The notes below the pieces were generated by a model. It was not told the DNA's origin. It ran no database searches and worked only from the letters and a program-made list of their open reading frames with translations. 64,000 bases of DNA from Phaeacidiphilus oryzae TH49 (lineage in GTDB: Bacteria; Actinomycetota; Actinomycetes; Streptomycetales; Streptomycetaceae), in the NCBI RefSeq assembly GCF_000744815.1, contig NZ_JQMQ01000005.1:3604055-3668054 (forward strand). Direction: 5' to 3'. Position numbers and translations under genes: made by a program. Shown in pieces: positions 1 to 64,000 of the stretch; positions within the stretch are counted from its first letter, which is position 1; the number at the start of each line of letters is the position of its first letter.

Positions 1-267
1 GAGGCCGGCCAGTTGGGCGGTGCCGATGTGACCGATGATCGCCGAGTCGGCGAGGAGGAAGAGCGGCTCGGCGACCAGCGCGCCGAAGGCGGGGACGGCG
101 AGCCGGAGGATCTCCCGGTCCATCCGGCGGTTGCCGGAGGGCGGCCTCTCGGAGGAGCCCCGCGGATCTTGGGAAGGGGGAGGACTAGTCCTCCCGGGCG
201 GTCCCCCGGTCGGGTCGTCTGGCTCGTTCCGGCGGGGGAAACGGCCGGCGGAAGGGCTCCGTCGCAT
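1..267 (-). CDS. MATE/DinF-family multidrug efflux transporter, N-terminal fragment
   Basis: This is the N-terminal part of a gene that runs off the left edge. From ATG 267 the frame has about 48 Pro/Arg/Ser-rich residues and then MDREILRLAVPAFGALVAEP and LLADSAIIGHIGTAQLAGL. That is the first-helix signature of MATE exporters, which extrude cationic compounds using a Na+ or H+ gradient. ATG 123, just before the conserved MDREILRL, is an alternative start; ATG 267 has a modest GGTAGGA upstream. The gene is divergent from dnaB, and as I recall S. coelicolor also has a DinF-like gene there. Family assignment is good for a fragment; substrate is unknown. Confidence 0.72.
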   Translation of the reverse strand, partial: MRRSPSAGRFPRRNEPDDPTGGPPGRTSPPPSQDPRGSSERPPSGNRRMDREILRLAVPAFGALVAEPLFLLADSAIIGHIGTAQLAGL

Positions 268-280
268 GGTCCTACCGTAG

Positions 281-543
281 TCATCCACAGGTAATGGGCA
301 CAACTGACTCGCAGGTATTACCAGAGGGCGGGCGCTCAGGTGTCCGATGCGGCCTCTCCGGTGATCTTGCACAGACTGCCGAAGTTTTTCCCCTGCACAG
401 GGGGTGGATGGAGAATGTGCAGGTCAACTGGGGTGTGGTGGGCGGATCATCAGGTTATCCACAACGGGGTCCCCAGGGTTGTGCACAGGATCCGGGGACT
501 TCTCCACAGGGATTGGACCGACTTCCACACCCCCTGTGGATAA
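281..543. promoter_or_regulatory. Cluster of DnaA-box-like 9-mers between the MATE gene and dnaB
   Basis: The roughly 500-bp gap between the divergent MATE gene and dnaB holds two perfect TTATCCACA boxes, at 455-463 (+) and 535-543 (as TGTGGATAA, minus). Near matches are TCATCCACA at 281-289, TTGTGCACA at 479-487 and TTCTCCACA at 500-508. Streptomyces DnaA prefers TTGTCCACA/TTATCCACA. dnaA and dnaN are absent, so this is not oriC. It could titrate DnaA or tie dnaB transcription to DnaA. I could not place a convincing dnaB promoter in the rest of the gap. Confidence 0.6.
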
Positions 544-777
544 CTTTGTTGGTCTCCGCCCGCTCACGGCCTTAGCGTGGTCGCTCGGCCGACTCGTCGC
601 ACCCTTCACGGCGGGGCCGTCACGTCAGTCCAGACTGCACCCGCAACTGCCCGCGGGAGAAGTCGATCTGTCAGTGCGGTGCCGTAGGAATGAGGGGTCG
701 ACGTTCGCCGCAGGAGCTCACCCAGGTCCCTGACGGCCCGTCGGTGCCAGCACGTCGAGCAGGAACGGGGGCGTCCG

Positions 778-2364
778 ATGAGCGGCCCGCAGTACGTGGG
801 ACAGGAGGCGGCGGCTCCTCCGCCGGACGAGGACCCCTGGGCGGGCCTCGCCTCCGAGCCGCCGGCGGGCGCAATCGGCGCGCTGGACGGGATTCCTGAC
901 GGCCCGTCCGACCGGCTCCCGTCCTCCTCCCGCAACGGGGAGCGGAACGGCGACCGCAACGGCGGCCGCGGCTTCGGCCGGGACGGCCGGCAGGGGCGCG
1001 GCTCCGGCGACGACCGCTCCGGCTCCTCGGGGGACCGCGGCTTCGAACGGGTACCCCCGCAGGACCTGCTGGCCGAGCAGTCGGTGCTGGGCGGCATGAT
1101 GCTGTCCAAGGACGCCATCGCCGACGTGGTGGAGGTCCTCAAGCCCGCCGACTACTACCGCCCGGCGCACGAGCTGATCCACGGCGCCATCCTCGACCTC
1201 TACGCCCGCGGCGAGCCGGCCGACCCGATCACCGTCGCCGCCGAGCTCACCAAGCGCGGCGAGATCACCCGGGTCGGCGGGGCCGCGTACCTCCACACCC
1301 TGGTCTCCTCGGTGCCCACGGCCGCCAACGCCGAGTACTACGCGGAGATCGTCCACGAGCGCGCGGTGCTGCGCCGGCTGGTCGAGGCCGGCACCCGCAT
1401 CGCGCAGATGGGCTACGCGGCGGACGGCGACGTCGACGAGATCGTCAACTCCGCGCAGGCGGAGATCTACGCCGTCACCGAGGAGCGCACCAACGAGGAC
1501 TACCTCCCGCTGGGCGACATCATGGAGGGCGCCCTCGACGAGATCGAGTCGATCGGCTCCCGCAGCGGCCAGATGACCGGCGTGCCCACCGGCTTCGCCG
1601 ACCTCGACCAGCTGACCAACGGCCTCCACCCGGGCCAGATGATCGTCGTCGCGGCCCGTCCCGCCATGGGAAAGTCGACGCTGGCCCTGGACTTCGCGCG
1701 GGCCTGCTCGATCAAGAGCCGGATGCCCAGCGTCATCTTCTCGCTGGAGATGGGCCGGAACGAGATCGCGATGCGCCTCCTCTCCGCCGAGGCGCGGGTG
1801 GCGCTGCACCACATGCGGTCCGGGAACATGACGGACGACGACTGGACCCGGCTCGCCCGCCGGATGCCGGAGTTGAACGAGGCCCCGCTCTACATCGACG
1901 ACTCGCCCAACCTGTCGATGATGGAGATCCGGGCCAAGTGCCGCCGGCTGAAGCAGCGGAACGACCTGCGGATGGTGGTCATCGACTACCTCCAGCTGAT
2001 GCAGACCGGTGGCTCGCGGCGGCCGGAGAGCCGGCAGCAGGAGGTCTCCGAGATGTCCCGCAACCTCAAGCTGCTGGCCAAGGAGCTGGAGATCCCGGTC
2101 ATCGCCCTCTCCCAGCTGAACCGAGGTCCCGAGCAGCGCACCGACAAGAAGCCGATGGTGTCGGACCTCCGCGAGTCCGGCTCGATCGAGCAGGACGCGG
2201 ACATGGTGATCCTGCTGCACCGCGAGGACGCCTACGAGAAGGAGTCCCCGCGGGCCGGCGAGGCCGACCTGATCGTCGCCAAGCACCGTAACGGCCCCAC
2301 CGCCACCATCACGGTCGCCTTCCAGGGCCACTACTCCCGCTTCGTGGACATGGCGCAGAGCTGA
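778..2364 (+). CDS. dnaB: Replicative DNA helicase DnaB
   Basis: 528-residue hexameric ATP-driven 5'-3' replicative helicase that unwinds DNA at the fork and recruits primase. Residues 1-90 are a Gly/Arg/Asp-rich, probably disordered extension. The DnaB N-terminal domain starts near PPQDLLAEQSVLGGMML, and the RecA-like ATPase domain near VPTGFADLDQLTNGLHPGQM. Walker A is ARPAMGKST with Lys299, and Walker B is VVIDYLQLM near residue 400. No intein interrupts the Walker region, unlike some actinobacterial DnaB proteins. ATG 778 follows a GGAACGGGGG stretch and gives the usual length. The gene ends in a short terminator and converges with an acetyltransferase gene. Confidence 0.97.
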   Translation: MSGPQYVGQEAAAPPPDEDPWAGLASEPPAGAIGALDGIPDGPSDRLPSSSRNGERNGDRNGGRGFGRDGRQGRGSGDDRSGSSGDRGFERVPPQDLLAEQSVLGGMMLSKDAIADVVEVLKPADYYRPAHELIHGAILDLYARGEPADPITVAAELTKRGEITRVGGAAYLHTLVSSVPTAANAEYYAEIVHERAVLRRLVEAGTRIAQMGYAADGDVDEIVNSAQAEIYAVTEERTNEDYLPLGDIMEGALDEIESIGSRSGQMTGVPTGFADLDQLTNGLHPGQMIVVAARPAMGKSTLALDFARACSIKSRMPSVIFSLEMGRNEIAMRLLSAEARVALHHMRSGNMTDDDWTRLARRMPELNEAPLYIDDSPNLSMMEIRAKCRRLKQRNDLRMVVIDYLQLMQTGGSRRPESRQQEVSEMSRNLKLLAKELEIPVIALSQLNRGPEQRTDKKPMVSDLRESGSIEQDADMVILLHREDAYEKESPRAGEADLIVAKHRNGPTATITVAFQGHYSRFVDMAQS

Positions 2365-2367
2365 CGG

Positions 2368-2386
2368 CCGGCCACGGCGTGGCCGG
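2368..2386. terminator. Hairpin between convergent dnaB and acetyltransferase genes
   Basis: CCGGCCAC (2368-2375) and GTGGCCGG (2379-2386) are perfect inverted arms with a 3-nt loop, four bases after the dnaB stop. There is no U tract, as is common for Streptomyces terminators. The site could serve both convergent genes. Confidence 0.5.
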
Positions 2387-2415
2387 GGCCGGGCGGTGGG
2401 GCCGGGCGGCGGGGT

Positions 2416-2877
2416 TCAGTGCGGGAGGGTGAGGAGGAGCGTCGGCAGCAGTCTGCCGGGGATGGAGCCGGAGGGGACGGTTCCGGTGGGGACCGCGCCC
2501 ATCGCGCGGTAGAAGGGCTCGGCGTGGGAGTCCGCCTCGATGGTGAGGCGGGTGAAACCCAGGGCCCGCGCGGCTGCGGCGGTGTGCTCGAACAGCAGGC
2601 GGCCGATGCCCTGGCCGATGGCTCGCGGCTCGACGAACATCATCCCCAGGACGCCGGTGGGCGGCCCTCCTTCGAGGGTGGTGAAGCCCAGGACGCGACC
2701 GTCCCGCTCGGCCACCGTGGTCCGTCGGCCGGCCACCTCGTCCGCGCGGAGGGTCAGCTCCTCCCGGCACGCGTCGAGGAAGTCCGCGTCGTAGCCCCAG
2801 TGGGCCTTGGACCGAAGGGCCAGGTCGCTGAGGATCCCGGCCTCGGCCGCCCGGGCCGGCCTGATCAGCACGCTCAT
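2416..2877 (-). CDS. GNAT family N-acetyltransferase
   Basis: 153-residue single-domain GCN5-related acetyltransferase, expected to move an acetyl group from acetyl-CoA to an amine. It begins MSVLIRPARAAEAGILSDLA. The acetyl-CoA loop is V-E-P-R-A-I-G-Q-G-I-G-R-L-L (the R/QxxGxG/A pyrophosphate signature), and the C-terminal IEADSHAEPFYRAMGA is the last conserved strand-helix of the fold. The substrate cannot be told from sequence. ATG 2877 gives the standard fold start; no strong Shine-Dalgarno is visible. The nitroreductase gene lies 37 bases upstream on the same strand, so the two may be co-transcribed. Confidence 0.88.
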   Translation of the reverse strand: MSVLIRPARAAEAGILSDLALRSKAHWGYDADFLDACREELTLRADEVAGRRTTVAERDGRVLGFTTLEGGPPTGVLGMMFVEPRAIGQGIGRLLFEHTAAAARALGFTRLTIEADSHAEPFYRAMGAVPTGTVPSGSIPGRLLPTLLLTLPH

Positions 2878-2914
2878 CGCTGCCCCCGCGTCGGATGTGG
2901 TTCCGCTCGGAAAG

Positions 2915-3613
2915 CTACCCGGTGGTGGCCGTGGTCGTCGTCGTGGTCGCGTCGCCGAGGAAGGTGACCGTCTGCGAGAGGGGCGCCCGGGCGGTCCGGG
3001 GGCCTTGCGCCGACGGGTCCCGGTGGCCGATCGACAGGCCGGCGAAGAGGAGGAGGCCTTCGGGCGGGCCGACGACCTCGGCGGCCGTGCGGTGGTAGAC
3101 CGACCAGGCCATCTGCGGGCAGCTGTGGAGGTCCTCGGCACGCAGCAGCAGCATCACGGTCTGCAGGTACATGCCGAGGTCGGCCCACTGGGCGGAGCCC
3201 ATGCCGCGCTCGATATAGCAGAGCAGCAGCGCCGGGGCGCCGAAGCAGTCCCAGTTGCGGGCGATCTCCCGGGCGCGTGCGCGGGCATCCCCGCGCTCGA
3301 TGCCGAGGGCGTCGAACCGCTGGGCCGCGGCGGCGGAACGGCGCTCGCGGTAGGCGGGGTCCAGCCGGTCCGGATACATCGGGTACTCCGGCTCGTCACC
3401 GGGATCGCCGGCGGCGACCCGCTCACCGGTGCGCTTCTTCAGCTCGGCGAGCGGGGCGCCGGTCAGCAGATAGCAGCGCCAGGGCTGGAGGTTGCCGCCG
3501 GAGGGCGAGCGGGCGGCGGCGGAGAGCACCCGCTCCAGGGTCTCCGGCGGCACCGGCCGGTCGGTGAAGCCGCGCACCGCGCGTCGGGTGGCGACTGCCT
3601 GGTAGACGTCCAT
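2915..3613 (-). CDS. Nitroreductase family FMN-dependent oxidoreductase
   Basis: 232-residue protein of the NAD(P)H/FMN nitroreductase fold. The N-terminal MDVYQAVATRRAVRGFTDRP and SAAARSPSGGNLQPW motifs bind FMN phosphate, and PPEGLLLFAGLSIGHRDP is the C-terminal conserved segment. Members reduce nitroaromatics, quinones or other small acceptors; the natural substrate here is unknown. The C-terminus ends in a Thr-rich tail (TTTTTTATTG) encoded by a GTC/GTG-type trinucleotide run near 2935-2955, which may vary in length between strains. It probably forms a two-gene unit with the downstream acetyltransferase. Confidence 0.88.
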   Translation of the reverse strand: MDVYQAVATRRAVRGFTDRPVPPETLERVLSAAARSPSGGNLQPWRCYLLTGAPLAELKKRTGERVAAGDPGDEPEYPMYPDRLDPAYRERRSAAAAQRFDALGIERGDARARAREIARNWDCFGAPALLLCYIERGMGSAQWADLGMYLQTVMLLLRAEDLHSCPQMAWSVYHRTAAEVVGPPEGLLLFAGLSIGHRDPSAQGPRTARAPLSQTVTFLGDATTTTTTATTG

Positions 3614-3752
3614 GACGGTGTGACGGATCCCGGCCGGCCGTTGTGACGAGTGGTGCGGGGGTGCTGTTCAGTCGGTGCCGGGGTGAGCTCCGTCCCCCGG
3701 CTGCGCACCAGATCCGTGATTCCACGAACGGGGACGGGGAAGGTGGGGGCCG

Positions 3753-3766
3753 GTTTCACGTGAAAC
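3753..3766. promoter_or_regulatory. parS centromere-like site (ParB binding)
   Basis: GTTTCACGTGAAAC is the perfect palindromic 14-bp core of the parS site bound by chromosomal ParB (Spo0J). Streptomyces chromosomes carry about twenty such sites clustered around oriC. It lies in the intergenic gap between the divergent nitroreductase and PNPOx genes, as most Streptomyces parS sites avoid coding sequence. I saw no second exact copy in the window by eye. Confidence 0.88.
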
Positions 3767-3884
3767 ATCGAACGGCCGGGGCGCGGTGGCGTAACCGGGG
3801 TACATTGCCAGCGTTCGCGGCTGTGCGCCGAGGGGTGACGGGTTCGGGGCCGGCCGGAGTCGCGGTGGTCGCGGGAGGCGTGAC

Positions 3885-4544
3885 GTGACGCAGGTCGAGG
3901 ACGGGACGGCGGCGAGGGCGGGGGAGGTCCCGGTCTCCTCGGAGGAGGAGCTGCGGGCGCTGATTGGGCACCCCATGGAGGCCGCGCTGCGGAAGGAGCG
4001 CCCCGCGCTCCATGAGTTGGACAGGCTGTGGCTGGCTCAGTCGCGGTTCTGCCTGCTGGCCACCGCGGCCGCGGACGGAACCTGCGACGTCTCGCCCAAG
4101 GGGGACCCGGAGGGCTTCGCGCTGGTGCTGGACGAGCGGACCATCGCGATCCCGGAGCGCAACGGCAACCGCCGTGCGGACAGCTTCCGGAACATCCTGG
4201 AGAACCCGCAGGTCGGGACGATCTTCTTCATCCCCGGCCGCGGCGACACCCTGCGGATCAACGGCCGGGCCCGGCTGGTCTCGGACGCGCCCTGGTTCGA
4301 CCGGATGGCCGTCCGCGGCAAGCGCCCGGTGCTGGCCGTGGTGGTGGACGTGGAGCAGGTCTTCCACCACTGCTCCAAGGCCTTCCTCCGCTCCGAGCTG
4401 TGGAAGCCGGAGACCTGGCACCCGCAGGACCTCCCCTCCAGGCCGGTCATCGCCAAGGCGCTGGAGCGCCCCGACGACGACCTGGAGTTCCTGGAGGAGT
4501 ACTACGGCCAGGCCTACGAGCGGCCGGAGAACCTCTACCGGTAG
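3885..4544 (+). CDS. Pyridoxamine 5'-phosphate oxidase-family FMN-binding protein
   Basis: 219-residue split-barrel flavoprotein resembling the DR2398/MSMEG_1061 subgroup of PNPOx-like proteins. Its core is FCLLATAAADGTCDVSPKGD, ERNGNRRADSFRNILENPQV and IFFIPGRGDTLRINGRARLV, the FMN-phosphate and isoalloxazine segments of the fold, followed by VFHHCSKAFLRSELW typical of this subgroup. The exact reaction is unknown; relatives reduce small molecules or bind FMN, haem or F420. GTG 3885 is chosen because GGGAGG lies eight bases upstream. The last 10 bases overlap the 3' end of the convergent ene-reductase gene. A paralogue lies at 7779-8507. Confidence 0.86.
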   Translation: MTQVEDGTAARAGEVPVSSEEELRALIGHPMEAALRKERPALHELDRLWLAQSRFCLLATAAADGTCDVSPKGDPEGFALVLDERTIAIPERNGNRRADSFRNILENPQVGTIFFIPGRGDTLRINGRARLVSDAPWFDRMAVRGKRPVLAVVVDVEQVFHHCSKAFLRSELWKPETWHPQDLPSRPVIAKALERPDDDLEFLEEYYGQAYERPENLYR

Positions 4545-5641
4545 GCGCGGGCGTACTGCGGCGGGGTGGTGACCCCGTCGCCGTCGCCCAGGAGCTCGGC
4601 GGCCCGGCGGGGCCAGTACGGGGAGCGCAGCAGCTCGCGGCCGATCAGCACGGCGTCGGCGCGCTCCTCGTCGAGGATCCGCTGGGCCTGCTCCGCCTCC
4701 GTGATCAGGCCGACGGCGGCGGTGCGGATGCCGGCCTCGCGGCGGAGGCGCTCGGCGAACGGCACCTGGTAGCCGGGGCCGACCGGGATCCGCGGGCGCG
4801 GAATGTTGCCACCGGTGGAGACGTCGATCAGGTCCACGCCCACGGCCTGCAGTTCCTTGGCGAGGCGGACGGAGTCCTCGACCGTCCAGCCGGGGGTGTC
4901 GGCGTCCTCGTCGTTCTCCAGCCAGTCGGTGGCGGAGAGCCGGAAGAGCAGCGGGAGCTCGTCCGGCCAGACCTCGCGGACGGCCGTCGCGACCTCGAGG
5001 GCGAACCGCATCCGGTTCTCCAGCGGGCCGCCGTAGGCGTCGGTGCGGTGGTTGGAGGCGGGCGAGAGGAACTGGTGGATCAGGTAGCCGTGGGCGCCGT
5101 GGAGCTCGACCGTCTTGAAGCCGGCGGCCAGCGCGCGGCGGGCGGCGTCCGCGAACTGCCGGACCACCTCGGCGATCTCCTCGGTGCTCAGCTCGGCCGG
5201 CACCGGCGAGGCGTCGTCGAAGGGGATCGCGCTGGGGGCCACCGGGGTCCAGCCGCCCTCCTCGGGGCGGAGCGCCCCGCCGCCCCGCCAGGGGGCGTCG
5301 GTGGAGGCCTTCCGCCCGGCGTGGCCGAGCTGGATGCCGGGGACGGCGCCCTGGGACTCCAGGAAGGCGGTGATCCGGCGGAACGCCTCCTGCTGGGCGT
5401 CGTTCCACAGGCCGAGGTCGAAGGGGGAGATCCGGCCTTCCGCGGAGACGCCGGTGGCCTCCAGGATGATCAGCCCGGCGCCGCCGGCCGCGCGGGAGGC
5501 GAGATGCTGGAAGTGCCAGTCGGTGGGGACGCCGGTGAGCGGTCCCTCGGCCTCGGCCGAGTACTGGCACATCGGCGGCATCCACACCCGGTTGGGCACG
5601 GTGAGTCCGCGCAGGGTGAGCGGCTCGAAGAGGCTGGTCAT
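4535..5641 (-). CDS. Old yellow enzyme family NADH:flavin oxidoreductase (YqjM-like)
   Basis: 368-residue TIM-barrel FMN ene-reductase that reduces activated C=C bonds with NAD(P)H. It begins MTSLFEPLTLRGLTVPNRVW. Cys25 and Tyr27 in PPMCQYSA are the redox-tuning residues typical of the thermophilic-like YqjM class, GHAGRKAS is the conserved substrate-pocket loop, and HGAHGYLIHQFLSP carries the His/His pair that binds the substrate carbonyl. R-x-x-S-x-x-D/E at the FMN site and the C-terminal IGRELLRSPYWP are intact. Its 3' end overlaps the convergent PNPOx gene by 10 bases. The upstream gap contains an unusually AT-rich spot (near 5700-5717) that may be promoter or operator. Confidence 0.93.
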   Translation of the reverse strand: MTSLFEPLTLRGLTVPNRVWMPPMCQYSAEAEGPLTGVPTDWHFQHLASRAAGGAGLIILEATGVSAEGRISPFDLGLWNDAQQEAFRRITAFLESQGAVPGIQLGHAGRKASTDAPWRGGGALRPEEGGWTPVAPSAIPFDDASPVPAELSTEEIAEVVRQFADAARRALAAGFKTVELHGAHGYLIHQFLSPASNHRTDAYGGPLENRMRFALEVATAVREVWPDELPLLFRLSATDWLENDEDADTPGWTVEDSVRLAKELQAVGVDLIDVSTGGNIPRPRIPVGPGYQVPFAERLRREAGIRTAAVGLITEAEQAQRILDEERADAVLIGRELLRSPYWPRRAAELLGDGDGVTTPPQYARAYR

Positions 5642-5877
5642 AGCGGGGGCTCCTCGGGGGACGATGGGCGAGGTTCCGTCCACCGAGGCTAAGGCGCGCA
5701 GAAAATATTTGCAAACGCCTGCTATCTCGACTGGTGACAGAGGCGGCCAGAGCCTAGCTCCGCGTGCGGGCGGACGCCCGGAATTCGCGCAGTTCGCCGG
5801 AAACCTGTGCGGCGGCTGCGATTCTCGCCCGGAGGCCGGCGCGCCCTGGCGCCGGCGTGGGAAGGGCGTGGCAGAGG

Positions 5878-7533
5878 ATGGATGCGACGACGAGCGGGCC
5901 GCCCCCCGATCCGTCGGCGCCGTCGTCCGAGGTGCGGCCGCTCTCGGAGCGGCCCGGCGGGTGGGCGTCCGGGGCATGGGCGTCCGGGGCGAGGGCGTCC
6001 GGGGCGCCGGAGGGAGTGCGGCCGGAGGGGGCGGGCGCCGGTGCCGGGGACGCCACGGAGCCGTCGGCGATACCGCCCCGGCCCGTGCTGCCGCCGCGGA
6101 TGCCCGCCGTGCCCTCGGGCGACGCGGGCGACGCGGGCGACCTGGGTGACCTGGGCGACCCGTCAGTGGAGCCCGCGTCGGCCTGGTCTGCCTTCCCGCC
6201 GGCGCGGCCCGCCGTTTCGCCGGAGGCCGCCGTGGAGCCGCCGGCGGCGCCGCAGTCGCCGCCGCTGTCGATGCAAGTGCCGCAGGCGGAGCCGGTGCGG
6301 GTGTCGCCGGAGGACCTGGCGCTGGTCCGCCGTTCCCTCGGCGTCCTCTCCCGGCGGTCCGACCGGGCCACCGGTGAGTTCTACGCCCTCCTCTTCGTCC
6401 GCCACCCTGAGGTGCGGGAGCTCTTCCCGGCCGCCATGGACGTGCAGCGGGACCGCCTCTTCCGGGCGCTGCTGACCGGCAGCGGCGCGCTCGCCGGAAG
6501 CGCGGGCGAGCGCGCCAGGGTCCGCGCCTGGCTGCGCGGCCTCGGGCGGGACCACCGCAAGTACGGCGCCCTGGCCGAGCACTACGGCCCGGTCGGGGAG
6601 TGCCTGATCGAGGCCGTCCGCCGGTACTGCGGCATGCCCTGGGACGCGGCGCTGGACGGCGCCTGGCGCCGGGTCTACGGCGCGCTGGCCGCCGAGATGA
6701 CGGCCGGTGCGGCGGCGGACGCCCTGGTCGCCCCGGCCTGGTGGATGGGCGAGATCGTCTCCGTGGAGCGGCGCACCGGCAGCGTCGCGGTGCTCACCGT
6801 GCGGCCCGACCAGCCGTACCCGTTCCGCGCCGGGCAGTACGCCACGCTGGAGACCCCGTGGTGGCCGCGGGTGTGGCGGCACTACTCCTTCGCCTCCGCG
6901 CCCCGGCCGGACGGCACCCTGAGCTTCCACGTCAAGGCGGTGCCGGCGGGCTGGGTGAGCGGCGCCCTGGTGCACCGGGCCGGTCCCGGCGACCTGATCC
7001 GGCTCGGGCCCCCGCAGGGCGGGATGACGGTGGACCACGGCAGCGACCGGGGTCTGCTGTGTCTCGGCGGCGGCACCGGGATCGCGCCGATCAAGGCGAT
7101 CGTCGAGGAGGTCGCCCAGCACTCCGAGGCGGTCGCCGGCACCCGCCGGGTCGAGGTCTTCTACGGCGCCCGCCGGCCCGAGGAGCTCTATGTCCTGGAC
7201 GCGCTGGAGGAGTTGGCCCGGCGCCACCGCGGGGTGTCGGTGCGGCCGGTGATCGGCGATCCGGTCGGGGACGCCGTCGGCGGTCCGGTCGTCGACGCCG
7301 TCGCCGGTCCGGCCGGAAACCCGTTCGGAGACGCGGGGACAGAGCCGCCGCGCGGCCTGGGGCTGTCGGGCGCACTGCCGGACGTCGTACGGCGGTTCGG
7401 CCCCTGGGAGACCTTCGACGGGTACCTCAGCGGGCCCCCGGCGATGGTCCGCCGGGGGGTGACCGCGCTGCTCGGCAGCGGGATGCCGGCCGACCGGATC
7501 CGCCACGACCTGGCTGCTTCGGGTGCGGAGTGA
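5878..7533 (+). CDS. Flavohaemoglobin-like globin-reductase fusion with long disordered N-terminus
   Basis: 551 residues from ATG 5878 (GTG 5764 upstream is also in frame). Residues 1-140 are Pro/Ala/Gly/Ser-rich with WASGA-type and GDAGDLGD repeats. Residues about 141-275 form a globin domain starting VSPEDLALVRRSLG; the proximal His is in LGRDHRKYGALAEHY. Residues 287-551 form an FAD/NAD reductase with WRHYSFAS (RxYS FAD motif) and LCLGGGTGIAPIKAI (NAD pyrophosphate). Flavohaemoglobins dioxygenate NO to nitrate. A Gly/Pro/Val-rich insertion (about residues 460-485) splits the reductase domain. The low-complexity N-terminus is atypical: the usual length is about 400. Function is inferred from domains. 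Confidence 0.85.
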   Translation: MDATTSGPPPDPSAPSSEVRPLSERPGGWASGAWASGARASGAPEGVRPEGAGAGAGDATEPSAIPPRPVLPPRMPAVPSGDAGDAGDLGDLGDPSVEPASAWSAFPPARPAVSPEAAVEPPAAPQSPPLSMQVPQAEPVRVSPEDLALVRRSLGVLSRRSDRATGEFYALLFVRHPEVRELFPAAMDVQRDRLFRALLTGSGALAGSAGERARVRAWLRGLGRDHRKYGALAEHYGPVGECLIEAVRRYCGMPWDAALDGAWRRVYGALAAEMTAGAAADALVAPAWWMGEIVSVERRTGSVAVLTVRPDQPYPFRAGQYATLETPWWPRVWRHYSFASAPRPDGTLSFHVKAVPAGWVSGALVHRAGPGDLIRLGPPQGGMTVDHGSDRGLLCLGGGTGIAPIKAIVEEVAQHSEAVAGTRRVEVFYGARRPEELYVLDALEELARRHRGVSVRPVIGDPVGDAVGGPVVDAVAGPAGNPFGDAGTEPPRGLGLSGALPDVVRRFGPWETFDGYLSGPPAMVRRGVTALLGSGMPADRIRHDLAASGAE

Positions 7534-7778
7534 ACCGCGCTGGTCAGCCCGGTGATGACGGGTGCCGCCGTTCGGGTGACTCCTTCGCGGTCGGTCTCGT
7601 TCACTCTCTGGGAAATCGGCTGCGGGCGGCTCCGGCCCGGTGCCATCCGTCGCCGACCCGCCCGGCCCGGCGTACAACTGACGCCGCGTCGGGCGGCAGG
7701 AGTGCCCGCACTGCAGGAGGAGGGAAGGGCTCCTCCATCACGCGCATGCCATCCGCTCTGGGGACGACGGAGGACGCT

Positions 7779-8507
7779 ATGCACGAATGTTCGGCCCGGC
7801 CGGGTTCGGCCGGAGAGCACGCGCTACAGGACGAGCTCGGCACGACCGAGCGCGCCGACCGGTTCTACCGGGACCAGGTGCGCAGTTCCCTCAACGAGAG
7901 GATGCGGGAGTTCGTCGCCGAGCAGGAACTGGTCTTCATCGCCACCGCGGACGCCCAGGGCGAGTGCGACTGCTCGCTGCGCGCCGGGCCGCCCGGCTTC
8001 GTCCGGGTGCTCGGCGACCAGGTGCTGGCCTTCCCCGACTACCGGGGGAACGGGGTGATGGCCAGCATGGGCAACGCCCGGGAGAACGCCCACATCGGCC
8101 TGCTCTTCGTGGACTTCCAGAAGTCCCGGGTCGGCCTCCACGTCAACGGCTCCGTGCGGATCTTCTCCGACCTGGAGATGCGCGCCCGCTGGGACGGGCT
8201 GCCGGTCGAGTCGGTGCCCGGCCGGCGCGCCGTCTCCTGGCTGGAGATCGGCGTGGAGGAGGCGTACATCCACTGCTCCAAGCACATCCCACGGCTGGCC
8301 AAGGTGCCGACCGTGGCCCGGCACTGGGGCACGGACGACATCCGGCGCAAGGGCGGCGACTGGTTCGGCTCGGCCGCCCAGCGCAAGCGGCAGGAGCAGG
8401 AGGAGCAGGAGGCCCGGCAGCGGCGGGCCGCCGGGTGGCGGGGCGGCGGTGCCGCCGGACGCTCAGGCGCGCCCGGCGACGCGTCCGCCGAGGTCTCCCG
8501 CGAGTAG
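7779..8507 (+). CDS. Pyridoxamine 5'-phosphate oxidase-family FMN-binding protein (second copy)
   Basis: 242-residue paralogue of the protein at 3885-4544. The split-barrel core reads LVFIATADAQGECDCSLRAG, FPDYRGNGVMASMGNARENA, and GLHVNGSVRIF, with the subgroup tail EEAYIHCSKHIPRLAKV. After residue 205 it has a Gln/Glu/Arg-rich helix and a Gly/Ala tail with no domain resemblance. GGAGG six bases before ATG 7779 decides the start; ATG 7746 is in frame but lacks a site. The 245-base gap from the flavohaemoglobin gene probably holds its own promoter. The 3' end overlaps the convergent Nudix gene by 45 bases. Confidence 0.85.
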   Translation: MHECSARPGSAGEHALQDELGTTERADRFYRDQVRSSLNERMREFVAEQELVFIATADAQGECDCSLRAGPPGFVRVLGDQVLAFPDYRGNGVMASMGNARENAHIGLLFVDFQKSRVGLHVNGSVRIFSDLEMRARWDGLPVESVPGRRAVSWLEIGVEEAYIHCSKHIPRLAKVPTVARHWGTDDIRRKGGDWFGSAAQRKRQEQEEQEARQRRAAGWRGGGAAGRSGAPGDASAEVSRE

Positions 8508-9032
8508 CGTGCGGATGCCCTCGACGTTCGCCGCCAGATAGCGGCGGAGGGCGGCCGGGACCACGTTGACCGAGGTGACGCCCTCCAGGGTGAAGGGGAG
8601 CCGGACGATCTCGTACTCGCCGTTCGGCTCCTCCACCTCCGGCCCGTGCCGCAGCGCCGGGTCCATGGACTCCAGTCGGCAGACGAAGAAGTGCTGGACC
8701 TTGACCCCCTCCGGGATCCCCGGCCGGGGGTCCCGGACGGTGTCCACGAAGGCCGGCACCACGTCGGTGACCTTCCCGCCCAGCTCCTCGGCGATCTCCC
8801 GGTGGAGGGCGTCCACCACCGTGGCGTCGGTGGGCTCCACCCCGCCGCCGGGGGTGATCCAGTACGGCGGGAGCCCTGGCTTGGTGCGCTTGATGAAGAC
8901 GATCTCGGCCGGGACGGTCTCGGCCGGGGCCCGCGGGCCGTCCAGCCCCACGGCCTGGACCGCCTCGGCGGGGACGTCCAGCAGGATCGCCCGCGCGGTG
9001 CGCTTCACCACCGGACGGTGTGGCTGCCCCAT
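8463..9032 (-). CDS. Nudix hydrolase
   Basis: 190-residue Nudix-fold pyrophosphohydrolase acting on a nucleoside diphosphate linked to another moiety; substrate unknown. The Nudix box is GGGVEPTDATVVDALHREIA followed by EELGG: the catalytic REIAEELGG helix is intact, but the usual Glu after the first Gly-x5 is replaced (Asp/Ala depending on alignment), a variant seen in some family members. N-terminal VVKRTARAILLD is the first strand. It is encoded on the strand opposite to the second PNPOx-like gene and overlaps it by 45 bases at the 3' ends. ATG 9032 lies just behind GGAGGTACGG, a good ribosome-binding site. Confidence 0.9.
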   Translation of the reverse strand: MGQPHRPVVKRTARAILLDVPAEAVQAVGLDGPRAPAETVPAEIVFIKRTKPGLPPYWITPGGGVEPTDATVVDALHREIAEELGGKVTDVVPAFVDTVRDPRPGIPEGVKVQHFFVCRLESMDPALRHGPEVEEPNGEYEIVRLPFTLEGVTSVNVVPAALRRYLAANVEGIRTLLAGDLGGRVAGRA

Positions 9033-9136
9033 CCGTACCTCCTGCGTGGTTCTGTGCTGGGGAGTTTGCCGCGGCAGCCGGGGGGCGAAACCCGAGCAGG
9101 TGTGCGCCTCGCCGAGGGGTCCCGCTCCTCCCCCGC

Positions 9137-10096
9137 TCACCAGTCGGCCGCGGCGGAGAGCAGCCGGCCGTGGGTGCGGGAGATCGCCGGCTGCACCAGC
9201 GATCCGGCCCGCACCACCAGGAAGTAGGTGCGGAGCGGGGAGAGCGGCGGTTCGATCAGCGGGCGGAGGCGTCCGGCGGTGATCGCCTCCTGGCACATCC
9301 GGCGCGGCAGCACGGCCATGCCGGCGCCGGAGAGCACCGCGGAGAGCACTCCGGTGAGATCGGGGGCCACCACAGAGGCCGGGCGGCCCGGGCGGCGGTC
9401 GAAGACGGTGTGCCAGTAGCGGGTGGCGAAGGGCAGCCGCTCGTCGCAGTCGATCAGCGGGATCCGGTCGAGGGCGGTGAGGGTCGGGTCGGCGGGGGCG
9501 GGGGCGGGATCGGCGGAGTCGGGAGGACGGGGATCGGCAGGCTCGCCGTCCGCCGAGGCCGCCCCCGCGCCGGAGGGCAGCAGGCGGACCCACGGGCCGG
9601 CCGCGACCAGGACGTACTCCTCGTCCAGCAGCGGGGTGGCGCGGAAGATCTGGGCGCGCGGCCGGCGGGTGGAGATCACCAGGTCGTAGGCGGCGGAGGC
9701 GAGTCCGGCCAGCGCCGTGTCGCCGTGCTGGTTGCTGATCCGCAGGCCCAGGCCCTGGGCGATCAACGGGGCCAGCGCGGGCAGCAGATGGCTGGCGGTG
9801 AACTCGGGCGGCGCGGCCAGATGCAGGGTGCGGTGCGGGTCCTCGTCCGGGCTGCTCTCGGTGATCTCGGCCAGCGCGTCGAGATGCGGGGCGACCCGCC
9901 CGGCCAGCTCCACGGCGACGCTGGTGGACTCCACCCCGCGGGGCAGTCGCTGGAACAGCGGGCGGCCCAACTGCCGCTCCAGAGTGCGGATCTGGCCGGT
10001 GACCGCGGGTTGGGAGACGCCCAGCAGCTGGGCGGCGCGGGTGAACGAGCCCGCTCGGTGGACGGTGAGGAAGGTGCGCAGCAGCGCGAGGTCCAA
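9137..10096 (-). CDS. LysR-family transcriptional regulator
   Basis: About 319 residues from TTG 10096, preceded by GGGAGGGGAG, or 354 from ATG 10201; I prefer TTG because family members start at LDLALLRTFLTV. The winged helix-turn-helix is FTRAAQLLGVSQPAVTGQI RTLE. The effector domain begins about HRTLHLAAPPEFTASHLLPA and ends PAISRTHGRLLSAAADW. A Pro/Ala/Asp-rich insertion (near residues 180-205) sits in the effector domain. LysR proteins usually control a divergent gene, but here the neighbour upstream (the holin-like gene) is on the same strand, so its target is not evident. Regulon and inducer are unknown. Confidence 0.88.
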   Translation of the reverse strand: MDLALLRTFLTVHRAGSFTRAAQLLGVSQPAVTGQIRTLERQLGRPLFQRLPRGVESTSVAVELAGRVAPHLDALAEITESSPDEDPHRTLHLAAPPEFTASHLLPALAPLIAQGLGLRISNQHGDTALAGLASAAYDLVISTRRPRAQIFRATPLLDEEYVLVAAGPWVRLLPSGAGAASADGEPADPRPPDSADPAPAPADPTLTALDRIPLIDCDERLPFATRYWHTVFDRRPGRPASVVAPDLTGVLSAVLSGAGMAVLPRRMCQEAITAGRLRPLIEPPLSPLRTYFLVVRAGSLVQPAISRTHGRLLSAAADW

Positions 10097-10406
10097 CCCG
10101 CTCGCTCCCCTCCCGTCCGGCGGCTCCCCGTGCGCCGTGTGGCTGTGTGCTGTTCTGGGTCCGATTGTTCCGGAAGGGGCCGGCCGCCGCAGCCCAAACA
10201 TAAATATGTCGATAGGTGTACCGCGTCTATGTGATTGGACACTGACGCAGAGTCAACTACCTTTATCTGCGTCGTTCTTCGCGTGGAGAGCCGGTCCCGG
10301 GGCCGGTGCGGGGCACGACGACCGGCCGGGCGGGCGGAGCCACGAGGGGGGAGGCTTCGCCCGCCACGGCGTATCCGCGGCCGATGAGTCGCCGCTCGGT
10401 CGCCGC
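10097..10406. other. AT-rich intergenic segment with an inverted repeat upstream of the LysR gene
   Basis: 310 bases without a gene. The part 10200-10275 is clearly less GC-rich than its surroundings. GACGCAGA (10244-10251) and TCTGCGTC (10266-10273) are perfect inverted arms with a 14-base spacer that contains, on the minus strand, TTGACT resembling a -35 element. It could be the LysR promoter/operator or a terminator for the holin-like gene. Nothing else was recognised. Confidence 0.4.
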
Positions 10407-10790
10407 TCAGTCCTTGTCGCCGTCCGGCAGGACCACGTGGAGGATCCACGCCACCACGGTGACGATGAGCGAGCCGAGGAGGGCGGGCAGGAAGCCGTCC
10501 ACGTGGAAGTCCAGGTTGAGGCGACCGGAGACCCACGAGGTCAGCCAGAACATCAGGGCGTTGACCACGAAGGTGAACAGGCCGATGGTCAGGACGAAGA
10601 GCGGGAACGAGAAGAACTTGACCACCGGCTTCACCAGCCAGTTGATCACCCCGAAGATCAGGGCGACCACCACCAGGGTCCAGGCCTTCTGGGCGGTCGA
10701 GTCCCCGGTGAGGGTTATGCCGTGGACGATCCACGCGGCGACGGCGATCGCGGCCGCGTTGATCAGGGTCTTGACGACGAAGTGAACCAT
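10407..10790 (-). CDS. Small membrane protein of the phage holin 4-2 (superfamily IV) family
   Basis: 127 residues with four predicted membrane helices: residues about 5-24, 36-54, 58-82 and 101-121. NWLVKPVVKFFSFPLFVLTI is the conserved centre of the family (NxxxKPxxxxxxxP). Despite the family name these are common chromosomal actinobacterial membrane proteins, and there are no phage genes nearby, so lytic function should not be assumed. ATG 10790 matches the usual length. A GACCAT sequence seven bases before the ATG could be the -10 element of a leaderless transcript. Role unknown. Confidence 0.85.
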   Translation of the reverse strand: MVHFVVKTLINAAAIAVAAWIVHGITLTGDSTAQKAWTLVVVALIFGVINWLVKPVVKFFSFPLFVLTIGLFTFVVNALMFWLTSWVSGRLNLDFHVDGFLPALLGSLIVTVVAWILHVVLPDGDKD

Positions 10791-10917
10791 GGCGCAGATG
10801 GTCGCAGCCCCGGGCCGTACGGCCAAAGCCGGCGGCCCGGGCCGGGGCCATTGTCACCGGACCGGTACCCCCGTGTTGAATGCTCGGTACAGGAGCAGTC
10901 AAGAGGGGACGGACGAC

Positions 10918-11235
10918 ATGCAGGTGTTCCGGCTGGACGACCTGGACGCGGAGCGGGCCGCCAACGAGGGCGCGTATCTGCGCTTCCTGCGGGAGCGGAA
11001 CATGTCCGCGGGGCTGTACGCGCTGGACGCGGGCGCGATCGACCCGCAGAAGCCGCACGACCAGGACGAGATCTACTTCGTGGTGAGCGGCCGGGCCTCG
11101 GTCACCGTCGGGGAGGAGAGCACCGCGGTCGCCCGCGGCAGCGTGGTCTACGTGCCGGCCGGGGTGCCGCACAGGTTCCACCACATCAGCGAGGACCTGC
11201 GGGTCCTGGTCGTCTTCTCCCCTCCGGAGGCCTGA
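10918..11235 (+). CDS. Cupin-domain protein
   Basis: 105-residue single cupin. The first cupin motif PHDQDEIYFVVSGRASVTVG supplies the likely metal-binding His and Glu, and YVPAGVPHRFHHI supplies the second-motif His. Such small cupins bind Fe, Mn or Zn and may be dioxygenases, isomerases or ligand-binding proteins; nothing tells which. AGAGGGG lies about nine bases before ATG 10918. The stop is four bases before the TenA start, so both are probably translated from one message. This neighbour suggests, but does not prove, a role linked to thiamine or pyrimidine-precursor salvage. Confidence 0.85.
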   Translation: MQVFRLDDLDAERAANEGAYLRFLRERNMSAGLYALDAGAIDPQKPHDQDEIYFVVSGRASVTVGEESTAVARGSVVYVPAGVPHRFHHISEDLRVLVVFSPPEA

Positions 11236-11239
11236 GCCC

Positions 11240-11956
11240 GTGGCGCACGAGCCGAAGCCCTGGACGGAGGAGCTCTGGGAGTCCGCGGACGGGCTGTACC
11301 GGGCGGTCCTGGACCATCCGTTCCTCCGCGGGCTGACCGACGGCAGTCTGCCCCGCGAGGCCTTCCTCCACTTCGTCCACCAGGACGCCCACTATCTGCG
11401 GGAGTACGCGAGGGCGCTCGCGGTCTGCGCGGCGAAGGCGCCGACCGAGGACGACGTGCGGGCGCTGGCGGACGACGCGGTGGGCGCGATCGCGGCCGAG
11501 CAGACGATGCACGCCGAGTTCGTCGCCGCGCTGGCCGGGGCCGGGACCGGGGTCGAGTCCGGATCAGGGTCCGGGTCCGGGTCCGGCGGCCCAGCCGATC
11601 CCGGGGTGCTGCCCAGCACCCAGGCGTACACCTCCTATCTCCTCGCCACGGTCCACGGCGGGTCCTTCGCGGAGGGGCTCGCGGCGGTGCTCCCGTGCTA
11701 CTGGATCTACGCCAGGGTCGGCGAGCGGCTGCTCGCCGCCTCCTCCCCCGATCCCCTCTACGCCCGCTGGATCGCCGCCTACGGCGACGAGGCCTTCCAG
11801 TCCGTGGTGCGCAGGGTGCTGGCGCTCGCGGACCGGGTCGGCGAGGAGCTCTCCGCCGCGGAGCGCGCTCGCGGGGTCCGGCACTTCCGCGCCACCGCGC
11901 GGTACGAGTGGATGTTCTGGGACGCCGCCTGGCGGGGCGAGACCTGGCCCGTCTAA
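11240..11956 (+). CDS. TenA-family protein (thiaminase II / aminopyrimidine aminohydrolase-like)
   Basis: 238-residue all-helical TenA protein. Members salvage the pyrimidine moiety of degraded thiamine (aminopyrimidine hydrolysis). Conserved features: FVHQDAHYLREYARALAVCA, and the catalytic-Cys segment VLPCYWIYARVGERLL with Cys153, plus YEWMFWDAAWRGE at the C-terminus. A Gly/Ser-rich insertion of alternating residues (about 106-118) lengthens a loop and is unlike the compact family. GTG 11240 is preceded by GGAGG at spacing nine inside the end of the cupin gene. Its location just upstream of the thiC locus supports a thiamine role. Confidence 0.87.
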   Translation: MAHEPKPWTEELWESADGLYRAVLDHPFLRGLTDGSLPREAFLHFVHQDAHYLREYARALAVCAAKAPTEDDVRALADDAVGAIAAEQTMHAEFVAALAGAGTGVESGSGSGSGSGGPADPGVLPSTQAYTSYLLATVHGGSFAEGLAAVLPCYWIYARVGERLLAASSPDPLYARWIAAYGDEAFQSVVRRVLALADRVGEELSAAERARGVRHFRATARYEWMFWDAAWRGETWPV

Positions 11957-12065
11957 GGGTAGGAATTCGGGGATCTCTCAGGGGTCGCGGCGGCCCGCTC
12001 GGGCCCCCGGCCGCCATACGATCGAAGAGTCAGAACAGACCGCGCTTACGCGAAGGACGGCAGTG

Positions 12066-12278
12066 ATGAAGGAACTGTGGCACGGACTCCCCTGGTGGGT
12101 TCGGCGGGTCGTGGTCCCGGTCATTCTGGTGATCGTCGCCTGGAGCCTGCTGTCCACCGTGTTCGGCGCGATCTTCGCCGTGCTGGGCTGGGCCCTCGGC
12201 CTCGTCATCAAGTTGCTGGTGATCGTGGCGCTCGGCGCCGCGGTGGTGGTCCTGGTCAAGAAGGCCTCCCGGATGTAG
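12066..12278 (+). CDS. Small DUF5326-like membrane protein
   Basis: 70 residues, beginning MKELWHGLPWWVRRVVVPV, with two adjoining hydrophobic helices (about 14-36 and 38-64) and a basic C-terminus (KKASRM). It resembles the short DUF5326 proteins that Streptomyces carry next to thiC; function unknown. ATG 12066 (with GTG 12063 adjacent) follows AAGGA. A possible -10, TACGAT, is at 12017-12022. The gene ends in a strong 19-bp hairpin, so it is not expected to read into the TPP riboswitch. Confidence 0.8.
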   Translation: MKELWHGLPWWVRRVVVPVILVIVAWSLLSTVFGAIFAVLGWALGLVIKLLVIVALGAAVVVLVKKASRM

Positions 12279-12326
12279 CCGCGGCGGGGCCGATCGCGGC
12301 CGATCGCGGCGGATCGCCCGCCTGCC

Positions 12327-12370
12327 GACCGGGGCCGCCGGAGGACGCTGTTCCTCCGGCGGCCCCGGTC
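12327..12370 (+). terminator. Perfect 19-bp stem terminator
   Basis: GACCGGGGCCGCCGGAGGA (12327-12345) and TCCTCCGGCGGCCCCGGTC (12352-12370) are fully complementary around a 6-base loop, followed by TTGCT. It isolates the small membrane protein gene from the thiC riboswitch 25 bases further on. Confidence 0.85.
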
Positions 12371-12395
12371 TTGCTACGGTGGCGGCATCTGACAG

Positions 12396-14141
<1,746 letters not shown>

Positions 14142-14144
14142 CGC

Positions 14145-14184
14145 GGCGGCCCGCCCTCCGTCTCGTCGCGGAGAGCGGGCCGCC
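14145..14184. terminator. Terminator between convergent thiC and the SSPGF-repeat protein gene
   Basis: GGCGGCCCGC (14145-14154) pairs with GCGGGCCGCC (14175-14184), with further inner CTCCG/CGGAG pairing. It starts four bases after the thiC stop and could act for both strands. Confidence 0.75.
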
Positions 14185-14203
14185 GTTCAGCGGATCAGCG
14201 GGT

Positions 14204-15325
14204 TCAGTCCTCCCCGCGCGGCGGGACCGCGCGGGGGCGGCGGGGGTGGACCAGGGGGTTGGCGGCGCGCGGGGACGAGCTGCGCGCCTCCGCCGCCGGT
14301 CGGGCCCCGGACCGGGACTCAGGCCGGGACCCGGGACGGGACTCCCCGGGCGGCTCGTCGGGCCCCGTGAAGTCCGGCGAGTCGAAGCCGGGGGAGGCGA
14401 ACCTCGGTGAGCTGTAGCGGGGTTCGTCCTCCGGGCTGGGCAGGGTCTCGCCGTGCTCGCCGGAGATGCCCTCGGCGCCGGGACTCTCGAAACCGGGAGA
14501 GCTGTAGCCGATCCTCGGGCGCTCCCGCTCCTCCCCGTCGCCCCGCTTCCGCTCGCGAGTGAGGCTGACCCCCTCGGTGCGCGGGCCGGTGGCCAGCGCC
14601 GTGCTCCCGGCCGGCCGGGACAGGTCGGGGGCGCCCGCGGCGGCGACCGCGGCCTCGTGCTCCTCCAGCTGGTCGTAGAGGTAGGGGAGGATCGCCCGCC
14701 GGCGCAGCGTCTCCCGCCAGGCGTCCTTGGCCTGCGCCAGGTCGGCGTAGAGCTGGGGGCTCTCGCCGTCCGGCGGGGAGGCGCCGTCCCGCATCGCGGT
14801 GAGGAGGATGCCGACGATGCCCAGCACCATGCCGACGGCGGCCACCGCCAGCGCCACCCAGCCCGCGGTGATCAGTCCGCGGCCGATCGCCAGCCCGCTG
14901 TCGGCCGCGTGCAGCAGATAGCCGAGGATGAGGAAGACCACTGCCGCTATCCCGGCGAGTATCGGCAGCAGCACCGCCATCACCGGGGCCAGGCCGGCGC
15001 CCTCCAGCGGTTCGCCGGGCAGCGGCGCCGGCTCCGCCGGATCGGGGGCGGGCGTGCTGCGGGCGCGGGCGTCCGCGCGGGTCTGGTCGCGCAGGCCCAC
15101 GTACCAGGCGTACTCGTTCTGGGCGGGTTCGGCGATCTCGGCGGCCGCGCCGAGGGCACGGGTGCGCAGTTGCTCGGCGGTGAGGCCGGGGGCGGACCGG
15201 CGCAGCGCTTCGGTGAAATCCGAGGCGTGCAGCGCCTCGTCCAGCACCTTCTCGAACTCCGGCTTGTCCTCGTTCTGGAGGTTTTGCTGCTGTTGCGGGT
15301 TTTGCAGGTTCGGAGCGTTCTCCAT
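14204..15325 (-). CDS. Membrane protein of unknown function with C-terminal SSPGF-like repeats
   Basis: 373 residues. The N-terminal 20 are Asn/Gln-rich (NPQQQQNLQN), followed by an acidic helical stretch (residues 21-90), two membrane helices (about 111-141 and 148-178), a cytoplasmic helical domain, and a long C-terminal disordered tail. The tail contains degenerate repeats YSSPGFESPG, YSSPRFASPGFDSPDF, which resemble Ser/Pro-rich tails of other Streptomyces membrane proteins and offer possible Ser phosphorylation sites. Both ends are likely cytoplasmic. No enzyme motif was seen. A two-part inverted-repeat region lies upstream. Not recognised as a named family. Confidence 0.75.
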   Translation of the reverse strand: MENAPNLQNPQQQQNLQNEDKPEFEKVLDEALHASDFTEALRRSAPGLTAEQLRTRALGAAAEIAEPAQNEYAWYVGLRDQTRADARARSTPAPDPAEPAPLPGEPLEGAGLAPVMAVLLPILAGIAAVVFLILGYLLHAADSGLAIGRGLITAGWVALAVAAVGMVLGIVGILLTAMRDGASPPDGESPQLYADLAQAKDAWRETLRRRAILPYLYDQLEEHEAAVAAAGAPDLSRPAGSTALATGPRTEGVSLTRERKRGDGEERERPRIGYSSPGFESPGAEGISGEHGETLPSPEDEPRYSSPRFASPGFDSPDFTGPDEPPGESRPGSRPESRSGARPAAEARSSSPRAANPLVHPRRPRAVPPRGED

Positions 15326-15420
15326 GGAATCCCCCGGTGCTGTGGACCCCGCTAGGGCCTTCGGCGGCCTTGTGGAACCGGGGTCCTCGCGGTAACTCGA
15401 TGGTAGAGGCGGGGGGATGA

Positions 15421-15476
15421 CCTGAAACAGTCGGTTTCAGGAATTTCAGGCTCCATACGATCGCACGACGATCGTA
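15421..15476. promoter_or_regulatory. Two inverted repeats upstream of the SSPGF-repeat membrane protein
   Basis: CCTGAAA-N7-TTTCAGG (15421-15441) is followed by TACGATCG-N5-CGATCGTA (15456-15476). Both have perfect arms and lie 96-151 bases before ATG 15325, in a gap shared with the 3' end of the phosphatase gene. The second could end phosphatase transcription; the first resembles a repressor operator. TACGAT within the second also fits a -10 element. No regulator is identified. Confidence 0.45.
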
Positions 15477-15522
15477 AGAGCCTATGAATTCCCTCCTGGC
15501 CGACTCGGCATATGACGCTTCG

Positions 15523-16933
15523 TCAAGCGGGCTTGAGGTCCAGTGGAAGCCGGGCGATCAGCATCGGCCCCTCCATGGTGACCCCGCCGTCCATCGCCAC
15601 CGCCAAGTCCTCCGCGTACACATGAGGACCCGTCACCTGGCCGGCCGCGGCGTGGGCGTCCTCCCGGTCGACGTCGCCGAGGAGGTAGGGGATCGGGCTG
15701 TGGCCGTGGACGATCCGGTGGGCGCCGAAGACGGAGAGGAGCTCGCGGCAGGCGTCCGGGCCGTCCTCGCCGCGGAAGGCGAAGCGCTTGGTGAGGCGCC
15801 GGAAGAGGTCCCACCACTCGTCCGCCTCGCCGCGCTGGAGCGCCGCGTGGACGGTGTCGTTCACCTCGTCCACCGAGGCGCCGAACTCCAGGTAGACCGA
15901 GGTGTCCGAGTGCAGCAGGAGGTGGCCGTCGGCCACCGCCACCGCGGGGAGGCGGGAGAGCCAGGCGATGTGGTGGTCCTCGAGCCGGTCCAGATCGCTC
16001 TGCTGGCCGCCGTTCAGCCGCCAGGCGGCCATGAAGGAGGCCGTACCGGCGCTGGACGGGACGGGCGCGTCCTCGAACCGGGCGGCGCCGAGGAGCAGCA
16101 GCTCGTGGTTGCCCATCAGCGCCCGGCAGAGCCCGCCGGCCGCGGCCGCCTCGGCGGCCAGCCGCATCACCAGCTCGATGACGCCTACGCCGTCCGGGCC
16201 CCGGTCGGTGAAGTCGCCGAGGAACCAGATCCTGGTCCGGCCGGCCACCCAGGAGCCGTTGTCGTCGATGATGCCGTTCGCGCGCAGGGCGGCGAGCAGC
16301 TCGTCGAGGTGGCCGTGGACGTCGCCGACCACGTACAGCGGGCCCGGCGGCTCGGTCGGCTGCTCGGTCCCGAAGCCGGTGGTGGTCGCCGCGGCGGGCG
16401 CGGCGGCCCCCACCGGGGGCGCGGGGCCGCGGGGGCGCCGACTCGACCTCCGGCGGCGGGGGGATGAGGTTCGCCGGATCCCCGAGCTCCAGGGTCGGCG
16501 GGTCCTCCGCCGGGGGGCCGCCGTAGGGAGCGCTGCCCTGCGCGGGCGGCACCAGCGCCTCCCAGATCCGCGAGCCGCCGGGGGGGACGGGGGCGCCCAG
16601 GGGGCCCGGGGGCGCCGGGGGCGTCTGCGGCACGGCGGGCGCCTGCGGCACAAGAGGAACAGGAGGGGCCGGCGGGATCGGGGGAACCGGGGGGACCGGC
16701 GGGACCGGGCCCTCGGGGGCGGGGCCGGCGTCCCCCGTCTCGGGAGAGGTGACCGGAGGACTGACACGCGGGTCGACGGGCGGGCGCTCGGGCGCCGCGG
16801 GGGGCTGCGCGGGAGCGAAGAAGTCGAACGAATCGCGCGCCGATGCCGCGTCCCCGTCGGTGATGCCCGATGAGGGCCCGACAGGGCCAGTGTCCGGCAG
16901 GTCAGGCCGGGCGAAGGGGTCCACCGGTGTCAT
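15523..16933 (-). CDS. PP2A-like serine/threonine protein phosphatase, reading frame broken in the proline-rich N-terminal part
   Basis: The catalytic domain is clear: YVVGDVHGHLDE, FLGDFTDRGPDG, MGNHELLLL and VHGHSPIPYLLG provide the metal-binding D-x-H, GDxxDRG and GNHE motifs of PPP-family phosphatases. It would dephosphorylate Ser/Thr proteins in the cytosol. The N-terminal part, from ATG 16933 (MTPVDPFARPDLPDTGPVG), is Pro-rich and coding in a different frame; the switch must lie in G/C runs near 16404-16450. ATG 16933 has TATGAT six bases upstream (leaderless promoter), supporting this as the true start. Either a sequencing/assembly indel or a real frameshift; in the latter case GTG near 16411 is the only obvious internal start. 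Confidence 0.75.
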
Positions 16934-16945
16934 CCGCCCATCATA
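16934..16945 (-). promoter_or_regulatory. Leaderless promoter of the phosphatase gene
   Basis: On the minus strand TATGAT occupies 16945-16940, followed by six bases and ATG 16933. This spacing (transcript starting at or next to the start codon) is characteristic of Streptomyces leaderless mRNAs and fixes the start of the proline-rich frame. No clear -35 was found. Confidence 0.6.
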
Positions 16946-17162
16946 GGAAGACGCTGATCCCGCCGTCCGCACCTGGGCGGGATCAATCGGGGCTTCCTGG
17001 TGGGGCGGATACGGGCGGCTGTCCGGAAGCGTCGGATTTGCCGCGATTCGCGGCGGGCGTCCCCCGGCGCGCCAGGTCACCGGCGGCCGCCGCACCGGCG
17101 CCCGCCGCACCGGCGCCCGCCACAGCTCTCGCCGCACCGGCGCCCCCGCCCACCCCGCCGGA

Positions 17163-18263
17163 TCACTCTTCGCCGGAGGGCCGGGGCGGGCTCACCGTGG
17201 TCCGCGGGGTGCGGCGCAGCGAGGAGGCGCGAACGATCAGCTCGGTCGGCATCAGCCGCCCGGCCGGGGCCGACGGCCCGTCCTGCTCGATCGCGTCGAT
17301 CAGCAGGTTGACCGCGGTGGTGCCGATGCGGCGGGGTTTCAGCGAGAGGGTCGTGATGGGCGGTTCTGTGCTCGCGTAGACGTCGCTCTCGCTGCAGCAG
17401 ACCAGCAGCAGGTCCTCGGGGACCCGCAGCCCGTAGCGGCGGGCGGCGGCCAGCAGGTCGGTGCCGTTGGGGTCGAACAGCCCGTACACCGCGTCCGGCC
17501 GGTCGGGCCTGGCCAGCAGGCGGTCGGCGGCGACCGCGCCGGCGGCGGGGTCGTGCGCCGGGTACGCCTCGTACAGCGGCTCCTGGCCGATCCGCAGGCA
17601 CCAGGAGAGGTAGGCCTCGGTGGACAGCCGGGTGTAGGTGTCCGTGCTGGTGCCGGTGAGGAGGCCGATCCGGCGGGCACCGGACTCGGCGAGGTGGTCG
17701 AGGATGCCGAGGACGGCCGCCTCGTGATCGTTGTCCAGCCAGGCGGTGACCGGGCAGTTGCCCGGCTTGCCGTCGCTGACCACCGGGATGCCCTGCCGGT
17801 GGAGCTCGGCCACCAGCGGGTCGTGGTCGGCCGGGTCGATCACCACCGTCCCGTCCAGCGCGACGTTGCTCCATACGTCGTGCCGCGAACTTGCGGGCAG
17901 CACGACCAGGGCGTATCCGCGGCCGAGCGCGGCGGAGGTGGCGGCCCTGGCCATCTCCGCGAAGTACGCGAACTCGGTGAAGGTGAACGGCTCTTCGCCG
18001 TAGGTGGTGACGGTCAGGCCGAGCAGCCCTGAGCGTCCGGTGCGCAGGGTGCGCGCGGCGGCGGAGGGCCGGTAGCCGAGGCGCTCGGCGACCTCGCGCA
18101 CCTTGCTCCGGGTCTCCTCGGGCAGGCGGCCCTTGCCGTTGAGGGCGTCGGAGACAGTGGTGATGGACACCCCGGCCGCGGCTGCCACGTCCCGGATGCC
18201 CGCCCGCTCCAGCCGCCGGGGCGGGGTGGACCGCCGACCGCTCTGGTTCGCTGCTGCTGTCAT
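17163..18263 (-). CDS. LacI-family transcriptional regulator
   Basis: 366 residues. The N-terminal DNA-binding helix-turn-helix plus hinge is IRDVAAAAGVSITTVSDALN and YRPSAAARTLRTGRSGLLGL (residues 23-80). The rest is a periplasmic-binding-protein-like effector domain with GLFDPNGTDLLAAARRYGLR and VPEDLLLVCCSESD, typical of sugar-responsive repressors, though the effector is unknown. The C-terminal tail is Arg/Thr/Pro-rich. It is divergent from the hisC-type gene, across a 283-base gap in which I could not find a convincing LacI operator. Downstream of its stop toward the phosphatase gene are short direct repeats (CCGGCGCCCGCCGCA-like, 17090-17150). Confidence 0.92.
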   Translation of the reverse strand: MTAAANQSGRRSTPPRRLERAGIRDVAAAAGVSITTVSDALNGKGRLPEETRSKVREVAERLGYRPSAAARTLRTGRSGLLGLTVTTYGEEPFTFTEFAYFAEMARAATSAALGRGYALVVLPASSRHDVWSNVALDGTVVIDPADHDPLVAELHRQGIPVVSDGKPGNCPVTAWLDNDHEAAVLGILDHLAESGARRIGLLTGTSTDTYTRLSTEAYLSWCLRIGQEPLYEAYPAHDPAAGAVAADRLLARPDRPDAVYGLFDPNGTDLLAAARRYGLRVPEDLLLVCCSESDVYASTEPPITTLSLKPRRIGTTAVNLLIDAIEQDGPSAPAGRLMPTELIVRASSLRRTPRTTVSPPRPSGEE

Positions 18264-18546
18264 GGCAGGCCGATGGTATGGCTCGGAACGCCGGGGTGAG
18301 CGGGGCCGCTTCGGGGCTCGGTACGGCCGCTGCAGGCCTGAAGATTCGATTCTGCAAGGCGCGGAGGGCCGGGGGCCAGGGATTACCAGGCTGTTGCGGA
18401 CATTTCACTTCGCTGCTGGGGTTGTGCGCAGGCGCGAATGCGCGGTCCCGTGCAGTTCCACGGTCCGGACATCTCACCTTCACGGGTGAATTAGCCGCGG
18501 TCGGCTCGTATGGTGATCCTGACCAGCACATAAAGGAGAGTTAACG

Positions 18547-19707
18547 GTGAGCGAGACCGCCGGGCAGGTGCGCGCCGCGTCTGCGGCCCAGCAGCCGCAG
18601 CAGGATCAGCAGGTGAGCGGCCTGGAGGGGGCCGGGCCGAGGCTCCGGGAGGCGCTGAAGGGCATCCCCGCGTACAAGCCGGGCCGGCCGGCCGGCGGCT
18701 CCGGCGGGGCCGGGACGCCCTCGTTCAAGCTCTCGTCCAACGAGAACCCGTACCCTCCGCTGCCCGGAGTACTGGACGCGGCGGTGGCCGCGGCCGGCGA
18801 GGCGAACCGCTACCCGGACATGGCCTGCGCGGCGCTGATCGCCGAGCTGTCCGGCACGCTGGGGGTGCCGGAGTCGCACATCGCGACCGGCACCGGCTCC
18901 GTGGGCGTCGCCCAGCAGCTGCTCCAGGCGACGGCCGGGCCGGGGGACGAAGTCGTGTACGCCTGGCGGTCGTTCGAGGCGTACCCGATCATCACCCAGA
19001 TCAGCGGAGCGCGCTCGGTACGGGTCCCGCTGCGCCCGGACGAGTCGCACGACCTGGACGCGATGGCCGCGGCCGTCAACGAGCGCACCCGGCTGGTCTT
19101 CCTCTGCACCCCGAACAACCCCACCGGCAACGTGCTGCGTCGGGAGGAGATCGAGGGCTTCCTCGACCGGGTCCCGCGCGACGTGCTGGTCGTCCTGGAC
19201 GAGGCCTACCTGGAGTTCATCCGGGACAAGGAGGCCGTGGACGGCATCGAGATCTACCGGGAGCGGCCGAACGTCGCCGTGCTGCGCACCTTCTCCAAGG
19301 CGTACGGGCTGGCCGGGCTGCGGGTCGGGTACGCGGTCGCGCAGGAGCCGGTGGCGACGGCACTGCGGCAGACCGCGGTGCCGTTCGGGGTGAGTCAGCT
19401 GGCGCAGGACGCGGCGATCGTCTCGCTGCGCTCCCGCGAGGCCCTGCTGGAGCGGGTGGAGGCGCTGGTCGCCGAGCGGGAGCGGGTGCTGGACGCGCTG
19501 GCCGCGCAGGGGTGGCCGGGGGTGCCCCGGTCCCAGGCGAACTTCGTCTGGCTGCGGCTGGGGGAGCGGACCGCCGCCTTCGCCGCGGCCTGCGCGGAGG
19601 CGGGCGTCGTGGTCCGCCCCTTCGAGGGCGAGGGCGTCCGAGTCTCCATCGCGGAGCGCCCGGCGAACGACATCTTCCTGGAGGTCGCCTCCCGCTTCGC
19701 CGCCTGA
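18547..19707 (+). CDS. hisC: Histidinol-phosphate aminotransferase family protein (HisC-like)
   Basis: 386-residue class I/II PLP aminotransferase. PLP lysine is Lys251 in [36 protein letters not shown] and [14 protein letters not shown] are the other PLP-contact motifs. Family: conversion of imidazole acetol phosphate and glutamate to histidinol phosphate, or aromatic amino-acid transamination. A second, his-operon hisC normally exists elsewhere in Streptomyces, so this may act mainly on aromatic substrates; pheA lies 34 kb away. GTG 18547 follows AAAGGAG at spacing eight. Residues 1-25 are a Gln-rich extension. Confidence 0.92.
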
Positions 19708-20060
19708 CGCCGGCCGGCTCGACGGGCTCGCGCGTAGGCGCGGCGCGGCGGATCAGCAGCGCCGGAACCGCGCGGTCCAGCGCCGCAGCCGTCCGCAGCC
19801 GGCGGCGGACGCCGGGTCGCGCCGCGGTAGTCGCCGCCGAGTGCGGCGGCCTCGCGCGCGCCGGCCGTGCGGTTCCTTGCGCCCGTGGGCTGCCCGTAAG
19901 CCGTCCGTCAACCGCCCGCAAGCCGCCCCCGCGGGACCCGCGGGCCCCGCAGGCCCGGTAGGCGCGCGGCACCGTCGGGTTACGCCGCGCGAGTGGTGGG
20001 CTCCGGGGTGCCGGGGGTGGCTTGGGCGGCTGTGGAGTCCGCTGGCGCAGGCTGGCGGTC
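19708..20060 (+). other. Intergenic region between hisC-like gene and cydA copy 1
   Basis: 353 bases, uniformly GC-rich. I see several short GC inverted repeats such as GGGACCCGCGGGCCCCGCAG near 19934 that could end hisC transcription, but no Rex operator (TGTGAAN4TTCACA), no DnaA box and no clear -10 for cydA copy 1. Confidence 0.4.
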
Positions 20061-21629
20061 ATGAACCTCGCCCTCGCCCACGAGACGATCGCCCGTTGGC
20101 AGTTCGGCGTCACCACCGTCTACCACTTCCTCTTCGTCCCGCTGACGATCAGCCTCTCCGGGCTCACCGCAGGGCTCCAGACGGCGTGGATCAGGACCGG
20201 CCGGGAGAAGTACTTCAGGGCGACCAAGTTCTGGGGGAAGCTCTTCCTGATCAACCTGGCCATGGGCGTGGTCACCGGCATCGTCCAGGAGTTCCAGTTC
20301 GGGATGAACTGGTCGCGCTACTCCCGCTTCGTGGGCGACGTCTTCGGCCCGCCGCTGGCGATGGAGGCGCTGGTCGCCTTCTTCCTGGAGTCCACCTTCA
20401 TCGGCCTGTGGATCTTCGGCTGGGACCGGCTGCCGAGGAGGCTCCACTGCGCCTGCATCTGGGCGGTCTCCGTCGGCACCCTCTTCTCCGGCTATTTCAT
20501 CCTGTCCGCCAACTCCTGGATGCAGCACCCGGTCGGCTACCACGTCGGGGCCAACGGCCGGGCCCAGCTGAACGACATCTGGCGGGTGCTCTTCCAGAAC
20601 ACCGCCCTGGTGCAGGCCTTCCACACGTTCACCGCCGCCTATCTCAGCGGCGGCGCCTTCATGGTCGGCATCGCCGGCTACCTGATCATGCGTCAGCGGC
20701 GGCGCCCGGAGGCCGACCGGCAGCCGGTCCAGCTCGGCGCCGCCCGCACCTCGCTGCGGCTCGGCCTGGTGACCCTGGCGGTCTCCGGGATCCTGGTCGC
20801 GATCAGCGGCGACACCCTCGGCAAGGTGATGTTCGAGCAGCAGCCGATGAAGATGGCCTCGGCCGAGGCGCTGTGGGAGACCGAGGCGCCGGCCCCGTTC
20901 TCGGTCTTCGCGATCGGTGACGTCAACAAGGGCCACAACACCGTGGAGTGGCAGATCCCCGGGCTGCTGTCCTTCCTGGCGCACAACAACTTCCACGACG
21001 CGGTGCCGGGGATCAAGGACACCGCGGCCAAGGAGGCCGCCAGGTACGGCGGACAGCCGAAGGACTACTACCCGATGATCCCGACCACCTACTGGGGTTT
21101 CCGGTGGATGATCGGCTTCGGGATGTTCTCCTTCCTCCTCGGCCTGGCCGGCCTCTGGCTGACCAGGCGCCGGTTCTGGCTCGCCCCCGAGCACCGGAGG
21201 GGCGACGACCAGGTCCCCGAGCTGATGCTGACCAGGAAGACCGCGCTGAACGCCTTCCTCACCCGCTGGTCCTGGCGGATCGCCGCCTCCACCCTCTTCT
21301 TCCCGCTGGTCGGCAACTCCTGGGGCTGGATCTTCACCGAGATGGGCCGCCAGCCCTGGGTGGTCTTCGGGGTGATGCGGACGGCCCGGGCCGAGTCCCC
21401 CAACGTCACCGTCGGCAACCAGGTCTTCTCCCTCACCGTCTTCACCCTCCTCTACGCGGTCCTCGCGGTGATCGAGATCGGCCTGCTCAAGAAGTACGCC
21501 CAGGCCGGCATCCCCGAGGAGGAGCCGCCCACCCGCGATCCGCGGCTGCGCGGACCGGGTCCGGACGGGCCGGGCGGCCCCGACGGCTCCGGCGGGGATT
21601 CCGACCGCCCGATGGCCTTCGCCTACTGA
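20061..21629 (+). CDS. cydA: Cytochrome bd ubiquinol/menaquinol oxidase subunit I, copy 1
   Basis: 522 residues; multi-helix haem-carrying subunit of the high-affinity bd oxidase that oxidises quinol and reduces O2 without proton pumping. Starts MNLALAHETIARWQFGVTTV; VYHFLFVPLTIS has the b595 ligand His, NSWMQHPVGYHVG the b558 ligand region, and GRQPWVVFGVM the conserved Q-site/C-terminal motif. Quinol-binding Q loop is short. ATG 20061 gives the standard N-terminus; no strong ribosome site. 12 bases separate it from cydB copy 1. Partner to a tandem duplicate at 22910 with a similar sequence. No Rex operator upstream, so expression of this copy probably differs. Confidence 0.95.
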   Translation: MNLALAHETIARWQFGVTTVYHFLFVPLTISLSGLTAGLQTAWIRTGREKYFRATKFWGKLFLINLAMGVVTGIVQEFQFGMNWSRYSRFVGDVFGPPLAMEALVAFFLESTFIGLWIFGWDRLPRRLHCACIWAVSVGTLFSGYFILSANSWMQHPVGYHVGANGRAQLNDIWRVLFQNTALVQAFHTFTAAYLSGGAFMVGIAGYLIMRQRRRPEADRQPVQLGAARTSLRLGLVTLAVSGILVAISGDTLGKVMFEQQPMKMASAEALWETEAPAPFSVFAIGDVNKGHNTVEWQIPGLLSFLAHNNFHDAVPGIKDTAAKEAARYGGQPKDYYPMIPTTYWGFRWMIGFGMFSFLLGLAGLWLTRRRFWLAPEHRRGDDQVPELMLTRKTALNAFLTRWSWRIAASTLFFPLVGNSWGWIFTEMGRQPWVVFGVMRTARAESPNVTVGNQVFSLTVFTLLYAVLAVIEIGLLKKYAQAGIPEEEPPTRDPRLRGPGPDGPGGPDGSGGDSDRPMAFAY

Positions 21630-21641
21630 CCGGAGTTGACC

Positions 21642-22667
21642 ATGCATCTGACCGACTTCTGGTTCCTGGTGATCGCGATCCTCTGGATCGGCTACTTCTT
21701 CCTGGAGGGCTTCGACTTCGGCGTCGGCATCCTCGTCGGCGTGGTGGCGCGGGACGACCGCGAGCGCCGGGTGCTGATCAACACCATCGGCCCGGTCTGG
21801 GACGGCAACGAGGTCTGGCTCCTCACCGCGGGCGGCGCCACCTTCGCCGCCTTCCCGGTCTGGTACGCCACCCTCTTCTCCGGCTTCTACCTCGCGCTGC
21901 TGGTGATCCTGGTCTGCCTGATCGTGCGCGGGGTCGCCTTCGAGTTCCGCGGCAAGCGGTCCGGGCGGCGCTGGCAGCGCAACTGGGAGCACGCGCTCTT
22001 CGTCACCTCGCTGCTGGTCGCGTTCCTCTGGGGGGTGGCCTTCGCCAACATCGTCCGCGGAGTGAAGATCGACGCCGACGAGGTCTATGTGGGCGGCTTC
22101 TGGGACCTGATCAACGGCTATGCGCTGCTCGGCGGCTTCACCACGCTCTTCCTCTTCACCTTCCACGGCGCGGCCTTCGCCGCGCTCAAGACCCTGGGGC
22201 CGATCCGCGCGCGGGTCCGCCGGGCGGCGCTGCTCACCGGCGGGGTCACCGCGGTGCTCGCCTCGGCCTTCCTGATCTGGACCCAGGTGGACCAGGGGCT
22301 GGGCGCGACTCCGCCCGGCGGGCTGGGCGGCGGCTGGTCGCTGGCGGCGCTGATCATCGCCGTGGTGGCGCTGGTCTCCGCGCTGGCCTTCGCCCGGCTG
22401 CAGCGGGACGGCTGGTCCTTCGCGCTGTCCGGGGTGACCGTGGTGGCCGCGGTGGCGATGCTCTTCCTCAGCCTCTATCCGGACGTCCTGCCGTCCAGCC
22501 TGGACCCGTCCTGGAGCCTCACTGTGAGCAACGCCTCATCGGCGAACTACACCCTCACGGTGATGACGATTGTGGCGTGCGTCATGACGCCGGTCGTCCT
22601 GGCGTACCAGGCCTGGACGTACTGGGTGTTCCGCAGGCGGATCGGGGTGTCGGCGATTCCGCAGTGA
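21642..22667 (+). CDS. cydB: Cytochrome bd oxidase subunit II, copy 1
   Basis: 341 residues, multi-helix CydB that pairs with CydA to form bd oxidase. Starts MHLTDFWFLVIAILWIGYFF, with LEGFDFGVGIL and NTIGPVWDGNEVWLLTAGGA, the conserved CydB helix motifs, and SLDPSWSLTVSNASSANYTL near the C-terminus. ATG 21642 is chosen because GGAG lies six to seven bases upstream (TTG 21636 is also in frame). It is followed at 22694 by a strong hairpin, so copy 1 of cydAB forms its own unit, lacking cydCD. Confidence 0.95.
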   Translation: MHLTDFWFLVIAILWIGYFFLEGFDFGVGILVGVVARDDRERRVLINTIGPVWDGNEVWLLTAGGATFAAFPVWYATLFSGFYLALLVILVCLIVRGVAFEFRGKRSGRRWQRNWEHALFVTSLLVAFLWGVAFANIVRGVKIDADEVYVGGFWDLINGYALLGGFTTLFLFTFHGAAFAALKTLGPIRARVRRAALLTGGVTAVLASAFLIWTQVDQGLGATPPGGLGGGWSLAALIIAVVALVSALAFARLQRDGWSFALSGVTVVAAVAMLFLSLYPDVLPSSLDPSWSLTVSNASSANYTLTVMTIVACVMTPVVLAYQAWTYWVFRRRIGVSAIPQ

Positions 22668-22693
22668 CACCCTGGCTGACCTGCGGATTTACC

Positions 22694-22728
22694 GGGGCGG
22701 AAGGTGACGGTTCGTCAGCTTCCGCCCC
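22694..22728 (+). terminator. Strong terminator after cydB copy 1
   Basis: GGGGCGGAAG (22694-22703) pairs with CTTCCGCCCC (22719-22728) and inner TGAC/GTCA extends the stem. It sits 26 bases after cydB copy 1 and upstream of the Rex-controlled promoter, so the two cydAB pairs are separate transcription units. Confidence 0.85.
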
Positions 22729-22812
22729 TGGTGCGTGACCTGAGGGCCCCGAGGCGCCCGTCCGGGGCCCGCGTCGGACCGGGGGACCCCCCTGCATGGG
22801 GCGTTCGAACGC

Positions 22813-22861
22813 TGTGGATAATACTTTGTGAAAGTGTTCACGTTCACAAGCTCACGTGAAC
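22813..22861 (+). promoter_or_regulatory. Promoter/operator of cydA copy 2: Rex operator with a DnaA box and -10 element
   Basis: TGTGAAAGTGTTCACG (22827-22842) matches the S. coelicolor Rex operator TGTGAACGCGTTCACA in both half-sites with one changed terminal base. TTCACAA (22843-22849) adds a third half-site and CGTGAAC (22855-22861) a fourth. GATAAT at 22817-22822 is a good -10, placing the operator at or just after the start point. TGTGGATAA (22813-22821) is also a perfect DnaA-box 9-mer overlapping the -10. Rex is the NADH/NAD+-sensing repressor known to control cydABCD in S. coelicolor. Confidence 0.78.
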
Positions 22862-22909
22862 GGCCGCCTCACCAGCGGTTCCTGCCCGAACGCGACGGAG
22901 GGATCAGAC

Positions 22910-24451
22910 GTGGATCTCGCCCTGGCCCATGAGACCTTGGCCCGGTGGCAGTTCGGCTTCACCACCGTCTACCACTACCTGTTCGTCCCGCTGACGATCA
23001 GCCTGGCGGCGCTCACCGCCGGGCTGCAGACCGCCTGGGTGCGCACCGAGAAGGAGAAGTACTTCCGCGCGACCAAGTTCTGGGGAAAGCTCTTCCTGAT
23101 CAACATAGCCATGGGCGTCGCCACCGGCCTGGTGCAGGAGTTCCAGTTCGGCATGAACTGGTCCGCCTACTCCAAGTTCGTCGGCGACGTCTTCGGCGCA
23201 CCGCTGGCGATGGAGGCGCTGCTCGCCTTCTTCTTCGAGTCCACCTTCATCGGCCTGTGGATCTTCGGCTGGGACCGGCTCCCCCGCAAGGTCCACCTCG
23301 GCTGCATCTGGATGGTGTCGATCGGGACGTTCCTCTCCAGCTACTTCATCCTGGCCGCCAACTCCTTCATGCAGCACCCCAACGGCTACCGGATCGCCGC
23401 GAACGGGCGGGCCCAGCTCACCTCGATCTCCAAGGTGCTCTTCCAGGACACCACCCTGGCGGCGGTCTTCCACACCCTCGCCGCCTGCTTCATCGTCGGC
23501 GGCGCCTTCATGGTCGGCATCTCCGCCTACCTGGTGCTGAGGGCGCGGCGGCAGCCGCTGGAGGAGCGCGACGGCACGAAGATCGCGACCATCCGCACCT
23601 CCCTGCGGCTGGGACTGTGGACCGCACTGGCCGGCGGGATCGGGGCGCTGCTGAGCGGCGACACCATCGGCCGGGTGATGGTCCAGCAGCAGCCGATGAA
23701 GATGGCCGCGGCCGAGGGCCTGTGGCACACCGCCGCCCCGGCGCCGTTCTCCCTCTTCGCGATCGGCTCGCTCCACCAGGGCCGGAACGTCTTCGAGTTC
23801 AACATCCCCGGGCTGCTGTCCTTCCTCTCGTACCACGACTTCCACTCCCCGGTGCGCGGCATCGTGGACGTGGCCAGGCAGGAGTCGACGCAGTTCGGCG
23901 GTGAATGGCAGCACTACGTGCCGGACATCTTCGAGTCCTTCTGGGCCTACCGGGGCATGATCACTTTCGGCATGATCTCGGTGGCGATCGCGGTGGCCGG
24001 GCTCTGGCTGACCCGGCAGAAGCGCTGGATCGACCCCCGCTTCCGGCGCCCCGAGACCGAACTGCCGCTGCTGATGCTCACCAGGGAACGGGAGTTGAGC
24101 CCCTTCCTCACCACCTGGGCCTGGCGGATCGCCCTCCTCACCCTGGGCTTCCCGCTCATCGGCAACGCGCTGGGCTGGCTCTTCACCGAGATGGGCCGCC
24201 AGCCCTGGGTGGTCTACGGACTGATGACCACTGCCGACGCGGTCTCCCCCAATGTCTCGGTCACCGAGCAGATCATCTCGCTCGGCGTCTTCGCGGTGCT
24301 GTACGGGGCACTGGCGGTGGTCGAGGTGCGGCTGCTGATCAAGTACGTCCGCAAGGGCATCGGCGACGAGCCGCCGCCCAGTCACGAACCCCTGCCGCGC
24401 GGACCGCTGTCGCCCGAGAGCGACGACGAGCCGCTGACCTTCGCCTACTGA
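22910..24451 (+). CDS. cydA: Cytochrome bd oxidase subunit I, copy 2
   Basis: 513 residues, closely similar to copy 1: starts VDLALAHETLARWQFGFTTV, with the haem-ligand helix VYHYLFVPLTIS, NSFMQHPNGYRIA, and GRQPWVVYGLM. Subunit I of the bd quinol oxidase. GTG 22910 is preferred over the in-frame ATG-like start at 22856 (GTG) because GGAGG is nine bases upstream and the N-terminus matches the family. It is the first gene of the Rex-controlled unit cydA2-cydB2-cydCD. Substitutions relative to copy 1 fall in loops (e.g. copy 2 has FESTFIG vs FLESTFIG, and SYHDFHSPVRG vs AHNNFHDAVPG). Confidence 0.95.
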   Translation: MDLALAHETLARWQFGFTTVYHYLFVPLTISLAALTAGLQTAWVRTEKEKYFRATKFWGKLFLINIAMGVATGLVQEFQFGMNWSAYSKFVGDVFGAPLAMEALLAFFFESTFIGLWIFGWDRLPRKVHLGCIWMVSIGTFLSSYFILAANSFMQHPNGYRIAANGRAQLTSISKVLFQDTTLAAVFHTLAACFIVGGAFMVGISAYLVLRARRQPLEERDGTKIATIRTSLRLGLWTALAGGIGALLSGDTIGRVMVQQQPMKMAAAEGLWHTAAPAPFSLFAIGSLHQGRNVFEFNIPGLLSFLSYHDFHSPVRGIVDVARQESTQFGGEWQHYVPDIFESFWAYRGMITFGMISVAIAVAGLWLTRQKRWIDPRFRRPETELPLLMLTRERELSPFLTTWAWRIALLTLGFPLIGNALGWLFTEMGRQPWVVYGLMTTADAVSPNVSVTEQIISLGVFAVLYGALAVVEVRLLIKYVRKGIGDEPPPSHEPLPRGPLSPESDDEPLTFAY

Positions 24452-24478
24452 CCCCGGCCTGCCGAGAGGAGCTGCGGG

Positions 24479-25489
24479 ATGTATCTCCACGACTTCTGGT
24501 TCCTGCTGATAGCGGTCCTGTGGACCGGCTACTTCTTCCTGGAGGGCTTCGACTTCGGGGTCGGCGTGCTCCTCAACCTGCTGGCCCGCGGGGAGACCGA
24601 GCGCCGGGTGCTGATCAACACCATCGGCCCGGTCTGGGACGGCAACGAGGTGTGGCTGGTCACCGCGATCGGCGCGACCTTCGCCGCCTTCCCGTCCTGG
24701 TACGGGGCCATGCTCAGCGGCTTCTACCTGCCGATGCTGCTGATCCTGGTCTGCCTGATCCTGCGGGTGGTCGCCTTCGAGTACCGGGCCAAGCGGGACG
24801 GCGAGCGCTGGAAGCGGGGCTGGGAGCAGTGCGTCTTCTGGTCCTCGCTGCTCACCTCGTTCGTCTGGGGCGCGGTCTTCGCCGACATGGTGCACGGCAT
24901 GCGGATCGACCGGGCCGGCGACTACATCGGCGGCCTGGGCGGCATCTGCACCCCGTACGCCGCCCTCGGCGGGCTGGCCTTCACGGTGCTCTTCACCTTC
25001 CACGGGGCGGTCTTCACCGCGCTGAAGACGACCGGGGAGATCCGGCTGCGGGCGCGCGGACTGGCCATGCGGCTGGGCGTGCTGGCACTGCTCGTGGTGA
25101 CCGCCTTCCTGGGCGTCGGCCAGGCCGAGCGCGGGGACGGCTGGTCGCTGGCCGCGCTGGTGGCCGCGGGTGCGGCGCTGATCGCCTCGCTGGCTGTGAA
25201 CCGCCTCGGGCGGGAGGGCTGGGCCTTCCTCGGCTCGGGGGTGGCGGTGGCGGCGGTGATCGCCGCGCTCTTCCTGTCGCTCTTCCCGAACGTGATGCCG
25301 TCCACCCTCGACCCGGCCTGGAGCCTCACCACCGCGAACGCCTCCTCGGCCGACTACACCCTCAAGGTGATGACCTGGGTGGCGGTCTTTGCCACGCCGC
25401 TGGTCATCCTCTACCAAGGGTGGACGTACTGGGTGTTCCGCAAGCGGATCGGCATTCAGCACATTCCGGCCGCGACGGCCGGGCACTGA
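24479..25489 (+). CDS. cydB: Cytochrome bd oxidase subunit II, copy 2
   Basis: 336 residues; starts MYLHDFWFLLIAVLWTGYFF with LEGFDFGVGVLLNLLARGE, NTIGPVWDGNEVWLVTAIG, and TLDPAWSLTTANASSADYTL. Pairs with cydA copy 2. ATG 24479 is preceded by GAGAGGAG. Gap of 27 bases from cydA2 and 43 from cydCD indicates one operon. Slightly shorter than copy 1. Confidence 0.95.
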   Translation: MYLHDFWFLLIAVLWTGYFFLEGFDFGVGVLLNLLARGETERRVLINTIGPVWDGNEVWLVTAIGATFAAFPSWYGAMLSGFYLPMLLILVCLILRVVAFEYRAKRDGERWKRGWEQCVFWSSLLTSFVWGAVFADMVHGMRIDRAGDYIGGLGGICTPYAALGGLAFTVLFTFHGAVFTALKTTGEIRLRARGLAMRLGVLALLVVTAFLGVGQAERGDGWSLAALVAAGAALIASLAVNRLGREGWAFLGSGVAVAAVIAALFLSLFPNVMPSTLDPAWSLTTANASSADYTLKVMTWVAVFATPLVILYQGWTYWVFRKRIGIQHIPAATAGH

Positions 25490-25532
25490 GCGACCGAAGC
25501 GTCGAGGCACTGAGCGAAGCGAGGCCCGAGAG

Positions 25533-28500
25533 ATGAAGCCCGTCGATCCCCGGCTGCTGCGGTACGCCCGTGGCGCGCGGGTGTTCCTCACCCTCTCCGT
25601 GCTGCTCGGTGCGGCCGGCGCGGTGCTGGTCATCGCGCAGGCCGTGCTGATCACCGACCTGGTGGTGGGCGCCTTCCAGCATGGGCGCGGACTCGGCTCG
25701 CTGGGCTGGGAGATCACCGCGCTGGCGGCGGTCGCCGTCGGCCGCGGCCTGGTCGGCTGGCTCACCGAGGCCGCCGCCCACCGGGCCTCCGCCGGCGTCA
25801 AGTCCGAGCTGCGCGGGCGGCTGCTGGCCAGGGCGGCCGAACTCGGGCCGCGCGGCGGGCTGGACGGCCGGCACAGCACGGGGGAGCTGGCCGCCCTCGC
25901 GGTGCGCGGGGTGGACGCGCTGGACGCGTACTTCAGCCGGTATCTGCCGCAGCTCGCGCTGGCGGTGATCGTGCCGGTCGCGGTGCTGGCCAGGATCGTG
26001 CTCGCGGACTGGGTCTCGGCGGTGATCGTGGTCTGCACGCTGCCGCTGATCCCGGTCTTCATGATCCTGATCGGGCTGGCCACGCAGAACCGGATGGACC
26101 GTCAGTGGGCGCTGCTGGGAAGGCTCTCCCACCACTTCCTGGACGTGGTGGAGGGGCTGCCGACGCTCAAGGTCTTCGGCCGGGCGAAGGCGCAGGCGGC
26201 GTCGATCCGGCGGGTCACCGCGGAGTACCGGAGGGCGACCCTGCGCACCCTGCGGATCGCCTTCGTCTCCTCCTTCGCGCTGGAGCTCCTCTCCACCCTG
26301 TCGGTGGCGCTGGTCGCGGTGACCGTCGGCACCCGGCTGGTGGACGGGTCGATGACGCTGTCGGACGGGCTGCTCGTCCTGGTGCTCGCGCCGGAGGCGT
26401 ACCTGCCGATCCGTCAGGTGGGGACCCACTACCACGCCAGCGCGGAGGGACTGGCCGCGGCGGGTGAGGTCTTCGCGGTGCTGGAGGCCGGAACGGAGCA
26501 GGCCGACGGCGGAGGGGTCGTCGAGCGCCCCGCGGCGGCGGACATCGAGGTCGACGAGCTGACGGTACGTCACCCCGGGCGTCCGGCGGCGGCCTTGAAG
26601 GACGTCTCGCTGACCGTCCGGGCCGGCGAGACGGTCGCCCTGACCGGGCCCTCGGGGGCCGGCAAGAGCACCCTCCTCTCCGTACTGCTGGGACTCGGCG
26701 GGGCCGAGCGGGAGTCCGGGCGGGTGCAGATCGGCGGCCAGGAGCTGGCCGGGCTGGACCCGGCCCGCTGGCGGCGGTGCGTCGCCTGGGTGCCGCAGCG
26801 GCCGTACCTGTTCGCCGGGACGATCGCCGAGAACGTCCGGCTGGCCAGGCCGGAGGCGGACGACCGGGAGCTGGCGGCGGCGCTGCGGGCCGCGCAGGCC
26901 GCGGAGTTCGTGGCGGCCCTGCCGGAGGGTGCGGAGACCGTGCTCGGCGAGGGCGGCTCCGGCCTCTCCGCCGGGCAGCGCCAGCGGATCGCGCTGACCC
27001 GGGCCTTCCTCGCGGACCGTCCCGTCGTCCTGCTGGACGAGCCGACGGCGAACCTGGACGGGGAGAGCGAGGCCGCGATCGTCGCGGCGGTCCGCGAACT
27101 CGCCCGCGGCCGGACCGTCCTGCTGACCGCCCACCGGCCGGCGCTCCTCGCGGTCGCGGACCGGGTGGTGGCGCTGCCGGCGCCGGAGGCGGCGCGGGAC
27201 TCCGACGGGCCGGGCGATGGGGCGCGGGCGAGCGCGGCGGGTGAGCCACCGGCGGCCGCGGCGGCGCCGGCGCCGGCGGCGGCGCCCGACGAGGCCGAAA
27301 CAGCGGTCGCGGCGGTCGCGGCGGGGGCCCGCGAGGCCCGCGAGGGCGAGGGCCGGCGCGCCGGCGCCATCCGCCGGGTCCGTCGCCTCGCCCTCGCCGA
27401 GGGCGGCGGGGCCCGCCCCCGCTTCGCGGCGGCCGTCCTCCTCGGCGCGCTGGCGCTGGGCTGCGCCATCGCCCTCCTCGGCACCAGCGGCTGGCTGATC
27501 TCCCGCGCCTCCCAGCAGCCGCCGATCCTGTATCTGATGGTGGCGATGACGCTGGTACGGGCCTTCGGCATCGGCCGGAGCTTCTTCCGCTACGCGGAGC
27601 GGCTCCTCTCGCACGACGCCGTCTTCCGCGGCCTGGCCGGGCTGCGGGTCAACCTCTTCCGCGCGCTGGAGCGGCTGGCCCCGGCCGGCGGGCGCGGCCT
27701 CTGGCGGCGCGGGGACCTCCTCTCCCGCCTGGTCGAGGACGTCGACGCGGTGCAGGACCACTTCCTGCGGTTCGTCCTGCCGGCCGCCTCCGCAATCCTG
27801 GTCTGCGCGGGCACGGTGCTCGCCGTGGGGCTGCTGCTGCCCGCGGCCGGGGCGGCGGTCGCCGCCGGACTGCTGCTGGCCGGCCTCGCCGTACCGCTGC
27901 TCGCCTCGCGGGTCTCCCGGAACACCGAGCGGCGGCTGGCGCCGGCCAAGGGGGCGCTGGCCACCCAGGTGGTGGAGCTGCTCGCCGGGGCCGAGGAGCT
28001 GACCGTGGCCGGGGCGCTGCCGGAGCGGCTGCGCCGGCTGCGGGAGACCGACGCCGGGCTGGTCCGGCTGGCCGGCCGGTCGGCCGGCACCGAGGGGCTC
28101 GGCGCCGGACTGGTCGCCCTGCTCAGCGGGCTGACGGTGGCCGGCTGCGCGGCGATCGGGGTGGCCGCCACGGCGTCCGGGCGGATCCACGGCGTGCTGC
28201 TCGCGGTGCTGATCCTGACCCCGCTGGCCGCCTTCGAGGCGGTCGCGGGGCTGCCGGCGGCGGCGCAGGCGCGGCAGCGCGGGGTGCGCGCGGCCGAGCG
28301 GCTGGTCGAGGTCGGCGACGAGCCGGCACCGGTCCGGGAGCCGGCCGAGCCGGCACGGCTGCCGGACGCGAGCGCCGGACTGCCGGTGCGGGCCCGCGAT
28401 CTGACGGTGCGCTACCCCGGTCGGGCCGAGCCGGCGCTCGCCGGCCTCGATCTGGACCTGTCCGCCGGCCGGCGGATCGCCGTCGTCGGCCCGAGCGGCT

Positions 28501-29171
28501 CCGGCAAAACCACGCTGGCGCTGGCGCTCCTGCGCTTCCTCGACCCCTCCGGCGGCCGGATCACCCTCACCGGCAGCGGAGTGGACGCCACGACCCTCGC
28601 CGGGGACGACGTCCGCCGGGTGATCGGGCTGTGCGCCCAGGACGCCCACGTCTTCGACAGCTCGCTGCGGCAGAACCTGCGGCTGGCGCGGCCGGACGGG
28701 ACGGCGGACGAGGAGCTGTGGTCCGCGCTGGACGCGGCCCGGCTCGGCGACTGGGTGCGCGGGCTGCCGGAGGGCCTGGACACCATGGTCGGCGAGCACG
28801 GCGCCCGGCTCTCCGGGGGCCAGCGGCAGCGGCTGGCGCTGGCCCGGGCCCTCCTCGCGGACTTCCCGCTGCTGGTGCTGGACGAGCCGGCCGAGCACCT
28901 CGACCTGGAGACGGCGGACGCCCTCACCGCGGACCTGCTGGCGGCGACCGAGGGCCGCACCACGCTGATCATCACCCACCGGCTGGCCGGACTGGACGCG
29001 GTCGACGAGATCGTGGTCCTGGACCGGGGCCGGACCGCCGAACGGGGTACCTGGGCCGAGCTGACGACCCGCGAGAACGGCCGCCTCCGCGCGATGTGGC
29101 AGCGCGAGCGGGCCGCCGACGCCCTGGTCCCCCAGGCCCGCCGCCCCGCCCTGTCGCCTACCGCAACATAA
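25533..29171 (+). CDS. cydCD: Fused CydDC heterodimeric ABC exporter for cytochrome bd assembly
   Basis: 1212 residues: two ABC half-exporters fused head to tail, which exports thiols (glutathione/cysteine in E. coli) required for bd haem assembly. First half (CydD-like): membrane domain residues about 15-310, ATPase with GPSGAGKSTL (near 372) and LSAGQRQRIALTRAF. An Ala/Glu/Pro-rich linker (about 545-605) joins the second half (CydC-like): membrane domain about 620-870, ATPase with GPSGSGKTTLAL (near 985), LSGGQRQRLALARALL and DEPAEHLDLETAD. ATG 25533 gives the family start. Fusion is usual in Streptomyces. A single cydCD serves both cydAB copies. Confidence 0.95.
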   Translation: MKPVDPRLLRYARGARVFLTLSVLLGAAGAVLVIAQAVLITDLVVGAFQHGRGLGSLGWEITALAAVAVGRGLVGWLTEAAAHRASAGVKSELRGRLLARAAELGPRGGLDGRHSTGELAALAVRGVDALDAYFSRYLPQLALAVIVPVAVLARIVLADWVSAVIVVCTLPLIPVFMILIGLATQNRMDRQWALLGRLSHHFLDVVEGLPTLKVFGRAKAQAASIRRVTAEYRRATLRTLRIAFVSSFALELLSTLSVALVAVTVGTRLVDGSMTLSDGLLVLVLAPEAYLPIRQVGTHYHASAEGLAAAGEVFAVLEAGTEQADGGGVVERPAAADIEVDELTVRHPGRPAAALKDVSLTVRAGETVALTGPSGAGKSTLLSVLLGLGGAERESGRVQIGGQELAGLDPARWRRCVAWVPQRPYLFAGTIAENVRLARPEADDRELAAALRAAQAAEFVAALPEGAETVLGEGGSGLSAGQRQRIALTRAFLADRPVVLLDEPTANLDGESEAAIVAAVRELARGRTVLLTAHRPALLAVADRVVALPAPEAARDSDGPGDGARASAAGEPPAAAAAPAPAAAPDEAETAVAAVAAGAREAREGEGRRAGAIRRVRRLALAEGGGARPRFAAAVLLGALALGCAIALLGTSGWLISRASQQPPILYLMVAMTLVRAFGIGRSFFRYAERLLSHDAVFRGLAGLRVNLFRALERLAPAGGRGLWRRGDLLSRLVEDVDAVQDHFLRFVLPAASAILVCAGTVLAVGLLLPAAGAAVAAGLLLAGLAVPLLASRVSRNTERRLAPAKGALATQVVELLAGAEELTVAGALPERLRRLRETDAGLVRLAGRSAGTEGLGAGLVALLSGLTVAGCAAIGVAATASGRIHGVLLAVLILTPLAAFEAVAGLPAAAQARQRGVRAAERLVEVGDEPAPVREPAEPARLPDASAGLPVRARDLTVRYPGRAEPALAGLDLDLSAGRRIAVVGPSGSGKTTLALALLRFLDPSGGRITLTGSGVDATTLAGDDVRRVIGLCAQDAHVFDSSLRQNLRLARPDGTADEELWSALDAARLGDWVRGLPEGLDTMVGEHGARLSGGQRQRLALARALLADFPLLVLDEPAEHLDLETADALTADLLAATEGRTTLIITHRLAGLDAVDEIVVLDRGRTAERGTWAELTTRENGRLRAMWQRERAADALVPQARRPALSPTAT

Positions 29172-29181
29172 CCGGACAAAT

Positions 29182-29193
29182 TACCCTTCCTTC
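29182..29193 (+). promoter_or_regulatory. Leaderless -10 element of the GAF sensor kinase gene
   Basis: TACCCT (29182-29187) followed by six bases and ATG 29194. The spacing suits a leaderless transcript starting at the ATG. It overlaps the end of cydCD, so the kinase may be expressed both from this promoter and by read-through from the cyd operon. No clear -35 seen. Confidence 0.5.
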
Positions 29194-31242
29194 ATGTCCG
29201 ACCCGCAGGAACGCTCCACCCCCGACCCCGAAGCCGGCGGCGTCCCCGACCCCGACCCCGAAGCCGAGCCCGAAGCCGATGACGGCGGCGCCGAGCGGGT
29301 CGACGCGCCTCCGCCGGCTCATCCCTTCGGGGAGTGGGCGGCGGGGCGCGCCGCCGAGCCGTCGATCGGGGGAGCCGCGCTCCACTCCGCCGCCGGGGAG
29401 ATCGTGGCGCGCCTGCGCGGTGTGGACTCGCCCGAGGCGACCGCGCGGATGCGCGAGCTGCTGGCGGCCGTCGTCGCCATCGGCTCCGGGCTGGACCTCC
29501 ATGCGACCCTGCAGCGGATCGCCGCCGCCGCCACCGCCGTGACCGGCGCCCGCTACGCCGCCGTCGGCGTGGTCGACGCCTCCGGTGAGAGCCTCTCCGA
29601 CTTCGTCTACGTCGGCATCGACGAGGACTCCGCGGCCGAGATCGGCCACCTCCCCCAGGGCAAGGGGCTCCTCGGCGCGCTGATCGACCACCCGGAGCCG
29701 CTCCGCCTGGAGGACCTCGCCCTCGACCGCCGCTCCTACGGCTTCCCGCCACACCACCCGCCGATGCGCTCCTTCCTCGGCGTGCCGATCCGGGTCCGGG
29801 AGGCCGTCTTCGGCAACCTCTACCTCACCGAGAAGCCCGGCGGCTTCGACGAGAGCGACGAGCAGGTGGTGCTCGCCCTCGCCGCCGCCGCCGGAACGGC
29901 GATCGAGAACTCCCGCCTGTACGAGGGCGCCCGCCGCCGCGAGCGCTGGGTGGTCGGCACCTCCGCCGTCGGCAACGCCCTCCTAGCCTCGGAGAGCGCC
30001 GCCGACACCCGCGCCGCCTTCTCCGTCGTCGCCGAGCAGCTCCGCGAGCTCGCCGACGGCGCCGTCGGCATGATCGCCGCCCCGGACGGCGACGGCGGCC
30101 TCCAGGTGCTCAGCGCCTCCGGCACCGGCGCCGACCTCCTCACCGGCGCCCAGGCGGTGGCCTCGGAGTTCCCCGCGGTCAGCCGGCTGCTCCGGGGCGA
30201 GCCGGTCTTCCTCTCCGACATGTCCCGCAGCCCGGACATCGCCTGGCCGCTGGCCCGCCGCTTCGGGCCCGGGATGGCCCTGCCGATGACCAGCGCGGGC
30301 CGTCTCCTCGGCGCGGTCGCCGTCTGGCGCTCCCCCGGCGAGGCCGAGTTCAGCGCGGACGAGCGCCGCCTCGCCACCGCCTTCGCCGCGCAGGCGGCGC
30401 TCGCCCTTCGGATCGCCGAGGGCCAGGCCGACCAGCAGCGCCTCGCCGTCTACCAGGACCGCGACCGGATCGCCCGCGACCTCCACGACCTGGTCATCCA
30501 GCGGCTGTTCGCCACCGGGATGATGCTGGAGGGCGCCCAGCGCAAGACCGAGGTGCCGGAGGTGAAGCAGCGGATCAGCAAGGCGGTGGACGAGCTGGAC
30601 GCCACCATCAAGGAGGTCCGCACCACCATCTACGCCCTCCAGCACGACGACACCCCGGACGGCGCCGACGACAACCTCCGCACCCGGGTCCTGCGGGAGA
30701 TCGGCCAGTCCGCGGCGGTGCTGGGCTTCAAGCCCTCGGTGGCCTTCGTGGGACCGGTGGAGACCGTGGTGGGCGAGCAGACCGGCCGCCAACTGGTGGC
30801 CGCGCTGCGCGAGATGCTCTCCAACGCGGCCCGGCACGCCCGGGCCCGTACCGTCTCGGTGGACGTGGACGCCGGGATCCACATCGACGAGCACGGCTAT
30901 CCGACCTTCGTCCTGGACGAGCCGGGGGAGCAGCGGGAAGCGGCGGAGCCCACCGGGGGCGGGCGGCGCGAGGGCGGGCGGCGCGAGGGAGCGGAAGGGG
31001 AGCCCGCCGCCGGCGAGGCCGACCGCGGTCGCGCGCTGGAGGAGGCTCTGCGCCGGGCCGGCGCGGGCCGACCCGCGGTGATGCTGAGCGTCAGCGACGA
31101 CGGGGTCGGCATCCCGGAGGGCGGCCGCCGCAGCGGGCTGCGCAACCTCGCCGACCGCGCCCGCGGCCTCGGCGGCGCGGCCTGGCACGAGCCGGGCCCC
31201 GGCGGCCGGGGGACCACCGTGCGGTGGACCGCCCTGCTCTGA
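29194..31242 (+). CDS. Orphan GAF-domain sensor histidine kinase (DevS/DosS-like architecture)
   Basis: 682 residues, no transmembrane helix. Residues 1-85 are disordered, acidic and Pro-rich. GAF domain 1 spans about 90-235, GAF domain 2 about 255-400, then a HisKA_3 dimerisation domain with DRIARDLHDLVIQRLFATGM (phospho-acceptor His431) and HATPase with EMLSNAARHARA and SVSDDGVGIP. An insertion rich in Arg/Glu/Gly (about 575-625) divides the ATPase domain. The layout matches DevS/DosS gas/redox sensors, but haem-ligand residues cannot be confirmed by eye. No response regulator gene is adjacent. Directly after cydCD, so it may sense O2 or redox state. Confidence 0.88.
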   Translation: MSDPQERSTPDPEAGGVPDPDPEAEPEADDGGAERVDAPPPAHPFGEWAAGRAAEPSIGGAALHSAAGEIVARLRGVDSPEATARMRELLAAVVAIGSGLDLHATLQRIAAAATAVTGARYAAVGVVDASGESLSDFVYVGIDEDSAAEIGHLPQGKGLLGALIDHPEPLRLEDLALDRRSYGFPPHHPPMRSFLGVPIRVREAVFGNLYLTEKPGGFDESDEQVVLALAAAAGTAIENSRLYEGARRRERWVVGTSAVGNALLASESAADTRAAFSVVAEQLRELADGAVGMIAAPDGDGGLQVLSASGTGADLLTGAQAVASEFPAVSRLLRGEPVFLSDMSRSPDIAWPLARRFGPGMALPMTSAGRLLGAVAVWRSPGEAEFSADERRLATAFAAQAALALRIAEGQADQQRLAVYQDRDRIARDLHDLVIQRLFATGMMLEGAQRKTEVPEVKQRISKAVDELDATIKEVRTTIYALQHDDTPDGADDNLRTRVLREIGQSAAVLGFKPSVAFVGPVETVVGEQTGRQLVAALREMLSNAARHARARTVSVDVDAGIHIDEHGYPTFVLDEPGEQREAAEPTGGGRREGGRREGAEGEPAAGEADRGRALEEALRRAGAGRPAVMLSVSDDGVGIPEGGRRSGLRNLADRARGLGGAAWHEPGPGGRGTTVRWTALL

Positions 31243-31244
31243 CC

Positions 31245-31280
31245 TAGCGCCCCGGGCCCGGCGCCGGCGCCGGGGCGCTA
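31245..31280. terminator. Bidirectional terminator between kinase and HAD genes
   Basis: TAGCGCCCCGG (31245-31255) and CCGGGGCGCTA (31270-31280) are perfect inverted arms three bases after the kinase stop. Inner GGCGCC repeats extend the stem. Three direct CTACGGCGAGCG-like repeats follow (31285-31330). Confidence 0.72.
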
Positions 31281-31329
31281 CCGAACTACGGCGAGCGGTA
31301 CGGCGGCACGGCGAGCGCTACGGCGAGCG

Positions 31330-32190
31330 CTACGGCGCCGACGGCAGCAGCAGCCGCTCCAGTACCTTGGCCACCCCGTCCTGGTCGTTGGACTCGGCCC
31401 GGCGCCGGGTGGCGGCCAGCACCTCCGGATGCGCGTTGGCGACCGCGTACGCCGCGCCCGCCCAGGCCAGCATCGGCAGGTCGTTCGGCATGTCCCCGAA
31501 GGCCGCCACCTCCTCCGCCGACACCCCGCGCTCCGCGCACCAGGCGGCCAGCGTGCTGGCCTTGCTCACCCCGGCCGCGCTGATCTCCAGCAGCGCGATC
31601 GGGCTGGAGCGGGTGACCTCCGCCAGGTCGCCGACCAGCCCGCGTCCGGCGGCGAGGAACTCGTCCGGGGTCAGCGTCGGATGCTTCGCGAGGATCTTGA
31701 AGACCCCGGCCTCTCCCCCGCAGCCGGAGCCGGAGCCGCCGGAGCCGAGCAGCCGCTCGGCCGGGGCGACCTGCTCGGCGGCGCCCGCGTCCCAGAGGAT
31801 CGCGGGGTAGTCCGGCTCGTGCGAGAACCCGCCCGGGTACTCGAAGGCGAAGGTCACCCCGGGCAGTCCGGCCCGCAGCGCGCGCACCACCGCCAGCGAG
31901 TCCGCCGCCGAGAGCGGGTACGAGCGCTGCAGCCGCCTGCGCCGCACGTCGTAGACGGCCCCGCCGTTGGAGCAGATGGCCACCCCGTGCCGGCCGATCA
32001 CCTCGGTGAGCGACTCCATCCAGCGCGGCGGCCGGCCGGTGACGAAGACGATGCAGAGGCCGGCGTCCTCGGCGCGGCCCAGCGCGGCGCGGGTCCGCGG
32101 GGAGACCGTGCCGTCGCTGCGCAGCAGGGTGCCGTCCAGGTCGGTGGCGATGATCCTGGGCCGCTGCGGGGGCTGGGTGGGTTCGCTCAC
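31330..32190 (-). CDS. HAD-superfamily phosphatase (Cof/YbiV-like)
   Basis: 286 residues. HAD motif I is [15 protein letters not shown], motif II IVFVTGRPP, motif III Lys region SKASTLAAWC, motif [22 protein letters not shown]. This fits Cof-type HAD IIB phosphatases that dephosphorylate sugar phosphates, FMN or PLP; the substrate here is unknown. A Gly/Ser-rich insertion LLGSGGSGSGCGG lies in the cap domain. GTG 32190 is preceded by GAGGAT six bases upstream, probably a leaderless start. A paralogue is at 50102-50917. Confidence 0.88.
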   Translation of the reverse strand: MSEPTQPPQRPRIIATDLDGTLLRSDGTVSPRTRAALGRAEDAGLCIVFVTGRPPRWMESLTEVIGRHGVAICSNGGAVYDVRRRRLQRSYPLSAADSLAVVRALRAGLPGVTFAFEYPGGFSHEPDYPAILWDAGAAEQVAPAERLLGSGGSGSGCGGEAGVFKILAKHPTLTPDEFLAAGRGLVGDLAEVTRSSPIALLEISAAGVSKASTLAAWCAERGVSAEEVAAFGDMPNDLPMLAWAGAAYAVANAHPEVLAATRRRAESNDQDGVAKVLERLLLPSAP

Positions 32191-32297
32191 CCGTCCATCC
32201 TCGCCTACCGCACCACCCCTCCCCCCTGTCAGGGCGGCGCCGACGGGCGAGCCGCCCGGTTCTGCGGGAGGGGGCCGGACGGCTTAGGGTCGTCGCC

Positions 32298-33185
32298 ATG
32301 CGTCTGAGCACAGTGATCCTCCCCGTGTACCGGTGGCCCGAGGCACGACAGTTGTGGCAGCGGGCCGAGGATCTCGGCTTCCACACCGCCTACACCTACG
32401 ACCACCTCTCCTGGCGGTCCTTCCGCGACCGCACCTGGTTCGGCGCGGTGCCGACGCTGACCGCCGCTGCGACGGCGACCTCCCGGATCCGCCTCGGCAC
32501 CATGGTGACCTCGCCGAACTTCCGGCACCCGGTGACCCTCGCCAAGGAGCTGGTCACCCTGGACGACGTCTCGGAGGGCCGGATCACCGCCGGCATCGGC
32601 GCCGGCGGCTCCGGCTTCGACGCCACCGCCCTCGGCCAGGAGGCCTGGACGCCCCGGCAGCGCGCGGACCGCTTCGGCGAGTTCCTCCCGCTCCTGGACG
32701 AGCTGCTGTCGCAGGACGTGACCACCCGCCGGGGCACCTACTACTCGGCCGAGGAGGCCCGGAACATCCCCGGCTGCGTGCAGCGCCCCCGGCTGCCGCT
32801 GTACGTCGCCGCCACCGGCCCGCGCGGACTGCGGCTGGCCGCCGAGCACGGCCAGGGCTGGATCAGCTACGGCGACCCGAAGGGCGCCGGCTCGATGCCG
32901 CCCGCGCTCTGCCCCGACGTCATCGCCGCCCAGCTCGGCCGGCTGGAGCAGGCCTGCGCCGAGCGCGACCGCGACCCGGCGGAGCTGGCGAAGGTCCTCC
33001 TCTCCGGCTCCACCCAGGAGAAGCCGCTGGCGTCGGTGGACGCCTTCGTCGACTACGCCGGCCGCTACGCCGAGCTGGGCATCACCGAGATCGTGCTGCA
33101 CTGGCCGGTGCCGGACTCGGTCTTCGAGGCCGACCTCTCGGTCTTCGAGAAGATCGCCACCGACGGGCCGGCCCAGCTGCGCTGA
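32298..33185 (+). CDS. LLM-class flavin-dependent oxidoreductase
   Basis: 295-residue TIM barrel of the luciferase-like monooxygenase family, using FMN or F420. Starts MRLSTVILPVYRWPEARQLW; LGTMVTSPNFRHPVTLAKEL and GRITAGIGAGGSGFDATALG are typical conserved strands. Such proteins in actinomycetes are often F420-dependent; which cofactor this uses is not evident. ATG 32298 has -10 TAGGGT (32285-32290) seven bases upstream, a leaderless promoter. The next gene starts 14 bases later with its own -10. Confidence 0.88.
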   Translation: MRLSTVILPVYRWPEARQLWQRAEDLGFHTAYTYDHLSWRSFRDRTWFGAVPTLTAAATATSRIRLGTMVTSPNFRHPVTLAKELVTLDDVSEGRITAGIGAGGSGFDATALGQEAWTPRQRADRFGEFLPLLDELLSQDVTTRRGTYYSAEEARNIPGCVQRPRLPLYVAATGPRGLRLAAEHGQGWISYGDPKGAGSMPPALCPDVIAAQLGRLEQACAERDRDPAELAKVLLSGSTQEKPLASVDAFVDYAGRYAELGITEIVLHWPVPDSVFEADLSVFEKIATDGPAQLR

Positions 33186-33198
33186 CTAACCTGGTGGG

Positions 33199-34029
33199 AT
33201 GACGGAGCACCCGAGGTATCCGATCTGCCGCACCTGCGGGGTGCAGTACGGCGCCCCGCGCGAGGACTGCCCGATCTGCCTGGACGAGCGCCAGTACGTG
33301 GGCTGGTCCGGGCAGCAGTGGACCGACCTGGCGGAACTGCGCGCGGCCGGCCACCGGGGCCGGGTCGAGGAGGAGGGCGAGAACGTCGTCGGCGTCGGCG
33401 CCGACCCGCCGACCGCGATCGGCCAGCGGGCGCTGCTGGTCCGCACCCCGGCCGGCAACGTGCTGTGGGACGCCATCACCCTGATCGACGACGGACTCGT
33501 CGAGCGGGTACGCGAGTTGGGCGGGGTGGACGCGATCGCGGTCAGCCACCCCCACTTCTACGGCTCGATGGTGGAGTGGGCCGAGGCCTTCGACGCCCCG
33601 GTGTGGATCCACTCCGCGGACAAGGAGTGGATCGCCCGCCCCAGCGACCGCGTCCGCTTCTGGGACGGCGACGTCCAGCCGCTGCTGGGCGGCGAGTTGA
33701 CGCTGGTCAACGCGGGCGTCCACTTCGCCGGCGGGCAGGTGCTGCACTGGGCGGGCGCCGAGGGCGGCCGGGGCGCGCTCTTCAGCGGCGACATCTTCAC
33801 CGTGGTCTCCGACCGCCGCTGGGTGAGCTTCATGTACAGCTACCCCAACCTCATCCCCGAGCGCCCGCGCACCATCCGCCGCGCCCTCCGCCTGATCGAG
33901 CCGTACTCCTTCGAGAAGGTCTACGGCGCCTGGTGGAACCGCGTGGTCGCCGCCGACGGCACCACCGCGATCACCGCCTCCGCCGACCGCTACCTGCGCT
34001 TCGCTCTGGACGACGGGCCGGAGGACTGA
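33199..34029 (+). CDS. Metallo-beta-lactamase-fold protein with N-terminal zinc ribbon and degenerate metal motif
   Basis: 276 residues. Cys10, Cys13, Cys24 and Cys27 (CxxC...CxxC) form a small zinc knuckle/rubredoxin-like head. The MBL fold follows, but the canonical HxHxDH is SHPHFYGSMVEW, which retains two His only; GDIFTVVSDRRW replaces the second-Asp region. It is therefore perhaps not a classic hydrolase, or a single-metal variant. ATG 33199 lies six bases after -10 TAACCT (33187-33192), a leaderless promoter. Transcribed in the same direction as the LLM oxidoreductase. Function unknown. Confidence 0.8.
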   Translation: MTEHPRYPICRTCGVQYGAPREDCPICLDERQYVGWSGQQWTDLAELRAAGHRGRVEEEGENVVGVGADPPTAIGQRALLVRTPAGNVLWDAITLIDDGLVERVRELGGVDAIAVSHPHFYGSMVEWAEAFDAPVWIHSADKEWIARPSDRVRFWDGDVQPLLGGELTLVNAGVHFAGGQVLHWAGAEGGRGALFSGDIFTVVSDRRWVSFMYSYPNLIPERPRTIRRALRLIEPYSFEKVYGAWWNRVVAADGTTAITASADRYLRFALDDGPED

Positions 34030-34163
34030 GCATCCGCCGTGAGTGACGGATTGGTAAACAAGATACGTGTAAGGGGAAACCGAACCCCATAATCGTTCCG
34101 CGCCCTGTGGAACGACTGTACGAGGCGCACTCAATCACCCACCTGTCTCCAGGAAGTGACGCC

Positions 34164-34862
34164 TTGCCGAGAATCCGTTCCGGTGTCCTGCTCAGCGCCG
34201 CCGTCCTGATCGGCGTCCTCGGCGGTGCGGGCACCGGGTACGCCGTCCAGCAGCACCGCGCCCCGACCCCGCTGCCGCCGCTCGCCGCCACACAGCCCAA
34301 GTACCCCGCCGTACGCAGCACTTCGGACGGGCGGCTGCCGGCCGCGCAGGACGACATGGTGCGCACGGACGGCGATCTCACCGCGCTGCTGATCCACCTC
34401 CCCGCCGGCGCCCACGAGGTCAGCTACGAGCCGGGGATGAACGGTTGGAAGACCCTGAGCGAGTACGCCCAGAACTTCGACAAGCCTGCGGATGCCTTCC
34501 AGACCCAGCTGGACGACGGCATCCGCCGGATCGCGGAGCGTTCCTGGAAGCAGGGCGGCACCAGCTACGAGGTCCGGCTCGTGCAGTTCCAGCACGATCA
34601 CGAGGGGTCCGTGAAGGAGGACCTCAACGAGCAGAAGGACTACGCGCCGGATGACCTCGGAGGCGATGTGGAGGAGGCGGTCCCGCCGGGTTCCGCCGAC
34701 GAAGCGGCCTATGCCGGCAGGCACATGAAGGACGGTGCCTACAACGCCGAGGCGATGGGCCGGCACGGCGACATCCTGGTGCTGGTCTTCGCCTTCGGCG
34801 AGCACCGGATCTCTGCCCACGCCGTGGCATCCGTACTGGAACAGCAGGTGGAGCGGCTGTGA
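34164..34862 (+). CDS. Membrane-anchored protein of unknown function, triad member 1
   Basis: 232 residues from TTG 34164, preceded by AGGA at nine bases; GTG 34107 is in frame too. One N-terminal helix (about residues 8-28, GVLLSAAVLIGVLGGAGTGY) anchors an extracytoplasmic domain. The segment LDDGIRRIAERSWKQGGTSY-EVRLVQF resembles LAEDGVRHIAARRWTTPDGT in triad member 3, so the genes are paralogues. Asp/Glu-rich, no Cys, no enzyme motif. Possible -10 CATAAT at 34088-34093. Stop overlaps the start of member 2 by 4 bases (GTGA). Not a family I can name; likely the region of S. coelicolor hypothetical genes SCO3953-3955. Confidence 0.78.
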   Translation: MPRIRSGVLLSAAVLIGVLGGAGTGYAVQQHRAPTPLPPLAATQPKYPAVRSTSDGRLPAAQDDMVRTDGDLTALLIHLPAGAHEVSYEPGMNGWKTLSEYAQNFDKPADAFQTQLDDGIRRIAERSWKQGGTSYEVRLVQFQHDHEGSVKEDLNEQKDYAPDDLGGDVEEAVPPGSADEAAYAGRHMKDGAYNAEAMGRHGDILVLVFAFGEHRISAHAVASVLEQQVERL

Positions 34863-35680
34863 GCGACATCTCCCCGAGCACCCCTCCGGCGGCGGAGGAG
34901 TCCGCCCCGGTCGACACCGCCGACACTCCCGCCGACTCCGCGGCATCTCCGCGGGCACGCGTCCGATGGGTCCTGCCCACCACCCTCCTCGTCATCGCGG
35001 CGCTGGTCGCCGCGGCCGTCGCCTGGGTGGCACTGCCGGAACGGCAGCACCAGGACGCGGCGGCCCCGGCCGTGCGGACGCCGGGCGCGGGCTCCACCCC
35101 CTCCTCGGGAATCCGCTGGGACGGCAGCCGGTTCGGCCCCCTCACCCGTCTGCTGGCCCCCATGCCGGAGGGCTATACGACCGGTCCCGACATCCCCGGA
35201 CTGGGCTCGGACACCCAGATCTCGGGAACGCAGTACGAGCAGCATGAACTGAGCCTGTTCCCCGGCCTCAGCGTGAGCGAGCGCCGGGAGATGGCGGAGC
35301 TGATGGACTCCCGGCATGTCACCGCCGTCGCCGTCCGCAGCTACACCGGATCCGGGGTGATGATCTCGATCGAGCTCACCCAGGAGAGCCGCGGCGCCGC
35401 GGCGGTCGGGACGAAACTGATGGGCCTGCTCGAGAAGGACCTGACGGGAGGGAAGCCGGGGCCCAAGGTGCCCGGCTACCCGAAGGCGGTCTGCACGAGA
35501 ACGGCGAAGACCGGCGACAAGAAGTTCGACAGCGTGGGCACCCTGGACTGCACGGCCGCGGTCGGCGGAGTGCTCGTCCAGATGGAGGAGGTGGGGCCCG
35601 CGCCGCTGGCGACCACCCAGGCGATCAGCCTCCTCAAGCAGCAGCTGGACCGCCTGGCGGTCCCGGACCAGGAGTCGTGA
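34859..35680 (+). CDS. Membrane-anchored protein of unknown function, triad member 2
   Basis: 273 residues, GTG start in a GTGA overlap with member 1. N-terminal 35 residues are Pro/Ala/Ser-rich and cytoplasmic; a helix at about 37-60 (VLPTTLLVIAALVAAAVAWV) anchors the rest outside. The extracytoplasmic domain has two Cys (CTRTAKTGDKKFDSVGTLDC), perhaps a disulphide, and AELMDSRHVTAVAVRSYTG, which aligns with the LDDGIRRIAERSW motif of member 1. Four bases separate it from member 3. Translational coupling of the triad suggests a complex. Confidence 0.78.
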   Translation: MSDISPSTPPAAEESAPVDTADTPADSAASPRARVRWVLPTTLLVIAALVAAAVAWVALPERQHQDAAAPAVRTPGAGSTPSSGIRWDGSRFGPLTRLLAPMPEGYTTGPDIPGLGSDTQISGTQYEQHELSLFPGLSVSERREMAELMDSRHVTAVAVRSYTGSGVMISIELTQESRGAAAVGTKLMGLLEKDLTGGKPGPKVPGYPKAVCTRTAKTGDKKFDSVGTLDCTAAVGGVLVQMEEVGPAPLATTQAISLLKQQLDRLAVPDQES

Positions 35681-35684
35681 GCGC

Positions 35685-36674
35685 GTGACCGAATCCATTC
35701 CGGAAGCCCCGGACCGGAAGCCCGGCGGCGAGGCCGAAGGCGACACGGCCGTGGCCACGGTGCCCGGCACGCTCCCCTCCGACGACGGTGCCGCGGTCGG
35801 CGAAGGGACGGCCTCGGTCGCCGGCGAGCCGGCCTCGAACGGCGAGCCGGCCTCGAACGGCGAGCCGGCCTCGAACGGCGAGCCCGCCTCGGACGGCGAG
35901 CCCGTCGGCGAGGCCGGGGCCGCCGCGGCCCCCGACGCGCGCCCTCGGCGCCGGCTCGGAGGCTGGCGGGTCTGGCGGTGGCCGGTCGCCGCCGTCCTCT
36001 GCCTGGGCCTCGGCACCGGGACGGCCCTGGCGCTCACCGCGCCCCCGCGCACCCGGCTGCCCGGGCTGCACACCGCCGCCGACGGACGGTGGGCCTTCCC
36101 CGCGCTCACCCTGCCCACCCTGCCCGCCGGCGCGCCGGCCCCGAACAGCGGCAACCGCTACGAACACGCGGCCGACCTGCGGCAGTTGGTGATTCCGGCG
36201 CCTACCGAGGCCGGGGAGGCCGGTTCCGGTGGCGGCTGGTATCCGGTGGCCTCCTTCGTCCAGCGCTTCACCACCGGCTCCAATCGGCAGAAGCTGGCCA
36301 CCATGCTGGCGGAGGACGGCGTCCGGCATATCGCGGCCCGGCGCTGGACCACCCCCGACGGCACCCGCACCGAGGTCTACCTGCTGGGCTTCCGTTCCGA
36401 GGACTCGGGCAGCCAGGCCGACGCGGACCTGGAAGGGGTGTCCTTCTCCCCGCCCGGGATCACGGACCTGCAGCTGGACGCCCCCGACCCGCAGTTCACA
36501 GTCCCGGGCGTGACCACGTACTCCCGCCCCGCCGGGGACGGAAAGCCCGCCTCCCTCGTGGGCAAGCTCGAGAACGGCGACATCGAGGTCGTGGTGACGA
36601 TGAGCAACCCCCACTCGATCCCCAGGATCCCGATGGAGCAGACCCTGACCCTGGAGAACGAGCTGCTGCAGTGA
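35685..36674 (+). CDS. Membrane-anchored protein of unknown function, triad member 3
   Basis: 329 residues from GTG 35685. Residues 1-95 are a cytoplasmic Gly/Glu/Ala/Pro-rich region including tandem GEPASN repeats; a helix at about 98-120 (WPVAAVLCLGLGTGTALALT) anchors the outside domain. The core LAEDGVRHIAARRWTTPDGT is paralogous to member 1. No Cys pair, no active-site motif. Followed by an inverted repeat and the ABC exporter operon. Confidence 0.78.
   Translation: MTESIPEAPDRKPGGEAEGDTAVATVPGTLPSDDGAAVGEGTASVAGEPASNGEPASNGEPASNGEPASDGEPVGEAGAAAAPDARPRRRLGGWRVWRWPVAAVLCLGLGTGTALALTAPPRTRLPGLHTAADGRWAFPALTLPTLPAGAPAPNSGNRYEHAADLRQLVIPAPTEAGEAGSGGGWYPVASFVQRFTTGSNRQKLATMLAEDGVRHIAARRWTTPDGTRTEVYLLGFRSEDSGSQADADLEGVSFSPPGITDLQLDAPDPQFTVPGVTTYSRPAGDGKPASLVGKLENGDIEVVVTMSNPHSIPRIPMEQTLTLENELLQ
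35823..35894 (+). repeat. Tandem 18-bp repeats inside triad member 3
   Basis: GGCGAGCCGGCCTCGAAC occurs three times exactly (35823-35840, 35841-35858, 35859-35876), and a fourth unit differs slightly (35877-35894). The frame is kept, encoding GEPASN repeats in the cytoplasmic tail. Likely length-polymorphic by slippage. Confidence 0.9.
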
Positions 36675-36714
36675 CCCGGCCGGCCGGGCTGACGGCGGAT
36701 CACCTACCCCCGGC

Positions 36715-36749
36715 GTACGACCCCTAGGGGATCCCCCCGGACGTCGTAC
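36715..36749. promoter_or_regulatory. Inverted repeat between the triad and the ABC operon
   Basis: GTACGAC (36715-36721) and GTCGTAC (36743-36749) flank the palindrome CCCCTAGGGG and a C-rich run. It lies 73-107 bases before the start of the ABC operon and 40 bases after the triad. It may be the terminator of the triad or an operator of the ABC operon. Confidence 0.5.
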
Positions 36750-36821
36750 CTCCGGAGGGCAGGGGGAAGGTGATGCGTCAGAGCGATGCGGGGGCGGGGA
36801 CCGGGGGACTACGTTCGCAGG

Positions 36822-37865
36822 GTGTCTGATACCCAAGTCCTCAGCGACGCCTCGGCCGGGACAGCCGGGGACGAGCCCGTCATCACAACGGACGGGCTCA
36901 CCAAGAGGTTCCCCAGAGTCACCGCGCTGGACAGCCTGACCCTGAGCATCGGGCGGGGCGTCGTCGGCCTGGTCGGGGCCAACGGCGCCGGCAAGTCCAC
37001 GATGATCAAGATCCTCCTCGGGCTCACCCCGGCCAGCGCGGGCGGCGCCCGGGTCCTGGGCCTCGACGTGGCCTCCCAAGGGGAGGCCATCCGCGAGCGC
37101 GTCGGCTATATGCCCGAGCACGACTGCCTGCCGCCCGACGTCTCGGCCACCGAGTTCGTGGTGCACATGGCGCGGATGTCCGGTCTCCCGGCCTCCGCCG
37201 CCCGTGAGCGCACCGCCGACACCCTGCGCCACGTCGGCCTGTACGAGGAGCGCTACCGCCCGATCGGCGGTTACTCGACCGGCATGAAGCAGCGGGTGAA
37301 GCTGGCCCAGGCCCTGGTCCACGACCCCAAGCTGGTGCTGCTCGACGAGCCGACCAACGGCCTGGACCCGGTCGGCCGGGACGACATGCTGGACCTGGTC
37401 CGCCGCATCCACCGGGACTTCGGCATCTCCGTGCTGGTCACCTCGCACCTCCTCGGCGAGCTCGAGCGCACCTGCGACCACGTGGTGGTGATCGACGGCG
37501 GCAAGCTCCTCCGCTCCTCCTCCACGGCCGACTTCACCCAGACCACCCGGCTCCTCGCGGTCGAGGTCACCGACCCCGCCGACGAGCACGCCGACCCCGC
37601 GTACGCCGAGAACGCGGTCCGGGACCGGCTGCGCGAGGCCGGGCTCACGGTCACCGCCGACGGCGGCGCCCGGGTGCTGCTGGTCGAGATGACCCCCGAG
37701 CTGGGCGAGGACGTCTACGACCGGGTCCGCGACACCGTCGCCGACCTCGGCCTCGGCTTGGTGCGGATGGAGCAGCGCAGGCACCGCATCGCCGAGGTGT
37801 TCACCGACCGGCCCGCCGCCGAACAGAGCCGGCCGCAGCAGGAGGAGGGCGCCGCCCATGTCTGA
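36822..37865 (+). CDS. ABC transporter ATP-binding protein
   Basis: 347 residues. Walker A GANGAGKST, signature YSTGMKQRVKLAQALV (instead of LSGGQ), Walker B LVLLDEPTNGLDP, and switch His in LVTSHLLGELE. The C-terminus (residues about 230-347) is a regulatory extension. GTG 36822 with -10 TACGTT (36810-36815) six bases earlier marks a leaderless start. Its last 8 bases overlap the permease gene. First of a four-gene unit (ATPase-permease-ATPase-permease). Exporter, substrate unknown; NatA/bacitracin-resistance type. Confidence 0.9.
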   Translation: MSDTQVLSDASAGTAGDEPVITTDGLTKRFPRVTALDSLTLSIGRGVVGLVGANGAGKSTMIKILLGLTPASAGGARVLGLDVASQGEAIRERVGYMPEHDCLPPDVSATEFVVHMARMSGLPASAARERTADTLRHVGLYEERYRPIGGYSTGMKQRVKLAQALVHDPKLVLLDEPTNGLDPVGRDDMLDLVRRIHRDFGISVLVTSHLLGELERTCDHVVVIDGGKLLRSSSTADFTQTTRLLAVEVTDPADEHADPAYAENAVRDRLREAGLTVTADGGARVLLVEMTPELGEDVYDRVRDTVADLGLGLVRMEQRRHRIAEVFTDRPAAEQSRPQQEEGAAHV

Positions 37866-38775
37866 TCTCGGCATCCCCGTCCCGGCCTCAGCGGCCGCCC
37901 CGGACGTCATCCACGACATCGGCTACCGCCACTACGAGGGCCGCCGGCTGGGCCGCGGCTACGCGATGCGCTCGCTCTACGTGCAGACGCTGCGCGGCTC
38001 CTTCGGCCTCGGGCGGTCGGTCAAGTCCAAGATCCTGCCGATGACCCTCCTCGGCGTGATGTGCGTCCCCGCGCTGATCGCGGTCGCCGTCGCGGTGTAC
38101 GTGAAGCTGAACCGGCTGCCCATCGAGTACCCGCACTACCTGGTCATCATGGAGTTCGTGACCGCGGTCTTCGTCGCCTCGCAGGCGCCGGTCGCGGTCT
38201 CCAGGGACCTGCGGTTCCAGACCATGCCGCTGTACTTCTCCCGGCCGCTGACCTCCCGCGACTACGTCCGGGCCAAGTTCGCCGCCCTGGCCAGCGCGGT
38301 CTTCATCCTCACCGCGCTGCCGATGCTGGTCTTCTACCTGGGCGCGGTCTTCTCCAAGCTGGGCTTCGTCTACAACACCGAGCACTTCGCCTACGGCCTG
38401 TTCGCGGCGGTCTGCTACTCCCTCCTCTACTCGGCGATCGCGCTGCTGATCGCCTCGGCCACGCCCCGGCGCGGCTTCGGGGTGGCCGGGATCATCGCGG
38501 TGCTGCTGATCTCCTCGGCGATCTCCGGGATCGTCTACGGGGTGCTCAACTTCCGCGGCGGCTTCGACCCGAGCTCCACCTCCTCCGCGCACTGGGCCGG
38601 CGTGATCGCCCCCGCGCAGCTGGTGGACTCGCTCACCACCTGGCTCTTCCACCTCCGGGTGCAGGGGATGGCGGGCGTGCCGGGCGCGGTCGGCGGGATC
38701 GTGTTCGCCGCCGAGCTGGTACTGATCGTCGTCGCCTGCTACGCGCTGCTGGTCCGGCGCTACCGCCGCCTCTGA
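37858..38775 (+). CDS. ABC transporter permease
   Basis: 305 residues, about six membrane helices after a 50-residue N-terminal cytoplasmic part (YRHYEGRRLGRGYAMRSLYV). FQTMPLYFSRPLTSRDYVRA is the conserved cytoplasmic loop of this permease class, where the domain couples to the ATPase. Start ATG 37858 with AGGAGG upstream, inside the end of the ATPase gene. Pairs with 36822-37865. Confidence 0.88.
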   Translation: MSDLGIPVPASAAAPDVIHDIGYRHYEGRRLGRGYAMRSLYVQTLRGSFGLGRSVKSKILPMTLLGVMCVPALIAVAVAVYVKLNRLPIEYPHYLVIMEFVTAVFVASQAPVAVSRDLRFQTMPLYFSRPLTSRDYVRAKFAALASAVFILTALPMLVFYLGAVFSKLGFVYNTEHFAYGLFAAVCYSLLYSAIALLIASATPRRGFGVAGIIAVLLISSAISGIVYGVLNFRGGFDPSSTSSAHWAGVIAPAQLVDSLTTWLFHLRVQGMAGVPGAVGGIVFAAELVLIVVACYALLVRRYRRL

Positions 38776-38802
38776 AGCTTCGTCGGGAGACGAGAACACA
38801 CC

Positions 38803-39720
38803 ATGGCAACCATCACCATCGACAAGGCCTCCCGCTGGTTCGGCAACGTGGTCGCGGTCAACGACGTCACGATGACGATCGGTCCGGGGGTGACCGGACT
38901 GCTCGGCCCGAACGGCGCCGGCAAGTCCACGCTGATCCACATGATGTCCGGCTTCCTGCCGCCCTCGGCCGGCACCGTCACCCTGGACGGCGCCGCGGTC
39001 TGGCGCAACCAGCGCGCGTACGCGCAGATCGGGCTGGTCCCCGAGCGCGAGGCGATGTACGACTTCCTGACCGGCTGGCAGTTCGTGCTGGCCAACGCCG
39101 AGCTCCACAAGCTCCCCGACCCGGAGGAGGCCGCCCGCCGGGCGCTCGCCACGGTCGAGATGGAGTACGCGATGGAGCGGAAGGTCTCCACCTACTCCAA
39201 GGGCATGAAGCAGCGGGTGAAGATGGCCTCGGCGCTGGTCCACGACCCGGCCGTGCTGCTCCTCGACGAGCCCTTCAACGGGATGGACCCGCGGCAGCGG
39301 ATGCATCTCATGGGGCTGCTGCGGCAGTTCGCCGCGGACGGCCGGACGGTCCTCTTCTCCTCGCACATCCTGGAGGAGGTCGAACAGCTGGCCCGGCACA
39401 TCGAGGTGATCGTGGCGGGGCGGCACGCCGCCTCCGGCGACTTCCGCAAGATCCGCCGGCTGATGACCGACCGGCCGCACCGCTACCTGGTCCGCTCCAG
39501 CGACGACCGGCGGCTGGCCGCCGCGCTGATCGCGGACGGCTCCACGGCCGCGATCGAGTTCGACCGCAAGGAGAGCGCCCTGCGCATCCAGGCGATCGAC
39601 TTCTTCCGCTTCACCGAGCTGCTGCCGCGGGTCGCCAAGGAGGCGGACGTACGGCTGCTCACCGTCTCCCCGGCCGACGAGTCCCTGGAGAGCGTCTTCT
39701 CCTACCTCGTAGCCTCCTGA
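38803..39720 (+). CDS. ABC transporter ATP-binding protein (second)
   Basis: 305 residues; Walker A GPNGAGKSTL, signature YSKGMKQRVKMASALV, Walker B VLLLDEPFNGMDP, switch LFSSHILEEVEQL. Similar to the first ATPase of the unit but with its own C-terminal region. ATG 38803, in the same operon; 27-base gap from the first permease. Pairs with the next permease. Confidence 0.9.
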   Translation: MATITIDKASRWFGNVVAVNDVTMTIGPGVTGLLGPNGAGKSTLIHMMSGFLPPSAGTVTLDGAAVWRNQRAYAQIGLVPEREAMYDFLTGWQFVLANAELHKLPDPEEAARRALATVEMEYAMERKVSTYSKGMKQRVKMASALVHDPAVLLLDEPFNGMDPRQRMHLMGLLRQFAADGRTVLFSSHILEEVEQLARHIEVIVAGRHAASGDFRKIRRLMTDRPHRYLVRSSDDRRLAAALIADGSTAAIEFDRKESALRIQAIDFFRFTELLPRVAKEADVRLLTVSPADESLESVFSYLVAS

Positions 39721-39744
39721 TCTTCATCCGAAGGGTCCTCAGAA

Positions 39745-40461
39745 GTGAACTACACCGTAGCCGCGCTCACGCTGCGCGGACTGCTCGGGCGGCGCCGGGG
39801 GCTGCTCCTGCTCGCCGTGCCGCTGCTGCTGATCGTCCTGGCGGTCGTCGTGCGGCTGGGCGTCGGCGTCGACCACGATGCGACCGTCAACCTGCTGAGC
39901 AAGCTGGCGCTGGGCACGATGGTGCCGCTGCTCGGGCTGATCGCCGGGACGGGCGCGATCGGGCCGGAGATCGACGACGGCTCGATCATCTACCTGCTGG
40001 CCAAGCCGCAGCCGCGATACAAGATCATCCTGACCAAGCTGGCGGTGGCGATCGGCTGCTCGGCGGTCTTCGCCGCCGTCCCGACCTTCCTGGCCGGCGA
40101 GATCCTCTACGGCAACCTCGAACACATCGCGCTGGGGTACGGGATCGGCGCGCTGGTCGCCGGGGTCGCGTACAGCGCGCTCTTCCTCCTCTTCGGGGTG
40201 ATCACCCGGCACGCGGTGGTCGTCGGGCTGCTGTACGCGCTGCTGTGGGAGAGCGTGGTCGGCAACTTCGTGCCGGGGGCGCGGACGTTGAGCATCCAGC
40301 AGTGGGGCCAGACGGTGGCCCGGCAGGTGGCCGACTCCGGCTCGCTGACCGCTAACGTCCACCTCCCGGTGGCCATCCCGCTGCTGATCGTCGTCGCCGT
40401 CGGCGCGACGGCGCTGGCCTCCGTCCGCCTGGCGGGTCTGACCCTCGCGGGCGAGGAGTAG
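39745..40461 (+). CDS. ABC transporter permease (second)
   Basis: 238 residues with about six membrane helices, starting VNYTVAALTLRGLLGRRRGL; AGTGAIGPEIDDGSIIYLLA-KPQPRYKIIL is the cytoplasmic coupling region of this permease class. GTG 39745. Forms the second half of the two ATPase-permease pairs. Whether the pairs form one or two exporters is not evident. Followed by an interspersed repeat element. Confidence 0.88.
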   Translation: MNYTVAALTLRGLLGRRRGLLLLAVPLLLIVLAVVVRLGVGVDHDATVNLLSKLALGTMVPLLGLIAGTGAIGPEIDDGSIIYLLAKPQPRYKIILTKLAVAIGCSAVFAAVPTFLAGEILYGNLEHIALGYGIGALVAGVAYSALFLLFGVITRHAVVVGLLYALLWESVVGNFVPGARTLSIQQWGQTVARQVADSGSLTANVHLPVAIPLLIVVAVGATALASVRLAGLTLAGEE

Positions 40462-40487
40462 CCCCTGCGAAGTTGCGCAGCAACTTC

Positions 40488-40617
40488 AGGGGCGCGGGGA
40501 ACTGCGCGCCCAGCCGTCTACGGCGCCGCACCCGGCAACGACTACCGGGTTGCAACCCGAACTCCGCTGCCGACTGCGGCCAGTCGACGGCCGGCCGCGC
40601 AGTTCCCCGCGCCCCTT
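40488..40617. repeat. Interspersed inverted-repeat element, copy A
   Basis: GGGGCGCGGGGAACTGCGCG begins at 40489 and its complement CGCAGTTCCCCGCGCCCC lies at 40598-40615, giving a long stem around a roughly 90-base interior that is itself GC-rich. The element lies between the 3' ends of the convergent permease and MFS genes. Two related copies are in the window (46211-46315, 49822-50059). Such 'GCGCAGTTCCCCGCGCCCC' repeats are abundant in Streptomyces intergenic DNA. Confidence 0.85.
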
Positions 40618-40696
40618 GATCTGCTGGCGCAGATCGCGGGGCCCGGGGCGGGCAGCCCCGGGAAACGGGCAGGGGCGGGGCTGGGGCAGAGAAAAC

Positions 40697-42013
40697 TCAA
40701 GACGCGGTGCGTCCGGCCTCCTGGAGGGGAGAGGCCGGGCGCACCGGCACGGTACGGGACTCCGTCTCCCGCGCGACGGTGCGGCCGTCCGTCCGCAGGA
40801 CGAGATCCCGCGCACCCCCCAGCCCCGCGACCAGCCCCACCCCGCAGGCCGCCAGCAGCACCGCCGCCGGAATCGCCCACCCCCCGGTGGCCTGGTGGAG
40901 GGCGCCGACCCCCACCGGGCCCACCGCCGCGATCAGATACCCCACCAGCTGCGACATCCCCGACACCTCGGCGGCCACCACCGCGTTCTGCGCCCGCAGC
41001 ACGATCATCGCCAGCGCCAGACCGAACGCCCCGCCCATGGCCAGCCCCAGCGGCACCGCGAAGCCCCAGGACCAGTCGGCCGGCGCGGCCATCAGCCCGG
41101 CCACGCCCACCGCGTAGCAGCCGATCATCGCCGCCACCAGCGGCCGCTGGCTGCGCATCCGCCCGGCCAGCAGCGGCACCGTGAACGACCCGACGATCTG
41201 CACCAGATTGCAGAAGGCGAAGACCAGCCCCGCCGTCCCCCGGTCCATCCCGTGCGAGACCAGGACGGTCGGGTACCAGGCGATCAGGGTGTACGCCAGC
41301 AGCGAGCAGATCCCCATGTAGACCGCCAGCTGCCAGGCCAGCCGCGACCGCCACAGCCCCGGCACCCGATGCCCGGCGCCCGTCGCGGCCGCCCCCGCCG
41401 CGGCCGCCCCCGCAACCGCTCCCACGGTCCCCGGCCCTGGAGCCCCCGGACCCCGCCGCCCCCGCGAGACCTGCGGCAGCCACACCCCCGCCGCCACCAG
41501 CGCCGGCAGCGACCAGGAGGCCAGCGAGCCCTGCCAGTGCCCCCCGAACAGCCGCTCCATCGGCACCGACAGCGCCGCGGCCAGCGTGGAACCGGCGATC
41601 ATCACCGTCGAGTACAGCCCGGTCATCGCCGCCGCCCGGTCCGGGAAGTCCCGCTTGACCAGGCCCGGCATGGTGACGTTGAGGACCGCGATACCGGCCC
41701 CGATCACCATCGAGCCCGCGTACAGCGCCGCGCTGCCGGGCAGCACCCGTACGGCGATGCCGACCGCGAGCAGCAGCAGTCCGCCGAGGACGACCCGCTC
41801 GGTGCCGAACCGCCGCGCGGCCCGCGGCACGAGGGGGGCGACCAGGCCCAGGAACAGCACGGGCAGGGTGGTGAGCAGTCCGGCGGCGGTGGAGCCGAGC
41901 CGGTAGCTGCCCGAGACATCCCCGAGCAGCGGGGAGACGGCCGACATGGCGGCCCGCATGTTGACGGCGACCAGGACGATGCCGACCAGCGTCGCGACGC
42001 GCTGCGTCTTCAT
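40697..42013 (-). CDS. MFS transporter (CynX/NimT type)
   Basis: 438 residues with about twelve membrane helices. Starts MKTQRVATLVGIVLVAVNMR, the CynX/NimT family signature (NxRAAxxAVSPLL), which comprises cyanate- and nitroimidazole-type exporters; here the substrate is unknown. An Ala/Gly-rich loop (about 200-225) lies between the two halves. ATG 42013. Downstream end abuts repeat copy A. Confidence 0.88.
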   Translation of the reverse strand: MKTQRVATLVGIVLVAVNMRAAMSAVSPLLGDVSGSYRLGSTAAGLLTTLPVLFLGLVAPLVPRAARRFGTERVVLGGLLLLAVGIAVRVLPGSAALYAGSMVIGAGIAVLNVTMPGLVKRDFPDRAAAMTGLYSTVMIAGSTLAAALSVPMERLFGGHWQGSLASWSLPALVAAGVWLPQVSRGRRGPGAPGPGTVGAVAGAAAAGAAATGAGHRVPGLWRSRLAWQLAVYMGICSLLAYTLIAWYPTVLVSHGMDRGTAGLVFAFCNLVQIVGSFTVPLLAGRMRSQRPLVAAMIGCYAVGVAGLMAAPADWSWGFAVPLGLAMGGAFGLALAMIVLRAQNAVVAAEVSGMSQLVGYLIAAVGPVGVGALHQATGGWAIPAAVLLAACGVGLVAGLGGARDLVLRTDGRTVARETESRTVPVRPASPLQEAGRTAS

Positions 42014-42162
42014 GGTGGTGCGAATCCTCGAGTTGTCGATCGTGTGCGGGAACGGCGAAGCGCGGGCCGGCGGGCTCGCGCGCTGCGCGCGGCCGCGGCC
42101 TCGTCCGGTTCGCTAGCTCCCAGGAGCGATCAACAGCAGGTCCACACCGCACATGCTACCGA

Positions 42163-43206
42163 TCAGATCCGCCCCCTCCGCCGCTCGGCCCAGAGCAGCC
42201 CCACCAGGTATCCGCCGCCCAGCACCCCGGTCAGCGCTCCCACCGGCAGCTCCCGTCCCGGCGCGATCCGCTGGGCCAGCAGGTCGGCGACGGTCAGCAG
42301 CGCCGCCCCGGTCAGCGCCGAGGCGGCCAGGTTCGGCCCCGGCGCCCGGGTCAGCCGCCGCGCCAGCTGGGGCGCGGTCAGCGCGACGAAGGCCACCGGC
42401 CCGCAGGCCGCGGTCGCCGCCGCGGCCAGCAGCACGGCGGCCGCGAGGAGCGCGCCCCGCGCCCGCTCCACCCGCACCCCGAGCCCGTACGCCGCGTCGT
42501 CGCCGAGTTCCAGCCCGCGCAGGGTCCGTCCGGCGCAGGCCAGCACGGGTCCGCCGAGCAGCACCAAGGGCAGCCCGACGGACAGGACGTCGGACCAGCC
42601 CCGCCCGTCCAGCGAGCCGGTGATCCAGCGCACCGCCCGTGCCGCGTCCAGGAGTTGGGCCCTGGTCAGCAGGTAGCCGGTGATCCCGGTGGCCACCGCG
42701 GAGACGCCGATCCCGGTGAGTACCAGCCGCGTTCCCTGGCTGCCGGTCCTGCGGGTGAGCAGCCAGACGGCCGTCCCGGTGGCGATGCCGCCGGCCGCCG
42801 CGCCCCCGGCCACCGCCCCCGCGCCCGCGGCCCCGCCGCCGATCGTGATCGCGGCCAGCGCCCCGGTGGCCGCGCCCTGGCTGAAGCCGAGGACGTCCGG
42901 GCTGCCCAGCGGGTTGCGCACCAGCGACTGGAAGACCGCCCCGGAGAGCGCCAGCGCCGCGCCCGCCAGGAGGGCGGTCAGCACCCGCGGCAGTCGCAGC
43001 TGGTCGACCACGAAGGCCTCGGCCGGCGTACCCGCGCCGGCCAGGGTGCGCAGCACCTGTCCCGGCCCCATCGGGAACTCCCCGGTGCCGATCGACACCA
43101 CCGCGGCCGCGAGACCGGCCAGCGCGATCGCCGACCCGGCCGCCGCCGCCCGCGGCCGCACCGCGAGCGACCACCCGCGCCGCCGCAGCGTCCATGCCCC
43201 CCTCAT
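42163..43206 (-). CDS. FecCD-type iron-siderophore ABC permease, subunit 2
   Basis: 347 residues, about ten membrane helices. Starts MRGAWTLRRRGWSLAVRPRA; RNPLGSPDVLGFSQGAATGA and GPVAFVALTAPQLARRLTR are the conserved BtuC/FecD permease motifs, the second being the ATPase-coupling loop. Start ATG 43206 overlaps the stop of the upstream permease by one base (TGATG), indicating translational coupling. Two permeases make the heterodimeric channel for ferric siderophore. No ATPase gene follows. Confidence 0.93.
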   Translation of the reverse strand: MRGAWTLRRRGWSLAVRPRAAAAGSAIALAGLAAAVVSIGTGEFPMGPGQVLRTLAGAGTPAEAFVVDQLRLPRVLTALLAGAALALSGAVFQSLVRNPLGSPDVLGFSQGAATGALAAITIGGGAAGAGAVAGGAAAGGIATGTAVWLLTRRTGSQGTRLVLTGIGVSAVATGITGYLLTRAQLLDAARAVRWITGSLDGRGWSDVLSVGLPLVLLGGPVLACAGRTLRGLELGDDAAYGLGVRVERARGALLAAAVLLAAAATAACGPVAFVALTAPQLARRLTRAPGPNLAASALTGAALLTVADLLAQRIAPGRELPVGALTGVLGGGYLVGLLWAERRRGRI

Positions 43207-44246
43207 CACCGAACTCCCTTGCGCCGATTGACGATCCACAGAAAGCAGGGCCCGCCGACGGCGGCCGTGACGATCCCGGCCTGGAGCTCGGACGGCGCCG
43301 CCACCAGCCGCCCCAGCACATCGGCGCCGAGCAGCAGCGCCGGTGCCAGCAGGGCGCAGAGCGGCAGCAGCCGGCGGAGGTCGGGACCGGTGAACCGGCG
43401 GACCAGATGCGGCACCAGCAGTCCGACGAAGACGATCGGCCCGCAGGCCGCCGTGGCCGCCCCGCACAGCAGCGTCACCGCGGCGATCGCGGCCACCCGC
43501 ACGCGGGCCGGCCGCACGCCCAGCGCCCGGGCCGAATCCTCGCCCAGCGAGAGGGAGTTGAGCGGACGCGCCAGCGCCAGCGCGATCCCCCCGCCGACCG
43601 CCGTGAAGGGCAGCAGCCCGAGCACCGACTGCGGACTCGCGCTCGCCAGCGAGCCCACTGTCCAGAACCGCATCCGGTCCAGCGCCCCGGTGTCCAGCAG
43701 TTCCACCGCGTTGACGTAGGAGTAGAGCGCCGCGTTGACCGCCGTCCCGGCCAGCGCCAGTCGGGCCGGCGTCGCCGTGCGGTGCCCGCCCACCGCGTAG
43801 ACCAGCACCGAGACGACGGCCGCCCCGGCCAGCGCGAACCACACCGTGCCCAGGTACGACCCGGCGCCGAGCAGGGCGCTCGCGGTGACCACGGCGGCGG
43901 AGGCCCCGGCGTTGATCCCGAGCACCCCGGGGTCGGCCAGCGGGTTGCGGGTCAGCGCCTGCATCACCCAGCCGGCCAGTCCCAGCGCACTGCCGGCCAG
44001 CAGTCCGAGGAGGGTGCGCGGCAGCCGCATCTGATGGACGACCGTCCAGCCGGGCGAGCCCTCCTCGGTGAGCCCCCGCCAGACCTCGGAGGGGGAGAGC
44101 GGATGGGCGCCGAGCGCCAGGCTGGCCAGCAGGACGCCGAGCAGCAGCAGGGCCGCGAGCAGCAGCAGGAGGGCGGCCGGTCGCCGGCGGACGGCGGCCG
44201 GTGGCGGCGGTGCGCCGGTGGGGCGGGCGGTGGTGACGGCGGACAT
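43206..44246 (-). CDS. FecCD-type iron-siderophore ABC permease, subunit 1
   Basis: 346 residues; starts MSAVTTARPTGAPPPPAAVR with about ten membrane helices; RNPLADPGVLGINAGASAA and GPIVFVGLLVPHLVRRFTG are the family motifs. Near-immediate iron box upstream (44251-44269), so repressed by DmdR1/IdeR-type regulator when iron is replete. Divergent from the binding protein gene. Only one-base overlap with the second permease. Confidence 0.93.
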   Translation of the reverse strand: MSAVTTARPTGAPPPPAAVRRRPAALLLLLAALLLLGVLLASLALGAHPLSPSEVWRGLTEEGSPGWTVVHQMRLPRTLLGLLAGSALGLAGWVMQALTRNPLADPGVLGINAGASAAVVTASALLGAGSYLGTVWFALAGAAVVSVLVYAVGGHRTATPARLALAGTAVNAALYSYVNAVELLDTGALDRMRFWTVGSLASASPQSVLGLLPFTAVGGGIALALARPLNSLSLGEDSARALGVRPARVRVAAIAAVTLLCGAATAACGPIVFVGLLVPHLVRRFTGPDLRRLLPLCALLAPALLLGADVLGRLVAAPSELQAGIVTAAVGGPCFLWIVNRRKGVR

Positions 44247-44250
44247 GAGC

Positions 44251-44269
44251 TTAGGTTAGCCTAACCAAA
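44251..44269. promoter_or_regulatory. Iron box (DmdR/IdeR operator)
   Basis: TTAGGTTAGCCTAACCAAA matches the actinobacterial iron box TTAGGTTAGGCTAACCTAA at 17 of 19 positions, with palindromic TTAGGTTAG/CTAACC arms. It sits between the divergent permease and binding-protein genes, so can control both. DmdR1 (Streptomyces IdeR homologue) represses in Fe(II). Confidence 0.92.
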
Positions 44270-44302
44270 CATCGCCTTTGTAATGGAGCGTCAGAAACCA
44301 CC

Positions 44303-45343
44303 ATGTCCACGATGATGTTGAGGCCGACCCGCCGCAGTCTCCTCGCCGCCGGAGGAGCCGCGGGGCTCACCGCACTGCTCGCCGCCTGCGGCACCGGATC
44401 CGGCGGCAGGGCCGACTCCGCCTCAGGCGACGGGAGTTCGGGCTCCTGGAGCTTCACCGACGACCGCGGCAGCACCGTCCGCCTCGCCTCCCGGCCGCAG
44501 CGGATAGTCGCCTACACCGGCACCGCCGCCGCCCTCCACGACCTGGGGGTGCCGGAGGACCGGCTGGTCGGCGTCTTCGGCCCGACCAAGCGCGCCGACG
44601 GCAGGCCGGACGTGCAGGCCGGCAGCCTGGACGTGAACGCCACCACCGTCGTCGGCAACGCCTACGGCGAGTTCGACCTGGAGAAGTACGCGGCGCTCGA
44701 CCCCCAGCTGCTGATCACCAACATGTTCGAGCCGGGCGCGCTCTGGTACGTCCCGGACGACAGCCGGACCAAGATCCTCAAGCTGGCTCCCGCAGTGGGC
44801 ATCAGCGTCGTGAAGAAGCCGCTGACCAGCGTCCTGACCCGGTACGAGAAGCTGGCCGGCACCCTCGGCGCCGACCCGGCCGGCAAGTCCGCGGCGGCCG
44901 CGAAGTCCCGCTTCCGACAGGCGGCCGCGGAACTCCGGGCGGCCGCGGAGAGCGCCCGCAGGCGCGGGGTCAGGGTGCTCGCCGCCTCCGCCTCGGCGGA
45001 CCTCCTCTACGTCTCCGACCCCGCGGTCTACCCCGACCTGAGCTGGTTCGCCTCGCTCGGTGTGGACGTGGTCCGGCCGACGAAGGTGGTCGGCGGATTC
45101 TTCGAGAACCTCAGCTGGGAGAACGCCGGAAGGTACCCGGCCGACCTGATCCTGCTGGACAGCCGGACCTCCGCACTGCAGCCCGCCCAACTGACGTCCA
45201 AGCCGGCCTGGGCCGCACTGCCGGCCGTCAAGGCCGGCCAGGTCAGCCCCTGGCTGAGCGAGCCGATCATGTCCTACGCGGCCTGCGCCCCGGCGGTGGA
45301 GCGGCTGGCCGCCACCCTCCGGAACGCCAGGAAGGTGAGCTGA
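44303..45343 (+). CDS. Siderophore-binding lipoprotein of the FecCD transporter
   Basis: 346 residues. Twin-Arg-type signal (TRRSLLAAGGAAGLTAL) ending in lipobox LLAAC at Cys29. The two-lobed FepB/FhuD class: ASRPQRIVAYTGTAAALHDL, and the C-terminal SYAACAPAVERLAATLR. Captures ferric siderophore for the divergent permeases. ATG 44303, 34 bases after the iron box. The siderophore is not identifiable. Confidence 0.92.
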   Translation: MSTMMLRPTRRSLLAAGGAAGLTALLAACGTGSGGRADSASGDGSSGSWSFTDDRGSTVRLASRPQRIVAYTGTAAALHDLGVPEDRLVGVFGPTKRADGRPDVQAGSLDVNATTVVGNAYGEFDLEKYAALDPQLLITNMFEPGALWYVPDDSRTKILKLAPAVGISVVKKPLTSVLTRYEKLAGTLGADPAGKSAAAAKSRFRQAAAELRAAAESARRRGVRVLAASASADLLYVSDPAVYPDLSWFASLGVDVVRPTKVVGGFFENLSWENAGRYPADLILLDSRTSALQPAQLTSKPAWAALPAVKAGQVSPWLSEPIMSYAACAPAVERLAATLRNARKVS

Positions 45344-45351
45344 GCCGCGCC

Positions 45352-46167
45352 ATGGGTTTCCGCTTCTTCGCCGCCGAGGTCGCCAGGACCGAGCCGGTCG
45401 GCGCGAGCGCCCTCCGGGTCACCGTCCGCGGAACGGAGCTGGCGGGCCTGCGGTCCGGCGGCCGGGACCAGCGGATCAAGCTGCTGCTGCCGCACCCCCA
45501 CCAACCCGCTCCGCTGCTCCCCGCCCGCGGCGAGGACTGGTTCTCCGCATGGCGCGCGATGGACCCCGCGGAACGGGCGGTGCTCCGCACCTACACCGTC
45601 GCCGCCTACCGCCACCGCCGGGGCTTCCTGCCGGAACTGGACGTGGACTTCGTCCTCCACGGCGGCGGCCTGGCGGCCGGCTGGGCGGCCCGGGCGCTGC
45701 CGGGCGACCCGCTGGTGCTGCTGGGCCCGGACGAACCGGACAACCCCGGCGTCGACTTCCGGCCCCCGGCCGGGACCGACTGGGTGCTGCTGGCCGCGGA
45801 CGCCACCGCGCTGCCGGCCGCGGCCGGGATCCTGGAGTCCTTGCCGGCCGGGCAGCCGGCCCGGGTCTGGATCACCGTCCCCGACCCCCGCGACATCCGC
45901 GAGCTCCGCACCGCCGCAGACGCCTCCGTCACCTGGCTGACCGGCGACGCGGACCTCGTCCGAGCGATCACCGCCACCGAACTCCCGCCCGCGGCGAGCG
46001 GTTACGCCTGGCTCGCCGGCGAGGCGGCGACCGTCCGCGGTCTGCGCCGCGAGCTGCTCGCGCAGGGCTTTCCCCGCTCCGCGGTCACCTTCACCGGCTA
46101 CTGGCGCCGGGGCGCCACCGAGGAGACCCGCCTGGCCGCTGCGCTGGCGGGCGCGTCCGAGTGGTGA
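45352..46167 (+). CDS. Siderophore-interacting protein (FAD ferric-siderophore reductase)
   Basis: 271 residues; ViuB/SIP family flavin reductase that frees iron from siderophore by reduction. FAD-binding barrel with LRTYTVAAYRHRRGFLPELDVDFVLHG (RxYTV for FAD), and a C-terminal NAD(P)H-binding-like domain with GYAWLAGEAATVRGLRRELL. ATG 45352 is eight bases after the lipoprotein gene, so same operon. No ATPase follows; a repeat copy does. Confidence 0.92.
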   Translation: MGFRFFAAEVARTEPVGASALRVTVRGTELAGLRSGGRDQRIKLLLPHPHQPAPLLPARGEDWFSAWRAMDPAERAVLRTYTVAAYRHRRGFLPELDVDFVLHGGGLAAGWAARALPGDPLVLLGPDEPDNPGVDFRPPAGTDWVLLAADATALPAAAGILESLPAGQPARVWITVPDPRDIRELRTAADASVTWLTGDADLVRAITATELPPAASGYAWLAGEAATVRGLRRELLAQGFPRSAVTFTGYWRRGATEETRLAAALAGASEW

Positions 46168-46210
46168 GCTTGTTCGCCGTCGGCGTCTGCGGCTCCGTGC
46201 CTGGCTGGTC

Positions 46211-46315
46211 GCGCAGTTCCCCGCGCCCCTTGATTCGCTGCGCAAATCGCGGTGCGCCCCGGGAGTCAGGCCCGAAGGGCCGGCTCAGGGGCGCGGGGAA
46301 CTGCGCGCCCAGCCG
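46211..46315. repeat. Interspersed inverted-repeat element, copy B
   Basis: GCGCAGTTCCCCGCGCCCCT (46211-46230) and GGGGCGCGGGGAACTGCGCG (46288-46307) are opposed arms; the interior holds GATTCGCTGCGCAAATC (inverted within). It lies between the convergent siderophore-interacting protein and Clp ATPase genes. Related to copies A and C. Confidence 0.85.
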
Positions 46316-46366
46316 CCCCCGGACCCGCACCCGCCAACGGTCCGGCCCTCAACAGCCGTTCGGCGC

Positions 46367-48880
<2,514 letters not shown>

Positions 48881-48991
48881 CAGTACCTCCGTAGGACGCC
48901 CCCCAGGAACCCCCCGGACCACTCGACCACCAGGTCCGGCAGATCGCAAAAGGAGCGCCCGGTGGTGGGCCGGCCCCGCGTCAGCCCCGCG

Positions 48992-49741
48992 TCAGCCGCG
49001 CCCGAGGTACGGCATCGCGGTGGCCATCACCGTCACGAAGGGGATGTTCGCCGCCAGCGGCAGCGAGGCCATGTGCACCACCGTGCGGGCCACGTCCGCG
49101 ACGTCCATCACCGGCTCGGCGGCGGTCCGGCCGTCCGCCTGGAGGACGCCGGCCGCCATCCGCTCGGTCATCTCGGTGGCCGCGTTCCCCACGTCGATCT
49201 GGCCGACGGCGATGCCGTGCGCGCGGCCGTCCAGGGCGAGGGCCTTGGTCAGCCCGGTGACCGCGTGTTTGGTCGCGGTGTAGGGGGCCGAGTGGGGGCG
49301 CGGGACATGGGCGGAGATCGAGCCGTTGTTGATGATCCGGCCGCCGGGCGGGTCCTGCCGCTTCATCTGCCGGAAGGCGGCCTGGGCGCAGAGGAAGGAG
49401 CCGTTGAGGTTGGTGTCCACGGCCCGCCGCCACTGCTCGTACGGGAGCTCGTCCACCGGGAGGGCGAAGGCGCCGACGCCGGCGTTGTTGAACAGCAGGT
49501 CCACCCGCGACCAGCGGTCCGCGACGGTGTCGAAGAGCGCGGCGACGGAGTCCGGGTCCGTCACGTCCGTCGGTACGGCGAGCGCCCGCTCCTCGTCCCC
49601 GACCAGCCGGGCGGTCTCCTCCAGCGGCTCCGCCCGCCGCCCGGCGAGGGCGACCCGCCACCCGTCCTCCGCGAGCGCGAGCGCCGCCGCCCGCCCGATC
49701 CCGGAGCCCGCTCCGGTCACCACAGCTACACCCTTGATCAT
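48992..49741 (-). CDS. Short-chain dehydrogenase/reductase
   Basis: 249-residue classical SDR. Nucleotide motif [14 protein letters not shown] motif [13 protein letters not shown], catalytic Ser in NNGSISAHV, Tyr/Lys in [11 protein letters not shown](P)-dependent; substrate unknown. ATG 49741, with CAGACT seven bases before it on the minus strand as a possible leaderless -10. Confidence 0.9.
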
Positions 49742-49821
49742 GCGGGGGAGTCTGCCCCAGCCGCGCCCCTTCCCGAAACCGGGGCTGCTGCCCCTGGCCC
49801 CGCGATTCGCGCAGCAAATCA

Positions 49822-50059
49822 AGGGGCGCGGGGAACTGCGCGGCCGGCGTGGCGCTCTGCCGCAGTCGGGATCGGGGCTCGGGTTGCAGCCCGGTGGCCG
49901 CGGCGGGTGCGGCGCCGCAGGCGCGCCCCGGGGGCGCGGGGAACTGCGCGGCCCGCGCGGCGCTCTGCCGCAGTCGGCGTCGGGGCTCGGGTTGCAAACC
50001 GGTGGCCGTTGCCGGGTGCGGCGCCGTTGCGCGCGGACCGCGCAGTTCCCCGCGCCCCT
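49822..50059. repeat. Interspersed repeat element, copy C, with a tandem-duplicated unit
   Basis: The arm GGGGCGCGGGGAACTGCGCG occurs twice, at 49823-49842 and 49931-49950, about 108 bases apart. Each is followed by a near-identical stretch (GGCGCTCTGCCGCAGTCGG then CGGGGCTCGGGTTGCA). The opposite arm is GCGCAGTTCCCCGCGCCCC at 50039-50057. Together these make 240 bases of the 360-base gap between SDR start and HAD gene end. Nothing else was seen in the gap. Confidence 0.85.
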
Positions 50060-50101
50060 GAGGAGCCCTGCGGGCTCCTTGGCGGGGGAAGAAGCTCCCC
50101 G

Positions 50102-50917
50102 TCAGGGGAAGACGCGTTCCAGGACCGCGGCGACGCCGTCCTCGTCGTGGGAGAGGGTGATCTCGTCGGCGACGGCCTTCAGCTCGGGATGCGCGTTGGA
50201 CATCGCCACCCCGTACCCCGCCCACCCGAACATCGGCACATCGTTCGGCATGTCGCCGAAGGCGATGGTCCGCTCCCTGGTGACCCCCAGCCGCCGCGCG
50301 GCCAGCGAGAGGCCGGTCGCCTTGGAGAGTCCGAGCGGCAGCAGCTCGACGATCCCCTCGCCGGCCATCGTCACCCCGACCAGGCTCCCCGCGACCTGCC
50401 GGGCGACCTCCGCCAGCTGGTCGTCGGTCAGCTCAGGGTGCTGGATGTACATCTTGTTCAGCGGCGCCTCGAAGAGCGCCGTCTGGTCGGCCACATGCAC
50501 CGCCGGCAGGCCCTCCTGCACGCGGTAGCCGGGCCCGAAGACGACCTCGCCGTCCACCCCGTCCCGGCTGGCGGCCACGGCCACGGCGCCGATCTCCGCC
50601 TCGATCTTGGCCAGCGCGATCGCGGCCAGCTGCCGGTCCAGGGTGACCGAGGTGATCAGCTTGTGCGCCCCGGCGTCGTAGACCTGCGCGCCCTGGCCGC
50701 AGACCGCTATCCCGGTGTACCCGATGGCGTCCAGGATCGGCCGGGTCCACGGCGCCGCGCGCCCGGTGACCACGATGTGCGCGGCCCCGGCCGCCGCCGC
50801 CCGGTCCAGCGCGGCCCGGGTGCGCTCGGAGACGGTGTCGTCCGAGCGCAGCAGCGTGCCGTCGAGATCGGTGGCGACCAGGTCGTACGGACGAGCGGAA
50901 GGCGCGGCGGGGGTCAC
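50102..50917 (-). CDS. HAD-superfamily phosphatase (Cof-type), coupled to serS
   Basis: 271 residues from GTG 50917. HAD motif [16 protein letters not shown], motif [11 protein letters not shown], motif [19 protein letters not shown], motif [22 protein letters not shown]. The GTGA overlap (50914-50917) with the serS stop shows translational coupling. Paralogue of the HAD at 31330-32190. Substrate unknown. Confidence 0.9.
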
Positions 50918-52191
50918 TTGTTGATCGGCTCCAGGATCTCTCGTCCCCCCAGATACGGCCGCAGCGCCTCCGGGACGACCACCGAGCCGTCCTCGCGTTG
51001 GTGGTTCTCCAGGATCGCCACGATGGTCCGCGGCACGGCGCACAGCGTGCCGTTGAGAGTGGCCAGCGGGCGGTTCCCCTGGTCCGTCCGCATCCGGATG
51101 TCCAGGCGGCGGGCCTGGAACTCGGTGCAGTTGGAGGTCGAGGTGAGCTCGCGGTACTTGCCCTGGGTGGGGATCCAGCCCTCGATGTCGAACTTGCGGG
51201 CCGCCGAGGCGCCCAGGTCGCCGGAGGCGACGTCGATCACCCGGTACGGGATCTCCAGCTTGTTCAGGAACTCCTTCTCCCAGTCCAGCAGCCGCAGGTG
51301 CTCCGCCTCCGCCTCCTCGGGCGTGGTGTAGGAGAACATCTCGACCTTGTCGAACTGGTGGACCCGGATGATGCCGCGGGTGTCCTTGCCGTAGGTCCCG
51401 GCCTCGCGGCGGAAGCACGGCGAGAAGCCCGCGTACCGCAGCGGTAGCTTGTCCTCGTCGATGATCTCGCCCATGTGGTAGCCGGCGATGGCCACCTCGG
51501 ACGTGCCGACCAGGTAGAAGTCGTCCTCCGCCAGACGGAAGACGTTCTCCGCGGCCTGGCCGAGGAAGCCGGTGCCCTCCATCGCCGGGGGCTTGACCAG
51601 CGCCGGGGTGATCATCGCGGTGAAGCCGGCCTCGGTGGCCTGCGCGATGGCCATGTTGACCAGCGCGAGTTCGAGGAGGGCGCCCGGGCCGGTGAGGTAG
51701 TAGAACCGCGAGCCGGAGACCTTGGCGGCGCGCTCGGTGTCGATCGCGCCGAGCATCCGGCCGAGGTCGACGTGGTCGCGGGGCTCGAAGCCCTCGGCGG
51801 CGAAGTCGCGCGGCTGGCCGATCTCCTCGATGGTGACGAAGTCCTCCTCGCCACCGACCGGGGCGGCCGGGTCCAGGAGGTTGGAGAGGCCGAGCAGCAG
51901 CCGCTGCTGCTCCTCCGCGGCCTCACGCTGCGCGGCGTCCGCAGCCTTCACCTCCGCCGAGAGAGTGCCCGCGCGCTCCAGCAGGGCGCTCTTCTCCTCA
52001 CCCTTCGCCTTGCCGATCTGCTTCCCCAACTGCTTCTGCTCGTTGCGGAGTTCGTCGAACCGGGAACCGGCGGACCGGCGGCGCTCGTCGGCAGAGAGCA
52101 GAGCGTCGACGAGTTCGACGTCCTCTCCACGGGCGCGCTGGGAGGCGCGCACACGGTCGGGGTCCTCACGGAGCTGGCGAAGGTCAATCAC
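50914..52191 (-). CDS. serS: Seryl-tRNA synthetase
   Basis: 425 residues from GTG 52191: [20 protein letters not shown], the classic SerRS N-terminus. Long coiled-coil arm (about residues 30-110) binds tRNA-Ser; class II motif 2 [20 protein letters not shown] and motif 3 [20 protein letters not shown] are intact. Charges tRNA-Ser with serine. TACCCT seven bases before GTG 52191 is a leaderless -10; ATG 52197 is an alternative that would sit one base from it. HAD follows by 4-base overlap. Confidence 0.97.
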
Positions 52192-52274
52192 ACCCATGAG
52201 GGTACCGGGCGGACGCCACCGCTTTTCGACCCCGCACCCGTGGAGGGCGCACACGGTTCGGGGGGAGTACGGGC

Positions 52275-53123
52275 ATGGGGATCTCCATACGCCTGCGGAT
52301 CCGCAGGAAGCTGGCCGCGGTGGCGGCCGCCGCGGTCGCGACGGGGCTGCTCGGAGGCGCGGTCGGCTGCGCCGGGGGGCTGGGCGGAGCGGTGAGCGGC
52401 GGCACGGCGAGCGGTTCGGGTACGGGCGCGCTGGGCGCCTCCGCGCCGGGGCGGAGCGCCTCGCCGCGCCCGACCTCGCAGGCGAACGACGGGGTGCCGG
52501 CGGTCGGCCGCTCCGGGGCCGCCGCAGCGCTGGACTGGAGGACCGCCTCCGGGGGCCGGACGGTGGCCCTGACCTTCGACGACGGCCCGGATCCGGTGTG
52601 GACGCCGCGGGTCCTGGACGTGCTGGCGCGCTACCACGCCCACGCCGTCTTCTGCGAGATAGGCCCGCAGGCGAGCGCCAATCCGGCGCTGGTGCGCCGG
52701 ATACTGGCGGCCGGCGACCGGCTCTGCGACCACACCGTCCACCACGACGAGGCGATGCACCGGCTGCCGGCGCCGCGGATGACCTACGAGATCACCGGGG
52801 CGCAGCGGATGATCCAGACGGCCGGCGGCCCCGGCACCCGGGTGGGCTGGTTCCGGGCCCCTGGCGGCGACTTCACCCCGACGATCCGCCGGATCGCGGC
52901 CGGGCACGGAATGCGGCCGCTGGCCTGGACGGTGGACACCAGGGACTGGTCCCGGCCCGGGGTGGCCGCGATCCTCGCCCATGTCCGGGCGGAGCTGCGG
53001 CCGGGCGGGATCGTGCTGATGCACGACGGCGGGGGGAACCGGGAGGAGACGGTGGCCGCGCTGCGGCAGCTGCTGCCCTGGCTTCAGCAGCAGGGCTTCC
53101 GGCTCGACTTCCCTGCGGCCTGA
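52275..53123 (+). CDS. Polysaccharide deacetylase (NodB-type), secreted lipoprotein
   Basis: 282 residues. N-terminal signal with lipobox-like [12 protein letters not shown]; Ser/Gly/Ala-rich linker; NodB domain from about residue 93: motif 1 TFDDGPD, motif 2 [10 protein letters not shown] (metal His), motif 3 [11 protein letters not shown], motif 4 [10 protein letters not shown], motif 5 IVLMHDGG. Likely removes N-acetyl groups from peptidoglycan or chitin-like polymer. ATG 52275. Divergent from serS; 3' end leads into the DnaA-box cluster. Confidence 0.92.
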
Positions 53124-53714
53124 GGTGATTCCAACCAATCCGGCCGGTTGTTCACTTCTGGCCGATGTTGGCCCTCAATGATCGTGAATCGCCGGGTTGA
53201 TGATCGAAATCGCCGCGTACGAGAGCTAAGCTGATTGCCCGTTCTGCGGTGTACACGGCCTGGGGATAACTCGATGCGCCTGTGGAAATCTCGGCCTTCG
53301 GAGGCTTCAGGGGCGAGTTATCCACAGGCCTGACCAGGCGGCTGTGGATGAACCGCGGACGCGGCCTCCCGACCCGGAGCGAGTCCGCAGGCGGTTCAAA
53401 CCTGCATGGCCCGACCCTTCGCGTGACAATTCGTCATCTTACGGGTGACCTTTGGTAAACGGAATGACCTGATCCGGATAAACCGGACCTTTGGCCCTTC
53501 TGGCCACCAAACCTCTTTGTCGACTCATCCCCAGCTTGTGGATAACTCCGTCCGCTCCCCGCAATCGATCTTGAGCCTGGGGAAAACCCGCCCGTCAGGG
53601 CCCTGCGGTCGCCTTCCCGTCTCCGAAGAATCGACAGATTGACAAGGCTCTGTGCCGGTTTCCACTGATCAGAATCGATTGATAACGATCAGAAGTGGTC
53701 TGGGGCTTTTGCGG
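53124..53714. promoter_or_regulatory. Second DnaA-box cluster in a 590-base gene-free gap
   Basis: Contains perfect TTATCCACA at 53318-53326 and TGTGGATAA (same box on the minus strand) at 53537-53545. One-mismatch boxes are TGGGGATAA 53261-53269 and TGTGGATGA 53343-53351, and a weak TGTGGAAAT 53281-53289. The gap is less GC-rich than its surroundings. No gene seen; the open frame at 53445-53642 lacks coding bias. Could serve DnaA titration. Between the deacetylase and pheA ends (convergent). Confidence 0.6.
53662..53698 (-). terminator. Possible terminator after pheA
   Basis: On the minus strand CCACTTCTGATC and GATCAGTGG can pair (outer CCAC/GTGG, inner TGATC/GATCA with a small bulge). It begins 17 bases after the pheA stop. 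Relatively AT-rich for this genome. Confidence 0.4.
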
Positions 53715-54644
53715 CTACTCCGCCCGCCCGTCCAGGCAGCGGTTCAGCCAGTCCGCGGCGTCCGCGAAGTCGGCCTCCGTGGTCCCCGGCCGGACCCGCG
53801 GCGGGACCTCGTCCGCTCGCGGATAGGAGCCGAGGAAGCGGACCTTGGGGCAGATCCGGCGCAGGCCCATCAGCGCCTCGGCGACCCTGCGGTCGGTCAG
53901 ATGCCCCTCGGCGTCCGCCATGAAGCAGTAGTTGCCCATCCCCTCACCGGTCGGCCGGGACTCGATCCGCATCAGGTTGACCCCGCGGACCGCGAACTCC
54001 TGGAGGAGTTCGAGCAGCGCGCCGGGGTGGTCGTCGGCCAGCCAGAACACCGCCGAGGTCTTGTCCGCCCCGGTCGGCGCGGCCGGTCGGCCCGGCCGGC
54101 CGACCAGGACGAAGCGGGTGCTGGCGTTCTGCGCGTCCCTGATGTCCCCGGCCAGCACGTCGAGGCCGTAGGTCGGCGCCGCGAACTCCCCGGCGAAGGC
54201 GGCGTCGAAGCGGCCCTCCTGGACCAGCCGGGCGCCGTCCGCGTTGGACGCCGCCGGGGTCCACTCGGCCTCCGGAAGGTTCTCCTCCAGCCAGTTCCGG
54301 ACCTGGGCCTGGGCGACCGGATGCCCGGTCACCGTCTTGACCTCGGAGAGCCCGGTGCCCGGCCGCGCCATCAGCGCGAAGGAGATCGGCAGGACCACCT
54401 CCCGGTAGATCATCAGCGGTGTCCCGGTGGCGAGTTGGTCCACCGTGGTGGTGATCGCGCCCTCGACCGAGTTCTCGATCGCGACCAACGCGCCGGCCGC
54501 CTCGCCCCTCCGCACCGCGTCCAGCGCGGCCGGCACCGAGTCCATCGGCACCAGCTCCCGGGTGGCGGCCTCCGGCAGGGTGCGGAGGGCGGCCTCGGTG
54601 AAGGTCCCCTCCGGGCCGAGATAGGTGTAGCGGTTGGCGGACAT
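53715..54644 (-). CDS. pheA: Prephenate dehydratase
   Basis: 309-residue monofunctional PheA converting prephenate to phenylpyruvate for phenylalanine. Starts MSANRYTYLGPEGTFTEAAL; VAIENSVEGAITTTVDQLA and STRFVLVGR (TRF catalytic motif) are intact; a C-terminal ACT domain with DDHPGALLELLQEFAVRGVN and IESRP binds Phe for feedback. ATG 54644. No leader attenuator or T-box was seen upstream. Confidence 0.97.
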   Translation of the reverse strand: MSANRYTYLGPEGTFTEAALRTLPEAATRELVPMDSVPAALDAVRRGEAAGALVAIENSVEGAITTTVDQLATGTPLMIYREVVLPISFALMARPGTGLSEVKTVTGHPVAQAQVRNWLEENLPEAEWTPAASNADGARLVQEGRFDAAFAGEFAAPTYGLDVLAGDIRDAQNASTRFVLVGRPGRPAAPTGADKTSAVFWLADDHPGALLELLQEFAVRGVNLMRIESRPTGEGMGNYCFMADAEGHLTDRRVAEALMGLRRICPKVRFLGSYPRADEVPPRVRPGTTEADFADAADWLNRCLDGRAE

Positions 54645-54735
54645 CGACGGGTTTCCTCCGGGCGGCGTGGTGGTCCGGGTCTGGTCCCGGTCGGGCGGCG
54701 GCGGACGTCAGCAACGTTAGCCGCCTGGCGGCCGG

Positions 54736-56028
54736 TCAGGACTCCAGCAGCTCCTGCCCGACGTACCCGTCCGCGGCCGCGCCGCCGGGCACCGCGTAGA
54801 CCCCGCTGGACTCGTGCACCAGGAACTGGGAGAGCGCGTCCCCCCGGGAGAGCTTCCGCTGGACCGGGACGAAGCCGGTCAGCGGGTCGGACTGGAAGCA
54901 GACGAAGAGCAGCCCGGCGTCCGGCTCCCCGTCCGGGCGCAGCCCGTCGTGGTACGAGAACCCGCGACGCAGCATGGCCGCCCCCTGGTTGGAGGCCGGG
55001 GCGGCGACCCGGATGTGGGCGTCGGCGGGGATGGCGAACCCGCCGGAGGCGGTGGTGGCGGACAGGTCCGCCGCGGTGAACTCGCCGCCGCCGGAGAGCG
55101 GGGCCCCGCTTCGCTTGTGCCGGCCGATGATCCGCTCCTGCCGGTCGACCGGGAGCACGTCCCAGTGGTCCAGCAGGATCCTGATCCGCCGGAAGACGGC
55201 GTAGCTGCCGTTCGCCATCCAGGGGGGCGAGGAGGGCGAGGAGGGCGCGCCGTTGCCGCCGACGAAGACGGTGGAGTCGAAGGAGGCGTCGCCCGGCGCG
55301 GGGTTGCCGGTGCCGTCCTTCATCCCCATCAGGTTGCGCGGGGTGCCGCCGGCCGGCGCGGCCCCGGGGGCCCGGCTGAACCCGCTCATCTGCCAGCGGA
55401 GGGTCGCCGTCCCGGCCGCCCGCCGCTGCAGCACCCGCAGGGCGCGGAAGGCGACCAGCGCGTCGTCGGCGCAGACCTGCACCCACAGGTCGCCGCCGGA
55501 GCGGGCGGCGTCGATCCGGTCCCCCGGGAAGGACGGCAGCTCGGCCAGCGCCTCGGGCCGGTGGGCGGCGAGGCCGATCCGGTCGAAGAGGCCCCGGCCG
55601 AAGCCGAAGGTGACGGTGAGCGAGCTGGGGCCGGCGTCCAGGGCGGCGCCGTCGTCCTGCGGCGGGGTCCCGCCCTCGGCCATCGTCGCGGCGGCCGAGG
55701 ACCAGCGGCGCATCAGCGCGGCCACCGCCCTCCGGTCGGCGCCGGTGGGGGTGAGGTCGAAGGCGGCGGCGTACATCCGGGCCTGCTGCGGTTCGACGAT
55801 CCCGGCCTGCCGGGCGCCGTGGAAGGGGATCCGGGTGGAGCCGACGGAGTCCAGCGGGGTCGGCCGGCCGGGCTCGGTCAGCGCCTCGCCGAGGGCGGTG
55901 CCGCCGGCGCCGACCACCAGGCCGGCCACGCCTGCGGCGCTTGCGGCGCCGAGCAGCCTGCGCCGGGAGACGCCGGACGGGTCCTGGCCGGCGTCCGGCC
56001 GCTGGTCCGTCGAAGCGGTGTCCTGCAT
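54736..56028 (-). CDS. Dyp-type peroxidase (EfeB-like), Tat-secreted
   Basis: 430 residues from ATG 56028 (AGGAA upstream; GTG 56070 is in frame). Tat signal SRRRLLGAASAAGVAGLVV. DyP fold: the catalytic Asp is in GMKDGTGN, and proximal haem His in PADAHIRVAAP with MLRRGFSYHDG following. DyP/EfeB peroxidases use H2O2, and EfeB partners with iron uptake; here the context is copper/cytochrome-oxidase maturation genes. 47 bases after the CopC-CopD gene, same strand. Confidence 0.92.
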   Translation of the reverse strand: MQDTASTDQRPDAGQDPSGVSRRRLLGAASAAGVAGLVVGAGGTALGEALTEPGRPTPLDSVGSTRIPFHGARQAGIVEPQQARMYAAAFDLTPTGADRRAVAALMRRWSSAAATMAEGGTPPQDDGAALDAGPSSLTVTFGFGRGLFDRIGLAAHRPEALAELPSFPGDRIDAARSGGDLWVQVCADDALVAFRALRVLQRRAAGTATLRWQMSGFSRAPGAAPAGGTPRNLMGMKDGTGNPAPGDASFDSTVFVGGNGAPSSPSSPPWMANGSYAVFRRIRILLDHWDVLPVDRQERIIGRHKRSGAPLSGGGEFTAADLSATTASGGFAIPADAHIRVAAPASNQGAAMLRRGFSYHDGLRPDGEPDAGLLFVCFQSDPLTGFVPVQRKLSRGDALSQFLVHESSGVYAVPGGAAADGYVGQELLES

Positions 56029-56075
56029 CGGTTCCTGGGGTTCTTCCTGTGCGGGTCGGGCGTGGTCCACGGCGG

Positions 56076-58199
56076 TCAGCCGATCCTCAGCCGGGCGGTC
56101 CTGGTCACCTCGTCGATGTCGGAGGACCTGACCGTCACCGCCAACTGCCAGTCGCCTGCCATCGGCAGCTGGAAACCGGCCGCCGACCAGTGGCCCAGAT
56201 CGACCTTCTCGATCCTGACCGGGAGCGGTCCGAGCCGCTGCGCGGGCAGGGTGAGGGAGAGGTCCAGCTCGGGGACGTCGACCGGCTTGCCGTCGGCGCC
56301 GACGACGTAGGCGTGGACGGCGTTGGCGCCGGTCCGGCCGGGGTCGATCTCGACCTCCACCTTGCCCCGGGCGCCGGCCTCCGTGCCGCCGGTGTCGTAG
56401 GCGACCGTGGCGCTCGCCGGTCCCGACGCCGCCTGCGCGGCGGAGCCGGCGCCCGCCGACGCGGCGGCGACCGCCCGGCCGGGCGCGGTGTTGGTGAGGA
56501 GGGTGGTGACCACCAGCACCACGACCGCGAAGACCGCCTCCAGCAGGGTGGAGCGGATCAGCATCCCCCGGGCCGGCACGGCCTGCCGCGCCCGCCGCCG
56601 CGCGGCGTCATCCCTGGCCCGCCGCTGCCGCGCCAGCTGAGCCGCCCGCTCACCGCCGCCGGCGGCGGCCGCCGCGCCCTCGGGGGCGCCGACTCCTCCA
56701 CCGCCCTCGGCAACTGCGGCGCCCGCGGGGCCTTCCGCGCCTTGGGAGCCTTCCGAGGCCTCACCGGCATGCGCGGCTCCACGGGCATGCGCGGCTCCGC
56801 CGGCCTCCGCGGCCTTCCCGGCCTCGGGCGCCTCCTCGCCCCCCGTGGCCTCCCGGCCCGGCGTGGCCTTTCCGGTCTCCGCGTCCCGCGTGGGGCTCTC
56901 GGTATCCAGGCCTTCCGCCTGCTCCGCGTCCGGTGGCGGGCTCAGCGTGGCCGTCCAGGTTCGGGAGAGGTAGGCCGCGCCGAGGATCACCGCCACGCAG
57001 CCGAGTTTGACCAGGAGCAGGCGGCCGTAGTCGGTATCGGTGAAGGCCGACCAGGAGCCGAGGCCCCGCCAGGCCTGGTACGTTCCGCTGGCGGCCAGCG
57101 CGGCCACGCTCCAGAAGGCCAGCGTGGAGAACCTCCGCACCGCCGCCCGGTCCGCGCCGCCCTCGGACTCCGCCCGCCGTAGCCCGACCACCAGGGTGAC
57201 CAGTCCGCCCAGCCAGCCGGCCATGGCCAGCAGGTGAACGATGTCCACCGGCACCGCGAGCCCCACCTGCATCCCCACCGAGGCGTGGTCGGCCAGCGCC
57301 CAGGTGGCCGCCAGGCAGACCGCCACGGCGGCCCCGGCCGCGCCTGCCCACCGGCGGCCGTGCCGCCGTTCCAGCGCGGGCGCGAGGACGGCCAGCACCA
57401 CCCCGGCCGCCGCCAGCAGCAGGATCCGCACCGCGAGGACGGTGCCGAGCCGCTCCCCGAGGGTCTGCTGCACCAGCGAGAGGTCGAACACCCGGCCGAG
57501 CCCGGACGCCTGCGCATACGGGCCGCGCAGCAGCAGTTGGGCGACGGTGCCGACGAGCAGCGCCACCCAGCCGGTGAGCAGCGCCCGCTGCACCCCGCGC
57601 AGCGCGATCCCGCCCGGCCAGCAGAGCAGCACCAGGGCGCCCGCGCCGACCAGCAGCGCGTAGGCCGCGTAGGAGACGAAGCGGGAGCCGCCGTAGAGGA
57701 CGCCGACCGCGGAGGAGCCGTGGGGCGCCTGTTCCCCGGCCACCGAGGTGGTCGCCGAGGCGTGCCCCACGGAGAACGTCCAAGCGCCGGAGACCGGATG
57801 GGTGTCGGCCGAGACCGCCCGCCAGGAGACCGTGTAAGTCCCCTGCGCCAGCCCGGAGTCGAGGGCGACCCGCGCGCTGGACTGGTCGCCGCCCGCATGC
57901 CCGGACGGGCCGGTGTCCACCCGCCTCCCGGCCGGGTCGAAGACCCGTACGGCGTCCGTGGAGAGGGTGACCTGCTCGCTGAAGTGCAGCAGCACCTGGG
58001 TCGGCGGGCTCTCCACCACCGAACCCTGGTCGGGGGTGGTGGAGAGGAGCGCGGCGTGCGCGGAGGCCGGCGTCGCGCCGGCCAGCATCAGCCCGAGGAG
58101 CAGGCCCAGCAGGCCCAGCAGGCCGACCAGGCCGCTCAGGGTGGCCGGCCCGGCGGCGGTGCGCGCGCCGGTGCCGCCGATGGTTCGGGTCCCGCTCAT
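56076..58199 (-). CDS. CopC-CopD fusion protein with C-terminal domain
   Basis: 707 residues. Signal peptide, then mature N-terminus His48 (ASAHAALLSTTPDQGS) and CopC domain with DTHPVSGAW (Cu ligand His). CopD membrane domain (about 165-430, eight helices) follows; then an Ala/Gly/Glu-rich insertion (about 430-545), a further helix, and a C-terminal YtkA/FixH-like beta domain with GKVEVEIDPG and LGPLPVRIEKVD. Copper import/homeostasis in the envelope. Start overlaps the PCu(A)C gene stop by 4 bases (ATGA). Confidence 0.92.
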   Translation of the reverse strand: MSGTRTIGGTGARTAAGPATLSGLVGLLGLLGLLLGLMLAGATPASAHAALLSTTPDQGSVVESPPTQVLLHFSEQVTLSTDAVRVFDPAGRRVDTGPSGHAGGDQSSARVALDSGLAQGTYTVSWRAVSADTHPVSGAWTFSVGHASATTSVAGEQAPHGSSAVGVLYGGSRFVSYAAYALLVGAGALVLLCWPGGIALRGVQRALLTGWVALLVGTVAQLLLRGPYAQASGLGRVFDLSLVQQTLGERLGTVLAVRILLLAAAGVVLAVLAPALERRHGRRWAGAAGAAVAVCLAATWALADHASVGMQVGLAVPVDIVHLLAMAGWLGGLVTLVVGLRRAESEGGADRAAVRRFSTLAFWSVAALAASGTYQAWRGLGSWSAFTDTDYGRLLLVKLGCVAVILGAAYLSRTWTATLSPPPDAEQAEGLDTESPTRDAETGKATPGREATGGEEAPEAGKAAEAGGAAHARGAAHAGEASEGSQGAEGPAGAAVAEGGGGVGAPEGAAAAAGGGERAAQLARQRRARDDAARRRARQAVPARGMLIRSTLLEAVFAVVVLVVTTLLTNTAPGRAVAAASAGAGSAAQAASGPASATVAYDTGGTEAGARGKVEVEIDPGRTGANAVHAYVVGADGKPVDVPELDLSLTLPAQRLGPLPVRIEKVDLGHWSAAGFQLPMAGDWQLAVTVRSSDIDEVTRTARLRIG

Positions 58200-58714
58200 G
58201 GCGACTGCCGCCCGTTCGGCTGGTAGGTGAGGGGTTCGACGGGGGCCTCCACGGTCAGTGTCCCCGAATGCCGGAAGGTGAGCCGGAGTTCGACCTTTCC
58301 GCCGACCACCGGACGCCGTTTCAGCCCCATCAGCATGAGGTGCTTTCCGCCGCGTGCGAAGACCAGGGAGCCGTGCGCCGGCACGGTGGCGCTCTTCAGC
58401 GGGGTCATGGTGGAGTCGGTGGACTGATGGAGGGTCACGCTGCCCGCGTCCGGGCTGCTCGCCGAGAGCAGGGTGTCCGGGGTCCCGCCGCTGTTCCGCA
58501 CGGTGAAGTACCCGGCGGCCATGTCGGCCGAGGCCGGCTGCGGTATGTACGAGCCGCTGACGCTGAGCCGGGCCGGGGCGCCGCCGGTCGCGGTGGCCGC
58601 GCCGGTCGCGCCGGTCCCGCCGGCCGAGGCGCCGGAGCAGCCGGTCAGGGTGATCGCGAGGGCCAGACCGGCCCCCGCCGCCGCGGTGCCGGCGAGGTGT
58701 CGTCGCGCGCTCAC
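58196..58714 (-). CDS. PCu(A)C copper chaperone, lipoprotein
   Basis: 172 residues from GTG 58714 (GTGA overlap with the Sco gene). Lipobox LTGCSG. DUF461 fold: MAAGYFTVRNSGGTPDTLL, LHQSTDSTMTPL and GGKHLMLMGLKRR give the His/Met Cu(I) sites (HxxxxxxM...HxM). Delivers Cu(I) to Sco/cytochrome oxidase. Coupled to both neighbours. Confidence 0.93.
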   Translation of the reverse strand: MSARRHLAGTAAAGAGLALAITLTGCSGASAGGTGATGAATATGGAPARLSVSGSYIPQPASADMAAGYFTVRNSGGTPDTLLSASSPDAGSVTLHQSTDSTMTPLKSATVPAHGSLVFARGGKHLMLMGLKRRPVVGGKVELRLTFRHSGTLTVEAPVEPLTYQPNGRQSP

Positions 58715-59478
58715 GAGGCCTTCTCGCCCTTCGCGATCAGCGGGATGTCGTGGGCGAAGACCTTGCTGGTGGTCCCGCTGGTGTAGAGGACGTGCGCCTG
58801 CTGGTCGCCGGCGAAGTAGCCGAGCACCTCGGCGCCGTGGGTCGAGGTGACGGTGCCGTCCGAGTTCTTCACCGGCGGTTCGACGTCGACGCCGACCGAC
58901 CGGGCGGCCTTCTGGATGGTGCCGAAGTCCCCGGTGAGCCCGATGAAGCTCTTGTCGAAGGAGTCCAGCCAGGAGCGCAGCGCCTTGGGGGTGTCGTCCT
59001 TCGGGTCGGTGCTGACGAAGACCACGTCGGTCTTCTGCCGCACCGACTCGGGGAGCTTCTGCATGCCGACCGCGATGTCGCCCATCGTGGTCGGGCAGAC
59101 GTCGGGGCACTTCGTGTAGCCGAAGTAGAGGAGCACCGACCTGCCCCTGGTCTGCTGCCGGAGGTCGAAGGGCCTGCCTGCGGTGTCGGTGAGGGTGACG
59201 TCCGGCATGGCGAAGCTGCGGCTCAGATAGTGGCCCTGGTACGGGCCGTTGTCCTGGACATGGGTGACCTGGGCGGCCGAGTCCTGGCCGGCCGAAGAGC
59301 CGGAGCCCGAGCCGCAGGCGGTCAGGGCGAGCGCCGCGGCCGCGGCGACGGCGCCCGCCGGGGCGCCCCGGCGCAGCATACGGCGAGCGCGGGAGGCGCG
59401 GGGGTCGCGGGAGGCGCGGGAGGCGCGGGGGTCGCGGGCAGAGGGCGTACGGGAGGAGGAGTGCGCGGAGAAGTGCAT
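58711..59478 (-). CDS. Sco1/SenC family copper-delivery protein, lipoprotein
   Basis: 255 residues from ATG 59478. N-terminal Arg/Ser/Asp-rich repeats (DPRASRASRDPRASRARR), then a signal with lipobox ALTACGSG. Thioredoxin-like fold; Cu ligands TKCPDVCP (CxxxC) and His in TSTHGAEV. Assembles the CuA site of cytochrome c oxidase. Alternative start ATG near 59380 would skip the repeats. GTGA overlap with PCu(A)C gene. Confidence 0.93.
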   Translation of the reverse strand: MHFSAHSSSRTPSARDPRASRASRDPRASRARRMLRRGAPAGAVAAAAALALTACGSGSGSSAGQDSAAQVTHVQDNGPYQGHYLSRSFAMPDVTLTDTAGRPFDLRQQTRGRSVLLYFGYTKCPDVCPTTMGDIAVGMQKLPESVRQKTDVVFVSTDPKDDTPKALRSWLDSFDKSFIGLTGDFGTIQKAARSVGVDVEPPVKNSDGTVTSTHGAEVLGYFAGDQQAHVLYTSGTTSKVFAHDIPLIAKGEKAS

Positions 59479-59575
59479 CGGAAGCAACCTCGGGTTGTGC
59501 GAGCAGGATGGGGGCGTGCGGCGGACGGGGCCGCGCCGGTGGGGTGCCGGACGCGGCCCCGCCGCCTGTCGCGGA

Positions 59576-60328
59576 TCAGCGGTCGGTGGAGCCCGGCCGG
59601 CCCGCGCCGCCCCGGCGCCAGCCGAAGAAGCCGAGCAGCGCACCGATGACGCCGACCACGATGCCGACGATCCCGAGCGTCCTGGCCGTGGTGTCCGCGC
59701 CGCTCGGCCGGCCGGCGGCGCTCGCCTGGCCGCCGCTACCGCTACCGCTGCTGCCGCCGCTCCCGCCCGCAGCCTGGGAGGACTGGGACGAGGCCGCCGA
59801 GGTGAGTTGCAGTACCGGCGCCGGGTTCGCCGGCTCCGCCTGGCCCGGCTGCGGTACCTCGATCCACCGCGTGACCTGGCCGTTGCTGTAGGTCTGCAGC
59901 GCCTTGAAGGGCAGCGAGGCGGCGTCGGAGGGCAGCGGGCCGAGCGAGACCGGGAAGTCCTGGAACTGCCCGGGCGCGATCTTCCCCCCGCTCCAGGTGA
60001 TCTCGGTGACGGCCTCGGTGACCTGGCCGTCGTCGGTCGTCAGCGGCTTGCTGAGCTTGGTCTTCCGCACGCTCACCGTCCATCCCGGGACCGGCTCGGT
60101 GGCCACCGAGGCGATCGGGTGGTCGGTCGGCAGGAAGACCTGCAGCTTGGTGGTGTCGGCCGCGTCCTCCTCGTTGGGCGCCCGGAAGGACACCTCGGTG
60201 TAGGAGCCCTTGGCGGCGCTCTGCGGGTTCACGGTGACGTGCGCGGACGCGGTCCCGGCGGCGGCCAGTACGGCCGCCCCGGCGAGCGCCCCGACTACCG
60301 CGGCCCGGCGGGCGATGACTGTGGACAT
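59576..60328 (-). CDS. YcnI/DUF1775 copper-binding protein
   Basis: 250 residues. Signal ends ASA and His30 becomes the mature N-terminus (AHVTVNPQSAAKGSY), the YcnI Cu(II) ligand; later RWIEVPQ carries the conserved Trp. A Ser/Gly-rich stretch and a C-terminal helix (IVGIVVGVIGALLGFFGWRR) anchor it. Copper-limiting-inducible in B. subtilis. First gene of the copper unit after a 98-base gap before Sco. ATG 60328 with AGAGGAA. Confidence 0.92.
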   Translation of the reverse strand: MSTVIARRAAVVGALAGAAVLAAAGTASAHVTVNPQSAAKGSYTEVSFRAPNEEDAADTTKLQVFLPTDHPIASVATEPVPGWTVSVRKTKLSKPLTTDDGQVTEAVTEITWSGGKIAPGQFQDFPVSLGPLPSDAASLPFKALQTYSNGQVTRWIEVPQPGQAEPANPAPVLQLTSAASSQSSQAAGGSGGSSGSGSGGQASAAGRPSGADTTARTLGIVGIVVGVIGALLGFFGWRRGGAGRPGSTDR

Positions 60329-60449
60329 GCTGATTCCTCTCCGCACGGAGAACGATCGGTGGTGTCGGCGTTTGGCCCGTCCACCGCCGCGCGCGGCAGC
60401 CCCGACCGGCGACCGGCCGGTCCCGGCAGAGCGGGAGGCTGGTCGGAGG

Positions 60450-61361
60450 TCAGCGGGCGAGCGCGAAGCGGCCGGTGTCCACCGGCGGCCCGCGCCTGAT
60501 CAGCACATGCCGTAGCAGCGCCCCCCGGGGCAGCCGCCGCTTCTCCTCGCCGTGCCGGGGCGCCCGGCGGGCCGCCGGCTCCGTCAGCCCGAGCCGTCCG
60601 TGGAGCAGCGCCGCGGCCAGCGCCAGCACCCCGCACAGCGGCAGGGCGTACGCGGCGCCGCGCCGGAGCAGCCCGAAGAGCGCCAGCTCCCCGCGGCGCA
60701 GCCACCAGCCGGCGGCCAGCGCGGCCAGCAGGTGGCCGGCGATCATCGCCGGGGTGAGGCCGAGGCCCACCGAGTGGGTGCAGAACCAGAGCGGGGCGGA
60801 GAGCCCGTGCGCCGTCCCGCCCCCGGCGTACGCCCCCGGGTCGATCCCGGCCCGGCGGACCACCTCGGCGGCGCTGGTGCCGGCCGGCAGGGGGCCGCAG
60901 AGCAGCTGGGCGGCCAGTCGCCCGAGCGCCGAGCCTCCTCCGCCGCCGGTGCCGCCGGCGCCTCCGGCCATGCCCGCCATCCCGGCCATCCCGGTGGCGC
61001 TCGCCGAGCGCGCGGACGCCGAGCCCGCGGACCCGGAGCCCGCGAACCCAGAGCCCGCGGTGGCCGTGCCGGCCAGGAAGTGGAAGACCAGGTGCAGCCC
61101 GAGCTGGCCGGCCGCGAGGGCGCCGGCGATCGCGGGCAGCCCGCGCTCCCGCCCGGCCAGGGCCGCGGCGGCCGCGAGCACTCCCAGCCAGGACAGCAGC
61201 AGGGTGGTCGCGGGCACCGCGCAGTCGCTCGCCATGCCGTGTCCCAGCGCCGAGACGATCACGCACACCGTGGCGAACGGGACGGCGCGCAGCACCCGCA
61301 GCGCGCACGGCACCAGCGGGGCGGCGGCGTGGCGTCGGGGCGCGGGGCTGGCGGGTCGCAT
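60450..61361 (-). CDS. Membrane protein of unknown function, next to copper genes
   Basis: 303 residues, about six helices. A Gly/Ser/Ala/Met-rich loop (about 98-145: ATGMAGMAGMAGGAGG) lies between the second and third helices; scattered His (HLVFHFLAG, HSVGLGLTP, GHLLAAL). ATG 61361. In Streptomyces similar genes sit beside YcnI; role perhaps in copper handling. Not a family I can name with confidence. Confidence 0.75.
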   Translation of the reverse strand: MRPASPAPRRHAAAPLVPCALRVLRAVPFATVCVIVSALGHGMASDCAVPATTLLLSWLGVLAAAAALAGRERGLPAIAGALAAGQLGLHLVFHFLAGTATAGSGFAGSGSAGSASARSASATGMAGMAGMAGGAGGTGGGGGSALGRLAAQLLCGPLPAGTSAAEVVRRAGIDPGAYAGGGTAHGLSAPLWFCTHSVGLGLTPAMIAGHLLAALAAGWWLRRGELALFGLLRRGAAYALPLCGVLALAAALLHGRLGLTEPAARRAPRHGEEKRRLPRGALLRHVLIRRGPPVDTGRFALAR

Positions 61362-61493
61362 GGCGGCAGCATCATCTCATCGGGCCCGTGGGCCGCCTGC
61401 ACCGGTCCGTCCGATTCCGTGGAGGGTGGTTCATTCTCCTGACCGTCGGCAATACCTACTGGTATGTGGAATCGCCACCCGGAGGAGCCTGCC

Positions 61494-62282
61494 GTGGACA
61501 TCTGGTGGAGCCTGCACCTCCGGCGCGAGCCGGCAAGCGTGCCGCTGGCGCGGCGGGTGCTGCTGGACACCATGTCGGCCGCCGGAGTGGAACACGAGGT
61601 GGGGCACGACATCGCCACCGCCTTCACCGAGGCCTGCGCCAACGCGGTGGAACACGCCGCCCGGGCGCCGGAGGCGGGTGACGGATTCCAGGTCACCGTG
61701 CGGATCGCGGGCGACCGGCTGCACGTCCAGGTGATCGACTCGGGCCCGCGGGGCCGGCGGCTGCCGCCGGTGGTCTCGGCCGGCTCCCCGGTGCCGACCG
61801 GAGTGCTGGGCGCGGGCGGCGCCGCTCGGCTCTCCGACTTCTCCGGCTTCTCCGGAGTCTCCGCCTTCACCGCCGGCCCTGGCCGGTCCGCCCCGGGCCG
61901 GTCCGGTACCGCCGCGTCGCGGGCCGCCGCCACCACCGCCCGCCCGGTCCGGCACGCCCGGCGGCACCGGACGGCGGCCGGCTCCGCCTCCGGCACCGGC
62001 GGCGGCCCCGTGGGCGCCGGCTCCCCGGCGGTGGCCCGGGCCTGCCGGACGGCGTCCGCCGCGGACGTGCCGGAGGGCCATGATCCCGGGCCCCGCACGC
62101 CGGGGCGGGACTCCGGGCACGAGCTGCCGGATCCGAGTGCGGAGAGCGGGCGCGGACTCTTCCTGATCCGGGCCCTCACCGACCACGTCCGCTTCCGGGC
62201 GCATCCGCGCCGGGGCACGGTGGTCTCCTTCGACAAGGCGCTGCGCTACGGCGGGGAGCCCTTGTCGGCCCGCGCCTCCTAG
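61494..62282 (+). CDS. Anti-sigma-type ATP-binding protein with large insertion in the GHKL domain
   Basis: 262 residues from GTG 61494 (GGAGGAG six bases upstream). SpoIIAB/RsbW-like: LHLRREPASVPLARRVLLDT, N-box FTEACANAVEHA, G1 VIDSGPRGR, and after a long gap G2 SGRGLFLIRALTDHVRF. Residues about 97-220 between G1 and G2 form an Ala/Ser/Gly/Pro/His-rich insertion, about 120 residues, absent from the compact family. Probably binds a partner sigma or anti-anti-sigma factor. No partner gene adjacent. Confidence 0.85.
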   Translation: MDIWWSLHLRREPASVPLARRVLLDTMSAAGVEHEVGHDIATAFTEACANAVEHAARAPEAGDGFQVTVRIAGDRLHVQVIDSGPRGRRLPPVVSAGSPVPTGVLGAGGAARLSDFSGFSGVSAFTAGPGRSAPGRSGTAASRAAATTARPVRHARRHRTAAGSASGTGGGPVGAGSPAVARACRTASAADVPEGHDPGPRTPGRDSGHELPDPSAESGRGLFLIRALTDHVRFRAHPRRGTVVSFDKALRYGGEPLSARAS

Positions 62283-62308
62283 CCGGGGCCGCCCCGGCTC
62301 GACCGGAC

Positions 62309-62339
62309 TTGACCCTCACGTCGCGTCAGGCCTCAACCT
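62309..62339 (+). promoter_or_regulatory. MerR-type promoter with 19-bp spacer and dyad
   Basis: -35 TTGACC (62309-62314), -10 CAACCT (62334-62339), spacer 19. Between them CCTCACG (62314-62320), TCG, CGTCAGG (62324-62330): an imperfect dyad like that of the tipA promoter (CCTCACGT..). It lies 28 bases before ATG 62367, suggesting autoregulation. Confidence 0.72.
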
Positions 62340-62366
62340 GGGCGTCGAAGGAGGGAGGGGTCGAGG

Positions 62367-63167
62367 ATGGTGGAGATGACGAAGCAGGTCGCGGAAGGCC
62401 GTACGGTCGGCCAGGCGGCCGAGCTGGCCGGGGTGACGGTGCGGACGCTGCACCACTACGACGAGATCGGCCTGCTGAAGCCGAGCGGGCGCACCCCGTC
62501 CGGCTACCGCCGCTACTCCGCGGACGACCTGGACCGGCTGAGCCGGATCCTGTTCTACCGCGAGCTCGGCTTCTCCCTGGAGGACATCGCGGCGCTGCTG
62601 GACGATCCGGCGGTGAGCGCCGTCGGTCACCTGCGCAGGCAGCGCAGGCTGCTCGGCGAGCGCATCGCCCGGCTGGAACGGATGGCCGCCGCGGTCGACC
62701 GGGAACTGGAGGCGAGAGGCATGGGGGTCGACCTGACACCCGAGGAGAAGCTGGAGATCTTCGGCGCGGAGTACGCCGAGAGGGAGGCCGAGTACCGGGA
62801 GGAGGCCCGGAACCGCTGGGGGGAGACCGAGGCCTGGCGGCAGTCGCAGCGGCGGGCGGCCGGCTACACCAAGGAGGACTGGCAGCGGATCAAGTCCGAG
62901 ACGGACGAGATCGAGCGGCGGCTGGCCGAGGCCGTGCGGGGCGGGGTCGCCCCGGACAGCCCGGAGGGGATGGCGGTCGCCGAGGCCCACCGCGCGCACA
63001 TGGGCCGCTGGTTCTACGACTGCCCGTACGCGATGCACCGCGGCCTGGCCGAGATGTACCTCTCGGACCCGCGGTTCACCGAGTACTACGAGCGCCGGGC
63101 GGCCGGCGCCGCGCAGTGGATCCGGGACGCGATCCTGGCCAACGCCGCCGCCCACGGCGAGGACTGA
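62367..63167 (+). CDS. TipA-like MerR-family transcriptional regulator
   Basis: 266 residues. N-terminal MerR HTH: TVGQAAELAGVTVRTLHHYD and GLLKPSGRTPSGYRRYS; coiled coil about 85-115; C-terminal TipAS drug-binding domain with FYDCPYAMHRGLAEMYLSDP, Cys219 being the residue that covalently traps thiopeptides (thiostrepton) in TipA. Activates its target on ligand binding. GGAGGGAGGGG precedes ATG 62367. Probably not tipA itself, which lies elsewhere in S. coelicolor. Confidence 0.93.
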   Translation: MVEMTKQVAEGRTVGQAAELAGVTVRTLHHYDEIGLLKPSGRTPSGYRRYSADDLDRLSRILFYRELGFSLEDIAALLDDPAVSAVGHLRRQRRLLGERIARLERMAAAVDRELEARGMGVDLTPEEKLEIFGAEYAEREAEYREEARNRWGETEAWRQSQRRAAGYTKEDWQRIKSETDEIERRLAEAVRGGVAPDSPEGMAVAEAHRAHMGRWFYDCPYAMHRGLAEMYLSDPRFTEYYERRAAGAAQWIRDAILANAAAHGED

Positions 63168-63228
63168 GCGGGGCGGGCGCGGGCCGGGAGCCCGGGTGCG
63201 GCCGGGCGCGAACGGGTGCGGGCCGGGC

Positions 63229-63248
63229 GCGGGCGCTTCGACGCCCGC
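63229..63248. terminator. Hairpin between convergent TipA-like and pepP-like genes
   Basis: GCGGGCG (63229-63235) and CGCCCGC (63242-63248) flank the loop CTTCGA. It sits in the 112-base gap between two convergent 3' ends. Confidence 0.55.
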
Positions 63249-63279
63249 CCCGGCCTGCCGCCCGCCGGCCGACCTCCCG

Positions 63280-64000
63280 TCAGCCGCGCAGCCCGGCCAT
63301 CCAGCGCTCGACCTCCGCCGAGGTCCGCGGAAGGCCCTCGGAGAGGTTCCGCCGGCCGTCCGCGGTGACCAGGATGTCGTCCTCGATCCGGACGCCGATG
63401 CCGCGGTACTCCTCCGGGACGGTCAGGTCGTCCTCCTGGAAGTACAGGCCCGGCTCGACGGTCAGCACCATGCCCGGCTCCAGCGTCCCGCCGACGTACT
63501 GCTCGACCCGTGCCTGGGCGCAGTCGTGGACGTCCAGGCCGAGCATGTGGCCGGTGCCGTGGAGGGTCCAGCGGCGCTGGAGGCCGAGTTCGAGCACCCG
63601 CTCCACCGGGCCCTCCAGCAGGCCCCAGGCGACCAGGTGCTCGGCCAGCACCCGCTGGGCGGCGTCGTGGAAGTCGCGGAACGCGGCGCCCGGGCGGACG
63701 GCGGCGATGCCCGCCTCCTGCGCCTCGTACACCGCGTCGTAGATCTTCCGCTGCAGGTCGGTGAAGGAGCCGCTGATCGGCAGGGTGCGGGTGACGTCCG
63801 CGGTGTACAGGGTGTGGGTCTCCACGCCGGCGTCCAGCAGCAGCAGCTCGCCCTCGCGGACCGGGCCGTCGTTGCGCACCCAGTGGAGGGTGGTGGCGTG
63901 CGGTCCTGCGGCGCAGATCGAGCCGTAGCCGATGTCGTTGCCCTCGACCCGGGCGCGGCGGAAGAAGGTGCCCTCGATCCAGCGCTCGGAGGTGGCGATC
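63280..64000 (-). CDS. pepP: Aminopeptidase P family (Xaa-Pro aminopeptidase), C-terminal part
   Basis: The gene runs off the right edge; visible are about 239 C-terminal residues. Pita-bread M24 metallopeptidase with metal ligands LLLLDAGVETHTLYTADVTR (two Asp), GTGHMLGLDVHD (His), VEPGLYF (Glu) and RIEDDILVT (Glu). Removes N-terminal residue before Pro, using Mn/Co. Stop at 63280-63282; start outside the window. Confidence 0.93.
   Translation of the reverse strand, partial: IATSERWIEGTFFRRARVEGNDIGYGSICAAGPHATTLHWVRNDGPVREGELLLLDAGVETHTLYTADVTRTLPISGSFTDLQRKIYDAVYEAQEAGIAAVRPGAAFRDFHDAAQRVLAEHLVAWGLLEGPVERVLELGLQRRWTLHGTGHMLGLDVHDCAQARVEQYVGGTLEPGMVLTVEPGLYFQEDDLTVPEEYRGIGVRIEDDILVTADGRRNLSEGLPRTSAEVERWMAGLRG

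Follow-up and report, generated by a model that had tools for sequence, protein, structure and literature searches.

Three coupled genes of Streptomyces and relatives encode single-pass membrane proteins that probably form a cell-surface complex with outside domains predicted to be PknH-sensor-like

Three consecutive genes in a 64,000-nucleotide stretch of the Phaeacidiphilus oryzae TH49 genome (contig NZ_JQMQ01000005.1; hereafter the window, to which all positions refer) encode proteins, here called M1, M2 and M3, that are paralogues as judged by their sequences and that probably form one cell-surface complex. The reading that we favour, with somewhat better than even confidence, takes the three as sub-types of one single-pass membrane protein, which would assemble helix to helix in a physical complex that, like its stoichiometry, we infer. 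Such a hetero-oligomer would show three outside domains that differ from one another, all of the PknH-sensor/LpqN fold class (predicted for M1 and M2), and would probably hold or sense an envelope component, e.g., a lipid, glycolipid or wall precursor, presumably by binding it as a ligand. Streptomycetes rank among the major antibiotic producers, and large parts of their cell envelope lack annotation. The triad is a conserved cassette without a name, and the mycobacterial bearers of its predicted fold are an envelope sensor and envelope proteins; it offers a specific complex to test and, outside mycobacteria, a candidate system for binding envelope ligands.

An earlier note, made from the DNA letters of the window, had described three open reading frames, joined by a GTGA overlap and then a 4-base gap, each for a protein with one membrane helix and an outside domain. 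All three frames, the overlap and the gap are present as described (Table 1), and each protein has a single N-terminal hydrophobic stretch. Across relatives, a second hydrophobic stretch in the outside part (mean KD > 1.6) is seen in 3/116 M2 proteins and in neither M1 nor M3 (0/116 each). For M1, the TTG at 34164 appears more likely to be the start codon than the GTG at 34107, because a Shine-Dalgarno-like AGGAAG lies 7 bases upstream and a stretch conserved in relatives, RRRGRT, is found there. Upstream of M1 lies a conserved block (67 loci), for which no promoter class could be named. A literature search on SCO4166 to SCO4178 identified no S. coelicolor locus tag for the triad.

Table 1. 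Positions of the triad genes and their features in the window.
Feature	Position	Strand	Remarks
M1	34107..34862	+	single-pass membrane protein, PknH_C-like outside domain
M1 membrane helix, glycine zipper G36-x3-G40-x3-G44	34179..34253	+	model helix 25-49
M1 juxtamembrane motif HRAPTPLPPLA	34254..34286	+	R, L, P, L 96-100% conserved
M1 outside domain	34353..34859	+	closest solved structure listed: PknH sensor domain (4esq)
Shared motif DGIRRIAERSW, M1	34515..34547	+	beta strand 139-149 in model
GTGA overlap, M1 stop / M2 start	34859..34862	+	
M2	34859..35680	+	single-pass membrane protein, PknH_C-like outside domain, two invariant cysteines
M2 membrane helix	34979..35029	+	low pLDDT in that part of the model
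M2 strand VTAVAVRSY, counterpart of the shared motif	35324..35350	+	strand 156-164 in model
M2 Cys212 to Cys231, predicted disulfide	35492..35551	+	both cysteines 100% conserved
4-base gap, M2 to M3	35681..35684	+	
M3	35685..36674	+	single-pass membrane protein with an M1-homologous outside domain
Four tandem GEPAS(N/D) units, M3 cytoplasmic tail	35823..35894	+	
M3 membrane helix, G110-x3-A114	35976..36035	+	G110 95%, A114 97% conserved
M3 juxtamembrane block RTRLPGLHTAADGRWAFPALTLPTLP	36048..36125	+	among the most conserved M3 stretches
Shared motif DGVRHIAARRW, M3	36315..36347	+	

The kinship of the three proteins is evident from profile-profile comparison, in which M1, M2 and M3 match one another at 98–99.6% probability. 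With the membrane helix removed, ectodomain profiles still cross-match among the 16 loci listed: M1-M3 matches reach E 3e-19, M1-M2 matches lie at about 2e-4 to 2e-8 with a few M2 proteins missed, and direct M2-M3 matches are few and weak. Since the outside-domain profiles detect each other in this way, the likeness of the motif DG-(I/V)-R-(R/H)-I-A-x-R-x-W, which had been recognised in M1 and M3 with a related stretch in M2 and is indeed found there, goes beyond chance; in the models of M1 and M2, this stretch forms a beta strand. In a tree that also includes a fourth paralogue, M0, each of M0, M1, M2 and M3 forms a single clade (SH-aLRT 98, 88, 100 and 99, respectively). Minus-strand matches at locus ends (23/80 named loci) vanished with outside-domain-only profiles and were dropped as compositional.

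The proposal of a cell-envelope complex gains support from this paralogy and from the way in which the genes travel. Their order is mostly kept in Streptomyces and relatives, with the cassette found at at least 4 chromosomal addresses. M1 and M2 share a 4-base overlap in 115/116 complete triads, and M2 and M3 do so in 112/116, the window being an exception; this broken overlap counts against a complex, as does the fact that overlaps of this length are widespread in actinomycete operons. M1 is present in 69/101 sampled genomes of the family and in 13 of the 14 genomes of a sister family, and M1 and M3 occur together in 67 of the 71 genomes that have M1 or a strong M3 (M2 presence was counted from the loci read rather than family-wide). 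Genes occurring apart, or unrelated folds, had been named as observations that would speak against the triad; separate occurrence is rare, and the folds of M1 and M2 agree. The fixed order, the near-universal overlaps and the joint presence or absence therefore indicate an envelope complex. Further support comes from conserved helix-packing motifs, namely the M1 zipper (all three glycines 100% conserved in 116 M1 proteins) and the M3 G-x3-A, together with the juxtamembrane motifs. The M2 helix of relatives carries A-x3-G at 49 and 53 (84 and 94%), where the window has L and A.

Some genomes argue against a complex: in one (G024) the M1 frame is open with M2 and M3 as remnants only, another (G027) has M1 without M2 or M3, and two have M0 alone. 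One genome (G033) has M2 and M3 without M1. Gene calling accounts for other irregular loci, as M3 was missed at L186, where a weak match is listed at that spot, and the called M1 of L049 starts late in a frame open over the full match. L152 lacks a called M2, and its M3 is split in two. M0 precedes M1 at 18/121 loci, and at all 8 loci of a sister family, and would be a probable fourth subunit in some relatives. M0 can also resemble a lipoprotein. Neighbour-corrected mirror-tree partial correlations are 0.56 for M1-M2, 0.50 for M2-M3 and 0.40 for M1-M3 (n = 90 loci), compared to 0.10–0.36 for pairs of an M gene with a neighbour; this signal is modest, given that two neighbour pairs (0.42 and 0.44) exceed M1-M3. 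The M genes evolve faster than most control genes, with mean identities of 53–59% for the triad proteins versus 88–91% for four of five neighbours.

When modelled with AlphaFold, M1 and M2 show a common fold. The earlier statement that the proteins belong to no nameable family holds, as none fits by sequence; the nearest fold is the sensor domain of M. tuberculosis PknH (4esq), the best among the matches listed for both M1 (VIA-align Z 13.3, rmsd 3.2, 151 residues) and M2 (Z 12.4, 155 residues), at 10–13% identity and with predicted models as queries. The TiME soluble domain (7cu8, 7cu9) is second-best among the matches listed for M1 (Z 11.2) and reaches Z 10.8 with M2, at 8–12% identity. A mycobacterial Rv0999 orthologue (Z 9.6–10.1) and Apa (Z about 9) belong to the same broad fold class as the two models, and LpqN (Z 7.9 for M1, 8.6 for M2) and MTC28 (Z 7.2–7.9) lie near the common-fold level. 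The models also match Tsi3 (Z 8.3–9.7) and TplEi (Z 6.8–8.3). Because the fold class also holds immunity proteins and PsbP/Mog1, the fold alone does not point to one function.

Sequence searches gave little. Pfam returned only scattered weak matches to alignments A1-A3, each in at most 3/119 members, and no family fits; PknH_C (PF14032) matches 0/119 members at E 0.1, which, like the low identity in the fold alignments, weighs against the favoured reading. A genome-wide PF14032 search found nothing in the genome of the window, nor in any control genome, and its own-genome negative is therefore uninformative. Matches to CwsA, LptE and PARP (1–3 members per alignment; best E 3.5e-4, for PARP; cut-offs not shown) were judged to reflect chance or low complexity. 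We also rejected two NCBIfam families, each matching only 1/40 M3 proteins, and DUF6599, whose match to one M0 protein scored 19.3 bits against a cut-off of 27. A PDB sequence search with the three profiles yielded no persuasive match (best E 2 for A1 and 1.3 for A3), and a Mip-type isomerase hit with profile A2 (E 0.048 over 61 residues) was judged to be chance.

The triad could instead consist of transporter accessory subunits that would pass on or take up a substrate outside the membrane, together with the downstream ABC exporter (36822–40461) or an RND/MmpL-type pump. LpqN and TtfA have been proposed to work in this manner with MmpL3 (in the part of PMC7458404 consulted), and the triad adjoins the ABC genes in 23 of the 65 genomes holding both. 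However, in 11 of these 65 the two lie at least 224 kb apart on one contig, and in 31 they are on different contigs, two of which are probably contig breaks. In 27/101 genomes, among them G033, the ABC permease is present and M1 is missing, and 4 have M1 without the ABC genes. The tie to the ABC operon suggested earlier is thus not general, with the limited adjacency and the M1-free permeases arguing against a general functional link, and we consider an accessory role unlikely.

Equally, M1, M2 and M3 might be stand-alone receptors, each of which would relay an envelope signal via a proline-rich tail of its own to some partner in the cytoplasm (e.g., a Ser/Thr kinase or an anti-sigma factor), with no fixed trimer. 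The nearest fold is, after all, the sensor domain of a receptor kinase, and the M2 and M3 tails are long and Pro/Ala-rich. In the window, a GAF/histidine-kinase-like gene (29194–31242) is found upstream, as is a two-component-like pair at one other locus, both read by eye. Yet the triad itself lacks a kinase domain, no kinase profile being found in M1-M3, and no signalling gene keeps a constant place across the chromosomal addresses. Tail length is also strongly variable: in the window, tails lengthen from M1 (3–22 residues) via M2 (40) to M3 (about 100), as had been noted, but this holds in just 60/116 triads and was discarded as a conserved feature. Together with the near-universal coupling, which suggests joint assembly, this makes independent receptors improbable. 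That the genes might serve immunity or antagonism, as fast-evolving anchored outside proteins neutralising envelope-targeted toxins, would fit the Tsi3 and TplEi matches, the low mean identity and occasional extra copies (four loci), but is very unlikely given four clean clades, the same gene order in a second family, usually one copy and no match to PADLOC models for any of the three window proteins.

How does the complex that we favour compare with known systems? Like the outside domains of M1 and M2, the PknH extracellular sensor (4esq; PF14032) belongs to a protein that crosses the membrane once, and the predicted fold is the same. PknH has a central membrane anchor and two disulfides. The anchor of the triad proteins, by contrast, is N-terminal, and the two-disulfide pattern is absent: M2 has two outside cysteines in 115/116 proteins, and therefore at most one disulfide, and the outside parts of M1 and M3 are mostly cysteine-free (99/116 and 101/116). 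In the window, M1 has no cysteine, M2 has only the two within its domain, and M3 has one, inside the membrane helix and without a lipobox. The triad also differs from PknH in lacking a kinase domain and a Pfam PknH_C match, and in being three coupled genes rather than one receptor. According to the consulted part of a review (PMC4601284), wall lipids could bind in a large cleft of the extracellular domain of PknH, whose ligand it calls unknown.

This domain is also present elsewhere in relatives, in two-domain and single-domain lipoprotein-like proteins. Proteins of the LpqN type are lipoproteins or secreted, whereas the triad proteins have N-terminal helix anchors, and a lipobox was not found in M1-M3 of the window. 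TtfA, a mycobacterial envelope transport factor with a fold that its structure paper reportedly terms atypical, is encoded by a single gene as opposed to three coupled ones; none of the fold matches listed for M1 and M2 is described as TtfA. According to the consulted part of PMC7458404, TtfA has one N-terminal helix and an outside domain, as in the triad, and no obvious lipid pocket, the latter a point against our reading, and LpqN was studied with a lipid mimic and reported to interact with MmpL3. More tentatively, and with considerable doubt, we suggest that members of the order may carry an as yet undescribed envelope complex of three or four co-translated sensor-fold paralogues (M0-M3), with separate binding sites and mobile as a unit across chromosomal addresses, as the streptomycete counterpart of the mycobacterial LpqN/PknH-domain lipid machinery, in an envelope without mycolic acids.

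The three consecutive genes of the window, M1, M2 and M3, each coding for a single-anchor membrane protein with an outside domain, are coupled as the earlier note had described, with a GTGA overlap between M1 and M2 and an M3 start four bases past the end of M2. The window has a high GC content, and the source genome comprises 7.8 Mb in 6 contigs. To place this arrangement in context, we read 121 loci (40 family loci, 80 named loci, 79 of them titled Streptomyces, and the window). The exact M1-M2-M3 make-up is present in 95 of the 121; the others contain M0, a fourth paralogue, or additional copies, run off the end of a contig, are decayed, or are of unclear make-up (L152). Among 116 complete triads, M1 and M2 overlap by 4 bases in 115 (the exception is L091) and M2 and M3 in 112 (the exceptions are L037, L064, L118 and the window).

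Coordinates of the triad, the ABC operon and related features in other loci
Feature	Sequence	Position	Description
M1	window	34107 or 34164 to 34862	ORF, alternative starts
M2	window	34859-35680	ORF
M3	window	35685-36674	ORF
ABC operon	window	36822-40461	two ATPase and two permease genes
Decayed cassette	L049	6001-7266	M1 frame open, just M2 front and M3 end left
Decayed cassette	L178	5994-6602	M3 without its middle
Decayed cassette	L179	5462-5707	M3 remnant alone
Tandem cassettes	L040	5144-12301 (reverse strand of locus)	two complete M0-M1-M2-M3 cassettes
Solitary M0	L171	810-1442	no triad
Solitary M0	L172	3893-4516 (minus)	no triad
Two-domain protein	L166	3889-5175	genus g3
Two-domain protein	L167	3587-4879	genus g3
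Two-domain protein	L168	3260-4543	genus g3
Two-domain gene	L174	3530-4558 and 1879-2232 (minus)	genus g14, interrupted by another ORF
Zinc-ribbon protein	L084	991-2187	zinc-ribbon, membrane helix and triad-type domain

The genes also come and go together. With M1 called by single-protein search (E up to 0.001) and strong M3 by profile search (E up to 2.7e-38), 67 of the 71 genomes having either contain both. M1 occurs without strong M3 in G024, where the M1 frame is open but M2 is reduced to its front and M3 to its end, and in G027; M3 occurs without M1 in G054, where the middle of M3 is missing and M0 is intact, and in G033, whose contig begins with M2 and M3, so that the M1 position would fall beyond it. 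Cassette loss seems to proceed by decay in place. Decayed cassettes were read at L049, L178 and L179.

A search with M1 alone found it in 69 of 101 family genomes (17 genera sampled), and in many of these M3 showed up as a second, weaker match lying 1-2 kb downstream. Within the window's own genome, this search gave no second match below E 0.1 at the sensitivity used, and the M3 profile matched M3 and M1 as sole hits. Profiles built from about 40 relatives each gave profile-profile probabilities of 99.6 (M1-M3), 99.5 (M1-M2) and 98.1 (M2-M3). As membrane helices may push such probabilities up, the proteins were retested with outside domains alone; in the 16 loci listed, M1-M3 cross-matches reached 3e-19, M1-M2 cross-matches ranged from about 2e-4 to 2e-8 although a few proteins went undetected, and M2-M3 cross-matches were scarce and weak. 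Together, the two comparisons bear out the proposed paralogy. In a quick-search tree of 133 outside domains, M1, M2, M3 and M0 separate into one clade apiece (SH-aLRT 88, 100, 99 and 98, respectively), so the underlying duplications are probably older than the family's spread.

The earlier note could not name a family, and at the sequence level this stands: no Pfam family fits, and matches are weak and scattered, with at most 3 members hit in any alignment (119 members over all alignments). The AlphaFold2 models of M1 (pLDDT 83.5, pTM 0.68) and M2 (pLDDT 80.1, pTM 0.69) resemble each other in the succession of helices and strands. Among solved structures, each is matched best by the extracellular domain of PknH, a mycobacterial receptor kinase (4esq; Z 13.3, rmsd 3.2 over 151 residues for M1; Z 12.4, rmsd 3.5 over 155 residues for M2). 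The TiME soluble domain, an Rv0999 orthologue and Apa rank next, joined for M2 by the Bacteroides protein 3hlz (Z 11.8; 8.7 with M1). LpqN, MTC28, PsbP, Mog1, Tsi3 and RseB come after these at Z of about 6.5-10, where similarity by chance is frequent. For M3, the same fold is presumed from its homology to M1.

The membrane helices carry helix-packing signatures of a general kind. M1 has a glycine zipper (G36, G40, G44) invariant in all 116 proteins, and the stretch next to its helix is conserved as well. The M3 helix has G110-x3-A114 and is accompanied by a juxtamembrane block, RT-x-x-PGL-x-T-x-x-DGR, whose listed residues are conserved at 96-100%. In relatives, M2 has A49-x3-G53 (84 and 94%), positions occupied by L and A in the window. 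Exactly two outside cysteines, invariantly placed (Cys212 and Cys231), are found in 115 of 116 M2 proteins, making a disulfide between them likely; the outside parts of M1 and M3 mostly have no cysteine. Mean Arg/Lys counts before versus after the helix (2.7 vs 1.3 for M1, 4.3 vs 1.4 for M2, 3.9 vs 1.7 for M3) fit C-terminal domains that lie outside.

The suggestion that the triad is linked with the downstream ABC operon, which matches no listed NCBIfam model at its cut-off, is not borne out as a general rule. At E up to 1e-20, 92 of the 101 family genomes have the first ABC permease, with serS close by wherever both fell within the locus read. Of 65 genomes with both permease and M1, 23 have the triad directly upstream (genera g1, g3, g11 and part of g14), 11 have the two on the same contig at least 224 kb apart, and 31 on separate contigs, two of these (G002, G069) probably through assembly breaks. 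Moreover, 27 genomes have the permease without M1 and 4 the reverse, and the gene after M3 is non-ABC in the g6, g9, g12 and g16 loci read. The gene order around the triad in the window is thus a local feature and does not reflect a constant partnership.

The cassette occupies at least four settings: (a) as in the window, ahead of the ABC genes, with MFS, HAD, serS and pheA farther on; (b) in Streptomyces, between DsrE on one side and, on the other, genes for a THAP4-type heme-binding barrel, a Fur-family regulator, a GCV_T-domain protein and D-Tyr-tRNA deacylase; (c) next to gatCAB, both in genus g2 and in each of the 8 loci read from the sister family (probably Catenulisporaceae, we assume), whose copies come with M0; and (d) next to aldehyde dehydrogenase genes in one g10 genome. 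The neighbourhood of L065 (genus g14) differs from all four. Setting (c), common to two families, may be the oldest. M1 was found in 13 of 14 sampled sister-family genomes; a third family of the order, represented by a single genome, gave no match. Across the phylum (396 genomes), M1 gave 10 matches, 8 in its own family plus a weak, helix-region match in G312 and L084; scoring covered 6 candidates per genome, and more distant members could have escaped it. In L086-L165, the 100-250 bases ahead of M1 contain a conserved block, between it and the divergent DsrE gene, ending with a TTGGAAGTACC-like region (strict pattern in 28 of 67 loci, looser in 37 of 67); M1 may often be TTG-started there, with a conserved promoter.

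Of the 121 loci, 18 have M0 ahead of M1, with 19 copies in all; the window has none. Two cassettes with M0 stand in tandem in L040. Two g8 genomes have a solitary M0 where Streptomyces usually has the cassette, with DsrE on one side and the heme-binding-barrel gene on the other; the L171 copy has a lipobox-like LAGC by eye. Away from the cassette, the lipoprotein-like proteins of L166, L167, L168 and L174 contain two tandem copies of the outside domain and, judged by eye, a lipobox-like SGC or GGC close to their start. The M1 profile also detects the L084 protein (E 6.7e-9), which is encoded in another family by a genome that is 62% complete. Judged by these sequence matches, the triad's outside domain belongs to a wider family in these bacteria.

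In the 90 setting-(b) loci, mean identity is 57% for M1, 53% for M2 and 59% for M3, against 88-91% for four neighbour genes and 65% for an LmeA-like gene; such fast change fits exposed proteins. Neighbour-corrected distance correlations (M1-M2 0.56, M2-M3 0.50, M1-M3 0.40), compared with 0.10-0.36 for M-neighbour pairs and 0.15-0.44 for neighbour pairs, two of them above M1-M3, lend modest support to joint evolution. Given coupled translation, joint presence and absence and the helix-packing motifs, we infer with fair confidence that M1, M2 and M3 would assemble in the membrane as a single hetero-oligomer whose outside domains belong to the PknH-sensor/LpqN class. From the literature on fold relatives, including the report in PMC7458404 that LpqN, a mycobacterial envelope protein, can interact with MmpL3 and MmpL11, this complex probably holds or senses an envelope molecule. 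Protein family, structure and defence databases, and literature searched by locus tag and fold relatives, yielded no matching named family or described system, though one may have been described under another name. The fold itself is known; what appears new, as far as we have seen, is its arrangement in a coupled three- to four-part cassette.
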